Shown: positions 1 through 64,000 of the stretch, piece after piece | Layout of the letters: each line of letters begins with the position of its first letter | Position numbering within the stretch: position 1 is the stretch's first letter | Assembly (NCBI GenBank): GCA_029215795.1 | Contig: JARDYH010000002.1 | Span: 39,788,001 to 39,852,000 of the forward strand | Length of the DNA stretch: 64,000 nucleotides | From: Anniella stebbinsi | Lineage: Eukaryota; Chordata; Lepidosauria; Squamata; Anniellidae | Reading direction: 5' to 3' | Program-made: the position numbers and the translations under genes | The notes under the pieces: model-generated | Seen by the model: the letters and a program-made list of their open reading frames with translations, nothing else | What the model was told of the DNA's origin: nothing | Database searches by the model: none

Positions 1-572
1 TTGCTTGGCATTTTCAGAATCTAGAAGTTTCCATGTTAAAGATCTTATTTATCTGTGCAGAGGTCTTAGCCTCAGTATTCTAATTTGTACTAAACTTCTG
101 TTAGAGTTGAGCATAATGGAAATAGTCTAATCAGGATAGGTGAATCTTTCTCTATCCTCTACTTATTCACAATTACTCAGTTGTGTAATTGAGGATTGCA
201 GTTTGTTTAGTACTATAATAAACTTTCAAATAAAGTGCAAAATAAGGGGTCACTTTGTATCGGTTGGGCTATGATTGGGGTTTTGTGCAGTGGTGTAGTG
301 ATAATTTTGAGGTGCAGGCACTCATCCTGACATAGCTATGCCCCCAAGGAGAGTCCAAACTTACAGATGCTGTGTTGATCCATATCAACAAATCCCTTTT
401 AGAAGTTTTCATCTGTTAGAAGCAGGTATTTTATAAAGCTGATGGGACTTAATTGCCCATTCAAGACCAAACCCCACCCCAAATATTTTGCATTACAACT
501 GGGAACAAAATATATTGTTGCTGGGGGAAAATAATTCCCCCCAGGCTACTCTGAGGAATGCAGCTAAACTAA
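1..572. other. Unique DNA, no feature seen
   Basis: AT-rich sequence with no recognisable repeat, exon or RNA gene. Confidence 0.4.
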
Positions 573-927
573 GGCCTCCTCCACACGGGGCGTTTAATGA
601 GCCTTGAAGGCTCATTATAAATTTTACCTACACACGAGCGGAGCGCAAAACGGGCGTACAGGCGCGTTATCTCCCCGATAATGCGCATTTTCGAACGCGC
701 GTTAAATAGCGACTTTTATTTTGCTCCGGCCGTTAAAGCGCATTTTCGCTGTGTGAACAAGCGATTATGCGCATTAACTACCTGGAAAGCGCTTTTTGGG
801 CATCTTTTAATGCGCTTCGCCGCTTCCCGCCGCCTCCCGTGCAGAGGGATTGTGAGTAAATGCGCCTCCGCGATAATGCGCATAATCGCGGAACCAGGCG
901 CAAAGGCGCATTCTTGTGGAGGGGGCC
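573..927. mobile_element. Family L MITE, copy 1 (355 bp)
   Basis: The ends are inverted: GGCCTCCTCCACAC on the left and the complement of GGCCCCCTCCACAA on the right. The interior is built of GCGCATT and AATGCGC motifs in both orientations. A second copy of exactly the same length, 355 bp, lies at 43293-43647. No coding frame is shared by the two copies, so this is a non-autonomous DNA transposon. The target duplication here is unclear (at most AA). The superfamily is not known. Confidence 0.7.
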
Positions 928-1168
928 AAAGAGGGAACAGGGGTAGGGGTGTGTGCAGATGACCTTAGCATCCCTGCTAATCAAAAAGTGTCAGCACTGC
1001 ATCCCTCTGAGCCTTGGACCACTACACCCCTGGATATGGACATTTATTTAGGCTTTCTCTTATGCCCGTCCCTTCCAAAGGGAAGAAGATGCAACAGGCT
1101 GCTTTTAATGTTTGCACCTCATTATTTATTACATGTATATCCTGTCTTTCCACCCAGGAGCTAAAGGT

Positions 1169-1303
1169 GACCATTTTAAACAGTTTTAAAGCAGTAGTGT
1201 AGATAAGCTGACAGTTTTGAGAAATGTTGGGGCCCAGGACACACTCCATATACAGTTTTCTAAAGTTTTCAAAGTGTTTTATCCTGCGTGTGTAGATAGG
1301 CTC
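1169..1303. mobile_element. Family C MITE, 5'-shortened
   Basis: It carries the motif GCAGTAGTGTAGAT near the left and GTGTAGATAGGCTC at the right, separated by TTTTAAA-rich arms and a core with CTCCATATACAG. The same units recur at 12787, 15398, 18901 and 52829. It is non-coding. Confidence 0.6.
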
Positions 1304-1365
1304 TTTATCACATCGAGTCAAGCCAGCTCATGGATTTTCCATACCCTCCCAAAATAGAAATTTGC

Positions 1366-1446
1366 AGGTACAATATGCATAATTTGCACAAATTTGGGCC
1401 AAAATTTGCACAAATTTGGGCCATAATTTACATAATTTGTGCCTGC
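1366..1446. repeat. Short tandem repeat of a 20-bp AT-rich unit
   Basis: AATTTGCACAAATTTGGGCC is repeated about twice, with degenerate flanking pieces (ATGCATAATTTGCAC, TACATAATTTGTGC). It is small and diverged. Confidence 0.5.
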
Positions 1447-1704
1447 ATGTGCCTATGATGAGCACAAATTGCTCTTTAAGGTGGGTGGGAACCTACAGGA
1501 AAAGTTCCCAGATTTCAGGAAAAAGCCTGCGTCTCGGCTCTCAAATACTAGCTGAGCCTTGAGACCCCAGGGAAATCTTGTGACACCCCAAAAGTTGTCC
1601 CCATGACAGACATCCCTAACAGGGCTATCTCCCCATTTTATCCTCACAACAATCCTGTGAGGTAGATTAGGCTGGGGGTTGGTGACTGGAGCATGGTCAC
1701 ATAC

Positions 1705-2458
1705 AGCCTATCCACATTGCCCTTAAAATAGGCTGACCATATGAAAAGGAGGACAGGGCTCCTGTAACTTTAACAGTTGTAGAGCAAAGGGAATTTCAGC
1801 CAGTGTCATTTGTACGCAATTAGTTCCTGGTGAAATTCGCTCTTCATCGCAACAGTTAAAGGTGCAGGCACTATACTAGAGTAACATATACAAAAGAAGG
1901 CAGGGCCCCTGCAACTTTAACTGTTGTGATGAAGAGGGAATTTCACCAGGAACTAATTGCATACAAATGATACTGGCTGAAATTCCCTTTGCTCTACAAC
2001 TGTTAAAGTTACAGGAGCCCTGTCCTCCTTTTCATATGGTCAGCCTACTTAAAACGACTTATATTTTGTTTAAAAACGTGGTTTTTTTAAGTCGTTTCAT
2101 TACGTGGTAGGACACACTGAGCAGTACTTAAGTTTCATAGTGACTACATCCTCTGTCGTCAAAGTGTTCACTGGTGTCACACAGAGTTAATTCTTTGTCT
2201 CTTCTTCTTTGTTTTTGTTTGGAGGCTGCTTGACCCGCCCACTTCTGTCTTCCTAACTCAAGCAGCCTGCAAAACAAAAATGAAAGAAGAGACAAAGAAT
2301 TAACCCTGTGTGACAGCATTGAATGCTTTGAGGATGGAGGAAGCAGTCGCTATGAATCATAAGTACTGCTCAGTGTGTCCTACCACGTAAAGAAACAACT
2401 TAAAAACCATGTTTTAAAAACAAAATATAAGTTGTTTTAAGGGCAATGTGGATAGGCT
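1705..2458. mobile_element. Family D palindromic MITE, with a nested family A copy
   Basis: The termini are inverted: AGCCTATCCACATTGCCCTT at the left and its complement at the right. The arms continue through TTATATTTTGTTT, the CACTGAGCAGTACTTA block and TTAATTCTTTGTCTCTTC, so the element is a near-complete palindrome. Without its guest it is about 428 bp. It sits inside a SINE. The target duplication could not be fixed. Confidence 0.7.
1729..2047. mobile_element. Family A hAT-like MITE (319 bp)
   Basis: The element is an inverted repeat from end to end: TAGGCTGACCATATGAAAAG at the left and its complement at the right, with a core around GGGCCCCTGCAACTTTAAC. It interrupts family D and is flanked by CTTAAAA on both sides (1722-1728, 2048-2054), a 7- to 8-bp duplication. 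The copy at 41674-41992 has the same length, 319 bp. It is non-coding and would need a hAT transposase in trans. Confidence 0.8.
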
Positions 2459-2511
2459 CTTAGTTAGCTACATTGCTGGCTGGCAATTTGAACCTGGGTC
2501 TCTCCAGTCCT

Positions 2512-2643
2512 GGGCCAGATCTACACCAAGCAGGATATAACACTTTGAAAGCAGTTTGAAAATGGTATATGGAATGTGTCATGGGCCCAAACAGCTTTCA
2601 ATACTGTTATAAACCGTTATAAAGCAGTAGTGCAAAGTTTGCC
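2512..2643. mobile_element. Family B MITE
   Basis: It starts GGGCCAGATCTACACC, has a core with ATGGAATGTGTCATGGGCCC, and ends GCAGTAGTGCAAAGTTTGCCC. Close relatives are at 32439-32672 and 38234-38363. It interrupts the SINE, with a possible 3-bp CCT duplication. Confidence 0.6.
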
Positions 2644-2683
2644 CTAGCCCAGCACTCTAATTATTATGCCACATTAGCTCTCT

Positions 2684-3124
2684 GGATTCCTTTTCAGATG
2701 GCATTTAACGTAACTGTATTAAGCAAGCCGACAAGCCAAAAAAGTTCAGTCACAGATAGCTGCAGTTCTTAGCTAATGCGAAGGCTTAGTATGATTTCCA
2801 GTATTCTTTTGCCACTATGTGTAGCTTTAGGATTTTCTTGTTTTTCTATGTTTTTGTTGGCATAGGGCTCCAACTCCATCCAACTCTGCCAGCTAGGCCA
2901 AGGAATACATTGTGTGTGATAACAATTCCACATTGGGAGATTTCAGCTGTAATTTGGATTTGCGGAGTGGGTCTGGCAATGCGTGAGTATCTTGCAGTAT
3001 CTGTTGTTGTATTTTGCTTGCTAATGTTTAGTTAAACCCTTCCAGTGGGGGAAAACGTCCTGATGTAACAAGTGAAGAAATGCAGCCTATCAAACAGCTG
3101 GGATTTGTGAAGCAAATTGCATAC
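2684..3124. other. Unique DNA, no feature seen
   Basis: No repeat family or gene is recognised in this stretch. Confidence 0.35.
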
Positions 3125-3368
3125 CAATGTGGGTGGTTTTAAAAGGAGATTGGATAGATTCATGGAGGGTAAGGTATGCTACCTCCAGTATCAGAGGTAG
3201 TATGCCTAAGTACACCAGTTGCTGGGGAACATGGACAGGAAGGTTCTGTTGCAATCTTGTCCTTCTTGTGGGTTTCCAGTGGGCAGCTGGTTGGCCACTG
3301 TGTGAACAGAATGCTGGACTAGATGGACTGTGGTCTGATGCAGCATGGCTCTTCTTATGCTCTTATGC
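3125..3368 (+). mobile_element. CR1/L3-like LINE 3' end
   Basis: The 3' region of a non-LTR element: AAAAGGAGATTGGATAGATT, then TTGCTGGGGAACATGG, then TGGACTAGATGGAC, ending in the tail TTCTTATGCTCTTATG. The same tail closes the copies at 25740-26425 and 62145-62855. Open frames here are fortuitous, since this part is untranslated. Confidence 0.65.
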
Positions 3369-3592
3369 TTATTGGAAGCTCACAAGCAGGACACAAAAGC
3401 AACAGCCCTTTCCCAGGATTGTTCTCCAGCTGCTGGTATTGAGAACCATGCTGAGACAATACCTGGCACAAGAAGCTAGGAGAGGGGCAGAGAAGATAGA
3501 TCATCCTTATTCCTTCCTCAAGCCAGGGAGGAAGCAAGCCAGCTGTGAATGGAGCAGAAGAGACAGAGGGAAATGCATTTCGGGTCTGTAAG

Positions 3593-3680
3593 CCAGTGTT
3601 CTCTGCATGTATTGGACTACAACTCTGACCATCCCCAGACAGCATGGCCACTGATGGAAGTTGTAGCCCAAGGGTGTTGA
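3593..3680. mobile_element. Old hAT-like MITE of the ACAACTCCCATCAT type, degraded
   Basis: It contains TTGGACTACAACTCTGACC and the inverted GGAAGTTGTAGCCC, the core pair of a common reptile hAT MITE seen in better copies at 38957 and 49537. The ends are worn and no duplication is visible. Confidence 0.5.
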
Positions 3681-3865
3681 ACCTCTTTGGGATGGAAGGC
3701 CAAATTCCATTTTGGAGACGCTCTCAGGGACTGCCCTCTAGTGGTGGGTGGGGCTTGAGGAAAAGGGGGTGGGGTCAAAATACAAAAAAATATACCAGCC
3801 TGGTTTAGCTTAGCTCTTACTGTCAGAAACTAAGCCTTTGGAGAGATATTTCAGTCTTTAAGACT
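3672..3865. repeat. Family P dispersed repeat, copy 1
   Basis: It shares GAACCTCTTT, the GGCCAAATTC block and CTCTTACTGTCAGAAACTAA with copies at 12303-12640 and 34456-34815. Those three copies define a repeat I cannot assign to a superfamily. Confidence 0.5.
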
Positions 3866-3886
3866 GGGGGAGGGGGTTGCACAAAG

Positions 3887-4074
3887 GGGAATTTGCATGC
3901 AGCACCTGGTGTAATTCCCCATTCTTCCCTACAAAGAGGGAAGGGCTCGTGCAGCTTTCACTGTTGTGACAAGGAGGGGATTTCATGCATACAAAGGAAC
4001 CTGCTGAAATTCCCTTTTCTGTGTAATTGTTAAAGACACAGGAGCCCTGTCCTCCTTTCCATATGGCCACCCTA
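3887..4074. mobile_element. Family A MITE, truncated
   Basis: The right half is clear: TGCTGAAATTCCCTTTTC, GTTAAAGACACAGGAG and the terminus CATATGGCCACCCTA. The left terminus is missing or replaced. It is more diverged than the 319-bp copies. Confidence 0.6.
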
Positions 4075-4740
4075 TCTGATGTGGGATAGTGGATCTGTCT
4101 GTCTGTTGGAGTGTATAAACTGTGCTTCCCCCTATGTGTGACCTGTGACTGGTTTCCATTCTGCATTGCTAACATGTGGATGTTTTAATAATATAATGTA
4201 ATTATTTAATTAGTGAGCAGCAGCATCTCCAATGCTGGAAGCAGCTAGCAATCAATAATAAAACAACCCAGTGGGTGGCGGGGTAAAGTAAAATAACACC
4301 TTCAACACCCAATACCAAAAACATGACCCCAAAAATGGTACACACAAGAAAACTGGAGAGAGATGCTTGTTTGTTTTCCTTGCAACATCATCTTAGGTAA
4401 ATGGACTGTACATTTCTTCCTGCAGGTTAGGAGAGTGGAACACAGTGATACCTTCACTGGTATATCCTTCTGTAGCAGTGTGTTTCTTTAAGAATTAAGG
4501 ACATACCTGCACATCTGCTCAGTAGAGAACTGAAGTGTTCTCTACCCAGCATTATAGGCAGAGAATGAAAAAAGTAAAAAGGAAAGTACACTCTATCCTC
4601 TGTGCAGTTAGGAATTGATGGCTAAAGGAGAAGATGGGCCTTGTGAATTCCTTTCTGTAAGGTCCTGAACCACTGGGATCAAGTTGGTAATTGGACCGTT
4701 CTCAACACTGAGAGTCAATGTGCTGAAGATTTGAAATATA
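4075..4740. other. Unique DNA, no feature seen
   Basis: AT-rich and without a recognisable repeat or exon. Confidence 0.35.
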
Positions 4741-4954
4741 GACTCTGTTCAGACAATACGCTAAACCATGGTGGTTAAGCATTTTGAGCTAAACATTATG
4801 ACTTAGCATGTCATCTGAACCATGTCTTAGCATGTCGTGTGAACCATCCCTAACCATGGTGTCTACGCAACTACCGTATAAACATGCTTACTAATGATTT
4901 GCTGCAAAAGAGTTTGTGGCCTAACCATGGCTTAGTGTGTTGCCTGAACAGGCC
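4741..4954. mobile_element. Family H MITE, copy 1
   Basis: The termini are CTGTTCAGACAATACGCTAA and the complement of GGCCTGTTCAGGCAACAC. The body repeats ACCATGGTTTAG-like motifs in both orientations. It is flanked by ATA (4738-4740) and ATT (4955-4957). It is related to 11831-12293, 16086-18112, 39757-39880 and 55298-55475. Confidence 0.65.
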
Positions 4955-5081
4955 ATTGTGAGTGTTTGATCTGGCTATGCTCTTTATTTCTTTTCTTTCT
5001 ATCCTTTTTGTTATAAAGGGCTTGAAACTTTCATTTATGTGTGAAAGTGACAATCAAGTAGTATATGTGATGGTACTAAAG

Positions 5082-5082
<1 letters not shown>

Positions 5083-5111
<29 letters not shown>
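5083..5111. repeat. (AC)n microsatellite
   Basis: A pure AC run of about 14 units. Confidence 0.95.
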
Positions 5112-5113
<2 letters not shown>

Positions 5114-5618
5114 TGAAACATTTTATTATGTGAGAGACAGGCAGAAGTTTTTTTGGATTTTTTTGCCTTTGCATAAATACCTTTGCTGTGAGTAACTCAA
5201 GAAACTCTGTATTAAAATCCTTGATTTAGAGAACATAGAAAGCTGATTGAGAAGAGATCATAGTGGTTTCTGCAGCCCTTTTTCAGACATCCATTTAGGG
5301 TAAGATCAACATGCAAAGGGAAGGGGTGCATAGCACATCAATCTCTACTCTTGACCTATGTGTGTTCACTTAGAGAACCTTCTGTGTATGTGTGTGTGTT
5401 CGTGTGCTCCTAATGATATGCAAGGCCAGTTTGTATGGATGCTAATATTGGTCAAAATCACAGAGTTGTAAGGGTTACTGAAATAAGGCATGTGCTTAGG
5501 AGAAGCATATTGATTGGCAATTGATTAGCATTATTATTTTAAAATATCATGAGTGTTTCACATTTCCCTGCTGATTGTATCTAGGAAGACAGAAATATGT
5601 TTTACACGGACACTTAGG
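5112..5618. other. Unique DNA, no feature seen
   Basis: A short GTGTGTGTG stretch near 5390 is the only simple sequence. Confidence 0.35.
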
Positions 5619-5703
5619 CCAATGTTGTTGACACTGACTGGCAGTGGCTCTCAGAGTTTCAGGTAGGAGTATTGCCTTGTCTATGTGGAGATGCCCAGGA
5701 TTG
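5619..5703 (-). mobile_element. tRNA-headed SINE fragment
   Basis: The minus-strand tail half of the SINE described at 5725: GACACTGACTGGCAGTGGCT, then TTTCAGGTAGGAGT and GTGGAGATGCC. The head is missing. Confidence 0.55.
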
Positions 5704-5724
5704 GGGTCGGGCGCTTTGCATGCT

Positions 5725-5921
5725 CATAGGAACATAGGAAACTGCCTCATATGAAGTCAGACCATTAGGCCATCTAGCCCAGTACTGTCAACACGGACTG
5801 GCAGCAGCTTCCCATGGTTTTGGGCAAGATTCCTTCCTGGTCCTACCTGGAGAAGTCAGGGATTGAACCTGGGACCTTCTGCATGCAAAGGATGTGCTCT
5901 ATCACTGCATTATGTCCCCTC
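5725..5921 (-). mobile_element. tRNA-headed SINE with CR1-like tail
   Basis: Read on the minus strand, it begins with a tRNA-like head: GTGATAGAGCACATCCTTTG resembles an A-box region and GGTTCAATCCC is a B-box. It then runs through a body with CTGCCAGTCC and ends with the tail TTCCTATGTTCCTATG. The head supplies an internal pol III promoter and the tail resembles a LINE 3' end, presumably its retrotransposition partner. Other copies: 11210, 47700, 49893 and 53195. Confidence 0.75.
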
Positions 5922-6598
5922 TGATCTATGACTGACCTACACTCCTTTTCGCAAAGGGCATTTTTTCTCTTTTGAAAAGTGCAGGGATTACCTCTTACAT
6001 GGCCTAGCATTCTGGAATTAGGACGACAGTCATTCCTTTGGTCCTTTGTTGGTTGGCTGGGTGGAATTTGCAAAGCTGTGAAAACTTATAATTGCCTCTT
6101 GAAGAATGCTTCCTCCCCATGCAATTGCCTGGGAATTGCTTGCTGGCAGTAAAATAAATGCCATAACAACCAGCTATGTGGGCAGACAGTAGGAAAAAGA
6201 GGACCTGAGGAGGCTTTTGAAAAATTCCGGCTATTTCAGAAAGCCCTGAAGAAATGCTTGAAATGTTGCAATCAGCAACTGTGCCTTCAAAAGGAAGGGA
6301 AAACATGTTTGTAGCTGATACACCCTGGCTTCTGCACAGTCACGTACATTCAGGGGCACTTATATGTTACCTGTAGTTCTGAGTTCCTCCCTCACAATAA
6401 TTATGCCCCTCTACACACACACCTGAAAAAACAACTTCAGGAGAGTTGAAACTTGCATGGAAAAGTGAGCAGAAGGGGAGGTTGAATTCTATCCCTGTCA
6501 GCCATCTGTCTGTTCAGAATGGAACCTTTATCCATACCCTCACCCCACTCCCAGCTGAGACAGGATATGCTAAAACTGGCCTTGACAGTAGGGTGACC
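5922..6598. other. Unique DNA, no feature seen
   Basis: No repeat or exon is recognised. Confidence 0.35.
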
Positions 6599-7283
6599 AC
6601 ATAAGCATAATCAAAACAGAGGAAATGCATCACCCCCAAAGAGGACACAAATTTGCATAAAACATGCAAATGCTAATTTATAGATCTAGATGCAAATTTA
6701 GAAATAATTGCTATAATTTAAATAGAAATACAATATATTTCATCTCACAATATTGGGGAATACCATGACCAGGTGACTTGTATGTCTGCTCAGTGACCCG
6801 GGGGCTGTCTATACAACTTAAAAGCCCTGCAGTGGCTGCACAGTGGCATGGCGCCATTTATACGGCGCAGCTCACCTTGCATCCACTGCGGGGCTTTCCT
6901 GGGAAACTGTGCAGTAGAAGAGTACGGCTCTTCTGCCATGTGTCCTTGTTCCAGTGCCAGGTGGAAGGTGACCTCCCATTGGTCACCGGAAGCCAGGCGA
7001 GGAGGAGGGGGCGGGCCTGGTAATCCAAATGGCCACTGAAAAGACTGTGCTGTCTCCTGCATCAGGATTACCTGACGCCACCCCGCAGCAGTAAGTGTAT
7101 GTTTTTAGAGAGCGGGGGCAAACCGGTGCCATCAAGGCAGCCTCCTGTATAGGTGCTAACTGTGGATGGGCACCTTCAAGACCCCTGTTGCTCTCCCATC
7201 CTATGGTTCTCTTTCTTTAAAGTGGAATTGGACTGGACAGCCCTTCAAATAAAGGCATGGAAGTTGGACACATGGCCACCCTT
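6599..7283. mobile_element. Family J element, interrupted by family M
   Basis: The left end TAGGGTGACCAC and right end GGCCACCCTT are inverted. Within are ATTTAAATAGAAATACAATA and GGACAGCCCTTCAAATA, shared with 35137-37174 and 48742-49070. Family M interrupts it at about 6786-7160. The flanking 8-mers are not a convincing duplication in this old copy. Confidence 0.6.
6786..7160. mobile_element. Family M MITE, copy 1
   Basis: A GC-rich insert in family J. On the complement it shares GGCCATTTGGATTACCAGGC-type sequence and a GACCAAT motif with the copy at 43175-43865. The region has AGCCCTGCAGTGG and the inverted CCACTGCGGGGCT, a palindrome of moderate quality. No intact frame is shared by both copies. 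Confidence 0.55.
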
Positions 7284-8544
7284 CCTGATTATAAGGCAGG
7301 GAGGTGGTAAATTTTAGATACCATCTTAGGCCATGAATGTGAGGTGTAATTTAGAGGAGCTTCACACTTTACATTTGTTTTAAGGGTACACTTAGCTGTT
7401 TCATAAGTGTTTGCCTAAATGTATAATGCACATTTGCAATAAACATGTTTGTAATCATGTGTCTCAAACAGATTCCTTCATCAGAAAGGGCCAGGGCTGT
7501 CCCAAGACATTGTGCTACCTGACTCAAAGGACAAGATGGCACCTCCACTAAATGGACAAAAGCTGCCTGGACTGGCAATTGAAACTTTCTTCAATGGTGG
7601 CAACAGGAAAGCATCTAGCTTAGGGGGTTCAGGCCCGTAGCTCTTTCCTCCAACATCTTGTTTCTACTTCCCAGTATCTGCCATCTGAGTCAACTGCCTC
7701 AGTCTGCCTAATGTTAGGACTGGCTCTGTTGAGGGCCAAGCTGCATGTTATACACAATTGGCCCCTTTTTTATTTTATTTTTACTGGTTGGCGAAGAGGC
7801 GATTGGAAGAGATGTGCCAGGTGTGCTTAACCTTTCCCCCCATTTGCTGTCCCTTCACTTCAAATTGCCACCCCAAAGCTCCCCTTCCAGGGCTTCTAAA
7901 TGCACGCTTGGAGGAGTATATTCCAGACAATTCATTAGGTACTGATTAGCTGAACAAGCCTCTTTCCTTTTGGAGTTTTTTTTTAATGTGCAAAAAGAAA
8001 CGAACACAATAGAGATTGTGCTGGATAGTCCAAATGGGCAAACAACCTGTCTTAAAACAGTACACTTATATTTAAACAGTAAACCGCCTCCTTCCAGTTT
8101 GTTCAATGTCTTAATATTTAAGCTCAATATTGTAACGTTTCCCAGAATTTTACAATTACAGACTGATTACAGGAACATATATTTACACAAATACTTTACA
8201 ACATCTGCCCTCTGGGCTTGCTAGCAAGTTGTAACCATGGATGCTCTCTGCAAACATTTAGGGTGCACTCACATTTGTAATTCCCCCCCCCCCCCGGAGA
8301 TATTTTATTACACAATAAAATGGTTCATAAAATGGCATTGTTTGAATGAGTGCTTGCAATAAATGGTACTATTGCTACAGGAATAAAAGTCTTCAAGAAT
8401 TTTCCAGAGAGGGCAGTCTCATGGGAGCACTACACCCATCTCGCTAGTGTGCCTTGGTCTTGGGAATAAAATGTATATGGCTGTGCTCGCCTCCTAGCAG
8501 TCTTCGTTTTCTGAATCCAGGCGCACGCACCAAAAGTACAATAG
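7284..8544. other. Unique DNA, no feature seen
   Basis: Mostly unique sequence. A poly-C run of about 14 lies at 8282-8296. No conserved frame or repeat is recognised. Confidence 0.35.
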
Positions 8545-9135
8545 CATGGCTGTGTGTTCTGTTTTACAGACCACAGTCCTCTGTTTGAAGGACTGCCAGA
8601 GGACCATCCTCTATTTGAAAGTATCCTTCACCTTCAAAAATATAAGACCATCCTCCACTGGAAAAATAAAATAAAATAAAGGGCCATCCTCTATTTGAAG
8701 GAGCATGCAACCACCCAGAGAGCTTTGGCTATTGGGCAGTGTAGAAATGTAATAAATAAAAAAAATCAAAAAATAAAAGAGTGGCTATGTTTCCTCTTTT
8801 AGAGAGGACAGTCCTCTGTTTGAAGGCTTGCCAGAGGACTGTCTTCGATTTGAAGGTGTCCTCTGTTTGAAAAGCAGTGCTGTCCAATTCCAGTTTAAAT
8901 AAAAGAACCATAAGAACTGTTGCCCATCAACAGTGAACTCCTGGGCAGCAGACTGAACAGGCAGGCATGCAGGTCACCTACACAGGACTTCTGCACTATG
9001 GTGAAATATTCCATATTTCTATTTTAATTATATTAATTCTCTCTGAACGTACATCTATACACATACATTAGTTCTTCTGTCCTCTTTTCTGGGATGCATT
9101 TCCTCTTTCTTAGCAATTCATATGTGGGCAACCCT
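8545..9135. mobile_element. Family J element with a LINE tail inserted
   Basis: It contains repeated CCTCTGTTTGAAGG and GCCAGAGGAC blocks (twice), the TCTATTTTAATTATATTAAT block and the terminus GGGCAACCCTA. A LINE 3' tail (CACCCAGAGAGCTTTGGC, then ATGTAATAAATAAA) lies at about 8700-8785. The repeated CCTCTGTTTGAAG blocks suggest a duplicated or two-copy composite. Confidence 0.5.
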
Positions 9136-9703
9136 AGTAGGACTCCACCATTATTACAATTCCTGTATATGAGGCCTATGAAGGCTCAGTGTACCTAGAT
9201 TCCATTCCTTGTTTGGAGAAAATTCAGGTACTGACAAAGCCAGAATCTCTTGCTCAGGCTGTGAGAAATGGATGAGGACATTCGTGTTTATATGCTTTCA
9301 ACATTCCTTGCATTGTTGTGCTTGCTATTCCTCAGTAAACAGCAATTTTGGAGTTACATGACTATTCTTGTCTTCTGGGTTTGCTTAAAAAAAATGATAC
9401 AATCAGTTCTTTCCCTTTTGCCTTCTAGCGGTGCATTCGCCAGTTGTGTGTGTTTGGGCAGTGGTGGCGGCAGGTTGGGTGGAGGGTGAGAACTTGCTCA
9501 GCATAACTGTATAATAAAAATAACAATAACAACCCCAAACTGACGCCAGTCACTGAAACACTATGCAACAGTCTGCACGTTTTCCTTTCTGGGAAATTAC
9601 CATATGCTATCAACATCATTGAGGTAAATAAATACAGATACACATTTTGGAATATGTTTGGGGCCTTGTCGTTCTCAACCCCCCCCCCCCAGCAGTATGT
9701 ATG
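9136..9703. other. Unique DNA with a poly-C run
   Basis: Poly-C at about 9679-9691; otherwise nothing recognised. Confidence 0.35.
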
Positions 9704-9711
9704 TATTAGAC

Positions 9712-9888
9712 CAGTGGTCTTCAACTGGTCTAGACCTGAGACCCATCTCACACTCCCAAACTGCAACATGGGACCCACTTTCAAAATTTCACAATTGCCT
9801 GACATGGAAGCAACAGCTTTGCCACGACCCATCTGGACTGATCCTGACACCCATTTTTGGGTCATGACCCACCAGTTGAAGACCACTG
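9712..9888. mobile_element. hAT (Charlie/SPIN-like) MITE, 177 bp
   Basis: The termini are the same 18 bp inverted: CAGTGGTCTTCAACTGGT at the left and its complement at the right. A perfect 8-bp duplication TATTAGAC flanks it (9704-9711, 9889-9896). CAG-GG-TTCTCAAC-like ends and an 8-bp duplication are typical of Charlie-type hAT elements. At 177 bp it has no room for a transposase. Confidence 0.88.
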
Positions 9889-10240
9889 TATTAGACAATA
9901 TCATAAAGAAACAGTCCTATTCTGCCCTAACTGGGCATTTTGCTATTTGCCTTCTTGCCCTCTAGTTTTTCATTTAGAATTGCTTTACATTTTCCCTGCA
10001 TGGATCTGTCTGCAACTAATCAGGCCTTCTGATCTGCTATACATCTGGAGGGTACCAGGTTGGGGGAAGCCTGCCATAAGCACTATCCTCCATGCATCAG
10101 TATTGTACATTATCCTCACTGTAATTATCCCCAAGAAGCAAGGTGCCTTAAGCCAGACGTGCCTGATCAGTTCAAAGAATCTTACAAACAGCTGGATTTT
10201 CCATGATGTCATTCATGCACATTTTTGGCTCAGTCTCACT

Positions 10241-10344
10241 CAGCTTTCTCCAACCTGCCTCCCAGATGTTTTGGATGACAACTCCCAGCATTCCTGAGCA
10301 TTGGCCATGCCTGCTGGAGTGGGACACCAGGTTGGAGAAGGCTT
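10241..10344. mobile_element. hAT-like MITE of the ACAACTCCCATCAT type
   Basis: AGCTTTCTCCAACCTG at the left pairs with CAGGTTGGAGAAGGCTT at the right; the core has ACAACTCCCAGCATTCC. A fragment of the same type (ACATCTGGAGGGTACCAGG) lies at 10040-10072. Confidence 0.65.
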
Positions 10345-10459
10345 TGCTTAACTGCATTGTAATCAGTGGCGTTCCGAATTAACATACTGGCTTAAACCAA
10401 ACTAGTTCCTTCTCAGATTTGGAACTGCTTACCTGCACCCTAAAGGTACCTGATATGAA

Positions 10460-10884
10460 TCTGCCTGATGCTGAGTCAAACCACTGGCTCATTTAGACAT
10501 GTTTAGCCCGGAGAAGAGAAGACTGAAGGGAGACATGATAGCACTCTTCAAATACTTGAAAGGTTGTCACACAGAGGAGGGCCAGGATCTCTTCTTGATC
10601 AACCCAGAGTGCAGGACACGGAATAATGGGCTTGAGTTACAGGAAGCCAGATTCCGGCTGGACATCAGGAAAAACTTCCTGCCATTAGAGCAGTACGACA
10701 ATGGAACCAATTGCCTAGGGAGGTCGTAGGCTCTCCCACACTAGAGGCATTCAAGAGGCAGCTGTCAGGTGTGCTTTAAGGTGGATTCCTACATTGAGCA
10801 GGGGGTTGGACTCGATGGCCTTAAAGGCCCGTTCCAACTCTACTATTCTATGATTCTATGATTCTATGATTCTATGATTCTATG
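10460..10884 (+). mobile_element. CR1 LINE 3' end
   Basis: The last part of a CR1 element: AGACTGAAGGGAGACATGAT, then GGAAAAACTTCCTGCC-type sequence, GGGGGTTGGACTCGATGGCC, and the tail of repeated ATTCTATG (five units, 10846-10884). This 3' untranslated region is highly typical of amniote CR1. The copy is strongly 5' truncated, so the open frame at 10499-10729 is accidental. Confidence 0.9.
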
Positions 10885-10911
10885 TACGTCTAGACAGGAA
10901 AAAAGTCTTAT

Positions 10912-10976
10912 GACTCCCAGCATTCCCCAGTCAGCATGGAGCATGGCTGGCCAAGGAATGCTGGGAGTTGTAGGGC
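10912..10976. repeat. Short palindrome from a hAT-like MITE
   Basis: ACTCCCAGCATTCC at the left and GGAATGCTGGGAGT at the right pair across a GCATGG-rich centre, an inverted repeat of 14-bp arms. It is the core of the MITE type seen at 10241. Confidence 0.7.
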
Positions 10977-11209
10977 TTTTTGGTAAACATTTTATTAAGT
11001 AAGGTTCTGATAGAAGTTATTTGCCTTTGTATAAATGCGTTTGCTGTGAGTCCTTCAGGAAACCCTATATTAAGATCCTTGATTTAGGTTGCGATCCTAC
11101 GCATGTTTATACAGAAAATGCATGACTAGCGGGGGAGTGCAGGGAGAAGTTGGACATCCCCCTACGTGCCCCATCTAAATATGCAAAGGATTTGCACCCT
11201 TAGCCTATG

Positions 11210-11335
11210 ATAGTGTATTTTGACTGACAGCAGCTCTTCCCCCATCCTTTGCAACCTGAGATCCTTTTAAATGAATTTAGCAGGGATTGAACCTGGGACC
11301 TTTTGCCAAAACTGTACCACTAAACTCTGGGCCTA
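11210..11335 (-). mobile_element. tRNA-headed SINE, degraded
   Basis: The minus strand keeps GACTGACAGCAGCTCTTCC, GGGATTGAACCTGGGACC and the start of a tRNA-like head. It is an old copy. Confidence 0.5.
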
Positions 11336-11490
11336 CTGTTAATTACCATGAAATTAAATAACAATCATACCTTTGAATAAGCTTTCCGTTCCTATTTCTA
11401 CATAATGAATTGCAGTAACCCTTGATGGAAGTGTTTCAATTTCCTTTCAATTAATATGCAAAACTTCAAAAGATTCCTCTTGAATGCAGA

Positions 11491-11492
<2 letters not shown>

Positions 11493-11522
<30 letters not shown>
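11493..11522. repeat. (TG)n microsatellite
   Basis: A pure TG run of about 15 units. Confidence 0.95.
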
Positions 11523-11830
11523 ATAGGCTTCCAACAAACTTCCTGCTTTATGTAATACCTCTCAGGAGACGTCCTCCTTAGACAGGCCTGTTTATATGCT
11601 AATGATTCTTTTCCCTCAGGAGGTTGGCAGATGTCTCTTGGTGTGGTGAGTTTGCATGTTTCCTTGAGACAAAAGAGGTAACATATTTTCCATACATTCC
11701 TGATTTAGATTCATTCCCAGAGAAGTCTATTCATTCTGACTCCTCCATGTCAACAACTGAAATCTCATGCTGAAATCAGCCAGAGTGCTTCATAACTTCA
11801 ACGGGTCTGTGTCATCCATGGCTCCTCAGT

Positions 11831-12293
11831 GGCCGTGTTCGGACATATTAGGCAATGGAGGGGGGAAGAGGCAACTGACTGTTATTTTCCCGGTGTTCCC
11901 CACATGACATGTTGCCCTTCTTCCTGTTGTGCGGCTGAAAGTCTTGGCGGCTTTCTAGGCTGCTGGTGCTCCTCCTTCCCTCCTCCCTCAGTCCTCCCAG
12001 TCCTATCCCATCATGCATTGGAAGTTCTGCTGGAGAACTCTATGACCTGCCGGAATAGTGCACTCAACGGGGGAGATTACACAACGGAACCCTCTACATG
12101 ACATCTTAATCATCAGGTCTCTGGATAAGCAACGAAGCAGCCCATTGTTTTCCCCCGTTGTTTAAATTGGCAAAATAATGTACTGTGAGTTGTGTACCCC
12201 CATACACACACACAACACAATAATCAACACCATGGATGGTTGATTCCACCCCCCACCCTCCATGGTTGATTATCATGTTGTCTGAACCAGGCC
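11831..12293. mobile_element. Family H MITE, copy 2
   Basis: Termini GGCCGTGTTCGGACATAT at the left and the complement of GGCCTGGTTCAGACAACAT at the right. Flanked by AGT on both sides (11828-11830, 12294-12296), a 3-bp duplication. The interior has weak palindromy and no shared coding frame. Confidence 0.65.
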
Positions 12294-12302
12294 AGTGTTA
12301 GA

Positions 12303-12640
12303 GTGGGGTGAAGAACCTCTTTCAACTGGAGGGATGAAATCTACTTTGGCGAAACTCTCAGGTACCATATTCCAGTAGTTGGTGAGTCCAAAATGGCAGT
12401 AGCATATTTTAGCTTGAAGTTCTTATTGGCAGTAACTTAGCCTTTGGAGAGTCATTTCAACCTTTTAGAATGGGGAAAAAACTGCACAAAAATTAGGAAA
12501 CTACCTAACACTCTGTGGTTTGGGAAACTGGGTTGGGGCCAGGGAAAGGGGCATGGCCTTGGGAACCAAAGTGGGTTGGATTCAGTTCCACAATTCTGTT
12601 GTAGAGATATCTCATTCATTTCTGCCGTTTATCTCAACTA
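12303..12640. repeat. Family P dispersed repeat, copy 2
   Basis: It shares GAACCTCTTTCAACTGGAGG, TAGCTTGAAGTTCTTATTGG and TTAGCCTTTGGAGAGTCATT with 3672 and 34456. Non-coding. Confidence 0.55.
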
Positions 12641-12786
12641 GCTTAGAGGACTTTAATGTGGCCTTGTTAGGTTTACTCTTAACATCCACCAAGAAGACTA
12701 ATAGGTACAAAGCCATTTTTCCTGCCCTCTTCTCCTTTTTAAGATTCCTGCTCCAAGACCAGCTCAACTCTACAGGCAGACACAAA

Positions 12787-12838
12787 GCCTATCTACACTA
12801 CTGCTTTAAACCATTTTAAAGCAGTAGTGTAGATAGGC
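12787..12838. mobile_element. Minimal family C MITE (52-bp palindrome)
   Basis: GCCTATCTACACTACTGC pairs with its complement through TTTAAAACC-like centre sequence, leaving a near-perfect 52-bp hairpin. Flanked by AAA on both sides. It looks like a family C element reduced to its two ends. Confidence 0.7.
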
Positions 12839-12843
12839 AAATA

Positions 12844-12960
12844 GAGTTCCATCACATCAGCGATTTAGTGCACTCTCACCATGCCTGGTGTGTGGATTTG
12901 CAGCACGGTACTCACATGATGTCGTGCCTGTCCTGCTGACACCCCGCCTCTTCCCCAGCT
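12844..12960. mobile_element. Family G MITE, copy 1 (partial)
   Basis: Begins AGAGTTCCATCACATCAGC and has CTCTCACCATGCCTGGTG and ATGATGTCGTGCCTGTCC. Other copies: 13905-14092 (reverse) and 27531-27730. Confidence 0.55.
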
Positions 12961-12999
12961 TTTCTTAGAACGCTAAAAGTCTGAATTATTTTCCCTAAG

Positions 13000-13904
13000 C
13001 ACATTGGGTTAGATTTTACTACTTTCAGTGGATACCAGGAACAGGCTGGAATTATATTGGATTATACTTTTGAAATATGTTTCATCAACTATGATTCAGG
13101 AAGATTTATTCCGGTGGCCAATCAACCACAGGGGTCAGAGTCCATAATTTCTTAAGTCAAGTCTGTTTATATTGTTAAGTAATTCTATTTCTCAGGAAAT
13201 CTGAAAACGTTCAAACACTGATGAAGATCGAAATGGTGTTTACAATCTGGAATTACCGTTTAGTATAATGTTTTAGATGTTTTCCTTACAATATATTGTT
13301 GCCAACATTTTTCATACAAATGCTTTGTACTTGTGTGTATTCCAAACATTTATGTGTATATCTTTCACTCTGTGTAACGGTTTTCAGTGTATGTATGCAT
13401 GTACAACTTTGGGGTTCAAGACTTTGAATATTACTGTCTTATTGTCTTATAGATGTGCTATATTTTTCTTACAGCACATATGTGATCCCGCAGACTGTTG
13501 GTTAAAATGGTATTTACAGCACATAGGTACACTGTATCAGTTTTTACAGGCTTGTTCCTACTTGTTGGATCTACTTTTGCTTTGCTTTTGTTCACTCAGT
13601 GAGGGCCCTTCTCTCCTTTGTGTTGTGAATCTCTGCAGAGACATGATTGTACTCCCTCGAGAAAGGAGACTGTACAGCCCAGGAGAAAGGCAGTCTGGTT
13701 GAAGTACTCATCTGCCAGGACCTGACTGCAGTGAGAAAGAGAAGGGGCAGGGCAGAGGGGAGCCGAAGAGCTTATGAGCAAAGGAATGAAAGAGCAGCTG
13801 TTCAGGTGAAAGGGATCATAGGCTTGATGTGCTTTTGCCTTAGAGGTAAAAAAAATAAAACGTGGAGGCAAACCAGGGGGGTGGGATTAGGTGTGATGGA
13901 GGTC
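13000..13904. other. Unique DNA, no feature seen
   Basis: AT-rich; no repeat family or exon recognised. Confidence 0.35.
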
Positions 13905-14092
13905 TTAAGGGTGCACTGAAGTTGTTTTGGGAAAATAATCCAGACTTTTCCCACGTCAAAATACTATGCAAAACAGAGGAAAAGAGGTGAAATGGGTGCA
14001 GGACAGGGACGACGTCATGGGAGTCCCGCATTGCAAAACCAGATACCAGGCATGGCGAGAGTGCATTAAACCACTGGTGTGATGGAGCTCTA
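13905..14092. mobile_element. Family G MITE, copy 2 (reverse)
   Basis: The complement of family G: CAGGACAGGGACGACGTCAT, ACCAGGCATGGCGAGAGTGC and the terminus TGGTGTGATGGAGCTCT. Confidence 0.6.
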
Positions 14093-14384
14093 AGAAACTA
14101 TTTGGGATGGGATAAGACAAGAGACACCAACAATGTTTGGCACAGCATGAAAATCAAGGCTCTCATGTAGCTTCCAGTGGACTAGCTCCTTGCACATATT
14201 GAGACTGCACTCCAGAACCTTTTGTGTGATGTCGCTCGAATTCTGAGCCACAATCCACAAGGGTGTCGTGGACAATGCTTCTCTACTAGAGCAATTAAAG
14301 ATCTTCAATCATCCCTTTCTTGGACTTGCTGGAAGGATATTCCACTCCAGCTTACTTCTTGTGTGACATTCTGGGTGCCACTAA

Positions 14385-14910
14385 GGGGGAATCTACACTG
14401 AAGCTTTGTTACGTTTAGGTTTGGTTTCGAAGACGCATTGGGGCACATGACGCTAGTCCTGTTACGTTTTATAGCAGCTATTTTTTGCACCGGTTTCATT
14501 TGTTTTATTACGTTTTTCCCATTAAATAAATTGTTCTATAAAGAGTAATGTGTCTTTACTTGCCATTTCATAGTTTCTAAAATCAAACCTCCAGTATCCA
14601 ATCGCAGTCGTGGGGGGCGTGGCTTTTTGTTCCGGCTCCCAAATGCTTCAATAGTAAAATCAAAAGTGAAAGGAATTGAAAGGAAGGGGGCAGAAGGTGG
14701 GCGTGTCAAGAATGGGAGGATGAAGTAAGGTTACAGGAAGACACGAAGAAAAGAGTAAGTGTGCCCTTACTAAATGAACAGAAAACAGGAGAAAGGATAG
14801 TCTAAAACGGTAAGGACAACTAAATGTGGCACGTTACATTTTAAAATGTAGCAATTTGCATCATTATAATCTAGATTTCGAAACGTAACAAACGATTGTG
14901 TGGATTCCCC
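14385..14910. mobile_element. Family K PIF/Harbinger-like MITE (526 bp)
   Basis: Termini GGGGGAATCTACAC at the left and GTGTGGATTCCCC at the right. A 3-bp TAA duplication flanks it (14382-14384, 14911-14913), the usual target of PIF/Harbinger elements. Subterminal TTGTTACGTTT and AAACGTAACAA are also inverted. No other copy lies in this window. It has no transposase frame. Confidence 0.72.
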
Positions 14911-14913
14911 TAA

Positions 14914-15397
14914 ATCCCTAAATCCCTCCACCCTACATTTCTAAAACACTGCTGTTGTTCCTTAGTTCCCATTAAGAGCTCTACAGACAGACTCATGGTT
15001 TTCTGTTCAGGAATTTGAAGAGCAATGACATGTCTGGAGGCTGCCCAGCTTTGGAATTCTGTAACTCTAGGGATTTACAAAACCCTAAGTTGGGTATTTT
15101 TTGTAAGCAAGGACCATTTTTGGGTCAAGGGTTTTGTGATGGCAATGAATGAAGGGCTAGGGTTGGTTTTATTTTGTTTGGGTGTTGTACAGGCCTTGGA
15201 GGTAGAGTAGAATCTAAATCTAAATAAATAAATAAATAAATAAATAGACAAAACCCCTAAATAAATAGACAAATAAAACAACAAATAAAATGGATTGCAA
15301 ATAAGTTGTTTGTTATGCCTTTGCTCTCTTCTATGCCTATTGAGCACTTCTAGGACTGTTGCAACATCTACCTTTCCCTTTTTCTTCATGAAGCAAA
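14914..15397. other. Unique DNA with a LINE tail and (AAAT)n
   Basis: The end of a LINE 3' tail (TTGGAGGTAGAGTAGAATC) runs into an AAAT microsatellite at about 15216-15248. The rest is unrecognised. Confidence 0.5.
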
Positions 15398-15547
15398 GAG
15401 CCTATCTACTCACGCAGGATCAAACACTTTGAAAACGTTTTGAAAACTGTATATGGAGTGTGCCCTGGGCTCCAACAGTTCTCAAAACTGTTATAAACCG
15501 TTTTAAACTGTTTTAAACCATTTTAAAGCAGTAGTGTAGATAGACTC
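15398..15547. mobile_element. Family C MITE (150 bp)
   Basis: Begins GAGCCTATCTACTCACGC and ends GCAGTAGTGTAGATAGACTC; the interior has GTATATGGAGTGTGCCCTGG and several AAACTGTT/AAACCGTT units. Flanked by AAA on both sides. Confidence 0.65.
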
Positions 15548-15550
15548 AAA

Positions 15551-16085
15551 GTCTGATCACCTTCATCTACATTTTTTGTTTTTGCTAACAAGTATTTCTC
15601 CTTAAATTGTTAATGAATTCACAAGCTATATAGGAGAGAGTGATGTGGCATGCAACATGCAGCTGTTGGCAAACACATTTTCTTTGTGTGGAGTTCTTCC
15701 TGCTATTCCAGACATGTGATGTCCCCACATTGAACATTTCTCCCTGTTGTTCCACATCATTGCCTGCAGTTGGCAGGGGTGGGGAAATGCATAATATGAA
15801 GATATCATCAGATGAGTAAACAATCCAAGATGTTACAGGGGAGAAGAGGAGAAGTCTACACAAGGATACCATTTTCAACAGCAGCCTCATGTTGTGTGTA
15901 ACCCTGTGGTTCCATCCATAGAAACACTATTCAAGAGTGAAGTTTCCTAGAACCTTACCCTTCTGATGGCTGTCAGTAGGGGCTGTCTATCATTGGGGTA
16001 AGGGACTAGGAAACTTCCCTCTTGAAGCAGACATCAGCTTGGTCACGTGCCAACGCGTATTTCACATTTCCTTTGAATTAAAATG
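15551..16085. other. Unique DNA, no feature seen
   Basis: No repeat or exon recognised. Confidence 0.35.
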
Positions 16086-16626
16086 GGGCTGTTCACAAAA
16101 ACATGCTAAACTACACTCAGTGTTTGAGTGTGGATTGTTTTGAATTGTGGGTTATTTGTTGAGCCATGAGTTAGTATGTTGTCTGAATGTAGCATATTTT
16201 CCACAGGGTGAGTTAATGGTTGCATTCGGACAACACATTAAGCAACTGGGGGGGAGGTGGAAACTAGGGGTGTGCACTGGATCGGGTCCGATCCACGATC
16301 TGGATCCGATCCAGGGGAAATCGGATACAATTATCCGATTTCCAATCACCCCGCTGGATCATTTGATCCAATCCGATCTGATCCGGAAAGGACCCGATCC
16401 AGATCGGAATGGATCGGAGGATTGGCGGGCGCCTGCTGGCGCCCACCGCCACTTCGATTGACAGGCACCAGCGGGCGCCCGCCGATGGAAGCGGACAGCG
16501 GGGGGGGGGCCTTCCCTGGCGGGGCTGTCCAAATCCATTGGCGGGCTCCAGTGGGCGGCCGCTGATGGAAGCAGACAGCCCAGCCAGGTGAGGATCGCGG
16601 GGGGAGGAGGGAGGGAGGGGGCCCCA

Positions 16627-16811
16627 CTTACCTTCCGGGGATGTCCGCTCCCCTCCGCTGCTGGCCGCTACTGCGAGCAGGCTTCGGAGCCTGCCCCTAG
16701 GTAGCGTGCCAGGTGATGTAATCACCTGGCATACTACTCAGGAGCAGGCTGCGAAGCCTGCTCGCAATAGCGGCCAGCGGCGGAGGGGAGCGGACATCCC
16801 CGGAAGGTAAG
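16627..16811. repeat. Palindromic module 1 of hAT copy 1
   Basis: A 185-bp imperfect palindrome centred on GGTGATGTAATCACC. Arms carry GAGCAGGCTTCGGAGCCTG and CGGCGGAGGGGAGCGGAC-type blocks. Confidence 0.85.
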
Positions 16812-16836
16812 CAGGGGGGAGGGGGCCCATGGCCCG

Positions 16837-17021
16837 CTTACCTGCTGGGGCTGTCTGCTCCCCTCTGCCGCTGGCCGCTACTGTGAGCAGGCTTCATGGC
16901 CTGCTCCTGAGTAGCGCGCCAGGTGATGACATCATCTGGCGCACTACCTAGGGGCAGGCCACAAAGCCTGCTCGCAGTAGTGGCCAGCGGCGGAGGGGAG
17001 CAGACAGCCCTGGCAGGTAAG
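16837..17021. repeat. Palindromic module 2 of hAT copy 1
   Basis: A 185-bp imperfect palindrome, the same length as module 1, centred on GGTGATGACATCATC at 16929. Distance between centres is 210 bp. Confidence 0.85.
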
Positions 17022-18112
17022 CAGGGGGAGATGGTGGTAAGGAGCGTGGGGGAGGGGGCTTACCTGCAGGGGCCATCCACAGCGGACGGCCCCGGGAGGT
17101 AAGAACCACGAGGGGGGAAGAGGGAGTTAGGCCCCCCCTCACCCATCCACTGCCATTTTTTCCCCATAGACTTGCATTGGGGGAAAGCTTTCTTTCCTCC
17201 AATGCAAGTCTATGGGGAAAACAAAAATGGCGTCCGATCCAAAAATCGAATGTCTGATTTTTGGATCGGGATTGGGTCCGATCTGATCCGAGGGACCTCC
17301 GATTTTGTCCTGAACGATCCAGGACAATCATGGAGGTCCCAATCCGGGTCCCGATCTGATCCGGGGGGTCTGTGCACAGCCCTAGTGGAAACAATCGTCA
17401 GTTGTGTTGCTTATTGTGTTATGTGGAGGGTAACACGCCGCTCACAAACTACTGATGGTATGCTATTCTGCCCAAATAAGCAACTGAGAGAAACAACTGG
17501 CTTGCAAGTTGATTAGCTCAAAGCTAGTTGTTTAAAGTGTTGTGTGGAGGGGTGAGTTAATGGCATGTGGTGAGTGGGTTAAAACACAAGGCCATAGAGG
17601 CAGGCGGCAAGAGAGACCAAAGTGGCAGCTGCCACTCCGCTACAACTAGTGCAACTTGCAGAGGCTGCTGGGATAGAACTGGGAGGGAGTAGGGAGGGTG
17701 GGGAGAGGGGCGGGGGCTGTGTCAGTCAAATGCTGGGTTGACTATTAGTCCACTCAACGCCAGCCCCAACCTCCCACAGTTGTGTAGGAACATGTTGTGT
17801 GGGGAGTACCCACAAAATAACCAACTGTGAGTTGGCTAGTCAACCCACCATTAACTAATGCGTTGTCCAAATTCAGCCATTGTGTTGTCTGAATGCAGCC
17901 AGGGTGGCTTGTTAAGCACATTGAACAACTCAACAACTAACCACATGTTCTCAAGGTGGCTTGTTTGAAAAAATAAGCTACATCACATGGTTAACAAGCC
18001 ACCCAGCCTGCATCCAGACAACACAACAACCCATGGTTCAACAAATAACCCATGGTTCAAAAATCCCGCATTAACCACTGAACATGGATTAATGTGTTGA
18101 GTGAACAGCCCC

Positions 18113-18463
18113 AGTATCTTGCATTTTAAATGTTATAGCACTTAAACAACTAATTGGTCAAATTGGCCCTATAAAGAACATATCATGTATTGCTGGGCTA
18201 AGGAACACTGAGCACTGATTTTTCTCCTGAGCAACCTCCAGGTCTGCTACAAAATCTTTATGTACTTGAGAGGATTCTTGGAGGAGGGAATTTCAGGGAG
18301 CTCTGTTGATTCACATGGGGCATTAGCTAATTGGGATGTGTGCTGTGTGGCCTTGCAGCTGTGCATTGTAGGGGAGAGTTCATAATAGTGAACAAATGGT
18401 GTTTCAAGCTGCTTCAGTGAGGAATTCCATGATAAGCTTTAAAAGAAAAATTTCCCCTAAAGT
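18113..18463. other. Unique DNA, no feature seen
   Basis: Nothing recognised. Confidence 0.35.
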
Positions 18464-18830
18464 GTGGGAAGGGAGCCTCTGCCAGGAGCCACGCCCCCTT
18501 GGCCATTAGACCTCTGCTGGAGCGGCTGTGCTAACCAATCTCACGCCAACAGAGGCATGTATAAACGATACCAGCTGTATGCCACGCCAACATGTCACCC
18601 ACACGGCAGGAAAGGCCCTCTGGCTGCAATGCTGCCCCCCCCAACAGTGCGCCATTGCTCCCGGCAGCTGGAGCAAAAAGAAACCACTCTGCTGGGAGCC
18701 GTGCTTCAAAGAGGCCAGGAGGAAGGCACCTAAAGGCTATTATTGCCTCATAAAACCCTCCTCTGGCCAGTGTTTCCTCAATCCCCCCCATCACCTGCAA
18801 TGGCCTTTCCATGGTTAGGCAAGCCGAATG
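18464..18830. other. GC-richer block of unknown nature
   Basis: Distinctly richer in GC than its surroundings, with GCCACGCC motifs and CCCCCCCCAAC. Open frames occur on both strands but none resembles a known protein. It may be another MITE whose ends I could not find. Confidence 0.3.
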
Positions 18831-18900
18831 TGGAGTAGGGCATCAGTGTCTACAGTGTTTAAAAAATAAATGAATAAAAGTAATGTCCTTGATGACTGAA

Positions 18901-19017
18901 AGCCTATCTACACTACTGCTTTAAAACGGTTTATAACAATTTTAAACCGGTTGATAACTGTTATTAACCGCTTTAAAACAGTTATAAACCATTTGAAAGC
19001 AGTAGTGTAGATAGGCT
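18901..19017. mobile_element. Family C MITE (117 bp)
   Basis: AGCCTATCTACACTACTGC at the left and its complement at the right; the centre is a run of AAACCGGTT/TTAAACC units. Near-perfect hairpin. Confidence 0.7.
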
Positions 19018-19019
19018 CT

Positions 19020-19929
19020 CAGTATTCAATAAATGTTCACCTTAAAAATATTCTCTGGGTGCGCACCCTAATGAAATGTGCTGCTTTTGCCGATGTTGCT
19101 CTTGTGATGTCTTTCTGAAGTGAACCTCAGGCTGCATCACTTTCTATTACAGGACTCATCAAGAATCTCTAATGCTTCCATGGAAACATCCCAGAGGAAG
19201 AAAACAGATAGAGAACCAATTCTAATGTGACATCTCCATGAATATGTTCCCCCTAGGGTCATTTCAAAAGGCCTTTTCTGGAATAGCCAGCATTGCACTG
19301 GAAGCAGTCCTTACGTTTCTCACTCTGTGGTCCTTCTGGAGACACCTGAATCTACCTCTTCAGAATACAACATGGATACTAATTGTATAAAATATAATAA
19401 ATCATATGACAGCAGATATCTTACGATCTAGGGTGAATTTGATTAATTCTTTATCTGTCAATCAATGCCTCTTTGAAACAGTCATAGTCTGAAACATCGA
19501 CATATTTGTGTTCTAAGGAATATATTGTAACACAAATCTAATTAATTACTGGTAACCATTTGATTTAGTGGGAATCTGATACTACTCTACCAGCAGTGGT
19601 TGACATAGTGGTCTTCACACTAAGATGAAGGGCTTAAGGAATTCTCAGCTTTGTGGCTGTTCAGCCCATGAATAACTTAATATGTACAAGAAAGTCTCAC
19701 AGGGCAGTACCCTCCAGGAAGTTACTTTTGATTTACACCAAAGTAGACACAAATAGAAGCGAGACTGTATTTTGCATTAGTGAATTGTCAGAATTGGAGG
19801 AGGCAGATAGAGGTGGAGGGCTCATCCAAGGTATCTGGCAACTTCTACTGTTGGCAGAATGTGATACAATCTGCTTTGTTTTTAATGTGCATGATCAATA
19901 TCTAGGGGCTTAGAATGAGAATAAAAATA
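19020..19929. other. Repeat-poor block
   Basis: No repeat family is seen. It reads like unique AT-rich DNA and might include conserved non-coding sequence; nothing in it is diagnostic. Confidence 0.35.
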
Positions 19930-20560
19930 TCAGGTTCGTAGCTTGGGGGTTCTCCTAGAACCATCTCTGCCATTTGAGGCTCAGGTGGCTTTAATGGCAT
20001 GGAATGCCTTCTACCAACTTCGGTTGGTGGCCCAGCTGTGCCCCTATCTGGATAGGGACAACCTGGCTTCAGTTGTCTATGCTCTGGTAACCCCCAAGTT
20101 AGATTATTGCTATGCGCTCTATATGGGACTGCCTTTGAAGCCGGCTCAGAAGCTGCAGCTTGTGCAAAATGTGGCACCCAGACTGATAACAGGGACCAGA
20201 AGGTTTGAACATATAAGACTGACTCTGGCCCACTTGTATTGGCTGCCTGTATGTTTCAGAGCCCGATTCAAGGTGCTAGTTTTATCCTATAAAGCCTGAC
20301 ATGGCTTGGGACTACAATACCTGAAGGGGCACCTCTCCCGACATGAACCTACCTGTATACTACACTCAACATCTAAGGTCCTCCAACAGGTGCCTACTCC
20401 AAGGTAGGCTTGGAAAACATCAACAAGGGAGAGGTCCCCCAATTATGGAGTGATTTCCTCAACGAGGCTTGCCTGGCGCCAACATTGCTATCTGTTCAGC
20501 GCCAGGTCAAGCCTTTTCTCTTTTCCCAGGCACTTAGCAGCAGATGATAATCCCCTTCAC
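19930..20560 (+). pseudogene. L2-clade LINE fragment, end of reverse transcriptase ORF
   Basis: The frame from 19943 encodes 118 residues including LDYCYALYMGLPL, QKLQLVQNVAPRLITG and LAHLYWLPVCFRARFKVLVL. These match the segment after the reverse transcriptase domain in L2/CR1-group elements (LDYCNAL-GLP, LQ-VQN-AAR, LHWLPV-FRI-FK). Frames end at 20299 but homologous sequence continues (GGTCCCCCAATTATGGAGTG, then GCCTTTTCTCTTTTCCCAGG), so stops or shifts have broken it. It is 5' truncated and inactive. Confidence 0.75.
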
Positions 20561-22084
20561 CCACCCACCCTCTTGAATTCCATGAGCTTAGCTGCAATCC
20601 ACAGTTGCTGGGCAAAATGAATTTTGCAGCAACAATGTATTTTTCCCTGTTGTAATGCAGCATATTTTGGAGTGGCTTGGTTTTGATCGGGCAATTAAGA
20701 TCTATTAGCGTTACATAAGACCTTCTGCTGGAGTTGAAAATTGTTAGAATTAGTTTGTTGATACGGATTGACTGAGCTACCTGGATTTTAGGACTTTCAT
20801 TGGGGGCATGGCTATGAGGACTGTCATGGGGAACCCTTCAAAATGTACCATGGCACCACTGTCAAAGACGTGTCAAGCCAGGAGAATTTGTGTGTGATCC
20901 AGGATGCATCCAGGCAACCTTAATTTTCCCTCCCACTTCTCTTGCAGTTGTTCCAAATATAAGTGAAGGGATGATCATCTTTGCCATAATCACATTTCTG
21001 AAGAAACATCATCTCTCTTAGGTGGCGCTGGCCTGCAGAACAGTAGACTTTGCACAAATATGGCTGGAGCCAGTTTCATTTCTTTTCTCTTTGCAATGAC
21101 AATGTCCTTCAGCTGACTCTTTTAGGTAATAACTGCTGGATGTTTTCTCATCACAGAACTAGGTGCTCCGCCACTGTTGCTTGGTATCAAGCGAAGGGAA
21201 GAATGAACATGTACTGGCAAAGGCTCCAGATGAGCCCAGATGAGCTCTTTGTTGATGAATGCCAGCATTGTGGGTTTTGAATGCCTTTTTACTTGCTTTC
21301 TGAAAGAGAAGATAAACTTGAGATGTTAATTGTTTCTAACTAAAGCCATCTGGGAGGGGTTTTTTGGCTTGCCACTTTTGGCTGTTTTTCAATATCTTGA
21401 CAGACATACCGTGAAAAGCTTTGGAGTTTGTTAACTTTCTCGGGGATAGAACTGTGGGCCGTACAAAGAATCCTTCCCCGCCCCCACCCAGTAATTTTAT
21501 TTGCTGCCAGTGAGAAGCTTATCAAATGGTGGGAACGTGTATGACAATGTGGACAGAGAGATGTGGCTATGACTGAGTACAGGGCCAGCGTCAATGACAG
21601 GGATGGTCGGGCACCTGCTGAGGGCCCACATCCCAGCAGCGGCCCACTGACAAGAGCCTCTTGGACTCGCTCCTCCTCTTCCCCATTGCAACCTTCTTGG
21701 CCACCTGCCTCTCTCTCTGGATGAGAAAACAGTGGTGGTGAGATGGAGAAACAGCAAGTGTCACAGCCTACTCACACACTGGCTCCCTGCCCGTCATGAA
21801 GGCAAATGGTAGCAATGATGAGAAGGAGGAGGTGGAACAACAGCAGCTGGTGGCCATGGTGTTGAGAAGGTAGATTCACAGCCCCCTCAAAACTTGGAGC
21901 TGGCAGTAGGTAGGTACATGCCAGCTCCCACTTCCTTTCTCTATCCCCAACAAACTTTGCCTACCTTCCTGTTTCCTCCCTCTCTCCTTCTCTTGCCTCA
22001 ACCTTCCCCTTGCCTCTACCTATTGCCTTATTTGTCCCATTCCCACAAGACCTTGTCCCCTTTCCCCTCCAACAGTGGATTTCT
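20561..22084. other. Unique DNA, no feature seen
   Basis: The 3' untranslated part of the L2 copy may extend to about 20720. Beyond that nothing is recognised; 21600-22070 is C-rich on one strand. Confidence 0.35.
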
Positions 22085-22276
22085 GCTCACACCTGGTCAC
22101 AGTCTTCCATGCTATGGTGAGATGCACAGTATTTCTATTTAAAGAAGAATAATTGTTATTTCTAAATTTGCATCTATAAATAGAATTTACCACATGCAAA
22201 TTTGATGCAAATTGGTGTCATTTTGTTTTGGTGATGCACGTCCTCTTTTTTAGCGATTCACAGGTGGGCACCCTAT
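22085..22276. mobile_element. Family J element, right part only
   Basis: Shares ATGGTGAGATGCACAGTATT, TCTATTTAAAGAAGAATAAT, ATGCAAATTTGATGC and the terminus GTGGGCACCCTA with other J copies. Confidence 0.6.
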
Positions 22277-23071
22277 CCAGATGTTCAATCCCTCACATGT
22301 TCAATCCTTAAAGCTCCCTGCATGATTTAGTGGTGTAGTGGAGCCAGGATTCGCAGGGATGCAGTCCTGGCACTTTTTATATCAGCAGAGACATTGATGT
22401 TAAATGCTGTCCCTCAGAATTTCCTGTTCTCTTTGACCTTAGCTGCAATGTTTACAATAGCTGGGGGTGGGGTGGGGGGATGAATTTTCCCAGCAACAAT
22501 TTATTGTAAGGTAGTTTGGTCTTGAATAGGCACCCACCTGGGCCTCGGAATCCAGAGGACCCCCCCTTCATGCCTGGCCACCTGGACCCAGTTGGGCATT
22601 CCCAACATGAGCGTAGACCCCTGCCCAAGTGCACATGCCTTTACCCTTGTGTCAATAGGGCCTTTAAGGCTGCCATTGGTATGGGGGGTGGGAAGTCAGC
22701 AATTAATGGAGGCTCTCAAAATTGCACAGTTCCCCCTGTTGCGTCAATGGCAACTTCCATTGACACAGGAAGGGGAAGTGCGTGATTTTGGCATGCGCGT
22801 GTGCTTGCTGGGCCAGGTCGAGCCTCAAAAGAGGCTCGCGCAGCCTGGCGAGCAGGGATGAGTGGCAGCGGGACGAGCGCCTGCTGAGGTAAGTGCAGAT
22901 GAGTACGCCCACCTCTAATTAAGGCCTAGTGGCTTTACAAAAGACCTGCTCTCAGCACTTGAAAACTCCTAGAACTGCAATTTTGGACAGTCCGTCAGGG
23001 CGTGGCTATGAGGACAGTCAGGATGAATGCCCACTTCAAAATTTATCACAACACTGCTGTTTAGAACAGAC
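22277..23071. other. Unclassified block
   Basis: A GC-richer part (22530-22920) has TCAATGGCAACTTCCATTGA, a good short palindrome, and GAGCCTCAAAAGAGGCTC, another. The presence of two palindromes suggests a MITE, but I cannot locate its ends. Confidence 0.35.
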
Positions 23072-23205
23072 TTCTCCAACCAGGTGCTCTATAGATGTAC
23101 TGGGCTACAACTCCCAGAATTTGGCTGGGGGATTCTGGGAGTTGTAGTTCCATACATCTGGAGGGATTCAAGCTGGGGAAAGCTAACTGAGAACATTGTG
23201 TGGCC
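23072..23205. mobile_element. hAT-like MITE of the ACAACTCCCATCAT type
   Basis: ACTTCTCCAACCAGGTGC at the left against GCTGGGGAAAGCT at the right; core ACAACTCCCAGAATTTGG and its inverted match GATTCTGGGAGTTGTAG. Duplication not resolved. Confidence 0.65.
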
Positions 23206-24110
23206 ACAGAAACTTCTCTGAAACTTAGTTTGGCCCTTAGGTCAAAAGAAACTCTCCAACTGTGGTCTAGGCCACAGGTTCTAAATCATATGGGCAGCGT
23301 ACCCATGCAAAACAGGGTTCCCGGTTCAGACATTCCCTTTAAATGTATGGATGGTGGTAGAACTGAGCAATAGGGAAATGACAGAAGGGGCGGTGTCACT
23401 CTCTCCATCCAATCATGTGAGTTAGTGAATGACCAAACAGGGCTCTTGCCTGCCACTTATGTTACACGGACATTCAAATCTCCATATTCAACCAGCCTTG
23501 TTGTGGTTTTTCTCATTATATCTAGCAGAGAGTGGTATTTGCATGGTTTTCTCCCAGGTGAAAGATTGCAGCATCCCCAAAAAGACAGCCTAGTAGTGCC
23601 TTTCCTTTCCCACTCAACTTTCCCAAAATATCTGTTCTTCCTAGAGAGATGAAGCTGAACAGACAGATTAATCCACAGAGAAGTACATGTGGAACATCAT
23701 TCATTAACAAATGTGGAACATCATGAACCCAGGTGGAACATCTCATTGACTTGCCTGAGCTGGAAAGAAGAAAAGTAGGCCATGCAAGGCAGAGGGGGAG
23801 GATTAGGGCGACACATTCCTGAGCCTCAGGATTTGACTAGGCATGATGAAATGCCTTTCATACCCAAAGGCAGAACCTGAATGGAGGCCCTGAGGTGTTG
23901 CAAGTGCCCAAAGCTAGAGCTGAAAGAATAGGGTCAGGACAGGAAAGATCCCATGACTCAGAGATGCCTGAAGCCAAGTCCAAGGGATATGTCAAAAGGA
24001 TGGGGAAATAGAAGCCAGGGTAGCTCTTGAAAGGACTGCAGGCAGAACCAGCCAGATATTAGTACAAGAACAAGCAGGAGACTGAAAGGCTGGTCAAGGG
24101 AGAACTTTTA
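23206..24110. other. Unique DNA, no clear feature
   Basis: A short tandem repeat of GTGGAACATCA (three units, 23689-23742) is the only structure noted. Confidence 0.35.
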
Positions 24111-24140
24111 GTATAGAGGAGTGCAGGCTGCACTCCTCTA

Positions 24141-24220
<80 letters not shown>
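24111..24220. repeat. Hairpin followed by (TA)n and (TC)n microsatellites
   Basis: TATAGAGGAGTGCAG is followed directly by its complement (24113-24143), forming a hairpin with almost no loop. It runs into about 21 TA units (to about 24186) and then about 15 TC units (to about 24220). Confidence 0.85.
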
Positions 24221-24239
24221 ATGACGATATGTGTAGAAA

Positions 24240-24345
24240 AAGGCAGCCTCAATGATTGATGGACCAAAGCATCACCTCTGTGAGGAGAAGTTACAACATT
24301 TGGGGCTTTTTAGCTGAGAAAAATGGCAAGGAAATGTGGACATCT
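24240..24345 (+). mobile_element. CR1/L3-like LINE fragment
   Basis: GAGGAGAAGTTACAACATTT and GGGGCTTTTTAGCTGAGAAA resemble a CR1/L3 3' region. Short and diverged. Confidence 0.4.
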
Positions 24346-25029
24346 TGGGATTTCGACCTGTTTAGAGGTTTGATTTTTAAGCAGGTCGAATTGGGTGCAC
24401 ATGACCTGTTCTACCACAGCCAGTTGACCCATACTGTGGCTCTGGATTATTCACTTTGTGAAGTGAATATTCTTTGTCCTCCCTGTAATTTAGAAGCCCC
24501 TTTCCTCCCCCCCCCCCCGGCACTCAGTTCCCTTTGCCTAAACTTTTTGTGTGTTACAATTATCATTTTAAAATATTGTTGAAAAGAAACATGTCTTATA
24601 AATAAACAAATAACACCGTGAATGCACTGTTACGAAAGCAGAGAGGAGCACAAATAGGGCTCACGGGATGATGCCTTGTGTGCTCTTATGCACTCACATA
24701 GATCGCCACATGGGTGCCTGCACTGCTGCGGCACGATGGAGGAGCCTCAGGGCATGGCTAATGCCACACACAACCTGGCATGCTTGGGCAGCTGTCAGAA
24801 CCTCAACGCCCTGGCAGGACCCACTGTTTATGCCTGCCCTGCCCCCTTAATTTCCCCCTCCTGCCCCAACACTTCTAACAGAGATGGTTCTGAATGAGAA
24901 AAGTGAGGATTCCCCCCTCCCCTTTCTTTGGCAGGGAAGTGGGATGGGGGGGGCAATGAATGGGGTATCCATGGAAATGGTTTTTTATGGAGATTGGGAG
25001 GAATTAATTTTAGGGAGGGAAAAATAGGT
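24346..25029. other. Unique DNA, no feature seen
   Basis: Contains a poly-C run near 24510; nothing else recognised. Confidence 0.35.
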
Positions 25030-25038
25030 GTGTGTGTA

Positions 25039-25123
<85 letters not shown>

Positions 25124-25286
25124 GGCCAGAAAGATGCCTCTTTGAACTTCCCTTTAGTTTGGCCCTAGCATCTGATATGAAGAAATATCATATTGCTTCT
25201 AAAACGCTGAACTAGATGGACCCTTGGTCTGATTCAGTTTGGCTCTTCTGATGTTCTTATAAGACATTATTGTTGATTGTTAAAAT

Positions 25287-25351
<65 letters not shown>

Positions 25352-25503
25352 TCTGGGCCAGAAAGATGCCTCTTTGAACTTCCCTTTAGTTTGGCCCTAG
25401 CATCTGATATGAAGAAATATCATATTGCTTCTAAAATGCTGAACTAGATGGACCCTTGGCTCTTCTGATGTTCTTATAAGACATTATTGTTAATTGTTAA
25501 AAT

Positions 25504-25530
<27 letters not shown>
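25030..25530. repeat. Tandem duplication with (GT)n(GA)n tracts
   Basis: Two units, each a GT run then a GA run followed by the same roughly 155-170 bp (GATCTGGGCCAGAAAGATGC to AATTGT). The unit anchors at 25118 and 25350 are 232 bp apart, and a third GT run starts at 25504. The units carry a CR1/L3-like 3' end (GAACTAGATGGACCCTTGG, then TGTTCTTAT). The second unit lacks about 15 bp between two TTGG repeats. Confidence 0.85.
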
Positions 25531-25534
<4 letters not shown>

Positions 25535-25627
25535 ATGCATGTGTGTGCATGCTGTCTTTTTATATGTTTGTATGTAAACTGTTTTTATATTATGTATAAT
25601 ATTGTATTTTTAAGGTATTTAATCTCT

Positions 25628-25690
25628 GTAATCCACCCAGAGAGCTTTGACTATTGAGTGACATAGAAATGTAGTAAATGAAAAATGAAA
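25628..25690 (+). mobile_element. LINE 3' tail
   Basis: CCACCCAGAGAGCTTTGACT then GAAATGTAGTAAATGAAAAA, the 3' tail also seen at 8700 and, on the other strand, at 44631 and 46362. Confidence 0.5.
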
Positions 25691-25739
25691 TGACATCAGC
25701 TGTCCCTGCCCATCAGGAGCAAGCAGGAGATTCAGAGAA

Positions 25740-26425
25740 GATAAACTTCCCTATGGAGCACATAGTTAAACGGCAGAGTTTGCTACAAGATGTAATGATA
25801 GCCACCAACCTGGATGGCTTTAAAAAGGGATCAAACAAACTCATGGAAGATAAAGCTATCAGTGGCTACCAGTCATGATAGCTATACATTATATCCAGTA
25901 TTGGAGGCAGTAAGTTGCTTAATACTAGTTGCCGGGGAACATGACTGGGCATGGGAGGGGTAGCATTCATGTCCTGCATGTGGGCTTCCTAAAGGTTAGA
26001 ACATAAGAACATAAAAAGAGCCATGCTGGATCACACCAAAGGTCCATCTAGTTCAGCATTCTGTTCACACAATGGCCAACCAGTTGTCAATGGGAAACCC
26101 ACAAGCAGGACATGAGTGCAACAGCACTCTCCCATCCATGTCCCCCCCTCCCTGCCTTCTCTTCCAGGAATTTATTTAACCCTCTTTTAGAGCCATCCAA
26201 ATTGGTGGCCATCACTACATCTTGTGGTAGCGCTTTCCGTAGTTTAACTATGCGCTGTGTGAAGAAATACTTCCTTTTATCTGTCTAGAATCTGTCCCAC
26301 CAATCAGCTTCATGGGATGACCCCAGGTTCTAGCATTATGAGAGAGGGAGGCCACTCTTTCAACCGAATGCTGGACAACATGGGACTTTAGTCTGATCCA
26401 GCAGGGCTCTTCTTATGTTCTTAGC
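25740..26425 (+). mobile_element. CR1/L3-like LINE 3' end with an inverted second copy inside
   Basis: The outer copy has AGATGTAATGATAGCCACCA, GTTGCCGGGGAACATG, and after the insert GCTGGACAACATGGGAC and the TCTTCTTATGTTCTTAG tail. At 25995-26350 a minus-strand copy is inserted: it starts with the complement of the tail (TTAGAACATAAGAACATAA) and extends to GTGAAGAAATACTTCC and CTAGCATTATGAGAGAGGG. Confidence 0.65.
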
Positions 26426-27530
26426 AGCTATGTAGAGTAGCAAGAATGCTGGATTAAATTTCATGGGTGGATCCAGTGCTCAATTGTATTCTGGAGGCCC
26501 ATGTGTCTCTGCAAGTCTTTCCTCCACACCTGTTTACTTTGCAGAAGATGGGGGTAGTGGGTGGCTAACTGGGTATGTGCTAGTGAGTATCCCCTTTCTC
26601 CTTTGGTTTAGCCAGGCTCCTAGTCCTAATGGGGTTGGGCACCAGGATGATGAATTACCACACCAGGTTGTGTAATCTAGTTATGAGATTGTGCCAAAGC
26701 AGGGAGCCCTGCCAGAAAAATGAGTTGGCAACCATAATGAATACATTGGGAGAACAGTCTGACTATCTCTGTGGTTTCTTTGCTGCGTTTCCACATTGCG
26801 TCAGTTCCTGGTTAAGTCCCTCACCATTTAGGATGTGCACGATCAGCCATTCAGTGTGCTCTTTTGTGATGCACAAAACCACCTGGTTTTTGGCTCCTAA
26901 ACCCCCCCCCCCCGAAGTCTAAATCGTGGACAATCCCTGGCCCCAAACCCAGTTAGATGCCAAGTCCCTCCCTCCCCCTTCATTGTCATGTCTCACTTTC
27001 CAGGTCTGTAAGGGGATAATGGAATTAATTTGCTTGGAGTGGTGCAGCTGCAGTGCAAATTGTACCCCTCGGTGCCAGTGGAAAGAACAGCACTCTGTGG
27101 CAACTCATGCCCTCAGGGAAGGCAAATGGTCTCTGCATTACAATTATGTGTGGGAGGCCTGCCAGAGGGTAGCTTTAAATTGCTGTCAGTCCCCCATCAC
27201 AGTTCAGCTGGTGTATATTGCCTTGGGAATATCCTGAATAGGGTTGTCACAATACTTACTGTCTGGGGGGGGAGGGGAAATGATGTCCCTGTATATTATT
27301 TCGAATAGAAAAAGGAAACCTGGCAGGCAGACCAACTTTGTCATGACTGCCCTTTCTGTGTTACTGGAAGCGATATGAGAAACTGGCTCTCCAGGGGTAG
27401 TGGGTGTTTGGTCAGCTGGTTGGTTGGTTAGTTAGTTAAGGCTTTAACTCTAAAAATATTTACTGGGGATGAAATCTCACTGAAATCAATGGGAGTTTCT
27501 TCTGAATAAATCTGGGGAGGACCGGGCTAT
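26426..27530. other. Unique DNA, no clear feature
   Basis: No exon or complete repeat found. A piece of a short dispersed repeat (AAATCAATGGGAGTTTCTTC) lies near 27486. Confidence 0.35.
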
Positions 27531-27730
27531 AGAGCTCCATCACACCAGCAATTTAACACACTCTCGCCATGCCTGGTATGTTTTTGCAGCATAGTACTCA
27601 CACGACGTCGTCCCTGTCCTGTGCTCATCTCGCCTCTTCCCCTCCATATTCCATCTTATTTTGGAACTGGGAAAGTCCGTTTCCCCCCTCCGTGCACAAT
27701 AAAGCCACTCCTCCCTCCCATGTATTGCTG
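27531..27730. mobile_element. Family G MITE, copy 3
   Basis: Begins AGAGCTCCATCACACCAGC, then CACTCTCGCCATGCCTGG and CACACGACGTCGTCCCTGTC. The right terminus is not found; L1 sequence begins at about 27856. Confidence 0.6.
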
Positions 27731-29108
27731 TCTTTGTGCGATATCAGACCATTCCATTTTTTGTTGGGGGCATGTGTGTCGAAGGGTGGTCTCGCTGATG
27801 AAAGAGGAGGCCGGGGTGGTTCTCTGCTCAGCTGCTCAGCTGTGAAGGGGAACGAGAGAGGATGCTGAAGAGAGAAGAGAAACAAAATTATTTGAAAGAA
27901 TTATGGGACGAAGATTTAAAAGAACAAATAAAGGATCAAAATTGTGGAAAAATATGGAATTTGCATATTTTGAACACTATGTCAGTAAGAATAAAAGAAA
28001 ACTATTATATAATAGCATGGAGGTGGTATTTAACACCGGTAAAATTAAATCAAATTGATAGGAAACATTCGAAGCTATGTTGGAGAGGTTGTCAAGATAT
28101 AGGAACGTATTTCCATATGTGGTGGACTTGTAAACATGTACAAATATTTTGGTTAAAAGTATTTGAAGAAGTAAAAAGGATAACAGATTTAAAGTTTGAG
28201 ATATGTCTTAGGATAGTTTTACTATAAAGTTATGACAAAGGAGAGCAAAATGTTAAAGATTTAATTACAAACTTAATGACAGTAGCAAGGTTAATAATAT
28301 CTAGACAATGGAAAATGCAAGGCAACTACCAAATAGAAGATTGGTATAAAATCTGGTATAAGATTGGTGTGGGATGTTGCTATAAACGATAAGTTAACAA
28401 GCAATATTAAAGTTAAAAGAGGAATATTAAGGAAAAATGAATTTGGAAATATATGGGGATTATTTGTGGATTATGTATTTAAAAAAAGGAAGGGGTGTAT
28501 ACTGTCACATGAATCTATGCAATTTTGGAAGAATGTTTTTTTAAAAAAAATGTTACATAAAAATGTAGTAGCTGGTCCCAGGGAGGTGGGGTGCACTAGT
28601 TAGGTGAATTATGTTAGAGTAATAATGTTAGTCATATGATTTATAAGTGATGTGTTTATAGTTAAGATATGTTATTCATGCTATTTTAGGGGAGCAAGAT
28701 TTGGAATGGCTGGAATCGCAAACAGTAGAGATAGAATGTAAACTGCGAAATATATTTTTTACCAAAATGCAGAAGAAAGAATGGAAGGTACTGGACAACC
28801 CATTATTGGAAAATATAATGTCGATATGGGAGAAGTATAGGGGGAAGTTGATACTAGGGATGTGCACTGGATCGGACCCGATCCACGATCCGAGTCCGGT
28901 CCAGTGGGAAATCGGATAAATTATCCGATTTCCGATCCCGCAGCTGGATCGGCCGATCCAATCCGAACCGGTCCGAAAAAGCTCCGAACCGGTTCGGCGG
29001 ATCGGCGGATCGGCGGGCGCCCACTGGCGCCCACCGCCGCTTCCATTGGCGGGCGCCAGCGGGCGCCCGCCGATGAAAGTGGACAGCGGGGGGGGGAGGA
29101 GGGGGGCA

Positions 29109-29299
29109 CTTACCTTCTCGGCCCGGTGGCTCCCGTCCGGCGCCGGCGCCTACTACAACTAGCAGGCTCCGCGGCCTGCTCTAGGGTGGCGCGCCGGGTG
29201 ATGTCATCACCCGGCGCGCTACTCTAGAGCAGGCCGCGGAGCCTGCTGGTAGTAGTAGGCGCCGGCGCCGGACGGGAGCCACCGGGCCGGGAAGGTAAG
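29109..29299. repeat. Palindromic module 1 of hAT copy 2
   Basis: 191 bp, centre 29204 (CGGGTGATGTCATCACCCG). Opens CTTACCTT and closes GAAGGTAAG. Includes GGCGCGCC and GCGCCGGCGCC blocks. Confidence 0.9.
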
Positions 29300-29350
29300 G
29301 AGGGGGTGCGTGGAGGGGAGGAGGGGGCGCGCGGAGGGGGGAGGGGGGCC

Positions 29351-29541
29351 CTTACCTTTCCGGCCCGGCGGCTCCCGTCCGGCGCCGGCGCCTACTATTC
29401 CCAGCAGGCTCCGCGGCCTGCTCTAGGATGGCGCGCCGGGTGATGTCATCACCCGGCGCGCTACTCTAGAGCAGGCCGCGGAGCCTGCTGGAAGTAGTAG
29501 GCGCCGGCGCCGGACGGGAGCCGCCGGGCCGGAAAGGTAAG
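29351..29541. repeat. Palindromic module 2 of hAT copy 2
   Basis: 191 bp, centre 29446, 242 bp from the first. The spacer is GGGTGCGTGGAGGGGAGG-type purine-rich DNA. Confidence 0.9.
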
Positions 29542-29592
29542 GAGGGGGTGCGTGGAGGGGAGGAGGGGGCGCGCGGAGGGGGGAGGGGGGCC

Positions 29593-29783
29593 CTTACCTT
29601 TCCGGCCCGGCGGCTCCCGTCCGGCGCCGGCGCCTACTACTCCCAGCAGGCTCCGCGGCCTGCTCTAGGATGGCGCGCCGGGTGATGTCATCACCCGGCG
29701 CGCTACTCTAGAGCAGGCCGCGGAGCCTGCTGGAAGTAGTAGGCGCCGGCGCCGGACGGGAGCCGCCGGGCCGGAAAGGTAAG
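29593..29783. repeat. Palindromic module 3 of hAT copy 2
   Basis: 191 bp, centre 29688, again 242 bp from its neighbour. By eye almost identical to module 2. Confidence 0.9.
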
Positions 29784-29841
29784 GAGGGGGTGCGTGGAGG
29801 GGAGGAGGGGGCGCGCGGAGGGGGGAGGGGGGAGGGGGGCC

Positions 29842-30019
29842 CTTACCTGCCCGGCCCGGCGGCTCCCGTCCGGCGCCGGCGCCTACTACTACCAGCAGGC
29901 TCCGCGGCCTGCTCCAGGGTGGCGCGCCGGGTGATGTCATCACCCGGCGCGCTACTCGAGAGTAGGCCGCGGAGCCCGCTGGTAGTAGCCGCCGGCGCCG
30001 GACGTGCCGAGAAGGTAAG
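29842..30019. repeat. Palindromic module 4 of hAT copy 2
   Basis: 178 bp, centre 29937, 249 bp from module 3. The right arm is about 13 bp shorter than the left through loss of part of the GCGCC block. Confidence 0.88.
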
Positions 30020-31639
30020 TGGCGGGGAAGGGGGCTTACCCCCCCCCGGAGCCGTCCGCTTCTATCCGCTGGCGCCCGCGGGCGCCAGCGGATGGAAGCA
30101 GGCGGCCCCAGGGGGGGTAGGGAGCGCGGGGGAGGGGGTTTACCTGCCGGGGCCGTCCACAGCGGACGGCCCCGGGGGGGGGAGGGAGTTAGAACCCCCC
30201 TTACCCACCCGCCGCCATTTTTTCCTCATAGACTTGCATTGCAATGCAAGTCTATGGGGAAAAAAATGGTGGCCGATCCAAAAATGTACGATTTTTGGGT
30301 CGGGATCGGACTCGATCCGGTCCGGGGGGCCTCCGATTTTGTCCGAACCGGTCCGGGACAAAATTGGAGGTCCCGATCCGGGTCCCGATCCGATCCGGGG
30401 GGTCCGTGCACACCCCTAGTTGATACCAGGAGATTCTCCGCTAGCCCCAGTTGTAGTAGTGGGAAACTTCCCAAGAGCATTAAAATCAGAGATGGAAGTG
30501 AGACTGAAAGAACAAGATATTCTTAAGCTAAGGAATTGGATGGGAAAGATGAAAGATAGTGAGCATATTAAAGATTTGTTTAAAGGACAGAAGATAGCGT
30601 GGTTTAAGTCTCTGCAACTGGTGAAATGGACAGAGGAATGGAGGAAAAAAAAATAATAAATGTAGAAATAATACCAGATTTGAAGATTTAATTGAACAAA
30701 TAGAAAAAAAAGAGGAAGCCAGAGCTAAAAAAGGACTCACTAGCGAGATATATAAAATTTTAATAGAGGGGGAATGTCAGGACTCACTTAAGATTATAAA
30801 AGAGGTATGGGAAGAAGATATTAGGGAAAAAATTAATGAAGAAAATTGGGGAAGGATGTGGAATGTAAGAATGTTGAAATTATTGTCGATTAGAATTAAG
30901 GAGAACTATTACAAGATAGTTTGGAGATGATATCTAACACCTGTAAGATTTCACCAGATTGATAAAAAAGTGTCTAAGAATTGTTGGAGGGGATGTCAGG
31001 AGGTTGGGACCTATTTTCACATGTGGTGGAGCTGTGAACAAATACAAAAATTCTGGGAAAAGGTTTTTAAAGAAATAAGTGATATAATTGGAAGTAAATT
31101 GGAATTAAACCCGAAGCTAGCTCTACTAGCAATATGGGATAGCAGGAATAAGCATATAATTAATAGAGAATTGGTAAACAACCTCCTGGCACCCGTTAGA
31201 ATAATGATTGCTAAAAATTGGAAAGGGCAACGAAGTTATAAAATAGAAGATTGGTATAAAGAAATTTGGGATATAGCATTGAATGATATGTTGACATGTA
31301 AAATGAAAATAATGAGGGGAATGTCCAGTAAGAGTGATTTTGGAGATATATGGAATCCCTTTTTGGAATATGTTTTAAGATCGGGAAAGGGACAGTCGCC
31401 TTCAAAAGAGTCATTAAAATTCTGGAAGGAAGATGAATGAATGGGAGTAGGTCTTGGGGGGCGGGGTGCACGGGGGTAGTCGAGGGAGTTAGTTTGTTTA
31501 TGTATTATGTGTATGTTTGTTTGTTTTGTTGAAAAATGAATAAAAATTATACTAAAAAAAAAAGTGATGTGTTTATGTTTTTTTCTTTATGTTCATTACA
31601 TGAAAATCAATTTAATTTTTTTGGAAAAAAAAAAACCCA

Positions 31640-32214
31640 CCGCCCCACGGAGAAGATGAGTGAGGCCGCTGCCGCCCATGCCCAGGACTTGGTAGCATTC
31701 AACTCTATGGTTCTTACTCCTGAATAGGCATGTCTAGGTTTCCTGACCAGAACAATGTCAGCTTCCCCTTGCCATGCCAACATTGACTACAAACTTCTCC
31801 AAAAACTAATTGTATTACTTTCTCTTCACTTATCATGTTTAATATGATCTTAAGGGAAAGCACAGTGTGTTGTGTTACCATAATTGCACAGTTTCAGGCT
31901 GTGCAATTATGGTATTTGCACAGAAAAATACATATAAAAATATTAAAAAATTAACTGCAGGGGGAAGGAGAACACAGGGGACGGGGCAGGAGATTTTGCC
32001 GGCATAGCAGTAATACAAGTGAAAAGATACATGAGTGCAACAATGCACAGATGTGAAAGTGCCCAGCGCTTGACTCACTAAGGAAATGGAGGGAGAACTG
32101 CGGACGCAAACCGGGAAAAAAAAAGGTGTGATGGACCCCATAATTTTCTTGCTGGTTTGCAAAAGGAGCACTGAGTAACTGCAGAATTTGGGTTTTAGCA
32201 TTTCTCCATCTAGT
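31640..32214. other. Unique DNA with one perfect hairpin
   Basis: Apart from the hairpin at 31876-31914 nothing is recognised. Confidence 0.35.
31876..31914. repeat. Perfect 16-bp stem hairpin
   Basis: TACCATAATTGCACAG, loop TTTCAGG, then the exact complement. It is AT-rich, with no terminal signs of a transposon. Confidence 0.85.
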
Positions 32215-32217
32215 ACA

Positions 32218-32320
32218 GGGGCAGGCAACTTGTGGTTCTCCAGATGTTGTTTGACTGCAATTCCCCTCAGGCAATGGTGAGGGATGATGGGAGTTTCAGT
32301 CCAACAGCATCTGGAAACAG
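32218..32320. mobile_element. hAT-like MITE of the ACAACTCCCATCAT type
   Basis: GGGGCAGGCAACTTGTGG, CTGCAATTCCCCTCAGG and the inverted GATGATGGGAGTTTCAG with CATCTGG. Confidence 0.6.
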
Positions 32321-32325
32321 TGGAA

Positions 32326-32425
32326 GCTGGTGGCTCCGATATCAGTGGTGCAGTGACTCCATTTTGGGTTTCAATCAGAACCAGTCAGAACTCTCAAGAA
32401 GCTATCCAAGGTGCTTCCGCAAGTT
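32326..32425. repeat. Family N MITE-like repeat, copy 1
   Basis: ACAGTGGAAGCTGGTGGCTC then GATATCAGTGGTGCAGTGA and TTGGGTTTCAATCAGAAC; the same string recurs at 44511 and 54964. Confidence 0.55.
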
Positions 32426-32438
32426 CTAACTGAAACTT

Positions 32439-32672
32439 GGGCCAGATCTACAATGTGTCAAATCATTACAATCCCATCACGGTAATACAATATCCCTCTT
32501 CCACATTTATACCTGGTAGGACACACACTGACATTTGTTGCAGTATTTTGTATAATGTGGAATAAAAAGCAGGAAAGAACACTATGAAAGTGGTATATGG
32601 AATGTGTAATCTGCCTCAACAGTTATCAGTGCACTTCAATATCACTATAAAACAGTAGTGTAGAGCTAGCCC
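32439..32672. mobile_element. Family B MITE, copy 2
   Basis: Begins GGGCCAGATCTACAATGTG, has GTGGTATATGGAATGTGTAA, and ends ACAGTAGTGTAGAGCTAGCCC. Confidence 0.55.
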
Positions 32673-32939
32673 TGGAGCGGATTCACTGCTGCACTGACAT
32701 TGGAGCCATCAGGCGTCACTGTCTGAAAGGCCACATGCCTACTACCCCTGATCTAGTGGCTCTCCATTTGACATCTGAGGAAAGTGACATGTGATTTCCT
32801 GAAACTGTACAACTGTTTGCCCAGAAATGGTCAAAATGATAATTTGCTTTTACATGGTAACTCCCATGCATTGATGACCCAACTAGTTTGGTAATGCTAA
32901 TGGCAATGTGAGTACATGGAAATGCCAATGTTTCCTATT

Positions 32940-33120
32940 TCCAGAGGGGAAGCCCTATTAGTCTGTTGCAGCAAAATCTAGAATCTTATGGCACCTTAAA
33001 GATGAACTATTTTATTGGGGCATAAGCTTTCGTAAACACTGTCCACCTGCATCTGATGGGCAGTGTCCATGGAAGCTTATGCCAGAATAAATGTATTCAT
33101 CTTTATGGTGCCACAATACT
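32940..33120. mobile_element. Palindromic MITE of the GCATAAGCTTTCG type
   Basis: GGCACCTTAAAGATGAACT, GGGGCATAAGCTTTCG and the inverted GGAAGCTTATGCCAGAATAA with ATCTTTATGGTGCCAC form long arms around a CATCTGATGG centre. I recall this palindromic element type from turtles and other reptiles but cannot confirm the family name. Confidence 0.6.
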
Positions 33121-33125
33121 CATTA

Positions 33126-34455
33126 GCATTTCATTATGACACATGCTATTCCTCTCCCACGACACAGTTTTCACTTCTAAGCATTCCAAGATGGATGAAA
33201 CATTTCCAAAACAAATTTGTGAGTGACTAACGTGAAAGGCTTTGTGCCTATTTTGTTACTATGAGATCCGAGTTTGCAGTTGGTTACAAAAATGATTTAG
33301 CAAATGTTTCTGAATAATGCTTTGTAGCCGTTGTTCACCCTACTTGGACACATCCAGTAAAAGAGCAATTAAAAAGACCTGTCAAATGGAAAAAAAAACT
33401 TCAAATCTGCTTAATTGCTTAAAATAAATGCTTTGGAAGTGAAGCAATGCATCTTCTTGCTGCTGGCTGAATTCTGTGCGTGTTCACATTAATTTCCTCC
33501 CTGATCTTATACAGACCCATTGGCACATTTCACCAACTGAACTGGAAACTGAATGTTTCTCTAATAGCTGTTCATTGAAGAGGACTATAATTTATGCTCA
33601 CTAGCAGTTTCTAAAATCACTTCTGAAATCGAAAATTGCTCCCTTTCAGTTGTCTTCCATTCTCAAAAAAGTTCACACAGCAAAGCCTGAAGTTGTTCTC
33701 TTGTTTGCAGGAAGGACTGTATTTTCAGGACTGAATTCTAGAGAACAGAGCTAGGCAGAATGGGGTTAACACAGGATATGTACACATACCTGTGATTGAG
33801 GTTCTTTGCCTTCCCTGTGTCCTGTGACTGAATAAGAATTAATTATCCTGATAGAATGCCAACAGAAATAACTATAATCATAATATTTATGTAATCCCCT
33901 TCTCAAAAACCCCTTCCCACTGTTGTACAATTCCCCTGGTGCTGTTGAGTTTTGTGTGTGTATATATGAGGCTTTGCTAGCAAAACTGTCATGACTGAAG
34001 GAGGTCTTTGTAAATAAAGGCCTTGCAACCAAAATGATCCAGAGGACCATCAGACGGGGGCGGGAAGATTGTGTTTCCCTACTGTTGCTTTGCCTCCTGC
34101 TGCTGTTCCACAATAGGGATGAGCAGCTTCCTCTTTCTTCACACAGGGAAGCAAGCAATGACCATGTCGCCTATTCAGTGGGCTGTTTTATCATGCAGCT
34201 TCTCCTGCACACAGCAGGAAATGGCGGCAAGTTTCATTATAGCGACCCCCCCCCCCAGATTTTCTGTGGGTTTATTTTGTGACGGGGGAAAAAAAGAGCA
34301 GAAGGAGCGGGAGACATGTGGGAGGATCGCTGCGTCATCAAAATGCCCCATGAAGAACTGTGAGTACCAGTCACGAGCCTGCCATACAACGCTCATCTGG
34401 AGAAGCTCTCAGATGTAATTCCAAGGGCAATGCTGACATTAAGGGGAATGGACAA
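33126..34455. other. Repeat-free block
   Basis: 33130-33720 has no recognisable repeat, is AT-rich and has TTAATTGCTTAAAATAAATG-like homeodomain-type motifs, so it may contain conserved non-coding sequence. 33720-34455 is also unassigned. No splice-bounded exon is supported. Confidence 0.35.
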
Positions 34456-34815
34456 TAGGTAGGGAGCTTCTTTTGATCCGAGGGCCAAATTCAGGTTCAG
34501 AGAAGTTCTTAGGGCTCACATTCCAGTTATGGACAGGACCAAAGGTAAAGGGGTAGGGCCAAAAATACCCCCCTACCCAATAATAATATAACCCACCCAC
34601 CCCAGGATATTGTAGCTTCAAGCTCTTACTGCCAGTAACTGAGCCTTAGAAAAGGCATCTTGACCTTGTTGGGATTGGGAGAAACAATTGGTTGTTGGGA
34701 GAAAGGGAGTGGGCCAAGGGAAGTGGCTGCAGCCTTCTGGATAACCCCAGAAGGCTGAATTGGGACCCCCGGAGGGCTCTGTACAGGCAATGCACCTGGG
34801 CCTGGCATTGGCAAA
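34456..34815. repeat. Family P dispersed repeat, copy 3
   Basis: GAGGGCCAAATTCAGGTTC, TGTAGCTTCAAGCTCTTACT, GCCAGTAACTGAGCCTTAG and AAGGGAGTGGGCCAAGGG match copies at 3672 and 12303. Confidence 0.55.
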
Positions 34816-35071
34816 AGGTTTGTGATGAAGTGCCTGAAGGGTATCCCCGGAGGTGTTCTATATCAGTGCAAAATACCAAAACCCTAAATACAAGCAGTCT
34901 ACTGTGTTCACAAATATTGAATAATTATAACAAAATAAAGGGCACTTGTCTTTCTTTTTAAGTTGCTGAGTGACCACCAATTTGGAGCAGGTTTATGGCT
35001 GGCCAAGTGGGGCTGTATGTTTTTCAATATATCATCATAAGTAAAAGGTTTAGCTCTAGAGACTTACAGTG

Positions 35072-35136
35072 CAGCCCTATGCATGTTTACTCAGACTATG
35101 TCCAATGGGGCTCACTCTTAGATAAGTACGCATACA
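35072..35136. repeat. Short dispersed repeat O
   Basis: ATGCATGTTTACTCAGACTA, CCAATGGGGCTCACTC and AAGTACGCATA form a weak palindrome; relatives at 40276 and 52185. Confidence 0.5.
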
Positions 35137-37174
35137 GGGTGGCCACTTAGGCAACACCCAAAAAGTAGACTTGCATCACCCAAAAAAGAGGGCACAGATT
35201 TGCATAACATTTGCATATAGTAATGTATATGTATAGATGCACATTTAGAAATAATTACTGTAATTTAAATAGAAATACAATACATCTCACCATAGTGAAA
35301 CTTGTGACCAGGTGACCAGTGTGCCTTGCTCAGTCTGTCGTCCAGGCGCTGTTGATGGGCAACTTGAAGGCCTGGCTCTGCCTTCTGATGGGTCCTTATT
35401 AGGGGTGTGCACGGACCCCCCGGATCGGATCGGGACCCGGATCGGGACCTCCAATTTTGTCCCGGACCGGTTCGGACAAAATCGGAGGCCCCCCGGACCG
35501 GATCGAGTCCGATCCCGACCCAAAAATCATACATTTTTGGATCGGCCGCCATTTTTTTCCCCATAGACTTGCATTGCAATGCAAGTCTATGAGGAAAAAA
35601 TGGCGGCGGGTGGGTAAGGGGGGGCCTAACTCCCTCCCCCCCCCGGGGCCGTCCGCTGTGGACGGCCCCGGCAGGTAAACCCCCTCCCCCGCGCTCCCTA
35701 CCCCCCCTGGGGCCGCCCGCTTCCATCCGCTGGCGCCCGCGGGCGCCAGCGGATAGAAGCGGACGGCTCCGGGGGGGGGGTAAGCCCCCTTCCCCGCCAC
35801 TGCTTACCTTCTCGGCCCATCTGGCGCCGGCGGCTACTACCAGCGGGCTCCGCGGCCTACTCTCGAGTAGCGCGCCGGGTGATGACATCACCCGGCGCGC
35901 CATCCTAGAGCAGGCCGCGGAGCCTGCTGGGAGTAGTAGGCGCCGGCGCCGGACGGGAGCCGCCGGGCCGGAAAGGTAAGGGCCCCCCTCCCCCCTCCCC
36001 CTCCTCCCCTCCACGCACCCCCTCCTTACCTTTCCGGCCCGGCGGCTCCCGTCCGGCGCCGGCGCCTACTACTTCCAGCAGGCTCCGCGGCCTGCTCTAG
36101 AGTAGCGCGCCGGGTGATGACATCACCCGGCGCGCCATCCTAGAGCAGGCCGCGGAGCCTGCTGGGAGTAGTAGGCGCCGGCGCCGGACGGGAGCCGCCG
36201 GGCCGGAAAGGTAAGGGCCCCCCTCCCCCCTCCCCCCTCCCCCTCCTCCCCTCCACGCACCCCCTCCTTACCTTTCCGGCCCGGCGGCTCCCGTCCGGCG
36301 CCGGCGCCTACTACTTCCAGCAGGCTCCGCGGCCTGCTCTAGAGTAGCGCGCCGGGTGATGACATCACCCGGCGCGCCATCCTAGAGCAGGCCGCGGAGC
36401 CTGCTGGGAGTAGTAGGCGCCGGCGCCGGACGGGAGCCGCTGGGCCGGAAAGGTAAGGGCCCCCCTCCCCCCTCCCCCCGCCCCCTCCTCCCCTCCACGC
36501 ACCCCCTCCTTACCTTCCCGCCCCGGTGGCTCCCGTCCGGCGCCGGCGCCTACTACTACCAGCAGGCTCCGCGGCCTGCTCTAGAGTAGCGCGCCGGGTG
36601 ATGACATCACCCGGCGCGCCACCCTAGAGCAGGCCGCGGAGCCTGCTAGTAGTAGTAGGCGCCGGCGCCGGACGGGAGCCACCGGGCCGAGAAGGTAAGT
36701 GCCCCCCTCCTCCCCCCCCCGCTGTCCACTTTCATCGGCGGGCGCCCGCTGGCGCCCGCCAATGGAAGCGGCGGTGGGCGCCAGTGGGCGCCCGCCGATC
36801 CGCCGATCCGCCGAACCGGTTCGGAGCTTTTTCGGACCGGTTCGGATTGGATCGGCCGATCCAGCTGCGGGATCGGAAATCGGATAATTTATCCGATTTC
36901 CCACTGGACCGGACTCGGATCGTGGATCGGGTCCGATCCAGTGCACATCCCTAGTCCTTATCTTTATACCAGAGTTGGACCTTCAAGTAGAGGACACTCC
37001 TTCTGGCAGCTGTTCCCCAGGTACCCTTGACAGCCAACTTCAAGGCCCCAGCACTACCTCCCTTTTTCTGGTTCTTTAGCTTTAAACAAGCTTTGGATTG
37101 GGCAGCCCTTCAGGCAGAAGACACCTTCAAATAGAGGACTGTCCTCTGCAAAGTAGGACACATGGCCAGCCTAT
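35137..37174. mobile_element. Family J element, interrupted by hAT copy 3
   Basis: Left end CAGGGTGGCCACTTAGG, right end GGACACATGGCCAGCCTA. Interior blocks ATTTAAATAGAAATACAATA, GACCAGGTGACC and CAGCCCTTCAGGCAGAAG are shared with other J copies. Without the guest it is about 476 bp. Flanks TACGCATA and TGTGCATA are an 8-bp duplication with two transitions. Confidence 0.7.
35400..36953. mobile_element. GC-rich hAT-like palindrome-array element, copy 3 (1,554 bp, reverse)
   Basis: Termini TAGGGGTGTGCAC and GTGCACATCCCTA. Perfect 8-bp duplication GTCCTTAT (35392-35399, 36954-36961), inside family J. It is in reverse orientation to copy 2, and by eye nearly identical to it over the right-hand 120 bp and through the modules. 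Four module centres lie at 35885, 36120, 36362 and 36604. The copy pair forms an inverted repeat with 4,981 bp between. Confidence 0.9.
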
Positions 37175-37379
37175 GTGCATATGATTGCAGACACTCTTTG
37201 ATGAAATGAAAGTTGAAATACTCCCGTCAGGGCAATTCGCACATGTCATCTCCTCTTTCACAGAATCGAATCTAGCGGAATGAAAAAACAGACTGAGAGA
37301 TTTAACTCTCAGACACCATTGACATATCTTGCACAGCTGATTCAATGAAAGAAGTTCAAGAATTGGTTCTATATCCTTG

Positions 37380-38080
37380 TTCTATGTAATTTTGAAAGAC
37401 AAAACGAAGTGCTATCCTTAACCAAAAACCACAAACAAGAAATTGCCAAAAAGTTAAGGTATACAAATTATTTTTAAAAATATATTTTATACAAGTATGT
37501 CCATAAAAGATTAGAGCAATTGCTATGTACGTTCAATTCTCTCTACAATGTTGTTAAAGCAAATTGCTCAACTAATTAATACAGGAAATAGGCCAAACGC
37601 GTTTCGACGTAACGTGTCTTTCTCAGTGGCCTGTAGTATCCGGCACAAACTGGTGCAGTGATTCAGTTGTTTAAAGATGTAAAAATCTGACCGAGGGGGC
37701 TGCCTGACAATATTATGAAAACAATACGAGTTTCATCACTCCCCCAGACCAGCAAAGCCAACAGCGAGTGCTTGAAAAGTAGTCCTAACCTCCGTTTTTC
37801 AAAGTCAGTTCCGTGATTTTTACATCTTTAAACAACTGAATCACTGCACCAGCTTGTGCCGGATACTACAGGCCACTGAGGAAGACACGTTACGTCGAAA
37901 CGCGTTTGTCCTATTTCCTGTATTAATTAGTTGAGCAATTTGCTTTAACAACATTGTAGAGAGAATTAAATGTATATAGCAATTGCTCTAACCTTTTATG
38001 GACATATTTGTATAAAATATATATTTAAAAATAATTTGTATACCTTAACTTTTTGGCAATTTCTTCTATGTAATTTTGAA
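37380..38080. mobile_element. Long foldback element between 17-bp direct repeats
   Basis: TTCTATGTAATTTTGAA occurs at 37380-37396 and exactly again at 38064-38080. Between them, arms of about 245 bp run inward from AGAAATTGCCAAAAAGTTAA at 37430 and outward to the complement near 38062. The arms include GAAATAGGCCAAACGCG facing CGCGTTTGTCCTATTTCC, and GTTACGTCGAAACGCG. The unpaired centre is about 37677-37810. About 33 bp on the left (37397-37429) have no partner. No poly-A tail or frame is seen. The 17-bp duplication is too long for hAT, Harbinger or mariner. Confidence 0.75.
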
Positions 38081-38233
38081 CCAGTGGCGGCTGCAGGATT
38101 TCAGTGGGTCCTCAGGCATAGCATCCTCAGTGGGGGCCCTTAACCTGAACATGTAGAAAATGCAAACTGAGAATTCTCTGAGGTTGCATCTGGTCCTTTC
38201 AGCTATTCTATGCAAAATGGAAATGGTAACGGG

Positions 38234-38363
38234 GGCCCAGATCTACGCCAAGCGGGATATAATACTTTGAAAGTGCTTTGGTAATGGCATATGGAATGTG
38301 TCATGGGCCCCAACAGTTGTCAGTACCCTTCAATATAGCTATAAAGCAGTAGTGTAGATCCTG
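38234..38363. mobile_element. Family B MITE, copy 3
   Basis: GGGCCCAGATCTACGCC, GCATATGGAATGTGTCATG and AAAGCAGTAGTGTAGATC. Confidence 0.6.
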
Positions 38364-38387
38364 TCTAGAACAAACCATGGTTTTTAG

Positions 38388-38530
38388 AGTGGTGTGTAAA
38401 CCACCACAGCCAGCCACCCTCACTGTGTTCACATGTCACGACATGTGAACACAGTGCCTGGCGATGGTAATTATGTTAATTGGGCAGCTTGTGATCGCCA
38501 CACACAGGGAATGAAACTCACTGTGACTTA
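38388..38530. repeat. Family I MITE-like repeat, copy 1
   Basis: AAACCACCACAGCCAGCC, the hairpin GTTCACATGTC facing GACATGTGAAC, and AATTATGTTAATTGGGC; related to 46745 and 53690. Confidence 0.5.
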
Positions 38531-38956
38531 TCTTCCCTTCATGATCGGGGGAACCCACTCACTGTTGAGGACTGTGAGCCCTCTGCTGGTCTCAGTGCCC
38601 TGATAAATGTCCAGCCTTGACAACTTCTGGAGTTGGCCCTGTATTGAACATTGTCAGTGGATCAAGCTGTATTGTATTAGCTAGCTGAAAGAGAATTCTT
38701 CCATGCAAAATCAATGAGGATCGGTCGATGACTGTGAATAGACTTTTACTGCTGTGCTTACAATTTTGCAAGTGGAGAAAATGTCATTTTGAAACTTTCC
38801 TTTATATATGACATTTGTGGTTAAGGGCCATTGGGGTGTCATTATGCTCATCGTACCACACTGCATCCTGGTCTTCTGTGTCTTTTCTCAAACATGAGTC
38901 CTTGGCTACTGGAATCTGCTAAATCAGTAGGACTTCTAGATGCTTACTCCTTAGTG

Positions 38957-39092
38957 CAGCCTCCCCCAACCTGTGCCCCTCCAGCTGTTTTGGACTTCAA
39001 CTCCCATCAGCCCCAACCAGCATGGCCAATGGCCAGAAATGCTGGGGGCTGTATTCAGAACATTAGGAGGACTCCAGGTTGGGGGAAAGCTG
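38957..39092. mobile_element. hAT-like MITE (136 bp)
   Basis: CAGCCTCCCCCAACCTG at the left, CAGGTTGGGGGAAAGCTG at the right; core ACTTCAACTCCCATCAG. Flanked by CCTTAGTG (38949-38956) and CCTTGATG (39093-39100), an 8-bp duplication with two mismatches. Confidence 0.8.
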
Positions 39093-39592
39093 CCTTGATG
39101 AAATTCATCCTGCTGAGTTTTCATGTGTTCTGAAGTAGAAGAATGCTTGCTACATTGTCCAGAAGGAACGATGTAGTTGTATATACTGGGAGAGTTTGCA
39201 TGTAACGAGAAGCCACCCATAGATTCTGGGTAGCTTGTCAAGCAGCCCAACTACTCACCCTCATTGAGTTCACATGTAATGACAAGCTATGGCATGCCCT
39301 GCTGTGACTTGAATATTCAAAATGGAGGCCAGCAGAGCAACAAGAAGCCCTGTGGGGAAATTTCCTCATAGTGGCTTCTTGCTACATGCAAACCCAGTCA
39401 TTAACTTTAATTTGATGCATATTACAAATGACACCGAGGTTGAGAAATTCAATTGGTGTGAAGGTGTCTCTCACTGTCACATATCCATGCCCAGGAAAAG
39501 CTTAATCTCTGAACGAATTAGGTGATCATCCCTTAAAACAAAATGGAATTGCTTCTTCCCACATGGAGCTCTTTAAGGTATGGCTAGGGTGA

Positions 39593-40086
39593 CCATATGG
39601 AAAGGGGGCCAGGGCTCCTGTATCTTTAACAGTTTATAGAAAAGGGAATTTCAGCAGGTGTCATTTGTATGCATGCAGCACCTGGTGAAATCTCTCTTCA
39701 TCACAACAGTTAAAGCTGCAGGAGCTCTGCCCTCTTTTGTATCTGGTCACACTAGACAGGGCTACAACTATGGTTTAAACACACTCACTAACCATTTGCT
39801 GTGAAAGGGTGAGCAGCCTAAACATGGCTTAGTATGTTGTCTGAACAGGCCCATTGTAAGAGTTTGATCTGTCTATGCTCTTTTTTATTTTCTTAAAGCT
39901 GCAGGAGCCCTTCCTTCTTTTGTATCTGGTCACTGTAGTATAGCTCCTGCAAGTTTAACTGTTGTGATGTGGAGGGAATTTTACCAGGTGCTGCATGCAT
40001 ATAAATGACACCTGTTGAAATTCCCTTTTCAATAAAACTGTTAAAGATACAGGAGCCCTGTCCTCCTTTCCATATGGTCACCCTAG
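39593..40086. mobile_element. Two family A pieces around a family H piece
   Basis: 39593-39756 is the left part of family A (TAGGGTGACCATATGGAAAG to TTTGTATCTGGTCAC). 39757-39880 is part of family H (AACCATTTGCTG, GTATGTTGTCTGAACAGGCC). 39894-40086 is the rest of a family A copy, ending CATATGGTCACCCTA. The central GCTGCAGGAGC-TTTGTATCTGGTC block appears in both A pieces, so they may be two insertions. Confidence 0.6.
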
Positions 40087-40275
40087 TATGGCTTGAGCTG
40101 AGTTGCTGTGAATATGGTTCTGGATTCAATAGAAGAGGAGAAACCCAGGCTAGCTCTATAAATGTCATTTTTATAAGCAGTAGACTTTTGATGCTAATAA
40201 TGGCAGGAATTTTTGTGTGTGTGACTCATCTTTACTAAAGAGGTTTTCCTGTGCCCCTTTAATAAATATACACAC

Positions 40276-40335
40276 CTACCTGGGAGTAAGCCCCATAGAA
40301 CTCAATTGGGCTTACTTCTGAATAGACATGCCCAG
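40276..40335. repeat. Short dispersed repeat O, palindromic
   Basis: TACCTGGGAGTAAGCCCCAT faces GGGCTTACTTCTGAATAG around AACTCAAT. Confidence 0.6.
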
Positions 40336-40850
40336 GTTTGCTCGTTTTCTTTTCTTTTCTTTTCATTTCATTTCATATCCTGTTCCTCTTCCAAGCGGTT
40401 CAGGATAGCACCTGGAGTCATAGGCAGAATGGGGAAAAGCACACACATAAACACCAGGCACCACCAAACAACTGGCAATCGAGGGGGAAAAGTGGGAACT
40501 GTGGAGAGCTGGATGGGGACCTTAAACAGGCTGGACTTGGCCTGTAGGCCTGACGTTCTGATTCTGTTAAGGCAAAGTAGACAATACTGGGCTACACACA
40601 GTCTGACCCCTTCTAAGGCAGTTCCTCATTTGCTTAAGTAGGCAACTGGCATAGGAAGCAAATGCCTGAGCACTTGGACTATGGGGATTAGATGGCCCTG
40701 AAAGATCAGATCGTTGAAGAAAGTCCTGTGTAGCCGTGCCAAGAAGGTCTGAATTACATGCTTGGGAGCAGTAAAGTAAACATTTCCCTCTTGTCTCTCT
40801 GTAACTACCTCTTATCCATGAATCGTATAGTCAGCCAGCTTTTACTTCTA

Positions 40851-40915
40851 GGGTGGGGAACCTGTGGCCCTCCAGAAGTTGTTGGGTTATAACTTCTATC
40901 ATCCATGGCTAGTAG
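40851..40915. mobile_element. hAT-like MITE fragment
   Basis: GGGGAACCTGTGGCCCTCCAG then ATAACTTCTATCATCC; left half only. Confidence 0.5.
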
Positions 40916-40930
40916 GGTGACCATAGTTGG

Positions 40931-41117
40931 TAGGCTGACCATCTGAAAAGGAGGACAGGGCTCCTGTAACTTTAACAGTTGTAGAGAAAAGGGAATTTCA
41001 GCCAGTGTCATTTGTATGCAATTAGTTCCTGGTGAAATTCCCTCTTCATCACAACAGTTAAAGTTGCAGGCACTATACTAGAGTGACCATATACAAAAGA
41101 AGGCAGGGCCCCTGCAG
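40931..41117. mobile_element. Family A MITE, left half
   Basis: TAGGCTGACCATCTGAAAAG through to GGCAGGGCCCCTGCAG, where family F follows directly. The right half is missing. Confidence 0.65.
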
Positions 41118-41481
41118 CCTAATAGTTGGGAAACCAAAAAAGAGGACACCCAGTGGTGGGGACAGGAAAGCGGCTTTCTGGGGTCTCCAGAAAGCATGTC
41201 ATTCCTGTCCCCCCCCCCCCCAATGCTCCAATCAGGGCCTTTTCTATAATGTTCGGGGGAATGACACACTTTCCCCTTTAAGGCCCTGATTGGAGCAGTA
41301 GGGGGAAAGATGCACCTCCATAAAGCACATCATTCCCCACCACCACGCTAATGGTGGCCTTAAAGGGGAAAGCATGTCATTCCAGGATATTATAGGAAAT
41401 TACAGAAATCCTCCCTGGCACCCAGGATAGAACAAAAACCAGGACAAATCCAGGGAAATCCTGACAGCTGGTCACCCTAGA
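41118..41481. mobile_element. Family F hAT-like MITE, copy 1 (reverse)
   Basis: GGGAAACCAAAAAAGAGGAC, two CCTTAAAGGGGAAAG blocks, GATATTATAGGAAATTACAG and the terminus GCTGGTCACCCTA match the complement of 62373-62787. The left terminus is lost at the junction with family A. Confidence 0.7.
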
Positions 41482-41673
41482 TGCTTCCAAATTTTGTAAT
41501 TTGTCGGCTCAGTTGACTCTCTTCTATTCATAATGCTCACCTTTTAGTGAGCCTGGATCAATGTATTACAAATTCACTATGAGGTGTGGAACTGATTTTG
41601 AGCTTTGGTGCATGTACAGTAAAGTAGCTCACCGACTCTCCCCACCCCACTAAATGTTCAGTCCTACCATATT

Positions 41674-41992
41674 TAGGCTGACCATATGAAAAGTTGGTCA
41701 GGGCTCATGTAACTTTAACAGTTGTAGAGAAAAGGGAATTTCAGCCAGTGTCATTTGTATGCAATAGTTCCTGATGAAATTCCCTCTTCATCACAGCAGT
41801 TAAAGTTGCAGGGGCCCTGCCTTCTTTTGTATCTGGTCACTCTAGTATAGTGCCTGCAACCTTAACTGTTGTGATGAAGAGGGAATTTCACCAGGAACTA
41901 ATTGCATACAAATGACCCTGGCTGAAATTCCCTTTTCTCTAAAACTGTTAAAGGTATATGAGCCCTGTCCTCCTTTTCATATGGTCAGCCTA
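41674..41992. mobile_element. Family A hAT-like MITE (319 bp)
   Basis: TAGGCTGACCATATG at the left and its complement at the right. Flanks ACCATATT (41666-41673) and ACCGTATT (41993-42000), an 8-bp duplication with one mismatch, which puts the family in hAT by duplication length. Confidence 0.85.
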
Positions 41993-42000
41993 ACCGTATT

Positions 42001-43170
42001 GATCTCCCAAAAACATACCTGAAGCAGTCTCATTAGGTGCTTCCCTTTGTCACCGCTGCCACCACCAACGCAGCTCTGCTCTAAGTAGGAGGAGGACTTT
42101 TGGGTCCATCTTCCTACCACCGAACACTGAGGTCAAGTAAACATCAGATGACATCATCATGGATGCAAGCTACATGAAAACAACCAATTAGAAAGGGGCC
42201 ACATAACATGGTGATGCATGACATGCCACACTACAGGATTCCAAACTATAGCCCCCAAGATGCACCTTGATATTGCACATGTGCAAAAACTCATGTACAT
42301 GGAATTAGATTTCGTTTTAAAGGATAACTTTTGTCCAAACTCACATGGGTGACTTCGTTGCTTTCTGAACAAATAACAAATTCTCTTGAGCGTAGGATTG
42401 CACATCACTATCCCTAACCATTGGCCATGATGGCTGGGGCTGATGGGAACTGGAGTCCAACAACATGGGCCTATCCCTGTTCTACCCATATGTGTGTTTG
42501 TGGGTGGTTACAACTGAAGAATGAGTGACTTCCCAATTTGCATAGCAATTAGGCACTGTGAAAATTACTGATACTACATTGATAGCACCACAGTACTGTA
42601 AAGTAGATCAAATGTGGGGTGATGAAGTGTATGTTGGATGAATGGGATCATTAGTCTGCACACACTTCTAATTTCATCTGCCTGTTACTTAACCTGGATT
42701 TAAGCCAGACAGCAGTTTCTTCTGAGCTCTTGTCCTTCAGGAGGAACAGTCCAGGGACAAATATAAATCAGCCATCTTGAAAGCAGCAGCCTTTGTTCTT
42801 CTGTCAAAGTACATTGGGAAAGACCCCACTTCTACATTATGAAACCCCCACTCTACCCCAATATCCAGGTCCTGTTAGTTTGCAGGTTGAGGAAGATTGA
42901 TGGACTTTGCCTTCCAAGGGTTCTAGATCAGTAGTGGACAGACTTCAAGCTTGTGGGATCTACTTTTTTATTATTAGATCCAACAACTGGAGCCAAATGT
43001 TTGCATCATGGCACAGTGGAGCACCCTCTGAAAATTAACAAAGGGTATAGGTCATCTCTGAGGCCAGGAGCTTCCCCATCATTACCAGGAGACTGTCTTC
43101 AAGGTGCCAATTGGTGCCGCTTTGCCACCAAACCCTGCAGTATCACTGGTGCCGGGTGGCAGTAAGTAAT
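42001..43170. other. Unique DNA with a hAT MITE fragment
   Basis: CCATTGGCCATGATGGCTGG and GAACTGGAGTCCAACAACAT at 42416-42470 are half of an ACAACTCCCATCAT-type MITE. The rest is unassigned. Confidence 0.4.
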
Positions 43171-43174
43171 CTTC

Positions 43175-43865
43175 ATGAAAGGAGGCAGTGCAGGTTTCCT
43201 GGCGGCCATTAGGCTTGCCGGGCCTGCCCCCTGCCCTCTGCCTGAGTGGACAGCGACCAATCAGGGGTCACTATCCGCCCGGCCATGCCTCTGGCTGCCT
43301 CTACAAGAGAGGTTTAAAGCTCTTTCAAGGCGCTTTAAAAAATTTACCTCTACAAGAATGGAGCGCAAATCAGGCGTAGAGGCGCGTTATCTCTCCGATT
43401 ATGCGCATTATCGAATGCGCGTTAAAGAGCGAGTTTTATTTTGCTCCGGCCATTAAAGCGCATTTTGACTATGTGAACAAGCGCTTATGCGCATTAACTA
43501 CTTGTAAAGCGCATTTTGGTCATCCGTTAATACGCTTCACCGCCTCTCGCCGCCTCTCGTGCAGAGGGATTAGGTGTAAATGCGCTTCTGCGATGATGCG
43601 CATAATCGCCTAACCGGGCGCAAAAGCGAATCCTTGTAGAGGGGACCTCTGCTGCAACTCCAGAGTGAGGATAGGCAGATGCGCCGTACTCACCTTGCTC
43701 TGGAGAAAAAAGTCGGGGTAAATCCCCGACTTCCTTTGCAGCTGCGTCGAAAAGCCCTGGAGTGGGTGTGCAGTGGCTGCTACACCATATAATCGATGCA
43801 GCACCACTATGCATCCACCCCAGGGTTTTCCGTGCACTTAGAGAACCCCCAGAGCTGTGCGCTCA
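43175..43865. mobile_element. Family M MITE, copy 2, hosting family L
   Basis: GGCCATTAGGCTTGCCGGG, GCGACCAATCAGGGGTCA and, beyond the insert, GATGCGCCGTACTCACC and GCACCACTATGCATCCAC match the complement of 6786-7160. A GTCGGGGTAAATCCCCGAC hairpin lies at 43711-43729. Confidence 0.55.
43293..43647. mobile_element. Family L MITE, copy 2 (355 bp)
   Basis: Ends GGCTGCCTCTACAAG and CTTGTAGAGGGGACC. TCT on both sides (43290-43292, 43648-43650) is a possible 3-bp duplication. Same length as copy 1 and the same series of GCGCATT motifs. It interrupts family M. Confidence 0.72.
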
Positions 43866-43869
43866 GCCT

Positions 43870-44386
43870 CTTCAGACAAAAGTCCACTTCTAGATCTCTC
43901 CCCCTCACACTCCACAAATATTTCTTTGTTTCAACAGGGAGAAACACTTTTAGCTGTTGCTGTTGTATGACAATTGAGAGTCAGAAACCCATGCCGATTT
44001 ATTGCAAGTCAGCCAGAGATCTACCAATAGATCCTGATCTCTCTTTTGCCCACCTGTTGTTAAGACACTTATTTCCATCTATGGGCAGGACATCTGGGTA
44101 CTGCAGAGTTGTCAGTACACATAGCATTTCCCAGCCTCCTTCCAGTGTGTGCCTTTGGGTTGCCTTTGCAATTACAAAAGCTGCAGTCATGGCGTTCTCT
44201 CTGTACTTGATGGAGATTTCCCATTGGGAGGGGGAGCAGCATGCAGTGTTATCTGCAAACACAAATTGGAGATAACGAGGGGATTTCTCTCTCCTATACT
44301 TTCCCCCACCCCCGAGGGACCCCAAGCCTTCACAGGCTCACCTTGCCTTAAAGCATACCCTGCACCCTTGTGGTCTTGCATAGAAT
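43870..44386. other. Unique DNA, no feature seen
   Basis: Nothing recognised. Confidence 0.35.
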
Positions 44387-44440
44387 CATAGACTAGTAGA
44401 GTTGGAATGGGCCTATAAGGCCATAGAGTCCAAACCCCTT
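44387..44440 (-). mobile_element. CR1 LINE 3' tip
   Basis: CATAGAATCATAGACTAGTA, GAGTTGGAATGGGCC and CATAGAGTCCAAACCCC are the complement of the CR1 tail seen at 10790-10884. Confidence 0.8.
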
Positions 44441-44510
44441 CTGAGTGCACTTTGCTTTTATTCCATTTACACAACAATTAAGTTGTCAGTTGTATACTTG
44501 CTGGAAGCAG

Positions 44511-44600
44511 TGGAGGTTGGTGGCTCCGATATCAGTGGGGCAGTGAATCTGCTCCGGGTTTCAGTCAGAACTTGAAAAGAGCTATCCACAAAACCTCTAG
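44511..44600. repeat. Family N MITE-like repeat, copy 2
   Basis: CAGTGGAGGTTGGTGGCTCC, GATATCAGTGGGGCAGTGAA and CGGGTTTCAGTCAGAAC. Confidence 0.55.
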
Positions 44601-44630
44601 CCTAGGATGGTGGGAGAGGCCTTGGCTGTA

Positions 44631-44685
44631 TTTATTTATTACATTTATATACCACCCAATAGCTGAAGCTCTCTATAGCGACCAT
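44631..44685 (-). mobile_element. LINE 3' tail
   Basis: ATTTATTTATTACATTTATA then CCCAATAGCTGAAGCTCTCT. Confidence 0.6.
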
Positions 44686-46178
44686 GAGTCTGAATGAGTG
44701 GGGTATGTGTGTGTGTATAAGGTAACACAGATGAGGATTGTGTGTGTGGGGGGGAGCAGCTACCCCCTAATTGTGGGTTAGGGGCCTCAAAAGTGGAGTT
44801 GTGTGTAGAAAGAACCCCACCTTTCTGTCAAAAGGCCTGGAAGCGCGAACACAAAAGGACAGTTCTGTCTCCAAACTGCCCTTCGGCAACCTCTGCTAAA
44901 GGGACAAGGGTGGGGAGGCGGGTTGTGGGTGTGACCCTTTCCCTCACACAGTTCATTGATTTCTTTACTTTAGAATTCAGGGCTTTCCATTGCTCTTTGA
45001 CACCAAATTAAACTTTAATTCAGATGGAGATGGAGGCATCTCCTGCTTGCAGGTTCACTGCTGAAGCATCAATAAGATCTGCAGGGAGTTAATTACACTG
45101 TAATTCTTTGGCTGCTCACACAGTTCATTAAATCCTTTCCCTGCCCCTGCCCCATTTTAGACTCTCCTGTTCTTTCCAGCTCAAAGCTGCTCATCACGCC
45201 CCCATCACAACTCCAGCTTCTAAGTGACCAAACTGCTTACCTGACAAGAACAGGCAGCTTTCCTGCTCCTTTAGTAACCTTGCTCCCCCTTCCATTTTTT
45301 TTTTTAAAAATAGCACAGGCCCTTTTTCTGCTGATAGTGGATTTGATTTGCATTCTGCCAGGGGAAAAAATATATATGATCAGCAACAGCAAGGAGGGCA
45401 GTGAAACAAACTAGCCAATTAGTCATGTACTGCCAGTCCTGGATTCCTTTTGACTAGTCATTTACATACGTAAATAGAAAATCCACACCAGACTTTGTAC
45501 TTTCAGAAGGCAAAATTAACATCCCATTAGTACTCGGGGCAAGCAAGAACAAGGAGATCAACGCAGCTGTGTAACTCATCATGGTAATGAAATGGATTAA
45601 AGCATTGTACTAATCTGAGGACAAGGGAGGAATTGGTTTGATATCTCGAGGAAATAAAGGAGGGCAGGAAAAGAGCCTTCATCCGCTACTCCAAACTGAA
45701 GAGACAGCCTTTCATGAGCTGAATCCGTGTCTGCAGGAACTTACTGCACACACACTCTCTTTTCACTGCTCTGTGCTGCAGTAGCAGGCATTCCTCCGAC
45801 TTCGTGCCATTAGAGAACTGCTACAGTGCCAGGAGAAAATCATCTGAGACAGCCAAAGCAGTGGTGCCATTAGAGCAAAACTCTGGGGCAGGTGTCCAGG
45901 ACCCCACTCAGCAGAATGAAGATTACTATCTAAAGAGCTTCCCCCCACCCGCCCCGCTGCAACCCCATTCCCGTTAAGACCATTAAGTCCAGAGTCTAAA
46001 ATTACCTAACTGAGCTTTGTGAGGCTGATGCTGCCATGAGGCAGGGTCAAGCAGTTTGCTTCAGGCAGCACTATGTGTATGCGTGTGCTGGATGAAGGAG
46101 GAATTGGTGTCTGAATGGCGTAGCAAGATTTTTTGAAGGGCTGGACCTACTGAGCTCAGCTTGAGGTAGCAGAATGTC
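44686..46178. other. Largest repeat-free block
   Basis: 45000-45730 shows no repeat family and has GTTAATTACACTGTAATT and GATTTGATTTGCATTCTGCC-like sequence. It is a candidate for a conserved non-coding element. No exon is supported. Confidence 0.35.
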
Positions 46179-46186
46179 CTGGGATG

Positions 46187-46521
46187 TAGGGTGACCATAT
46201 GAAAATGAGGACAGGGCTCCTGTATCTTTAACAGTTGCATAGGAAATAAAATTTCAGCAGGTGTCATTTGTATGCATGCAGCACCTAGTGAATTTCCTTC
46301 CTTATCTCAACAGTTAAAGCTGCAGGAGCTCTGCCATTATGAAGAGGGAATTTCATCAGGTGCTGTATTATTATTATTATTTATTTATTTATTTATTACA
46401 CTTATATACTGCCCCATAGCCGAAGCTCTCTTGTATACAAATGACACCTGCTGAAATTCCCTTTTCTATACAACTGTTAAAGATACGAGAGCCCTGTCCT
46501 CCTTTTCATATGGTCACCCTA
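46187..46521. mobile_element. Family A hAT-like MITE with a LINE tail inserted
   Basis: TAGGGTGACCATATGAAAAT at the left and its near complement at the right. Flanks CTGGGATG (46179-46186) and CTGGGGTG (46522-46529), an 8-bp duplication with one mismatch. At about 46362-46435 a minus-strand LINE tail (ATTTATTTATTACACTTATA, CCCCATAGCCGAAGCTCTC) interrupts it. Confidence 0.8.
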
Positions 46522-46744
46522 CTGGGGTGTCACTGCCAGTATGTTGTAGTGGTTGGTCCAGGACCAAGCTTCAAACTCCCACCCAGCCGTAGAGCTCACA
46601 ACAGCTTCATTTATCATGGTTGTTGTGAGGATAATGGGAGTATGTGTGTGTGTGTGTGTGTGAGAGAGACCCCGAGACCAGGGTGGCTTATATTCCTCCC
46701 CTCGCGTGCTGGTTGCAAACTGCCTAATTAGCACAATTACTTCC

Positions 46745-47035
46745 AGCAGGCAACGTTTGTTGTGACTTCCGAATCCGGTGAGGGTGGGCAGTTGGTGTGG
46801 TTAACACCCCCAGAATCCATGGCCTGTTTTAGGAAACTGGGTGGTTTGTTAACCACACACCCTTGCTGGGTTCGGATGTTCATGACAACCGCCCACCCTT
46901 GCCAGGTTGACATCATGACAAGCCACACCTGGCAATTGCAGTTATGTAAATTAGGTGGCATGCAACCAGAATGCTCAGGATGATTAATAAACCACTGTGG
47001 CTTATTAACGACCCAGCAATTGTCTGAACCAGGTG
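46745..47035. repeat. Family I MITE-like repeat, copy 2
   Basis: GGTGGTTTGTTAACCACAC, GCAGTTATGTAAATTAGG and ACCACTGTGGCTTATTAACG match 53690 in part. Confidence 0.5.
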
Positions 47036-47699
47036 CAGGAGAGAGAGAAAGGGAACCAGCTATGCTATCCGGAGATCCTTTTAATTTTAAAAAAAGTCTC
47101 TGCCGAGTAGCATGTGCTCCCTGCCCCCAAGATGAGACTTAGGCCAGATCTAAGTTTGGGAGGTGCTGGGAGGGGCCTCATTTGTCAGTGGGCCGTGGCA
47201 GACATACCTGGCTGCAATGGCAGCGCTCTGAGCATCAATGGGTGGCAGGATTTAGTTTCCCCTTTGACTTGTCCTGGAGCCAGAGCAACATTCAGTTCCA
47301 GGCATTGTGGGAAAGTACAAGATTGGGTAAGCTGTGCCGTGTAGTGCTGCTCAGAATTCTAGGCCAGAAAAAAATAAAATGGGGCCCAACTCTAATCTGG
47401 CATAATGAAAGGCCTCCCTTACTTGAGAGTAAGCCGGATCTGCCTCCTTTTGTTGCAGGGAGGCATTTGACCCTCTGATAGCAGGGAAAGTCCTTCTTCA
47501 GCAAGTTTATAACACAATGTCAGCTTTATACACTGCCGATTGCATGCCATTAGGGGGTTATTCCATCTTATCTCTGATTTTTTTTTCTTTTAAAAAAAAA
47601 CAGAATAAGGGGGAAACCATGGGAGACATCGTATTTGTTTACAGCATCATGTAATCCACCTGGAACTTCCATGAGCATTTATAGAAGCCCAAGGACTGG

Positions 47700-47812
47700 A
47701 AAAGTATCATGCTGAAACCCATTGCTACCAGTCAGTGTTGACAATATGGGGCTAGATGGACTAACATGTGACTTAGAATAAGGCAACTTCCTACGTTCCT
47801 ATGAGACAGGAG
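47700..47812 (+). mobile_element. tRNA-headed SINE, tail half
   Basis: CTACCAGTCAGTGTTGACAA, GGGGCTAGATGGACTAAC and the tail AACTTCCTACGTTCCTATG. Confidence 0.6.
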
Positions 47813-47949
47813 CAGGCATAGGGAACATCAGGGTCTGCTTCAGTTGGACTGTTGGATAAGGGGGCAAAAAGAACCATTCCACCATCCTTGCTGAAAGTAT
47901 ACTTAATTTTCTCCTCCTCCCTCCCCACCCATTTTTCCTTGTGGTGTGT

Positions 47950-48092
47950 GCCTTTTTTAGATTGTAAGCCTGCTGGCAGAGACTGTCTTGCTCACTGATT
48001 GATTGCAAGCTGCTCTGGGAGCCTTTTTGGGGGGAGATGAACAGCAGGATAAAATTACTTGCTTTTTAAAAAAGAAATAATAAATAAATATT
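47950..48092 (+). mobile_element. L2-like LINE 3' end
   Basis: TTTAGATTGTAAGCCTGCTG, GGCAGAGACTGTCTTGC and GCAAGCTGCTCTGGGAGCC, ending in AATAATAAATAAAT. Confidence 0.65.
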
Positions 48093-48741
48093 GTGCCTCT
48101 CTCCCTCCCTCCCTCCCAGTATCCTTGGGCAGTCACCGTGACTCCAGAACACATTGCAGACACCTTGGACTCCATTTTAATGTTTTGATTCCCAGAATAA
48201 AAATGCAATGAATAGGCTGAGAGCTTGGCTCAAATGCAGCTCCAAATGTAAATGCTCCTACGAATAAAATCTTAGCACAGCGGGAATGTGAGACAATGAG
48301 GGCTCTTTTTCATCTTGCTCACTGTTGACATGCATTAAAGCTCAGTGTGACCCCTCCTGGCCCTACCTGATGCCACAGGGTACCATTTCGTTCGCTACCC
48401 TCTTAGCCTGCTAAAGAGAAGCCACCTCAGAACAAATCTGTTTTGTCTGACCCGATCCCCTTGGGTGCCACCGATCTCCCCCCGCTTACCTCCCAGACCT
48501 GCCATTACCAATTAGGTTTAATTCTACTTGAAATAAGACGCATTATATGTCTTGAGCTGTGGCAAGCAAATTGCTATGGACAGCTAGAGTTTCTTTTTCC
48601 AAGGGTATATGGACCGAAGCACTTCAAGGGTCTTTTCACTGCTATTAAGGTGTCACTGAATCCAAAAGCTCAGCGTTAGGGTTAGAAAATTAAATGGGGG
48701 TTCAGGATTGGAAATGAGCATAGATAATAAATACGGCCATA
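48093..48741. other. Repeat-free block
   Basis: No repeat seen. ATTACCAATTAGGTTTAATT (48504-48523) is homeodomain-site-like. A possible conserved non-coding block. Confidence 0.35.
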
Positions 48742-49070
48742 TAGGATAGCCATGGATACTCCTTTGGAGATGACAGTCCTCTCTTTGAAAGGCTGCCAGA
48801 GGGAGTGTCTTCTAGTTTGAAAGTGTCCTCTACTTGAAGGTTCAACTCCAGGATAAAGATAAAGACCCATCAGAAGGAAGAGCCGGGCCTTCAAGTTGCT
48901 CATCAACATCACCTGGACACCAGGCAGGTCACCTGGTCATAGTCTTCCACCCTATGGTGAGATACACTGTATTTCTATTTAAGGAATAATAATTTGTAAA
49001 TTTGCATCATATGCAAATTTGATGCACATAGGCATTCTTTTGTCCTTTTTTTTTTTTGGTGGCCACCCTA
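48742..49070. mobile_element. Family J element
   Basis: Left end TAGGATAGCCATGG, right end GGTGGCCACCCTA. Interior GTCCTCTCTTTGAAAGGCTG, ATGGTGAGATACACTGTATT and GCAAATTTGATGCACA. No clear flanking duplication. Confidence 0.65.
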
Positions 49071-49536
49071 ATTACTGTCAACGTTGGCAACATATAACAT
49101 TCTCACTTATCTCAGAGCCCTTGATTATCTTGTAATGGAGTGAGCTAAGAAGATACATTCTTCCTAAGATGGCTCTTAAATATTTGGTTGTTCCATTTTC
49201 TAGAATGGCCTTTGGAAACCTTTGATGTTTTTAAGAACATACGAACATAACAAGAGCCCTGGTGGATCAGATCAAAGGCCTATCTAATTCAGTATTCTGT
49301 TTCCTATGGTGACCAACCAGGTGCCTATGGAAGGAAAACCCACAATGAAAACATGAGAGCATAGCACCCACCTACTCATATTTCCCAGCGACTGTTAGAG
49401 GCCTCCAAAAACTCTTCTCGTCTTGAAAGCTGATTATCATGGGAATGGGTGTGCTCTACTTCCTGTTGATTGGCCTGCTTCACACGGGCTGGTCACATAG
49501 CAGGTTTTTTCATGGCCTTCCTACATTAGTATAATG
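49071..49536. other. Unique DNA with a CR1/L3-like trace
   Basis: 49232-49350 has GAACATACGAACATAACAAG and GGATCAGATCAAAGGCC, a degraded minus-strand copy of the element at 25995. Confidence 0.4.
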
Positions 49537-49662
49537 CAGCCTTCCCAACTTGGTGATCTCCAGATGTGTTGGACTACAACTCCCATCACTCCCAGCCAGC
49601 ATGGGCAATAGATAGAAGTTGACTTCTGACATTTTTGGAGCACCCTAGATTGGGGATGGCTG
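49537..49662. mobile_element. hAT-like MITE (126 bp)
   Basis: CAGCCTTCCCAACTTGG at the left, TTGGGGATGGCTG at the right; core GGACTACAACTCCCATCAC. Flanks GTATAATG (49529-49536) and GTATAATA (49663-49670). Confidence 0.8.
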
Positions 49663-49972
49663 GTATAATAGATGTCATCATGTTTAGTTTGTATTTAAAG
49701 AACCAAGCAACCATAATGACAAAAACAAAACAAAACAAAAGTCCTGGAAGTTTTGCTATATATTGGCCTTTCATTGGTATCTGATTCATTGGGCAACTGG
49801 TTTTAATCTGAGCTACAGAGAGGGAAGATTTAATGTAGATTTGCCTGGCCCCTGAGATACTCATTAGAGGCTCTTCTCTGAGTACTGGAGAGGGGTCAGA
49901 GCACAGTAGTAGACCACCTGCTTTGCATGTAGAAGGTCCAAGGTTCAATCCCAGCATCTCCAGGTAGTAGGG

Positions 49973-50292
49973 TAGGCTGACCATCTGAAAAGGAAGACAG
50001 GGCGCATGTAACTTTAAGAGTTGTAGAGAAAAGGGAATTTCAGCCAGTGTCATTTGTATGCAATTAGTTCCTGGTGATATTCCCTCTTCATCACACCAGT
50101 TAAAGTTGCAGGCACTATACTAGAGTGACCATATACAAAAGAAGGCAGGGCCCCTGCAACTTTAACTGTTGTGATGAAGAGGGAATTTCATCAGGAACTA
50201 ATTGCATACAAATGACACTGGCTGAAATTCCCTTTTCTCTACAACTGTTAAAGTTACATGAACCCTGTCCTCCTTTTCAGATGGTCAGCCTA
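49973..50292. mobile_element. Family A1 hAT-like MITE (320 bp)
   Basis: TAGGCTGACCATCTGAAAAG at the left and its complement at the right. Perfect 8-bp duplication TAGTAGGG (49965-49972, 50293-50300), which spans the SINE/A2 boundary, so it inserted after A2. Confidence 0.88.
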
Positions 50293-50306
50293 TAGTAGGG
50301 TGACCA

Positions 50307-51039
50307 GGGCAGGATCTACACGTTGTTGTGATATCGCCTCATTTCGCTGGATGTGCATTCTGAACCCTGTCGATTCACATGACGTTTGTGTTAAAGCGTT
50401 ATGTTGTGCATTTTATTGGCTCCTTTTTTTTCTCCCAAAAGAATCCTTTAATCCGTTTTAAATCACTCTGAATGTCTTAGTGTGCCTCGTTCTAGCGTTA
50501 TTTCCTGCTATTCCTTCTTCCCTTCTTTGTGATAACTTCCGTTTCTGGTCTCCCTTCTTTTCCCTCTTAGCCAATCATTTTGAAAGTTCATTTTAGGTGC
50601 GCAGAGCAACCCTCTCCTTGCTTCCCGAGCCACCTTGCGAGCTCTGCTCCCCGCTCAGTATGGACCAAGCTCTGCTTGCACCCTCGCTGCAGCCGCAGCC
50701 CTTTAATCCCGGCCGGTCCTGGGGAGGGAGGAGGGAGGGGTATAAACAAAAGCCAGCAATCTGGAGAGGGATTTCCCAATCGCTGAGTTTTGTTTACAGC
50801 TCTCCCCCCCTCCCCCTCCCCCTGGGACCGGCCAGGATTAAAGGGCTGCGGCTGCGGCGAGGGCGCGAGAAGAGCCTCCGACGTTTGGTATGCATCACGT
50901 ATGCATCACTGATACGCAAAGTACCGCACAAAACACTTAGAAGAAACGGACGGGAAACAACAGTGTGGCGCGTGACGTAATATTGCGCGGGGGGGGGAAT
51001 TCGAGAGAACGCGCATCCACAACGACGTGTAGTTAGGCC
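50307..51039. mobile_element. Family E foldback MITE (733 bp)
   Basis: Ends GGGCAGGATCTACACG and CGTGTAGTTAGGCC; duplication CCA or CA. The interior has arms of about 60-70 bp: CTGCAGCCGCAGCCCTTTAA with CGGCCGGTCCTGGGG facing CCCCCTGGGACCGGCC and TTAAAGGGCTGCGGCTGC, centred near 50775. It also carries GTGACGTAATATTGCGCG and CCAATCATTTT. TATAAACAAAAG at 50739 resembles a TATA box but no transcript is supported. Confidence 0.75.
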
Positions 51040-51475
51040 CCAGATAAAATCCAGGTCAGGGCTCATGTAACTTCAACAGTTGTAGAGAAAAGGGAATTTC
51101 AGCCAGTGTCATTTGTATGCAATTAGTTCCTGGTGAAATTCCCTCCTCATCACAACAATTAAAGTTGCAGGGGCCCTGCCTTCTTTTGTATATGGTCACT
51201 CTAGTATAGTGCCTGTACCTTTAACTGTTGTGATGAAGAGGGAATTTCACCAGGAACTAATTGCATACAAATGACACTGGCTGAAATTCCCTTTTCTCTA
51301 CAACTGTTAAAGTTACATGAGCCCTGACCTGGATTTTATCTGGTCAGCCTACCAGGTAGGGCTAGGAAGGAGTCCTGCCTGAAACCCTAGAGCTGTGTCA
51401 GTAATATTGAGCTAGATAGACCAATGGTCTGATTCAGTAAGAGGTAGCTTCCTATATTCCTTTGTTCCTAGTGAG

Positions 51476-52828
51476 GTGAGGCACGTAGCTACTAAAGAGA
51501 GGGTCTCATCAGTGGTGGAATCCATATTGTGGCATGGAGAGGTTCACTTGGCCCTGACATTGTGGTCTTTTCGGTCCCAGGCTAGTTAGTCCTTCCGTTT
51601 AGAAAGCTGGGTTAGTACATTTTTTTAGATTTTTGCACTGCTGCTGGCTTTTACTTTGGTTTTATTGTCATTTTCAGTGTTTTAGGTTTTTATGTTATGC
51701 TTTATTATGCACCTGTATTTTATGGCTTTTAAGTTTTGTTTTGTGATCTGCTCAGAGAACTTTGGGTATTGGGCAGCATGATCCTCCTTATAGCATGATC
51801 CTAAGACACTACACTTCCTCCTCTTGCCAACACGGGGAAAAAAGATGACATTTTTCTCAAATGGAGAATGCAAACCTCCAGGAGTACAAATGATGGCAGA
51901 AGCATCACTGAGTTCCTGCCACTGGTCTAGGCAGTAAATCCAAAGCAGTACCTAGTTTAGATGCTTTGGCAGGGCAGTGGGAGGGGCTGCACTCTCCCAT
52001 TTTCCTGCTGTCATTTGTCTTTGCCTATCATTAAATGCCCACTCCACATGCCACGTGTTATGTATGTGCTCATAGCAGCTGTTTGTTCCTCTAAACGAAG
52101 GAATAAAATAGTTGCGTTAGTTGCATGGTTGTCAATATGCTACAGTGCATAAATTATGGAAATCATGCCTTACAGCATGATCCTAAGCATCTTTACTTGG
52201 AAATCATCTCCACGGAGTTCAATGGGGTTTAATCCCGAGTAAGTGTGCATAAGAATGCAACATTCGGGTGCTTCCATACTATGGCCTTTTCACATTCCTC
52301 ATGCAATATTGATCCATGATCTATTGCTGTGGATGCTTGTTCTTGTTAACCCCCCATCCTCCAACTCTTATCAATTCGTTATTGAATTTCCCTCAATTTC
52401 TATCTTGCTGGAAACTGGACAGTTTGTGACTCTTGGATGGCTCTGGTCAACTCCCACCTCCCACTTCTGAAGACAAAAAGAGATTGCAAAACACTAATGC
52501 CAGATGTGATGGCATTGTAAATGATAGATCATTCACTGATCATTATAAATAAAATAAATCTCACCTTCTCCGCCATCCCCAATGGGGAATCTGTGCATTT
52601 AAAACTGGCATGTCAGGTTGACAGGGCAAGCTCTCCCTAGAGTTTTGTCTCCATGCCAGGGAAGACTTTAGGTATGAAATGTTTGTCTGTTGTGCAGCTG
52701 TTAAAGGCACAAGTCCTGATCTAGCTCTAGTCACAGGCCACTAGTTGCCCATAAGAACTGGTGGGCCTCAATTTTCAGATGCATGCATCCAGCCTGTTCA
52801 ATGAGGCTCAGATGACTATTGCAGTGAG
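51476..52828. other. Unique DNA with LINE and repeat traces
   Basis: 51640-51785 resembles a LINE 3' end (TGATCTGCTCAGAGAACTTT). 52185-52262 is dispersed repeat O. The rest is unassigned. Confidence 0.4.
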
Positions 52829-52876
52829 CCTATCTACACTACTGCTTTAAAAAGGTTTATAACAGTTTTAAACCGG
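52829..52876. mobile_element. Family C MITE, left end only
   Basis: GAGCCTATCTACACTACTGC then AACAGTTTTAAACCGG; truncated. Confidence 0.6.
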
Positions 52877-53194
52877 AGAAGCATATCCAGATGTGCATTA
52901 AAACAGAAGCCTGCATCTATGCACACTGCACAAATCGCTCTTGCTGGATTGTGCAATAGAGTTGCGCCAGAGGAAAACACATGGGCAGCCTGAACTGAAT
53001 AGCAAAGTTTACAAAGAAAGACATTGAGACTGTGGTTTATGAGGATAGGACATCCTAATTCTGAATTCTCTGACTTGCACATGATTGTTATATACTCTGG
53101 TATATACTATGTGGGGAGATTTCCTTAAATACTTAGAAAAGGAAATTAGGCACAATGGGTAGTGGGAATTCAGCATTTTCACATCATAGCACAC

Positions 53195-53412
53195 GGGGAA
53201 CATAGGAGGCTGCTTTATATTGCGTCAAAGCATTGGTCTATGTATTTACATTGACTGGCAGCACTCTCTATAGCAGCCTCTCCCAATTGGTTCCCTCCAG
53301 ATGTGTTGAACTGCAACTCCCATCATTCCCAGCCAGCATGGCCTACCTGGAGATGACAGGGAGTGGACGGGGGACCTTCTGTATATAAAGTGTTATCCTT
53401 AATGCAACATCC
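53195..53412 (-). mobile_element. tRNA-headed SINE with a hAT MITE fragment inserted
   Basis: GGAACATAGGAGGCTGC, TTGACTGGCAGCACTCTCTA, then CAGCCTCTCCCAATTGG with ACTGCAACTCCCATCATTCC (53275-53342), then CTACCTGGAGATGACAGGG and GGGGACCTTCTG. Confidence 0.65.
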
Positions 53413-53506
53413 AAGGCTGTGCCTCAGGGGCAAACTACAAGTTACATTGAGCTGGCCACCTTAAAGCTGCTCTAACACAGCTAAAAACCAGGATAAGAAG
53501 TTGAGC

Positions 53507-53690
53507 AGGCACACAGGTCACCTGGTCACAATTGCTTCCTCTAGGATGAAGTGTACTGTATTTCTATTTAAATTATAGTAATGATTTCTAATGTGCATCT
53601 ATACATATAAATTAGTACAAGCAAATGTTTTGCAAATTCATGTCACCTTTTGTCTTCTTTTTGGGTGATGCTGCATAAGTAGCCACCTTG
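53507..53690. mobile_element. Family J element, right part
   Basis: CACAGGTCACCTGGTCACAA, TTCTATTTAAATTATAGTAA and AAGTAGCCACCTT. Confidence 0.55.
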
Positions 53691-53966
53691 GAAGCCTGTG
53701 ACAGTGACCAGATTTGCATGAACACGGAGGAGAAAATAAGCCACTGTGGCTTATTTCCCCCACCGCACATCCTGCTCACATGCTGTGGGGATTTGCATAA
53801 ATACCCTCACTGGTGTGGCTTGCTGTGTCATGTGAACCCGGCAAGGGTCCTGGGGTGGTTTGTTAACCATCGCATCAAGCCACCCTCGCCGGGTTTGTAC
53901 GATACAGTAAGGGTAATTATGCAAAAAACCCTGCCATGGCATGCACAGTGGGTGAAATAAGCTACT
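53690..53966. repeat. Family I MITE-like repeat, copy 3
   Basis: AATAAGCCACTGTGGCTTATT is a perfect hairpin (53736-53756); TGGTTTGTTAACCATCGC and TCAAGCCACCCTCGCCGGG follow, with GAAATAAGCTACTGTGAGC near the right. Confidence 0.55.
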
Positions 53967-54963
53967 GTGAGCAGGCCTGTTGTCTTACCATAATTCCCAT
54001 TTCCCCAGCTGCTATATATTCCTGGAGATGCTATTACTCCAAGCAGCATCTTGTCTGTGCAAGAAACTGGTGCATGGCCTCATCCAGATCCGGAGCACTT
54101 CCTGGATAGGGACCCCATGGCTTCTTTTTCTTCAAAATAAAACTAGCCAGCTGAAGCATTCTTTGTTTTGTTTTTCAAGTGTGAATAACGCCATGATGAG
54201 TCATGTAGTTTGGCCCTTAGTCTTGGAAATGCTGCAGGGAGATTCACAGCAGAAATCAAAGGAGGCACTTGATAGAATTTTCAAAGCCTTGGTTTTCAGT
54301 TTTACATATCAGAGGTTGGTCAATCAAATTAATACTTGCAAAATGGTTAGCAAATTGTGTTTCTCCACTTAGGCTAAATCGTTTTCTCCGCATGGGGGGG
54401 AATTTCAGGAATGAATGCACTGCAGCTTTTAGATGTAGTAATATCTGCAGTTTAATTAAATCCAAGTGATTCACTTTGAAAAACAAAACCTTCATTTTAT
54501 AATCCCCATTTCCCTTCTCATTAACACAGACTTGGCTTTTTCTTCGCCCTTCACCCTCTAGCCAGGAAGACATACAAGATGTTGCTTGTTTAGCTGTCAG
54601 AAATACCACACTTTGGCTAGCCTGTGAGGGTTGTTCTAGCCTGGGAAGCTGAATTTTTCCAGCCAGAGAGTGATCAAAGGGGGAAATGAATGTAGCCTTC
54701 TGCATCCACAATCCTTCTCTATACTCATCTTCCATAAGCGCTGTCACTCAACAAGAAATGTGGGGGAGAAATATATTTGGGGTTGGGAGGACGACAACAC
54801 CCACGTTCAAAAGACCAGAGAATGTTTAAAATTTCCTGGGTAATACTTGTGGGCTTGGCTAATTGCTGTGCTAGGTAATGGGAGTCCTTGGCTAGGTAAA
54901 ATGCTGTACCGATTGCAGTTGGGACCTGATATTTTGTGGTTTGGCAACTTGAAGACATCTGAG
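53967..54963. other. Repeat-free block
   Basis: 54180-54720 has no recognised repeat and contains CAGTTTAATTAAATCC and GTCAATCAAATTAATACTT. Possible conserved non-coding block. No exon supported. Confidence 0.35.
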
Positions 54964-55145
54964 CAGTGGAGGCTGGTGGCTCTGATTCCAGGGGGGGCTG
55001 TGAATCCTTTCTGGGTTTCAGTCCTATTCCCAAACCTGTTTGGGAACAGGATTAAGCACCATAGATAGCACTTTTAGAGTTTTGGCTGGTTCTGCCTAAA
55101 ACCCAGAAAGGATTCACAGCCCCCCTGGAATGATGTTGGACACTG
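54964..55145. repeat. Family N MITE-like repeat, copy 3, with hairpin
   Basis: CAGTGGAGGCTGGTGGCTC then a hairpin: CCAGGGGGGGCTGTGAATCC with TTTCTGGGTTT faces AAACCCAGAAAGG and ATTCACAGCCCCCCTGG (about 54989-55020 and 55099-55130). A smaller one, CCCAAACCTGTTTGGG, lies between. Confidence 0.65.
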
Positions 55146-55297
55146 CACAGCATCTTTCAGACACAGCTTCCAACAGACAAAATGGATTGTGAGTTTCATG
55201 CAAACTTCATTTCAGTGAGGATTAAGTGGGATCTATCCATTCCATTCAAATGAATGGATCTTGTGCAGCAGTAGAGTCAGGAGCATTGAGCTCTATT

Positions 55298-55475
55298 GGG
55301 CCTGTTCAGATGACACATTAAGCCATGATTAGGCTGCTAACCCTATTAGTGAGCGTGTTTAAACTGTGGTTATGTAGCCGCCATGATTAGGAATGGTTCA
55401 CACAACACGCTAAGCCATAATGTTTAGCTCAAAACACTTAACCATCACGGTTTAGCATGTTGTCTGAACAGGGCC
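55298..55475. mobile_element. Family H MITE, copy 5 (178 bp)
   Basis: GGGCCTGTTCAGATGACAC at the left, GTTGTCTGAACAGGGCC at the right; perfect 3-bp duplication ATT (55295-55297, 55476-55478). Confidence 0.75.
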
Positions 55476-55632
55476 ATTGATTCCTATTCTTGATGGTAAA
55501 ATACATAAATAAGACTTTACACACAAATTATGATTCTCTTGCAAGGCTGTATACGAGGTCGCTTTAGCACCTCGTTATCCAACATCCTGCAATTGTGCTC
55601 CTCCAGGGTAGTACCCATAGAAAGGAGCACAA

Positions 55633-56161
55633 ATGCGGGGTTTTAAAGCTCACCGGGCTGCCACCACCCCTAGCACACTGTTCCTCCACCCCTGTTGTTT
55701 TCCACCTCCTCCTCCTCCTCCTCTTCCTCCTCCTCCTCTTCCTCCCTGCAGCCAAAAAGAAAGGAGTCCTGGAGGGGGAAATCAGCTCCTCCGGGCTTTT
55801 GTTTGTTTGTTTGCTTTTACCATTTTGTTTTAATGAGCAGAGGTGGCCCTGCAATTATTCGGCTTGCTGGGCTGCTGCCTCCCCCCTGTCCTGGCATGCC
55901 AGCCCCCATTCTTCCATCCTCCCTTTGTTTCCCCCACCCTCCTCCCAGCAGTTGAAAAGAAAAGTCGGCTCCTCGCTTGGTTTTTTTTTTCTTTTGTTTT
56001 AATGTTTTTAAAATTTGTTTTTACTTTTTATTTAATAGCTGTGTTTGCTGGACTGCCCCCTCCCCCATTCCTGCTGACTGCAACCAATCAGTGTTTGCTA
56101 TTGGCCGGGCTACACCTCCACTGTAACAGTGGAACAAGGCGACAGACAGCAAACCCCGCAT
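55633..56161. mobile_element. Possible 529-bp DNA transposon remnant
   Basis: ATGCGGGGTTT at the left and its exact complement at the right, flanked by CAA on both sides (55630-55632, 56162-56164). Inside are a TCC-rich tract (55708-55748), T-rich DNA and ACCAATCAGTG facing CTATTGGCC. There is no second copy to confirm it. Confidence 0.4.
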
Positions 56162-56297
56162 CAAGACATGCCCCAAGACTATTGACTGATTAACAGTGCT
56201 TTAGCCAATTACTTGATAAGTTGAGAGCAATCTGTATGATTATACATGTATTTTTGGCTGCATCTTTTGCTCAGGCCCCACTCAGAACTGGTACTGT

Positions 56298-56420
56298 CTC
56301 AACCAGCCTTTTCCAACCATGTGCCCTCCCAACTTCTACCATCCCTAGTCAATACAGCCAATGGGAATGCTGGCTGAGGATGATGGGAGTTGTAGGTCAT
56401 TTTCAGAATGGGACAGGTCA
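56298..56420. mobile_element. hAT-like MITE of the ACAACTCCCATCAT type
   Basis: CAGCCTTTTCCAACCATGTG, AACTTCTACCATCCC and GATGATGGGAGTTGTAG; right end worn. Confidence 0.55.
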
Positions 56421-56598
56421 GCGAAGCTCTCTCCTATGATCTCCACTGACCTGCTTTGTTCCAGAAACAAGTGTTTCAGCTCCACTTCTGGTTCGGAAGC
56501 CCTCCCTTCCTCTTGCACTGAAGGAAGGTCCTGCTTGTGCACTTCCATAGATACACATGAAACAGATCAAATGCTATTCCTTAACACAAGATGTAGTG

Positions 56599-56978
56599 AG
56601 GGGCGGGATATCTGGTATGGAGTAAACAGATCGGGATCGTCTCTCCTCCTGCATGAGAAAAACTAAAAAGAATAATATCCCATCTATAAGAACTCAAAAC
56701 TGTAAGTGGAAAGCTGTGCTTGTTATGGGAATCTCTACAGAGTAAGGGAAAGGAAACTGCAGAGCTTTAAATAAATCGGCAGTGCTATAAAATGCTTAAT
56801 GAGCCTGGGAGAGTTGCCAAGGCTGGGAATTGAAATGGCAAAAGTGTACTTATCTTTGTTGATACAACTTTAAACTAAAGCAAAGAATAATTGGATATTT
56901 ACTGAGAATACTGGACATTATTAACTAATTAGCAAGGATCTAAGCAAGAGATGGTAGAAAGATCGTGCTTCGTAACCA
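56599..56978 (+). promoter_or_regulatory. Presumed L1 5' UTR / internal promoter
   Basis: The 380 bp between the 5' target duplication and ORF1. In L1 elements this region holds an internal pol II promoter. There is no CpG-rich block here and no motif I can name; assignment is by position only. Confidence 0.5.
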
Positions 56979-58010
56979 TTGGCTGGATGTCAGATGAGCA
57001 GAGAAAGGGGTAGAAGCAGGAGAATTTCGCTACCGAGGTGGACTAGATCCAAAACTCACCCATCCGATAAGAGCTGGTCCCGTCTGACTAGGAAGAATTC
57101 AGAAAATTTAGAGGCAGTCATGACGAATGGGAAAGCAGGCCCGCCGCAAACCGGAAGTGGGAATCATAAAAATGGAGCTAAGCCAGGAGCAGTACCCAAA
57201 ACAATGAAACCACAAGCCGAGCAAATGTCTTCTGAAGATTTACTGGCTGGCATTCAAGGCATGCTGGATAAGCAGAAGAATGAGCTCATGCAGGAGGTTA
57301 AAAAGATCCAGAAATCTCAATCGGAGTTACAAAACGGTCTTCAAATGATTAAAGATAAACTTGTATCTTTGGAGCAGCAAACAGATCAGAACAAAGATAA
57401 GATAAAAAAGCAAGAAATAATTCTACAAGAAATGGACTTATGCCTAATTTCTATGGAAGACAGAGACAGAAGAATGAATATTCACATCAGATCCTTCCAT
57501 GAACAGCAGGGGGAAAACTCAAAGATTTTGAAAGACAAGCTAATGGAATGGATTAAGGAGATGGAGCCTCAAATGACATGGGATGATGCAAATATTGAAA
57601 GGATCCACCGAGTTGGACCTAAAAGGGGTGGAATGGTCCCAAGGGACATAATATTAAGATTTGCCAGTTTCTACAAAAAAGAAAAATTGATGCAAGCCAT
57701 CAGACGTGCTGGGCAACTGATGTTCCAGTCTTCACAGATACAGGTCTACAATGATCTATGTATTCAAACAATTCAATGGAGGAAAAGTGTAAAGCTCTGT
57801 ACAACTACCCTGCAGAAGAATTCTATTGTTTATAGCTGGGGATACCCAGTATTCCTGAGATTTATGTACCAGGGGAAACAACACAGAATAACATCATGTG
57901 AGCAAGGAATGGATTTTCTGTGGAGCCTGGGCCTGATGGAGAAAGACACCAATGGGAGGCAGGAACAAGAAAGAGAAGAAGAAGGGGCAGCAGGAGGAAG
58001 CAGTTTGTGA
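56979..58010 (+). CDS. L1 ORF1 protein (ORF1p), intact, 343 aa
   Basis: ORF1p is the RNA-binding trimer that coats L1 RNA in the cytoplasmic particle and acts as a nucleic-acid chaperone. Seen here: a basic N-terminus (residues 1-45), a probable coiled coil at about 87-160 (SELQNGLQMIKDKLVSLEQQ and similar heptads), an RRM-like part starting about residue 164 (RRMNIHIRSF) with IERIHRVGPKRG, and a C-terminal domain ending near 320. At 343 residues it is close to the human protein (338). The ATG at 56979 gives the full N-terminus and precedes ORF2 by about 240 bp. No stop or frameshift is seen, in contrast to ORF2. Confidence 0.88.
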   Translation: MAGCQMSRERGRSRRISLPRWTRSKTHPSDKSWSRLTRKNSENLEAVMTNGKAGPPQTGSGNHKNGAKPGAVPKTMKPQAEQMSSEDLLAGIQGMLDKQKNELMQEVKKIQKSQSELQNGLQMIKDKLVSLEQQTDQNKDKIKKQEIILQEMDLCLISMEDRDRRMNIHIRSFHEQQGENSKILKDKLMEWIKEMEPQMTWDDANIERIHRVGPKRGGMVPRDIILRFASFYKKEKLMQAIRRAGQLMFQSSQIQVYNDLCIQTIQWRKSVKLCTTTLQKNSIVYSWGYPVFLRFMYQGKQHRITSCEQGMDFLWSLGLMEKDTNGRQEQEREEEGAAGGSSL

Positions 58011-58254
58011 CTGAGATATAGATCAAAGAGGGATAGTAAGAAGATTAAAGGGAGGGGGAATTCTGCTTTGGTTCCATGCGGGATGTTTGCCCCCCCCCAA
58101 AGGGTCCTAAGAAGAGGAGGATAGGAACTACCACCTGGGGAAACCTGGGGTTGAAGGGGGGAAAATGGGGGTTATATGTGGGGGGAGGGGGGAGGGAAGG
58201 AGGGGGTAATTGTGTCACATTAGGAGACCTACAAAGAAAATTAAGAATGGAGAT

Positions 58255-61200
58255 ATGGAAAATAAAGTAAGATTGATAATTTTAAATGTTAATGGGCTGG
58301 GTAGTGTTGTTAAAAGAAAGAGGATTGAAGGGTTGTTGAATAAAAGGAAAGCTGATATAATATTTTTACAAGAAACACATCAAAAAGAAGATGGCAAAAA
58401 TGAACTTAAAATGAGGAATTTGGGTGTATATGAGAAAGCATATGGGACTTCTAAAGCAAGAGGAGTTGCGATAATAATTTCTAAAAAATGTGCACTAAAT
58501 GTGGTTAAAGTGGTAAAGGACGTTTTGGGAAGATTTATTATTTTACAGTGTTTCATGGGGGATGAAAAATATGTATTGATTAATGTATATGCTCCAAATG
58601 AAAAGCAAATAGAATTTTATGATAAAGTGCTTAGAAATATGGGAAATGTAGAGAAAGCAAATATTGTAATGGTCGGAGACTTTAATATGGTGATGGACAA
58701 AATGAAAGATAAAGATACTATAAAAGTTATTGGGAAAACGGGTTTAGCCAAAGTAATGGAACAAAGAGAATTGAAGGATGTATGGAGAATAGTAAAAGGG
58801 GAAGAAAAGAAATATACCTTTTATTCATCAAAACATAAGAGTTTTTCCAGGATTTACTATATATTTGTCTCAAAGAATATGCTTTCTAAGATTATGGACT
58901 GTGAAATAGGAGTAATTAAGGTCTCAGACCACGTATTAATGAGAATGGATATTAAAATAAAGATTACAGGGAAGCAAAAAGGTGGAGATTGGATACTAAA
59001 ATTCTAAGTTATAAAAACATTGTGGAAAAAATGAAAAAGGAAATACAGACTATATGGGAAATAAATGAAACAGGGGTAAATTCGCAGGGGATAGTTTGGG
59101 ACATGATGAAAGCAGTAGTAAGAGGGATATGTATTAGAGAATCGTGTAAATTAAAAAGACAACAAGAAGCACATAGTAAAAAGACTGAAGAGGAGATTAA
59201 GGAATTAGAGGAACAATTTAGAACAAATAAGGATAAGCACATATATGCTCAACTCCAAGCAAAAGAGAAAGAACGAGGAAAAGGATATAGAGAGAGTCCA
59301 AAAAGAATTAATATATTTGAAAAGAAATTTCTTTAAATATAGCAATAAAAATTCTAAAATGCTGGCAAGGTCCACGCAGTCAAAGAAGGAAAAAATATAA
59401 TAGGGACAATTAAAGATAAACAGGGAAAAGCTGTAATTTAATGAAAGAAAAATTAAAATTTTTTGAAGATTTTTATCAGAAACTGTATACATCAGAAGTG
59501 GGCCCACAGACAAGAATACAGGAATATATAGAGAAGAATTGGAAGATAAGATTACAAGGCAAGGATAGGGATTATATGGAAGCATTAGTGACTGAAAAAG
59601 AAATAGAGGGAATTATTGATAAATTGAAAGGAGGAAAATCTCCAGGAGTAGATGGGCTGGGGCCGGAATATTATAAGATATTTAAAGAGCTTTTAGTACC
59701 AAAAATGAAAAAATGTATAATAATATAATAAAGGGAGAGAAGATCCCGCCATTGTGGGAACATTCATTGATAATACTAATGCCGAAACCAGATAAGGATT
59801 TAACGGACCCAGCATCATATAGACCTATTTCTTTAATTAATCAAGATTCTAAAATATTTACAGCAATCATGGCAACAAGACTGAATACCTTTATAAACAA
59901 GTATATAAAAAAGGATCAATGTGGATTTATTCCAGAGAGGCAAATGCCTAATTTAATAGGGAGAGTATTGAATATAATAAATGTTATTAAAAGAAGGAAT
60001 TTAAAAGCAGGGTTGCTAGCTTTAGATATTTTTAAAGCCTTTGATTGCGTGGAATGGCCGATGCTAAAAACTATTATAAAGATATTTGGTTTTGGAGAAA
60101 GGTTCATGGGAGTGATTAATCAGCTTTATGCAAACAATAAGGCGGAGGTAATGGTAAATGACAGTTTAACACAACATTACCTTAGCCCGAGGAACAAGAC
60201 AAGGGTGTCCTCTCTCCCCAATATTATTTGCAATTGTTATAGAAATATTGGCAAATGTTATTAGGGAGGACGAGAGGTTGAAAGGGATAGGAGAGGAAGA
60301 TAAAATAAAAATTAATATGTTTGCGGATGATACTTTATTGACATTAGAAAATCCGAGGGAAAGCATAGAAGAAATAAAACAACATTTGAGAGAATTTGGA
60401 GAAAATACAGGACTACAGGTAAATTGGGGAAAATCAGAAATGATGTTATTTAATTATGACAAAGAAGAAAGGGAGGAGTGTAGCTCAAAACTTGATCTTA
60501 AGATTAAAAATATAGTGTGCTATTTAGGAGTTTATATTACGAAAGATTTAGAAAAGTTAGAGGAAATAAATTTTAATAGTTTAAAAAAACAGATAATGAA
60601 GAAGTTAGAGGCTTATAGGAAATTAAAGCATTCATGGTTTGGTAGAATAGCTGTTATTAAAATGAAAATATTACCAAAGATTAATTTTTTGTTTAGAATG
60701 TTACCAATTAAAATAACAGAAGTAGAAATAAGTTGGCAAAGTATGATAAACAATTATTGTAATGGAGATAGAAAAGCAAGAATCAATAAAACAAAATGGT
60801 ATAAGACTCAAAGGAAAGCAGGGTTGGGAGTCCCGAATATAAAGATGTATTATATAGCTAATCGATTAAGATATGTTATAAATAGTATAGTAGGAAAAGA
60901 GGATTTAGAATGGTTAGAGACGCAGACAGGAGAAACAGAGTTAGAGTTACAAAATATATTTTTTAGTAAAATACAAAAGAATCAACTGAAGGATATGGAA
61001 AATCCCATCCTAAGAAATATCATAGAAATTTGGGGAAAGTATAAAAATAAATTATTACCAGGAATTTCTCCTCTAAGCCCAGTTGTTCTATTGGAGAACT
61101 TCCCAGGTAATTTGAGAAGAGAATTGGAAGGGCTATTGAGGGGGGAAAAATAATTAAAGTGAAAGATTGGCTGAAGAGATTGGTTAACAAAAAGCAAATA

Positions 61201-62020
61201 GAAGAAGTTTTAAGAGGGACAATGGACACAGAAATGGAAAAAGAAAAATAAGGACTGTAGAAAGGAAACAAGATTTGAAAAGTTAATTGAGTCAAGAGAG
61301 AAGGAGGGGGAAAATAAAAGTAAAAAAGGTATAATAAGTGAAATATACAACATATTGTTAGAGGAGGGAGAGCAACAAGAAATTTTGAAAACATTCTGGG
61401 AAGAAGATTTTAAAAAACAAATTACTGAGGATAACTGGGGGAAGATATGGGAACTAAGAACTTTAAAGTTGTTATCAATAAGGATAAAAGAAAATCATTA
61501 CAAAATAATTTGGAGATGGTATCTCACTCCTGTAAGATTACATCAGATAGATAAGAAAATGTCAATGCTATGTTGGAGGGGTTGTCAGGAAGTGGGGACA
61601 TATTTCCATATGTGGTGGACATGTGAGTATGTACAAAAATTTTGGAAAAGAGTTTTTAAAGAAATAAGTGAAATACTGGGTAAGAAAGTGGAAGCAAATT
61701 TAGCTTTATTCTCGATGTTTGATAAAGAATATGGGAATAAAAATACAAGATAATTGATTAACAACCTCCTGACACCAGCTAGATTAATGATAGCTAAGAA
61801 TTGGAAAATACAAAGGAATTACAGTATAGAAGAATGGTATAAAGGAGTGTGGGATATTGCAATTAACGATAGATTAACATGTAAAATTAAAGTTAGGATG
61901 GGATTATCCAAAAAGAATGATTTTGAAAGTATTTGGGGATCATTTATAGAATATGTTTTAGTAAAGGGGAGAGGTTGTACACCTTCAAAAGAATCGTTGC
62001 AATTTTGGAAAAATGTATAA
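58255..62020 (+). pseudogene. L1 ORF2 (endonuclease and reverse transcriptase), broken
   Basis: ORF2p nicks the target and reverse-transcribes L1 RNA. The start ATG is at 58255 (MENKVRLIILNVNGL). The endonuclease region (58255-59007) keeps FLQETH, VYAPN, GDFN and SDH, but the usual SRIDY reads SRIYY, replacing a conserved Asp. The reverse transcriptase has PGVDGLGPEYY (59650), SYRPISLIN (59817), ALDIFKAFD (60022), RGTRQGCPLSP (about 60190) and FADD (about 60322). The C-terminus has CWRGCQEVGTYFHMWWTC (C-x3-C-x7-H-x4-C). Reading-frame changes or stops fall near 58985, 59335-59440, 59720, 60185, 61140, 61250 and 61753. It is inactive. Confidence 0.9.
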
Positions 62021-62372
62021 TATATTAGAGCATTGAAGGTCTCAGGGGTAGGGGAGCACAGGGGGGATGTTGAGGTTTTGTTTATGTATTATGTTTATTT
62101 TATGTTGTTATATGTTGAAAAATTAAATAAAATTTTTTAAAAAAACAAGATGTGGTGGTGGCCCCCAATTTGGATAGCTTTAAAATGGGTTGGATAAATT
62201 CCTGGAGGAGAAGGGGATCGATGGCTACTAGTCCTGATGGCTATGCACTATCTGAGGGAGTAAGCCTATATACACCAGTTGCTGGAGAACATGGGTGATA
62301 AGAGTGCTGTTGCATTGGTGTCCTGCTTACAGGTTCCTGGCCAATAGCTGGTTGGCCACTGTGTGAACAGAG

Positions 62373-62787
62373 TAGGGTGACCCACTGCCAGGATTTTCCC
62401 GAATTTGTCCTGGTTTTTGTTCTATCCTGGGTGTCAGGGGATTTTCTGTAATTTTCTATAATGTCCGGGAATGACCTGCTTTCCCCTTTAAGGCCTCCAT
62501 TAACATGACTGGGCGGGGGGCGGGAATGACGCACTTTCTGGAGATGCATCATTCCCCCCACTGCTCCAATCGGGACCTTAAAGGGGAAAGTGTGACATTT
62601 CCGGACATTATAGAAAAGGCCCTGATTAGAAGGGTAGGGGTAGCAGGAATGACATGCTTTCCCCTCCAATTGGGGCCTTTAAGGTGGCAAGGAGAATGAC
62701 GTGCTTTCTGGAGGCCCCCGGAAAGCCACATTCCCACCCCCCACACTGGGTGTCCTCCTTTTTGGTTTCCCAAACATTGTCACCCTA
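62373..62787. mobile_element. Family F hAT-like MITE, copy 2 (415 bp)
   Basis: TAGGGTGACC at the left, TTGTCACCCTA at the right. Perfect 8-bp duplication GAACAGAG (62365-62372, 62788-62795) in a CR1/L3-like copy. The interior repeats CTTTCCCCTTTAAGGCC and its inverse, with TTTCTATAATGTCCGGG facing CGGACATTATAGAAA. Confidence 0.88.
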
Positions 62788-62855
62788 GAACAGAGTGCTG
62801 GACAAGATAGACACTTGGTCTGATCCAGCATGGTGCTTCTTATGTTCTTAATACT

Positions 62856-63774
62856 AAGTACAGCATAGTTCACAATGTTCTGTGAAATGTGATACATGTC
62901 GCTGCCACAAAGGTAAAAGTGATACTTCTTTTTTAGGTTAAGGGATTGCCTTCAGTTTACGTTTCTCATTACAAAGGCACGGTCTGATCCAGTTCAAAAC
63001 ACTGACCCAACAATGCAACTACAGTCCACAACTTGTAAAAGGAGAACTACTGGCCATGGCCTCATGTCTGCTCCCAGTGACCCAAAGTTACAGAACACTA
63101 CTATCTCGCGGAACACCATCGTTAAACCTGACGATACGAAACCTGTTGGAGATACTTGAAGAGAATATGTGCAAATGGCTTAGTTTATACTATATTTTGC
63201 ATTTTTATACCGAAGTAGTATTCTCTTAACTAATTGCATGTGATTTTATATTCCAGTTGAGTAAATAAATTTGAGCTCCATGGAAGATTACAAAATTATA
63301 AAGAAAAGCAATAAATAAGAATTAAAAATAGTAAAAAAAAATTGATATAAGCATTACAAAACCAGCACGTTATAGTTTTCCCCCTTATCTTATAAAAGTG
63401 TTTGAGAGGTCCCCATGTTATTACAGTAAGATATCAACTGGGTGTGAACAATGGTGCTGATGCAGAAGCCAATAACCTGACATGTGGTTTCCAGATTTCA
63501 GTCATGATCAGACTTGTGTCATCCACAACCATGTTGGATGCAGAAAGCCTATAGCTCAGGGAATGTAAGACCTGGCCATAAGCATTGCATTCATGGGGAT
63601 AGGATATGAAATATGTTTATTTCAGTATTTGGGATTTCAAAAGCTTCTTGGAGAAGCCCTTATTGCAATGTATGATTTTATTTACTCTCATGGTAATTCA
63701 CAAGAACCCCTGGCATGTTGCATTGTAAGTCTCAATGGAACTAGTAGCCTTGTACCTCAACAATTATTAAGCCT
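62856..63774. other. Unique DNA, no feature seen
   Basis: AT-rich, no repeat or exon recognised. Confidence 0.35.
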
Positions 63775-64000
63775 TAGGGTGACCAGATAAAATCCAGGTC
63801 AGGGCTCATGTAACTTTAACAGTTGTAGAGAAAAGGGAATTTCAGCCAGTGTCATTTGTATGCAATTAGTTCCTGGTGAAATTCCCTCTTCATCACAACA
63901 GTTAAAGTTGCAGGGGCCCTGCCTTCTTTTGTATCTGGTCACTCTAGTATAGTGCATGCACCTTTAACTGTTGTGATGAAGAGGGAATATCACCAGGAAC
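63775..64000. mobile_element. Family A hAT-like MITE, cut by the window edge
   Basis: TAGGGTGACCAGATAAAATC at the left, GGGCCCTGCCTTC at the centre and AACTGTTGTGATGAAGAGGG near the end. It belongs to the same subfamily as A2 at 49968-51351. Confidence 0.82.

Follow-up and report, generated by a model that had tools for sequence, protein, structure and literature searches.

A probable non-autonomous hAT family with a variable-number palindrome array in its interior from Anniella stebbinsi

Three copies with palindromic interiors

The window analysed here, a 64,000-nucleotide stretch of an Anniella stebbinsi contig, contains three related copies of one element, c1, c2 and c3. Their positions, together with the parts of c2, are collected in Table 1.

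Table 1. Positions of the three copies in the window and of the component parts of c2.
Feature	Position	Strand	Remarks
c1	16265..17384	+	1120 bp, 2 modules 210 bp apart, duplication GTGGAAAC
c2 left target-site duplication	28847..28854	+	GTTGATAC
c2, complete element (probably non-autonomous hAT)	28855..30418	+	1564 bp, 4 large palindrome modules; ends, duplication and paralogous empty site
5' terminal region of c2	28855..29014	+	subterminal motifs GATCGG/CCGATC; alignable to a transposase-bearing hAT at its 5' end
Palindrome module A1	29109..29299	.	191 bp
Palindrome module A2	29350..29542	.	193 bp; folding computed
Palindrome module A3	29592..29784	.	193 bp
Degenerate palindrome module A4	29841..30004	.	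103-bp symmetric core at 29886-29988
Palindrome B	30040..30117	.	78 bp; outer arm sequence in common with A
Palindrome C, short form	30147..30175	.	same outer arm visible in c1, L040 and L058
Palindrome D, CCCATAGACTTGCATTG type	30211..30273	.	
3' terminal region of c2	30283..30418	+	aligns with the 3' end of a transposase-bearing hAT
c2 right target-site duplication	30419..30426	+	GTTGATAC
c3	35400..36953	-	1554 bp, 4 modules, duplication GTCCTTAT

Copies c2 and c3 are 98.6% identical (22 differences at 1,550 ungapped sites), and c1, which is 76% identical to both, is an older relative of the two. The ends of all three follow TAGGG(N)TGTGCAC, with 12 of the first 13 bases matching and the mismatch at position 6. 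Each copy is bordered on both sides by a perfect 8-bp duplication, and all three duplications fit the pattern nTnnnnAn. A sequence-only reading of this DNA had claimed these inverted ends and perfect duplications, and both are borne out in three of three window copies, position 6 of the ends being the one that differs.

When the flanks of c2 are joined, they align across the insertion point to 60860-61110, within an L1-type LINE, with 169 of 241 columns identical. The joined flanks of c3 align in the same way to 48800-49030 (167 of 213 columns), and those of c1 align more weakly, through the insertion point, to 12180-12320 (71 of 106 columns). The window therefore holds unoccupied paralogous target sites for c2 and c3 and a weaker one for c1, and the sequence into which c2 inserted was a LINE, that of c3 a dispersed repeat.

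The interior of c2, an element with a GC content of 71%, is occupied by palindromes. Distances between the centres of its large modules are 242, 242 and 249 bp, so that the near-perfect palindromic modules of about 191 bp at 242-bp spacing described earlier are confirmed for c2 and c3 (191-193 bp), while c1 departs from this spacing. Smaller palindromes of 27, 40, 78, 29 and 48 bp are also present in c2. Palindromes of any size cover 43% of c1, 58% of c2 and 58% of c3, against a maximum of 2.4% in 100 single-base shuffles per copy. Compared with dinucleotide shuffles, module A2 folds with -136 kcal/mol as single-strand DNA (z = -25.8) and -222 kcal/mol as single-strand RNA (z = -26.8).

Two reading frames of c2 matched no Pfam family, and we rejected a coding interior on that ground. 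No Rfam family matched in the window at the gathering threshold, and neither the module arm nor the D unit nor the 5' end had a match in viral contigs. The LINE at 56976-61153 in the window carries reverse transcriptase, endonuclease and L1 RNA-binding domains.

Genome-wide copies and transposase-bearing relatives

We searched the source genome (1.89 Gb, 91 contigs) for the exact 21-base 5' end and for a 24-base arm motif. The 5' end occurs 13,391 times (6,701 forward and 6,690 reverse) and the arm motif 52,540 times (26,239 and 26,301), and the reversed-pattern controls gave no occurrence of either. All arm-motif places among the matches listed (the first of the 52,540) lie within about 2.3 kb of listed 5' ends.

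The 8-bp duplication was examined in 31 genome copies, 30 from the start of contig C1 and one from contig C2. The duplication matches at 8/8 in 15 copies and at 7/8 in three (18 of 31), two copies form a pair with exchanged flanks, and in the other 11 the 3' end was absent from the examined sequence. Of the 8 bases that precede the 5' end in 30 genome copies, the second is T in 22 (binomial p = 2.5e-7) and the seventh is A in 26 (binomial p = 1.6e-11); only 19 copies have both. The 21 complete copies (18 from the genome and three from the window) are 741-2,322 bp long and contain 0-7 modules as scored by the centre motif, a count that overlooks diverged modules such as those of L048, L064 and L068. 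MITEs are small, uniform in size, non-coding and numerous; here the copy number is high and two frames of c2 lack a Pfam match, but the lengths span this range.

A profile search of the genome for PF05699 gave 1,498 candidates, of which 150 places were scored; all of these passed, placing at least 150 above the cut-off. A single score of 61.8 bits is shared by 97 of them, every one on contig C1, and in 92 cases the scored place sits in an open frame of at least 841 codons. A hAT element near 352.27 Mb of contig C2 (L034, L070, L071), where PF05699 scores 64.7, measures about 15,152 bp by coordinates and is flanked on either side by the duplication GTGAAATC. An 867-codon open frame in this element, counted from stop to stop, contains PF05699 (hAT dimerisation, E-value of 2.4e-16) and zf-BED (E-value of 5.2e-10), and residues 788-850 match Hermes and related transposase chains (E-values of 1.7e-13 to 6.3e-13). 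The 5' end of this element is identical to c2 in 123 of 164 columns, and its 3' end is identical to c2 in 106 of 160 columns and to c1 in 125 of 182.

An autonomous partner with the same termini had been proposed as a check, and a transposase-bearing hAT was indeed found with which both ends align, at only about 66-75% identity to c1 and c2. No transposase-bearing element with near-identical ends was found among the hAT-bearing pieces that were fetched. Two further elements in this set, of 5,283 bp (L036) and 3,171 bp (L031), have a hAT domain with one stop, TAGGGATGTG ends and perfect duplications. In eight of the nine hAT-bearing pieces (L031, L033, L034, L036, L037, L038, L070 and L071), similarity to c1-c3 is limited to the ends and unit D; the D unit of c1, for example, is matched over 29-33 bp close to each end of the hAT-bearing element L033. 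This confinement suggests that the palindromic interior is not a remnant of such an element, and the interior consists of palindromes without a recognisable transposase remnant.

Because the 15.15-kb element combines an 867-codon hAT frame with alignable ends and an 8-bp duplication of its own, c1-c3 are best read as a non-autonomous hAT family, probably moved in trans. The earlier claim of a non-autonomous hAT derivative is supported on four sides, by the empty sites, the thousands of 5' ends, the duplications of the genome copies and the transposase-bearing hAT with matching ends. We give a probability of about 0.9 to the joint explanation of a high-copy non-autonomous hAT, moved in trans, with an interior built of palindromes. 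The transposase of the 15.15-kb relative, or of a closer sister, would bind the GATCGG-rich ends and move the element by cut and paste.

Origin of the palindromic interior

Palindromes in older copies come in three sizes, C (29-45 bp), B (about 58-82 bp) and A (about 185-193 bp, less where an A palindrome has decayed). Counted from CTTACCT, the outer arms agree in 28 of 32 columns between A and B, 18 of 20 between A and C, and 19 of 20 between B and C, and none of 10,000 shuffles reached any of the three scores. This comparison used the consensus of 20 A, 18 B and 6 C arms, including two mis-anchored A rows from L058 that were kept. In pairwise tests, on the other hand, c2 A against c2 C did not exceed the shuffles (763 of 1,000), c2 A against c2 B was reached by 144 of 1,000, and c1 A1 against c2 B by 102 and 39 of 1,000. 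Taken together, consensus and pairwise tests show a common shell that stands out in the older forms and has become indistinct in young A modules.

We propose that a single GC-rich arm sequence was folded back and copied from turning points of varying depth, and that the depth of the turn would determine whether a small (C), middle (B) or large (A) palindrome arose, all with a common outer shell. In one copy, L068, a 283-bp palindrome has the usual tip CAGGTGATG re-iterated in alternating orientation, which looks like growth at the palindrome centre. The boldest element of this proposal is growth from the centre, which draws mainly on the common shells and this one copy.

The opposite direction, in which B and C would be A shortened by central deletion and A would not have grown from B and C, is possible, but we lean against it. 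Central deletion is a known kind of event in palindromes, and C reproduces the beginning of the A arm almost exactly. Conversely, the innermost B bases do not follow A, and the re-iterated tip of L068, although seen in one copy only, resembles growth.

The large module seems to have been multiplied in its entirety, and we suggest unequal exchange or replication slippage as the cause. In complete copies that have at least three modules (12 copies), middle modules are more alike within a copy (identity of 0.986) than between copies (0.964). Last modules keep an identity of their own (0.958 among copies, 0.931 when compared with the middle modules beside them), and for first modules this is less clear (0.935 versus 0.942). 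The left and right arms of A1-A3 in c2 and c3 differ at 5-6 of 93 places, and the left and right forms persist from module to module. Since these differences are retained, the arms do not appear to have been equalised, and we rejected arm-to-arm homogenisation as the cause of the symmetry. In c1, an inversion of A2 relative to A1 is only slightly favoured by the inner differences (6 and 7 versus 8 and 11), and we do not claim it.

The palindrome was also found in a second carrier. In L032, it lies outside the hAT gene present there and inside a second, separate element at 8139-9194, which is 1,056 bp long and has perfect 14-bp inverted ends TAGGGTGACCAGAT and the duplication CCCATGCC on both sides. 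This element holds one palindrome, with 111-bp arms that are 93% complementary, matching c1 in 147 of 193 columns with a score of 91 (maximum of 200 shuffles, 20). Between the ends of this element and those of c1-c3 there is no resemblance (scores of 7-10). The palindrome therefore occurs with more than one family of ends. As judged from these alignments, it was probably exchanged between transposon families at some time, and its homology to the c1 palindrome speaks against a purely internal origin.

An outside source is about as likely as not in our view: the palindrome may be a cassette from another transposon family or a satellite, after which the array grew by slippage and unequal exchange. 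The homologous palindrome of the L032 element, with its other ends, is what such a cassette would leave, and module number and spacing vary in a VNTR-like manner. Against it, the smaller palindromes outside the array have the outer arm of the array unit, which implies that part of the diversification happened inside the family, and the arm-motif places listed, again the first of 52,540, keep close to listed 5' ends. A more daring version, which we consider unlikely, makes the palindromes a self-building cassette, whose hairpin tip is re-copied time and again within mobile elements to give nested palindromes with one shell, as the tip of L068 would suggest, and which is passed between transposon families that differ in their ends, as L032 would suggest. 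Excision of hAT elements passes through hairpins at the donor ends, and for this reason re-copying of the tip may be tied to transposition.

The module edges invite a functional reading, in which the outward AGGTAAG would be a selected splice donor and the module a first exon used in both directions, its promoter lying at the centre of the palindrome. CTTACCT and AGGTAAG do edge the large modules of c1-c3, and the young arms that passed an 85% filter (77 on the left and 66 on the right, from 103 modules) have no mismatch in them, and the L032 palindrome has the same edges together with a TGACGTCA centre, which we take to be a CRE motif. Yet 10 of 89 and 16 of 89 7-base windows (itself included) are equally conserved in young arms, three of 87 windows reach its level of conservation against c1, and the edge is changed in 4 of 18 properly anchored A arms of older copies and in many B arms. 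As conservation gives it no support, we rejected this very improbable reading.

Assignment to the foldback elements (FB, Galileo, Tetris), which would make long terminal inverted repeats of the palindromes, is also very improbable. Tetris also combines inverted repeats with internal tandem units, according to the available part of its description (PMC4079207). The anatomy of c1-c3 disfavours this assignment: long terminal inverted repeats are missing, the terminal inverted repeat being 13 bp with one mismatch before symmetry is lost, and the palindromes are internal, each complete on its own.

Relation to known elements

The earlier suggestion of an undescribed element class exceeds the evidence, as the frame is that of an ordinary hAT and internal tandem arrays are known in non-autonomous elements. 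What may be new here is a family of hAT type whose internal palindromes form an array of variable number, the palindrome being common to at least one other family; the unusual part is thus the palindromic interior and not the already known hAT frame. A literature search, judged by titles, returned no title naming such a palindrome-array hAT family, and none of the papers matching the terminal strings was, by title, on transposons.

Long near-perfect palindromes are usually unstable in genomes, and this family has carried them to thousands of sites. Its copies differ in age and module number and so form a graded series, which could reveal how palindromes grow, are lost and recombine, and when. 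The open frame of the transposase-bearing relative makes mobilisation directly testable. The palindrome in common with the L032 element suggests that such units move between transposons. If the self-building cassette were true, more than 50,000 arm motifs would record how palindromes originate, multiply and survive in a vertebrate.

Non-autonomous hAT elements and hAT MITEs, of which mar of Drosophila (PMC3517528) is an example, resemble the c1-c3 family in their short inverted ends, 8-bp duplication, high copy number, lack of a recognised coding region and transposase-bearing genomic relatives with alignable ends. The c1-c3 family differs from them in its variable length and in the array of palindromes of about 190 bp inside, an interior that is neither the residue of a transposase gene nor a short homogeneous spacer.

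Tetris of Drosophila virilis is a foldback transposon with TIR-220 internal tandem repeats, of which one allele has three units and the other four (PMC4079207, in part). Its internal tandem repeats of about 220 bp, a source of array-like DNA, are comparable to the array of c2. However, the repeats of Tetris are AT-rich and lie within long terminal inverted repeats, whereas those of the GC-rich c2 are internal and each unit is itself a palindrome. No element coding for a Tetris transposase was identified in that paper, whereas c2 has a transposase-bearing relative. Tandem arrays are also known from other small DNA transposons: in Xenopus, Xmix/Xstir and miDNA4 are MITEs with satellite-like tandem units (review, PMC9659126), and the coral CMITE arrays are arrays of whole MITEs (PMC2872659). 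In the excerpts of these two sources, the descriptions contain no palindromic units, unlike those of c2.

Two inverted genome copies, L060 and L061, lie 415 bp apart on contig C1 (2556655-2558494) and account for the exchanged pair of duplications. Their plus-strand flanks are CTTAAAAT/CTAAATAG and ATTTTAAG/CTATTTAG, and the inner flank of each copy is the reverse complement of the outer flank of the other. Such an exchange is expected if the intervening stretch was inverted through recombination between the copies; it is also as expected if transposition used ends of both copies. Ectopic recombination between copies is described to generate inversions for Galileo of Drosophila, which differs from c1-c3 in belonging to the P superfamily and in its long terminal inverted repeats (PMC2775673, in the part available). 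The inverted pair suggests that this palindrome-carrying hAT family also rearranges the genome.

Module number and possible palindrome growth

In the source genome (G000), nine arm motifs, each comprising 24 bases of the arm of the near-perfect palindromic module, lie at a spacing of 242–249 bp downstream of a single 5′ end (C1:2345415-2347409). These motifs suggest that one copy of the palindrome-array hAT family carries nine modules or more. In another family copy, L068 (5′ end at C1:2826261-2826281, minus strand), there is a palindrome of 283 bp whose tip is re-iterated; this palindrome may represent an intermediate stage of growth. The copies L060 and L061 (C1:2556655-2558494) form an inverted pair whose 8-bp duplications are swapped, the trace that would be expected from a small inversion between both copies.

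Related elements and their repeats

Locations of features in the source genome and the window
Feature	Location	Description
Second palindrome carrier	L032 8139-9194 (G000:C8 ~19.630-19.631 Mb)	Inverted-end element, distinct from palindrome-array hAT family
Transposase-bearing hAT relative	G000:C2 ~352.264-352.281 Mb	Genome pieces L034, L070, L071
L1-type LINE	Window 56976-61753	Spread over several broken frames, with domains for RNA binding, endonuclease and reverse transcriptase

The transposase-bearing relative is unusually long (~15 kb) and abundant in tandem arrays (140 bp × 14, 30 bp × 30, ~324 bp × 6.8 and 162 bp × 3), with 147-bp arrays close to each of its two ends. The second carrier, with 14-bp ends TAGGGTGACCAGAT and the duplication CCCATGCC, contains a single palindrome that is homologous to the hAT-family modules and has TGACGTCA at its centre. 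Compared at the end only, this carrier has its first bases in common with a dispersed repeat starting TAGGGTGACC or TAGGCTGACC. In the window, this repeat is found at 1729, 39585, 40931, 41674, 46187, 49973, 51032 and 63775, among other positions, and frequently occurs in inverted pairs.

Surroundings of the window copies

The host site of the window copy c2 is a second LINE (~27889-31440), related to the tabulated one. TGGGGCTGTTCAC occurs at 16084, on one side of copy c1, and in reverse complement at 18101, on the other side; c1 may be located inside another inverted-end repeat (window 16084-18113). The window also contains an inverted pair at 37425-37687 and 37815-38077, whose 263-bp arms are 95% complementary and separated by 127 bp.
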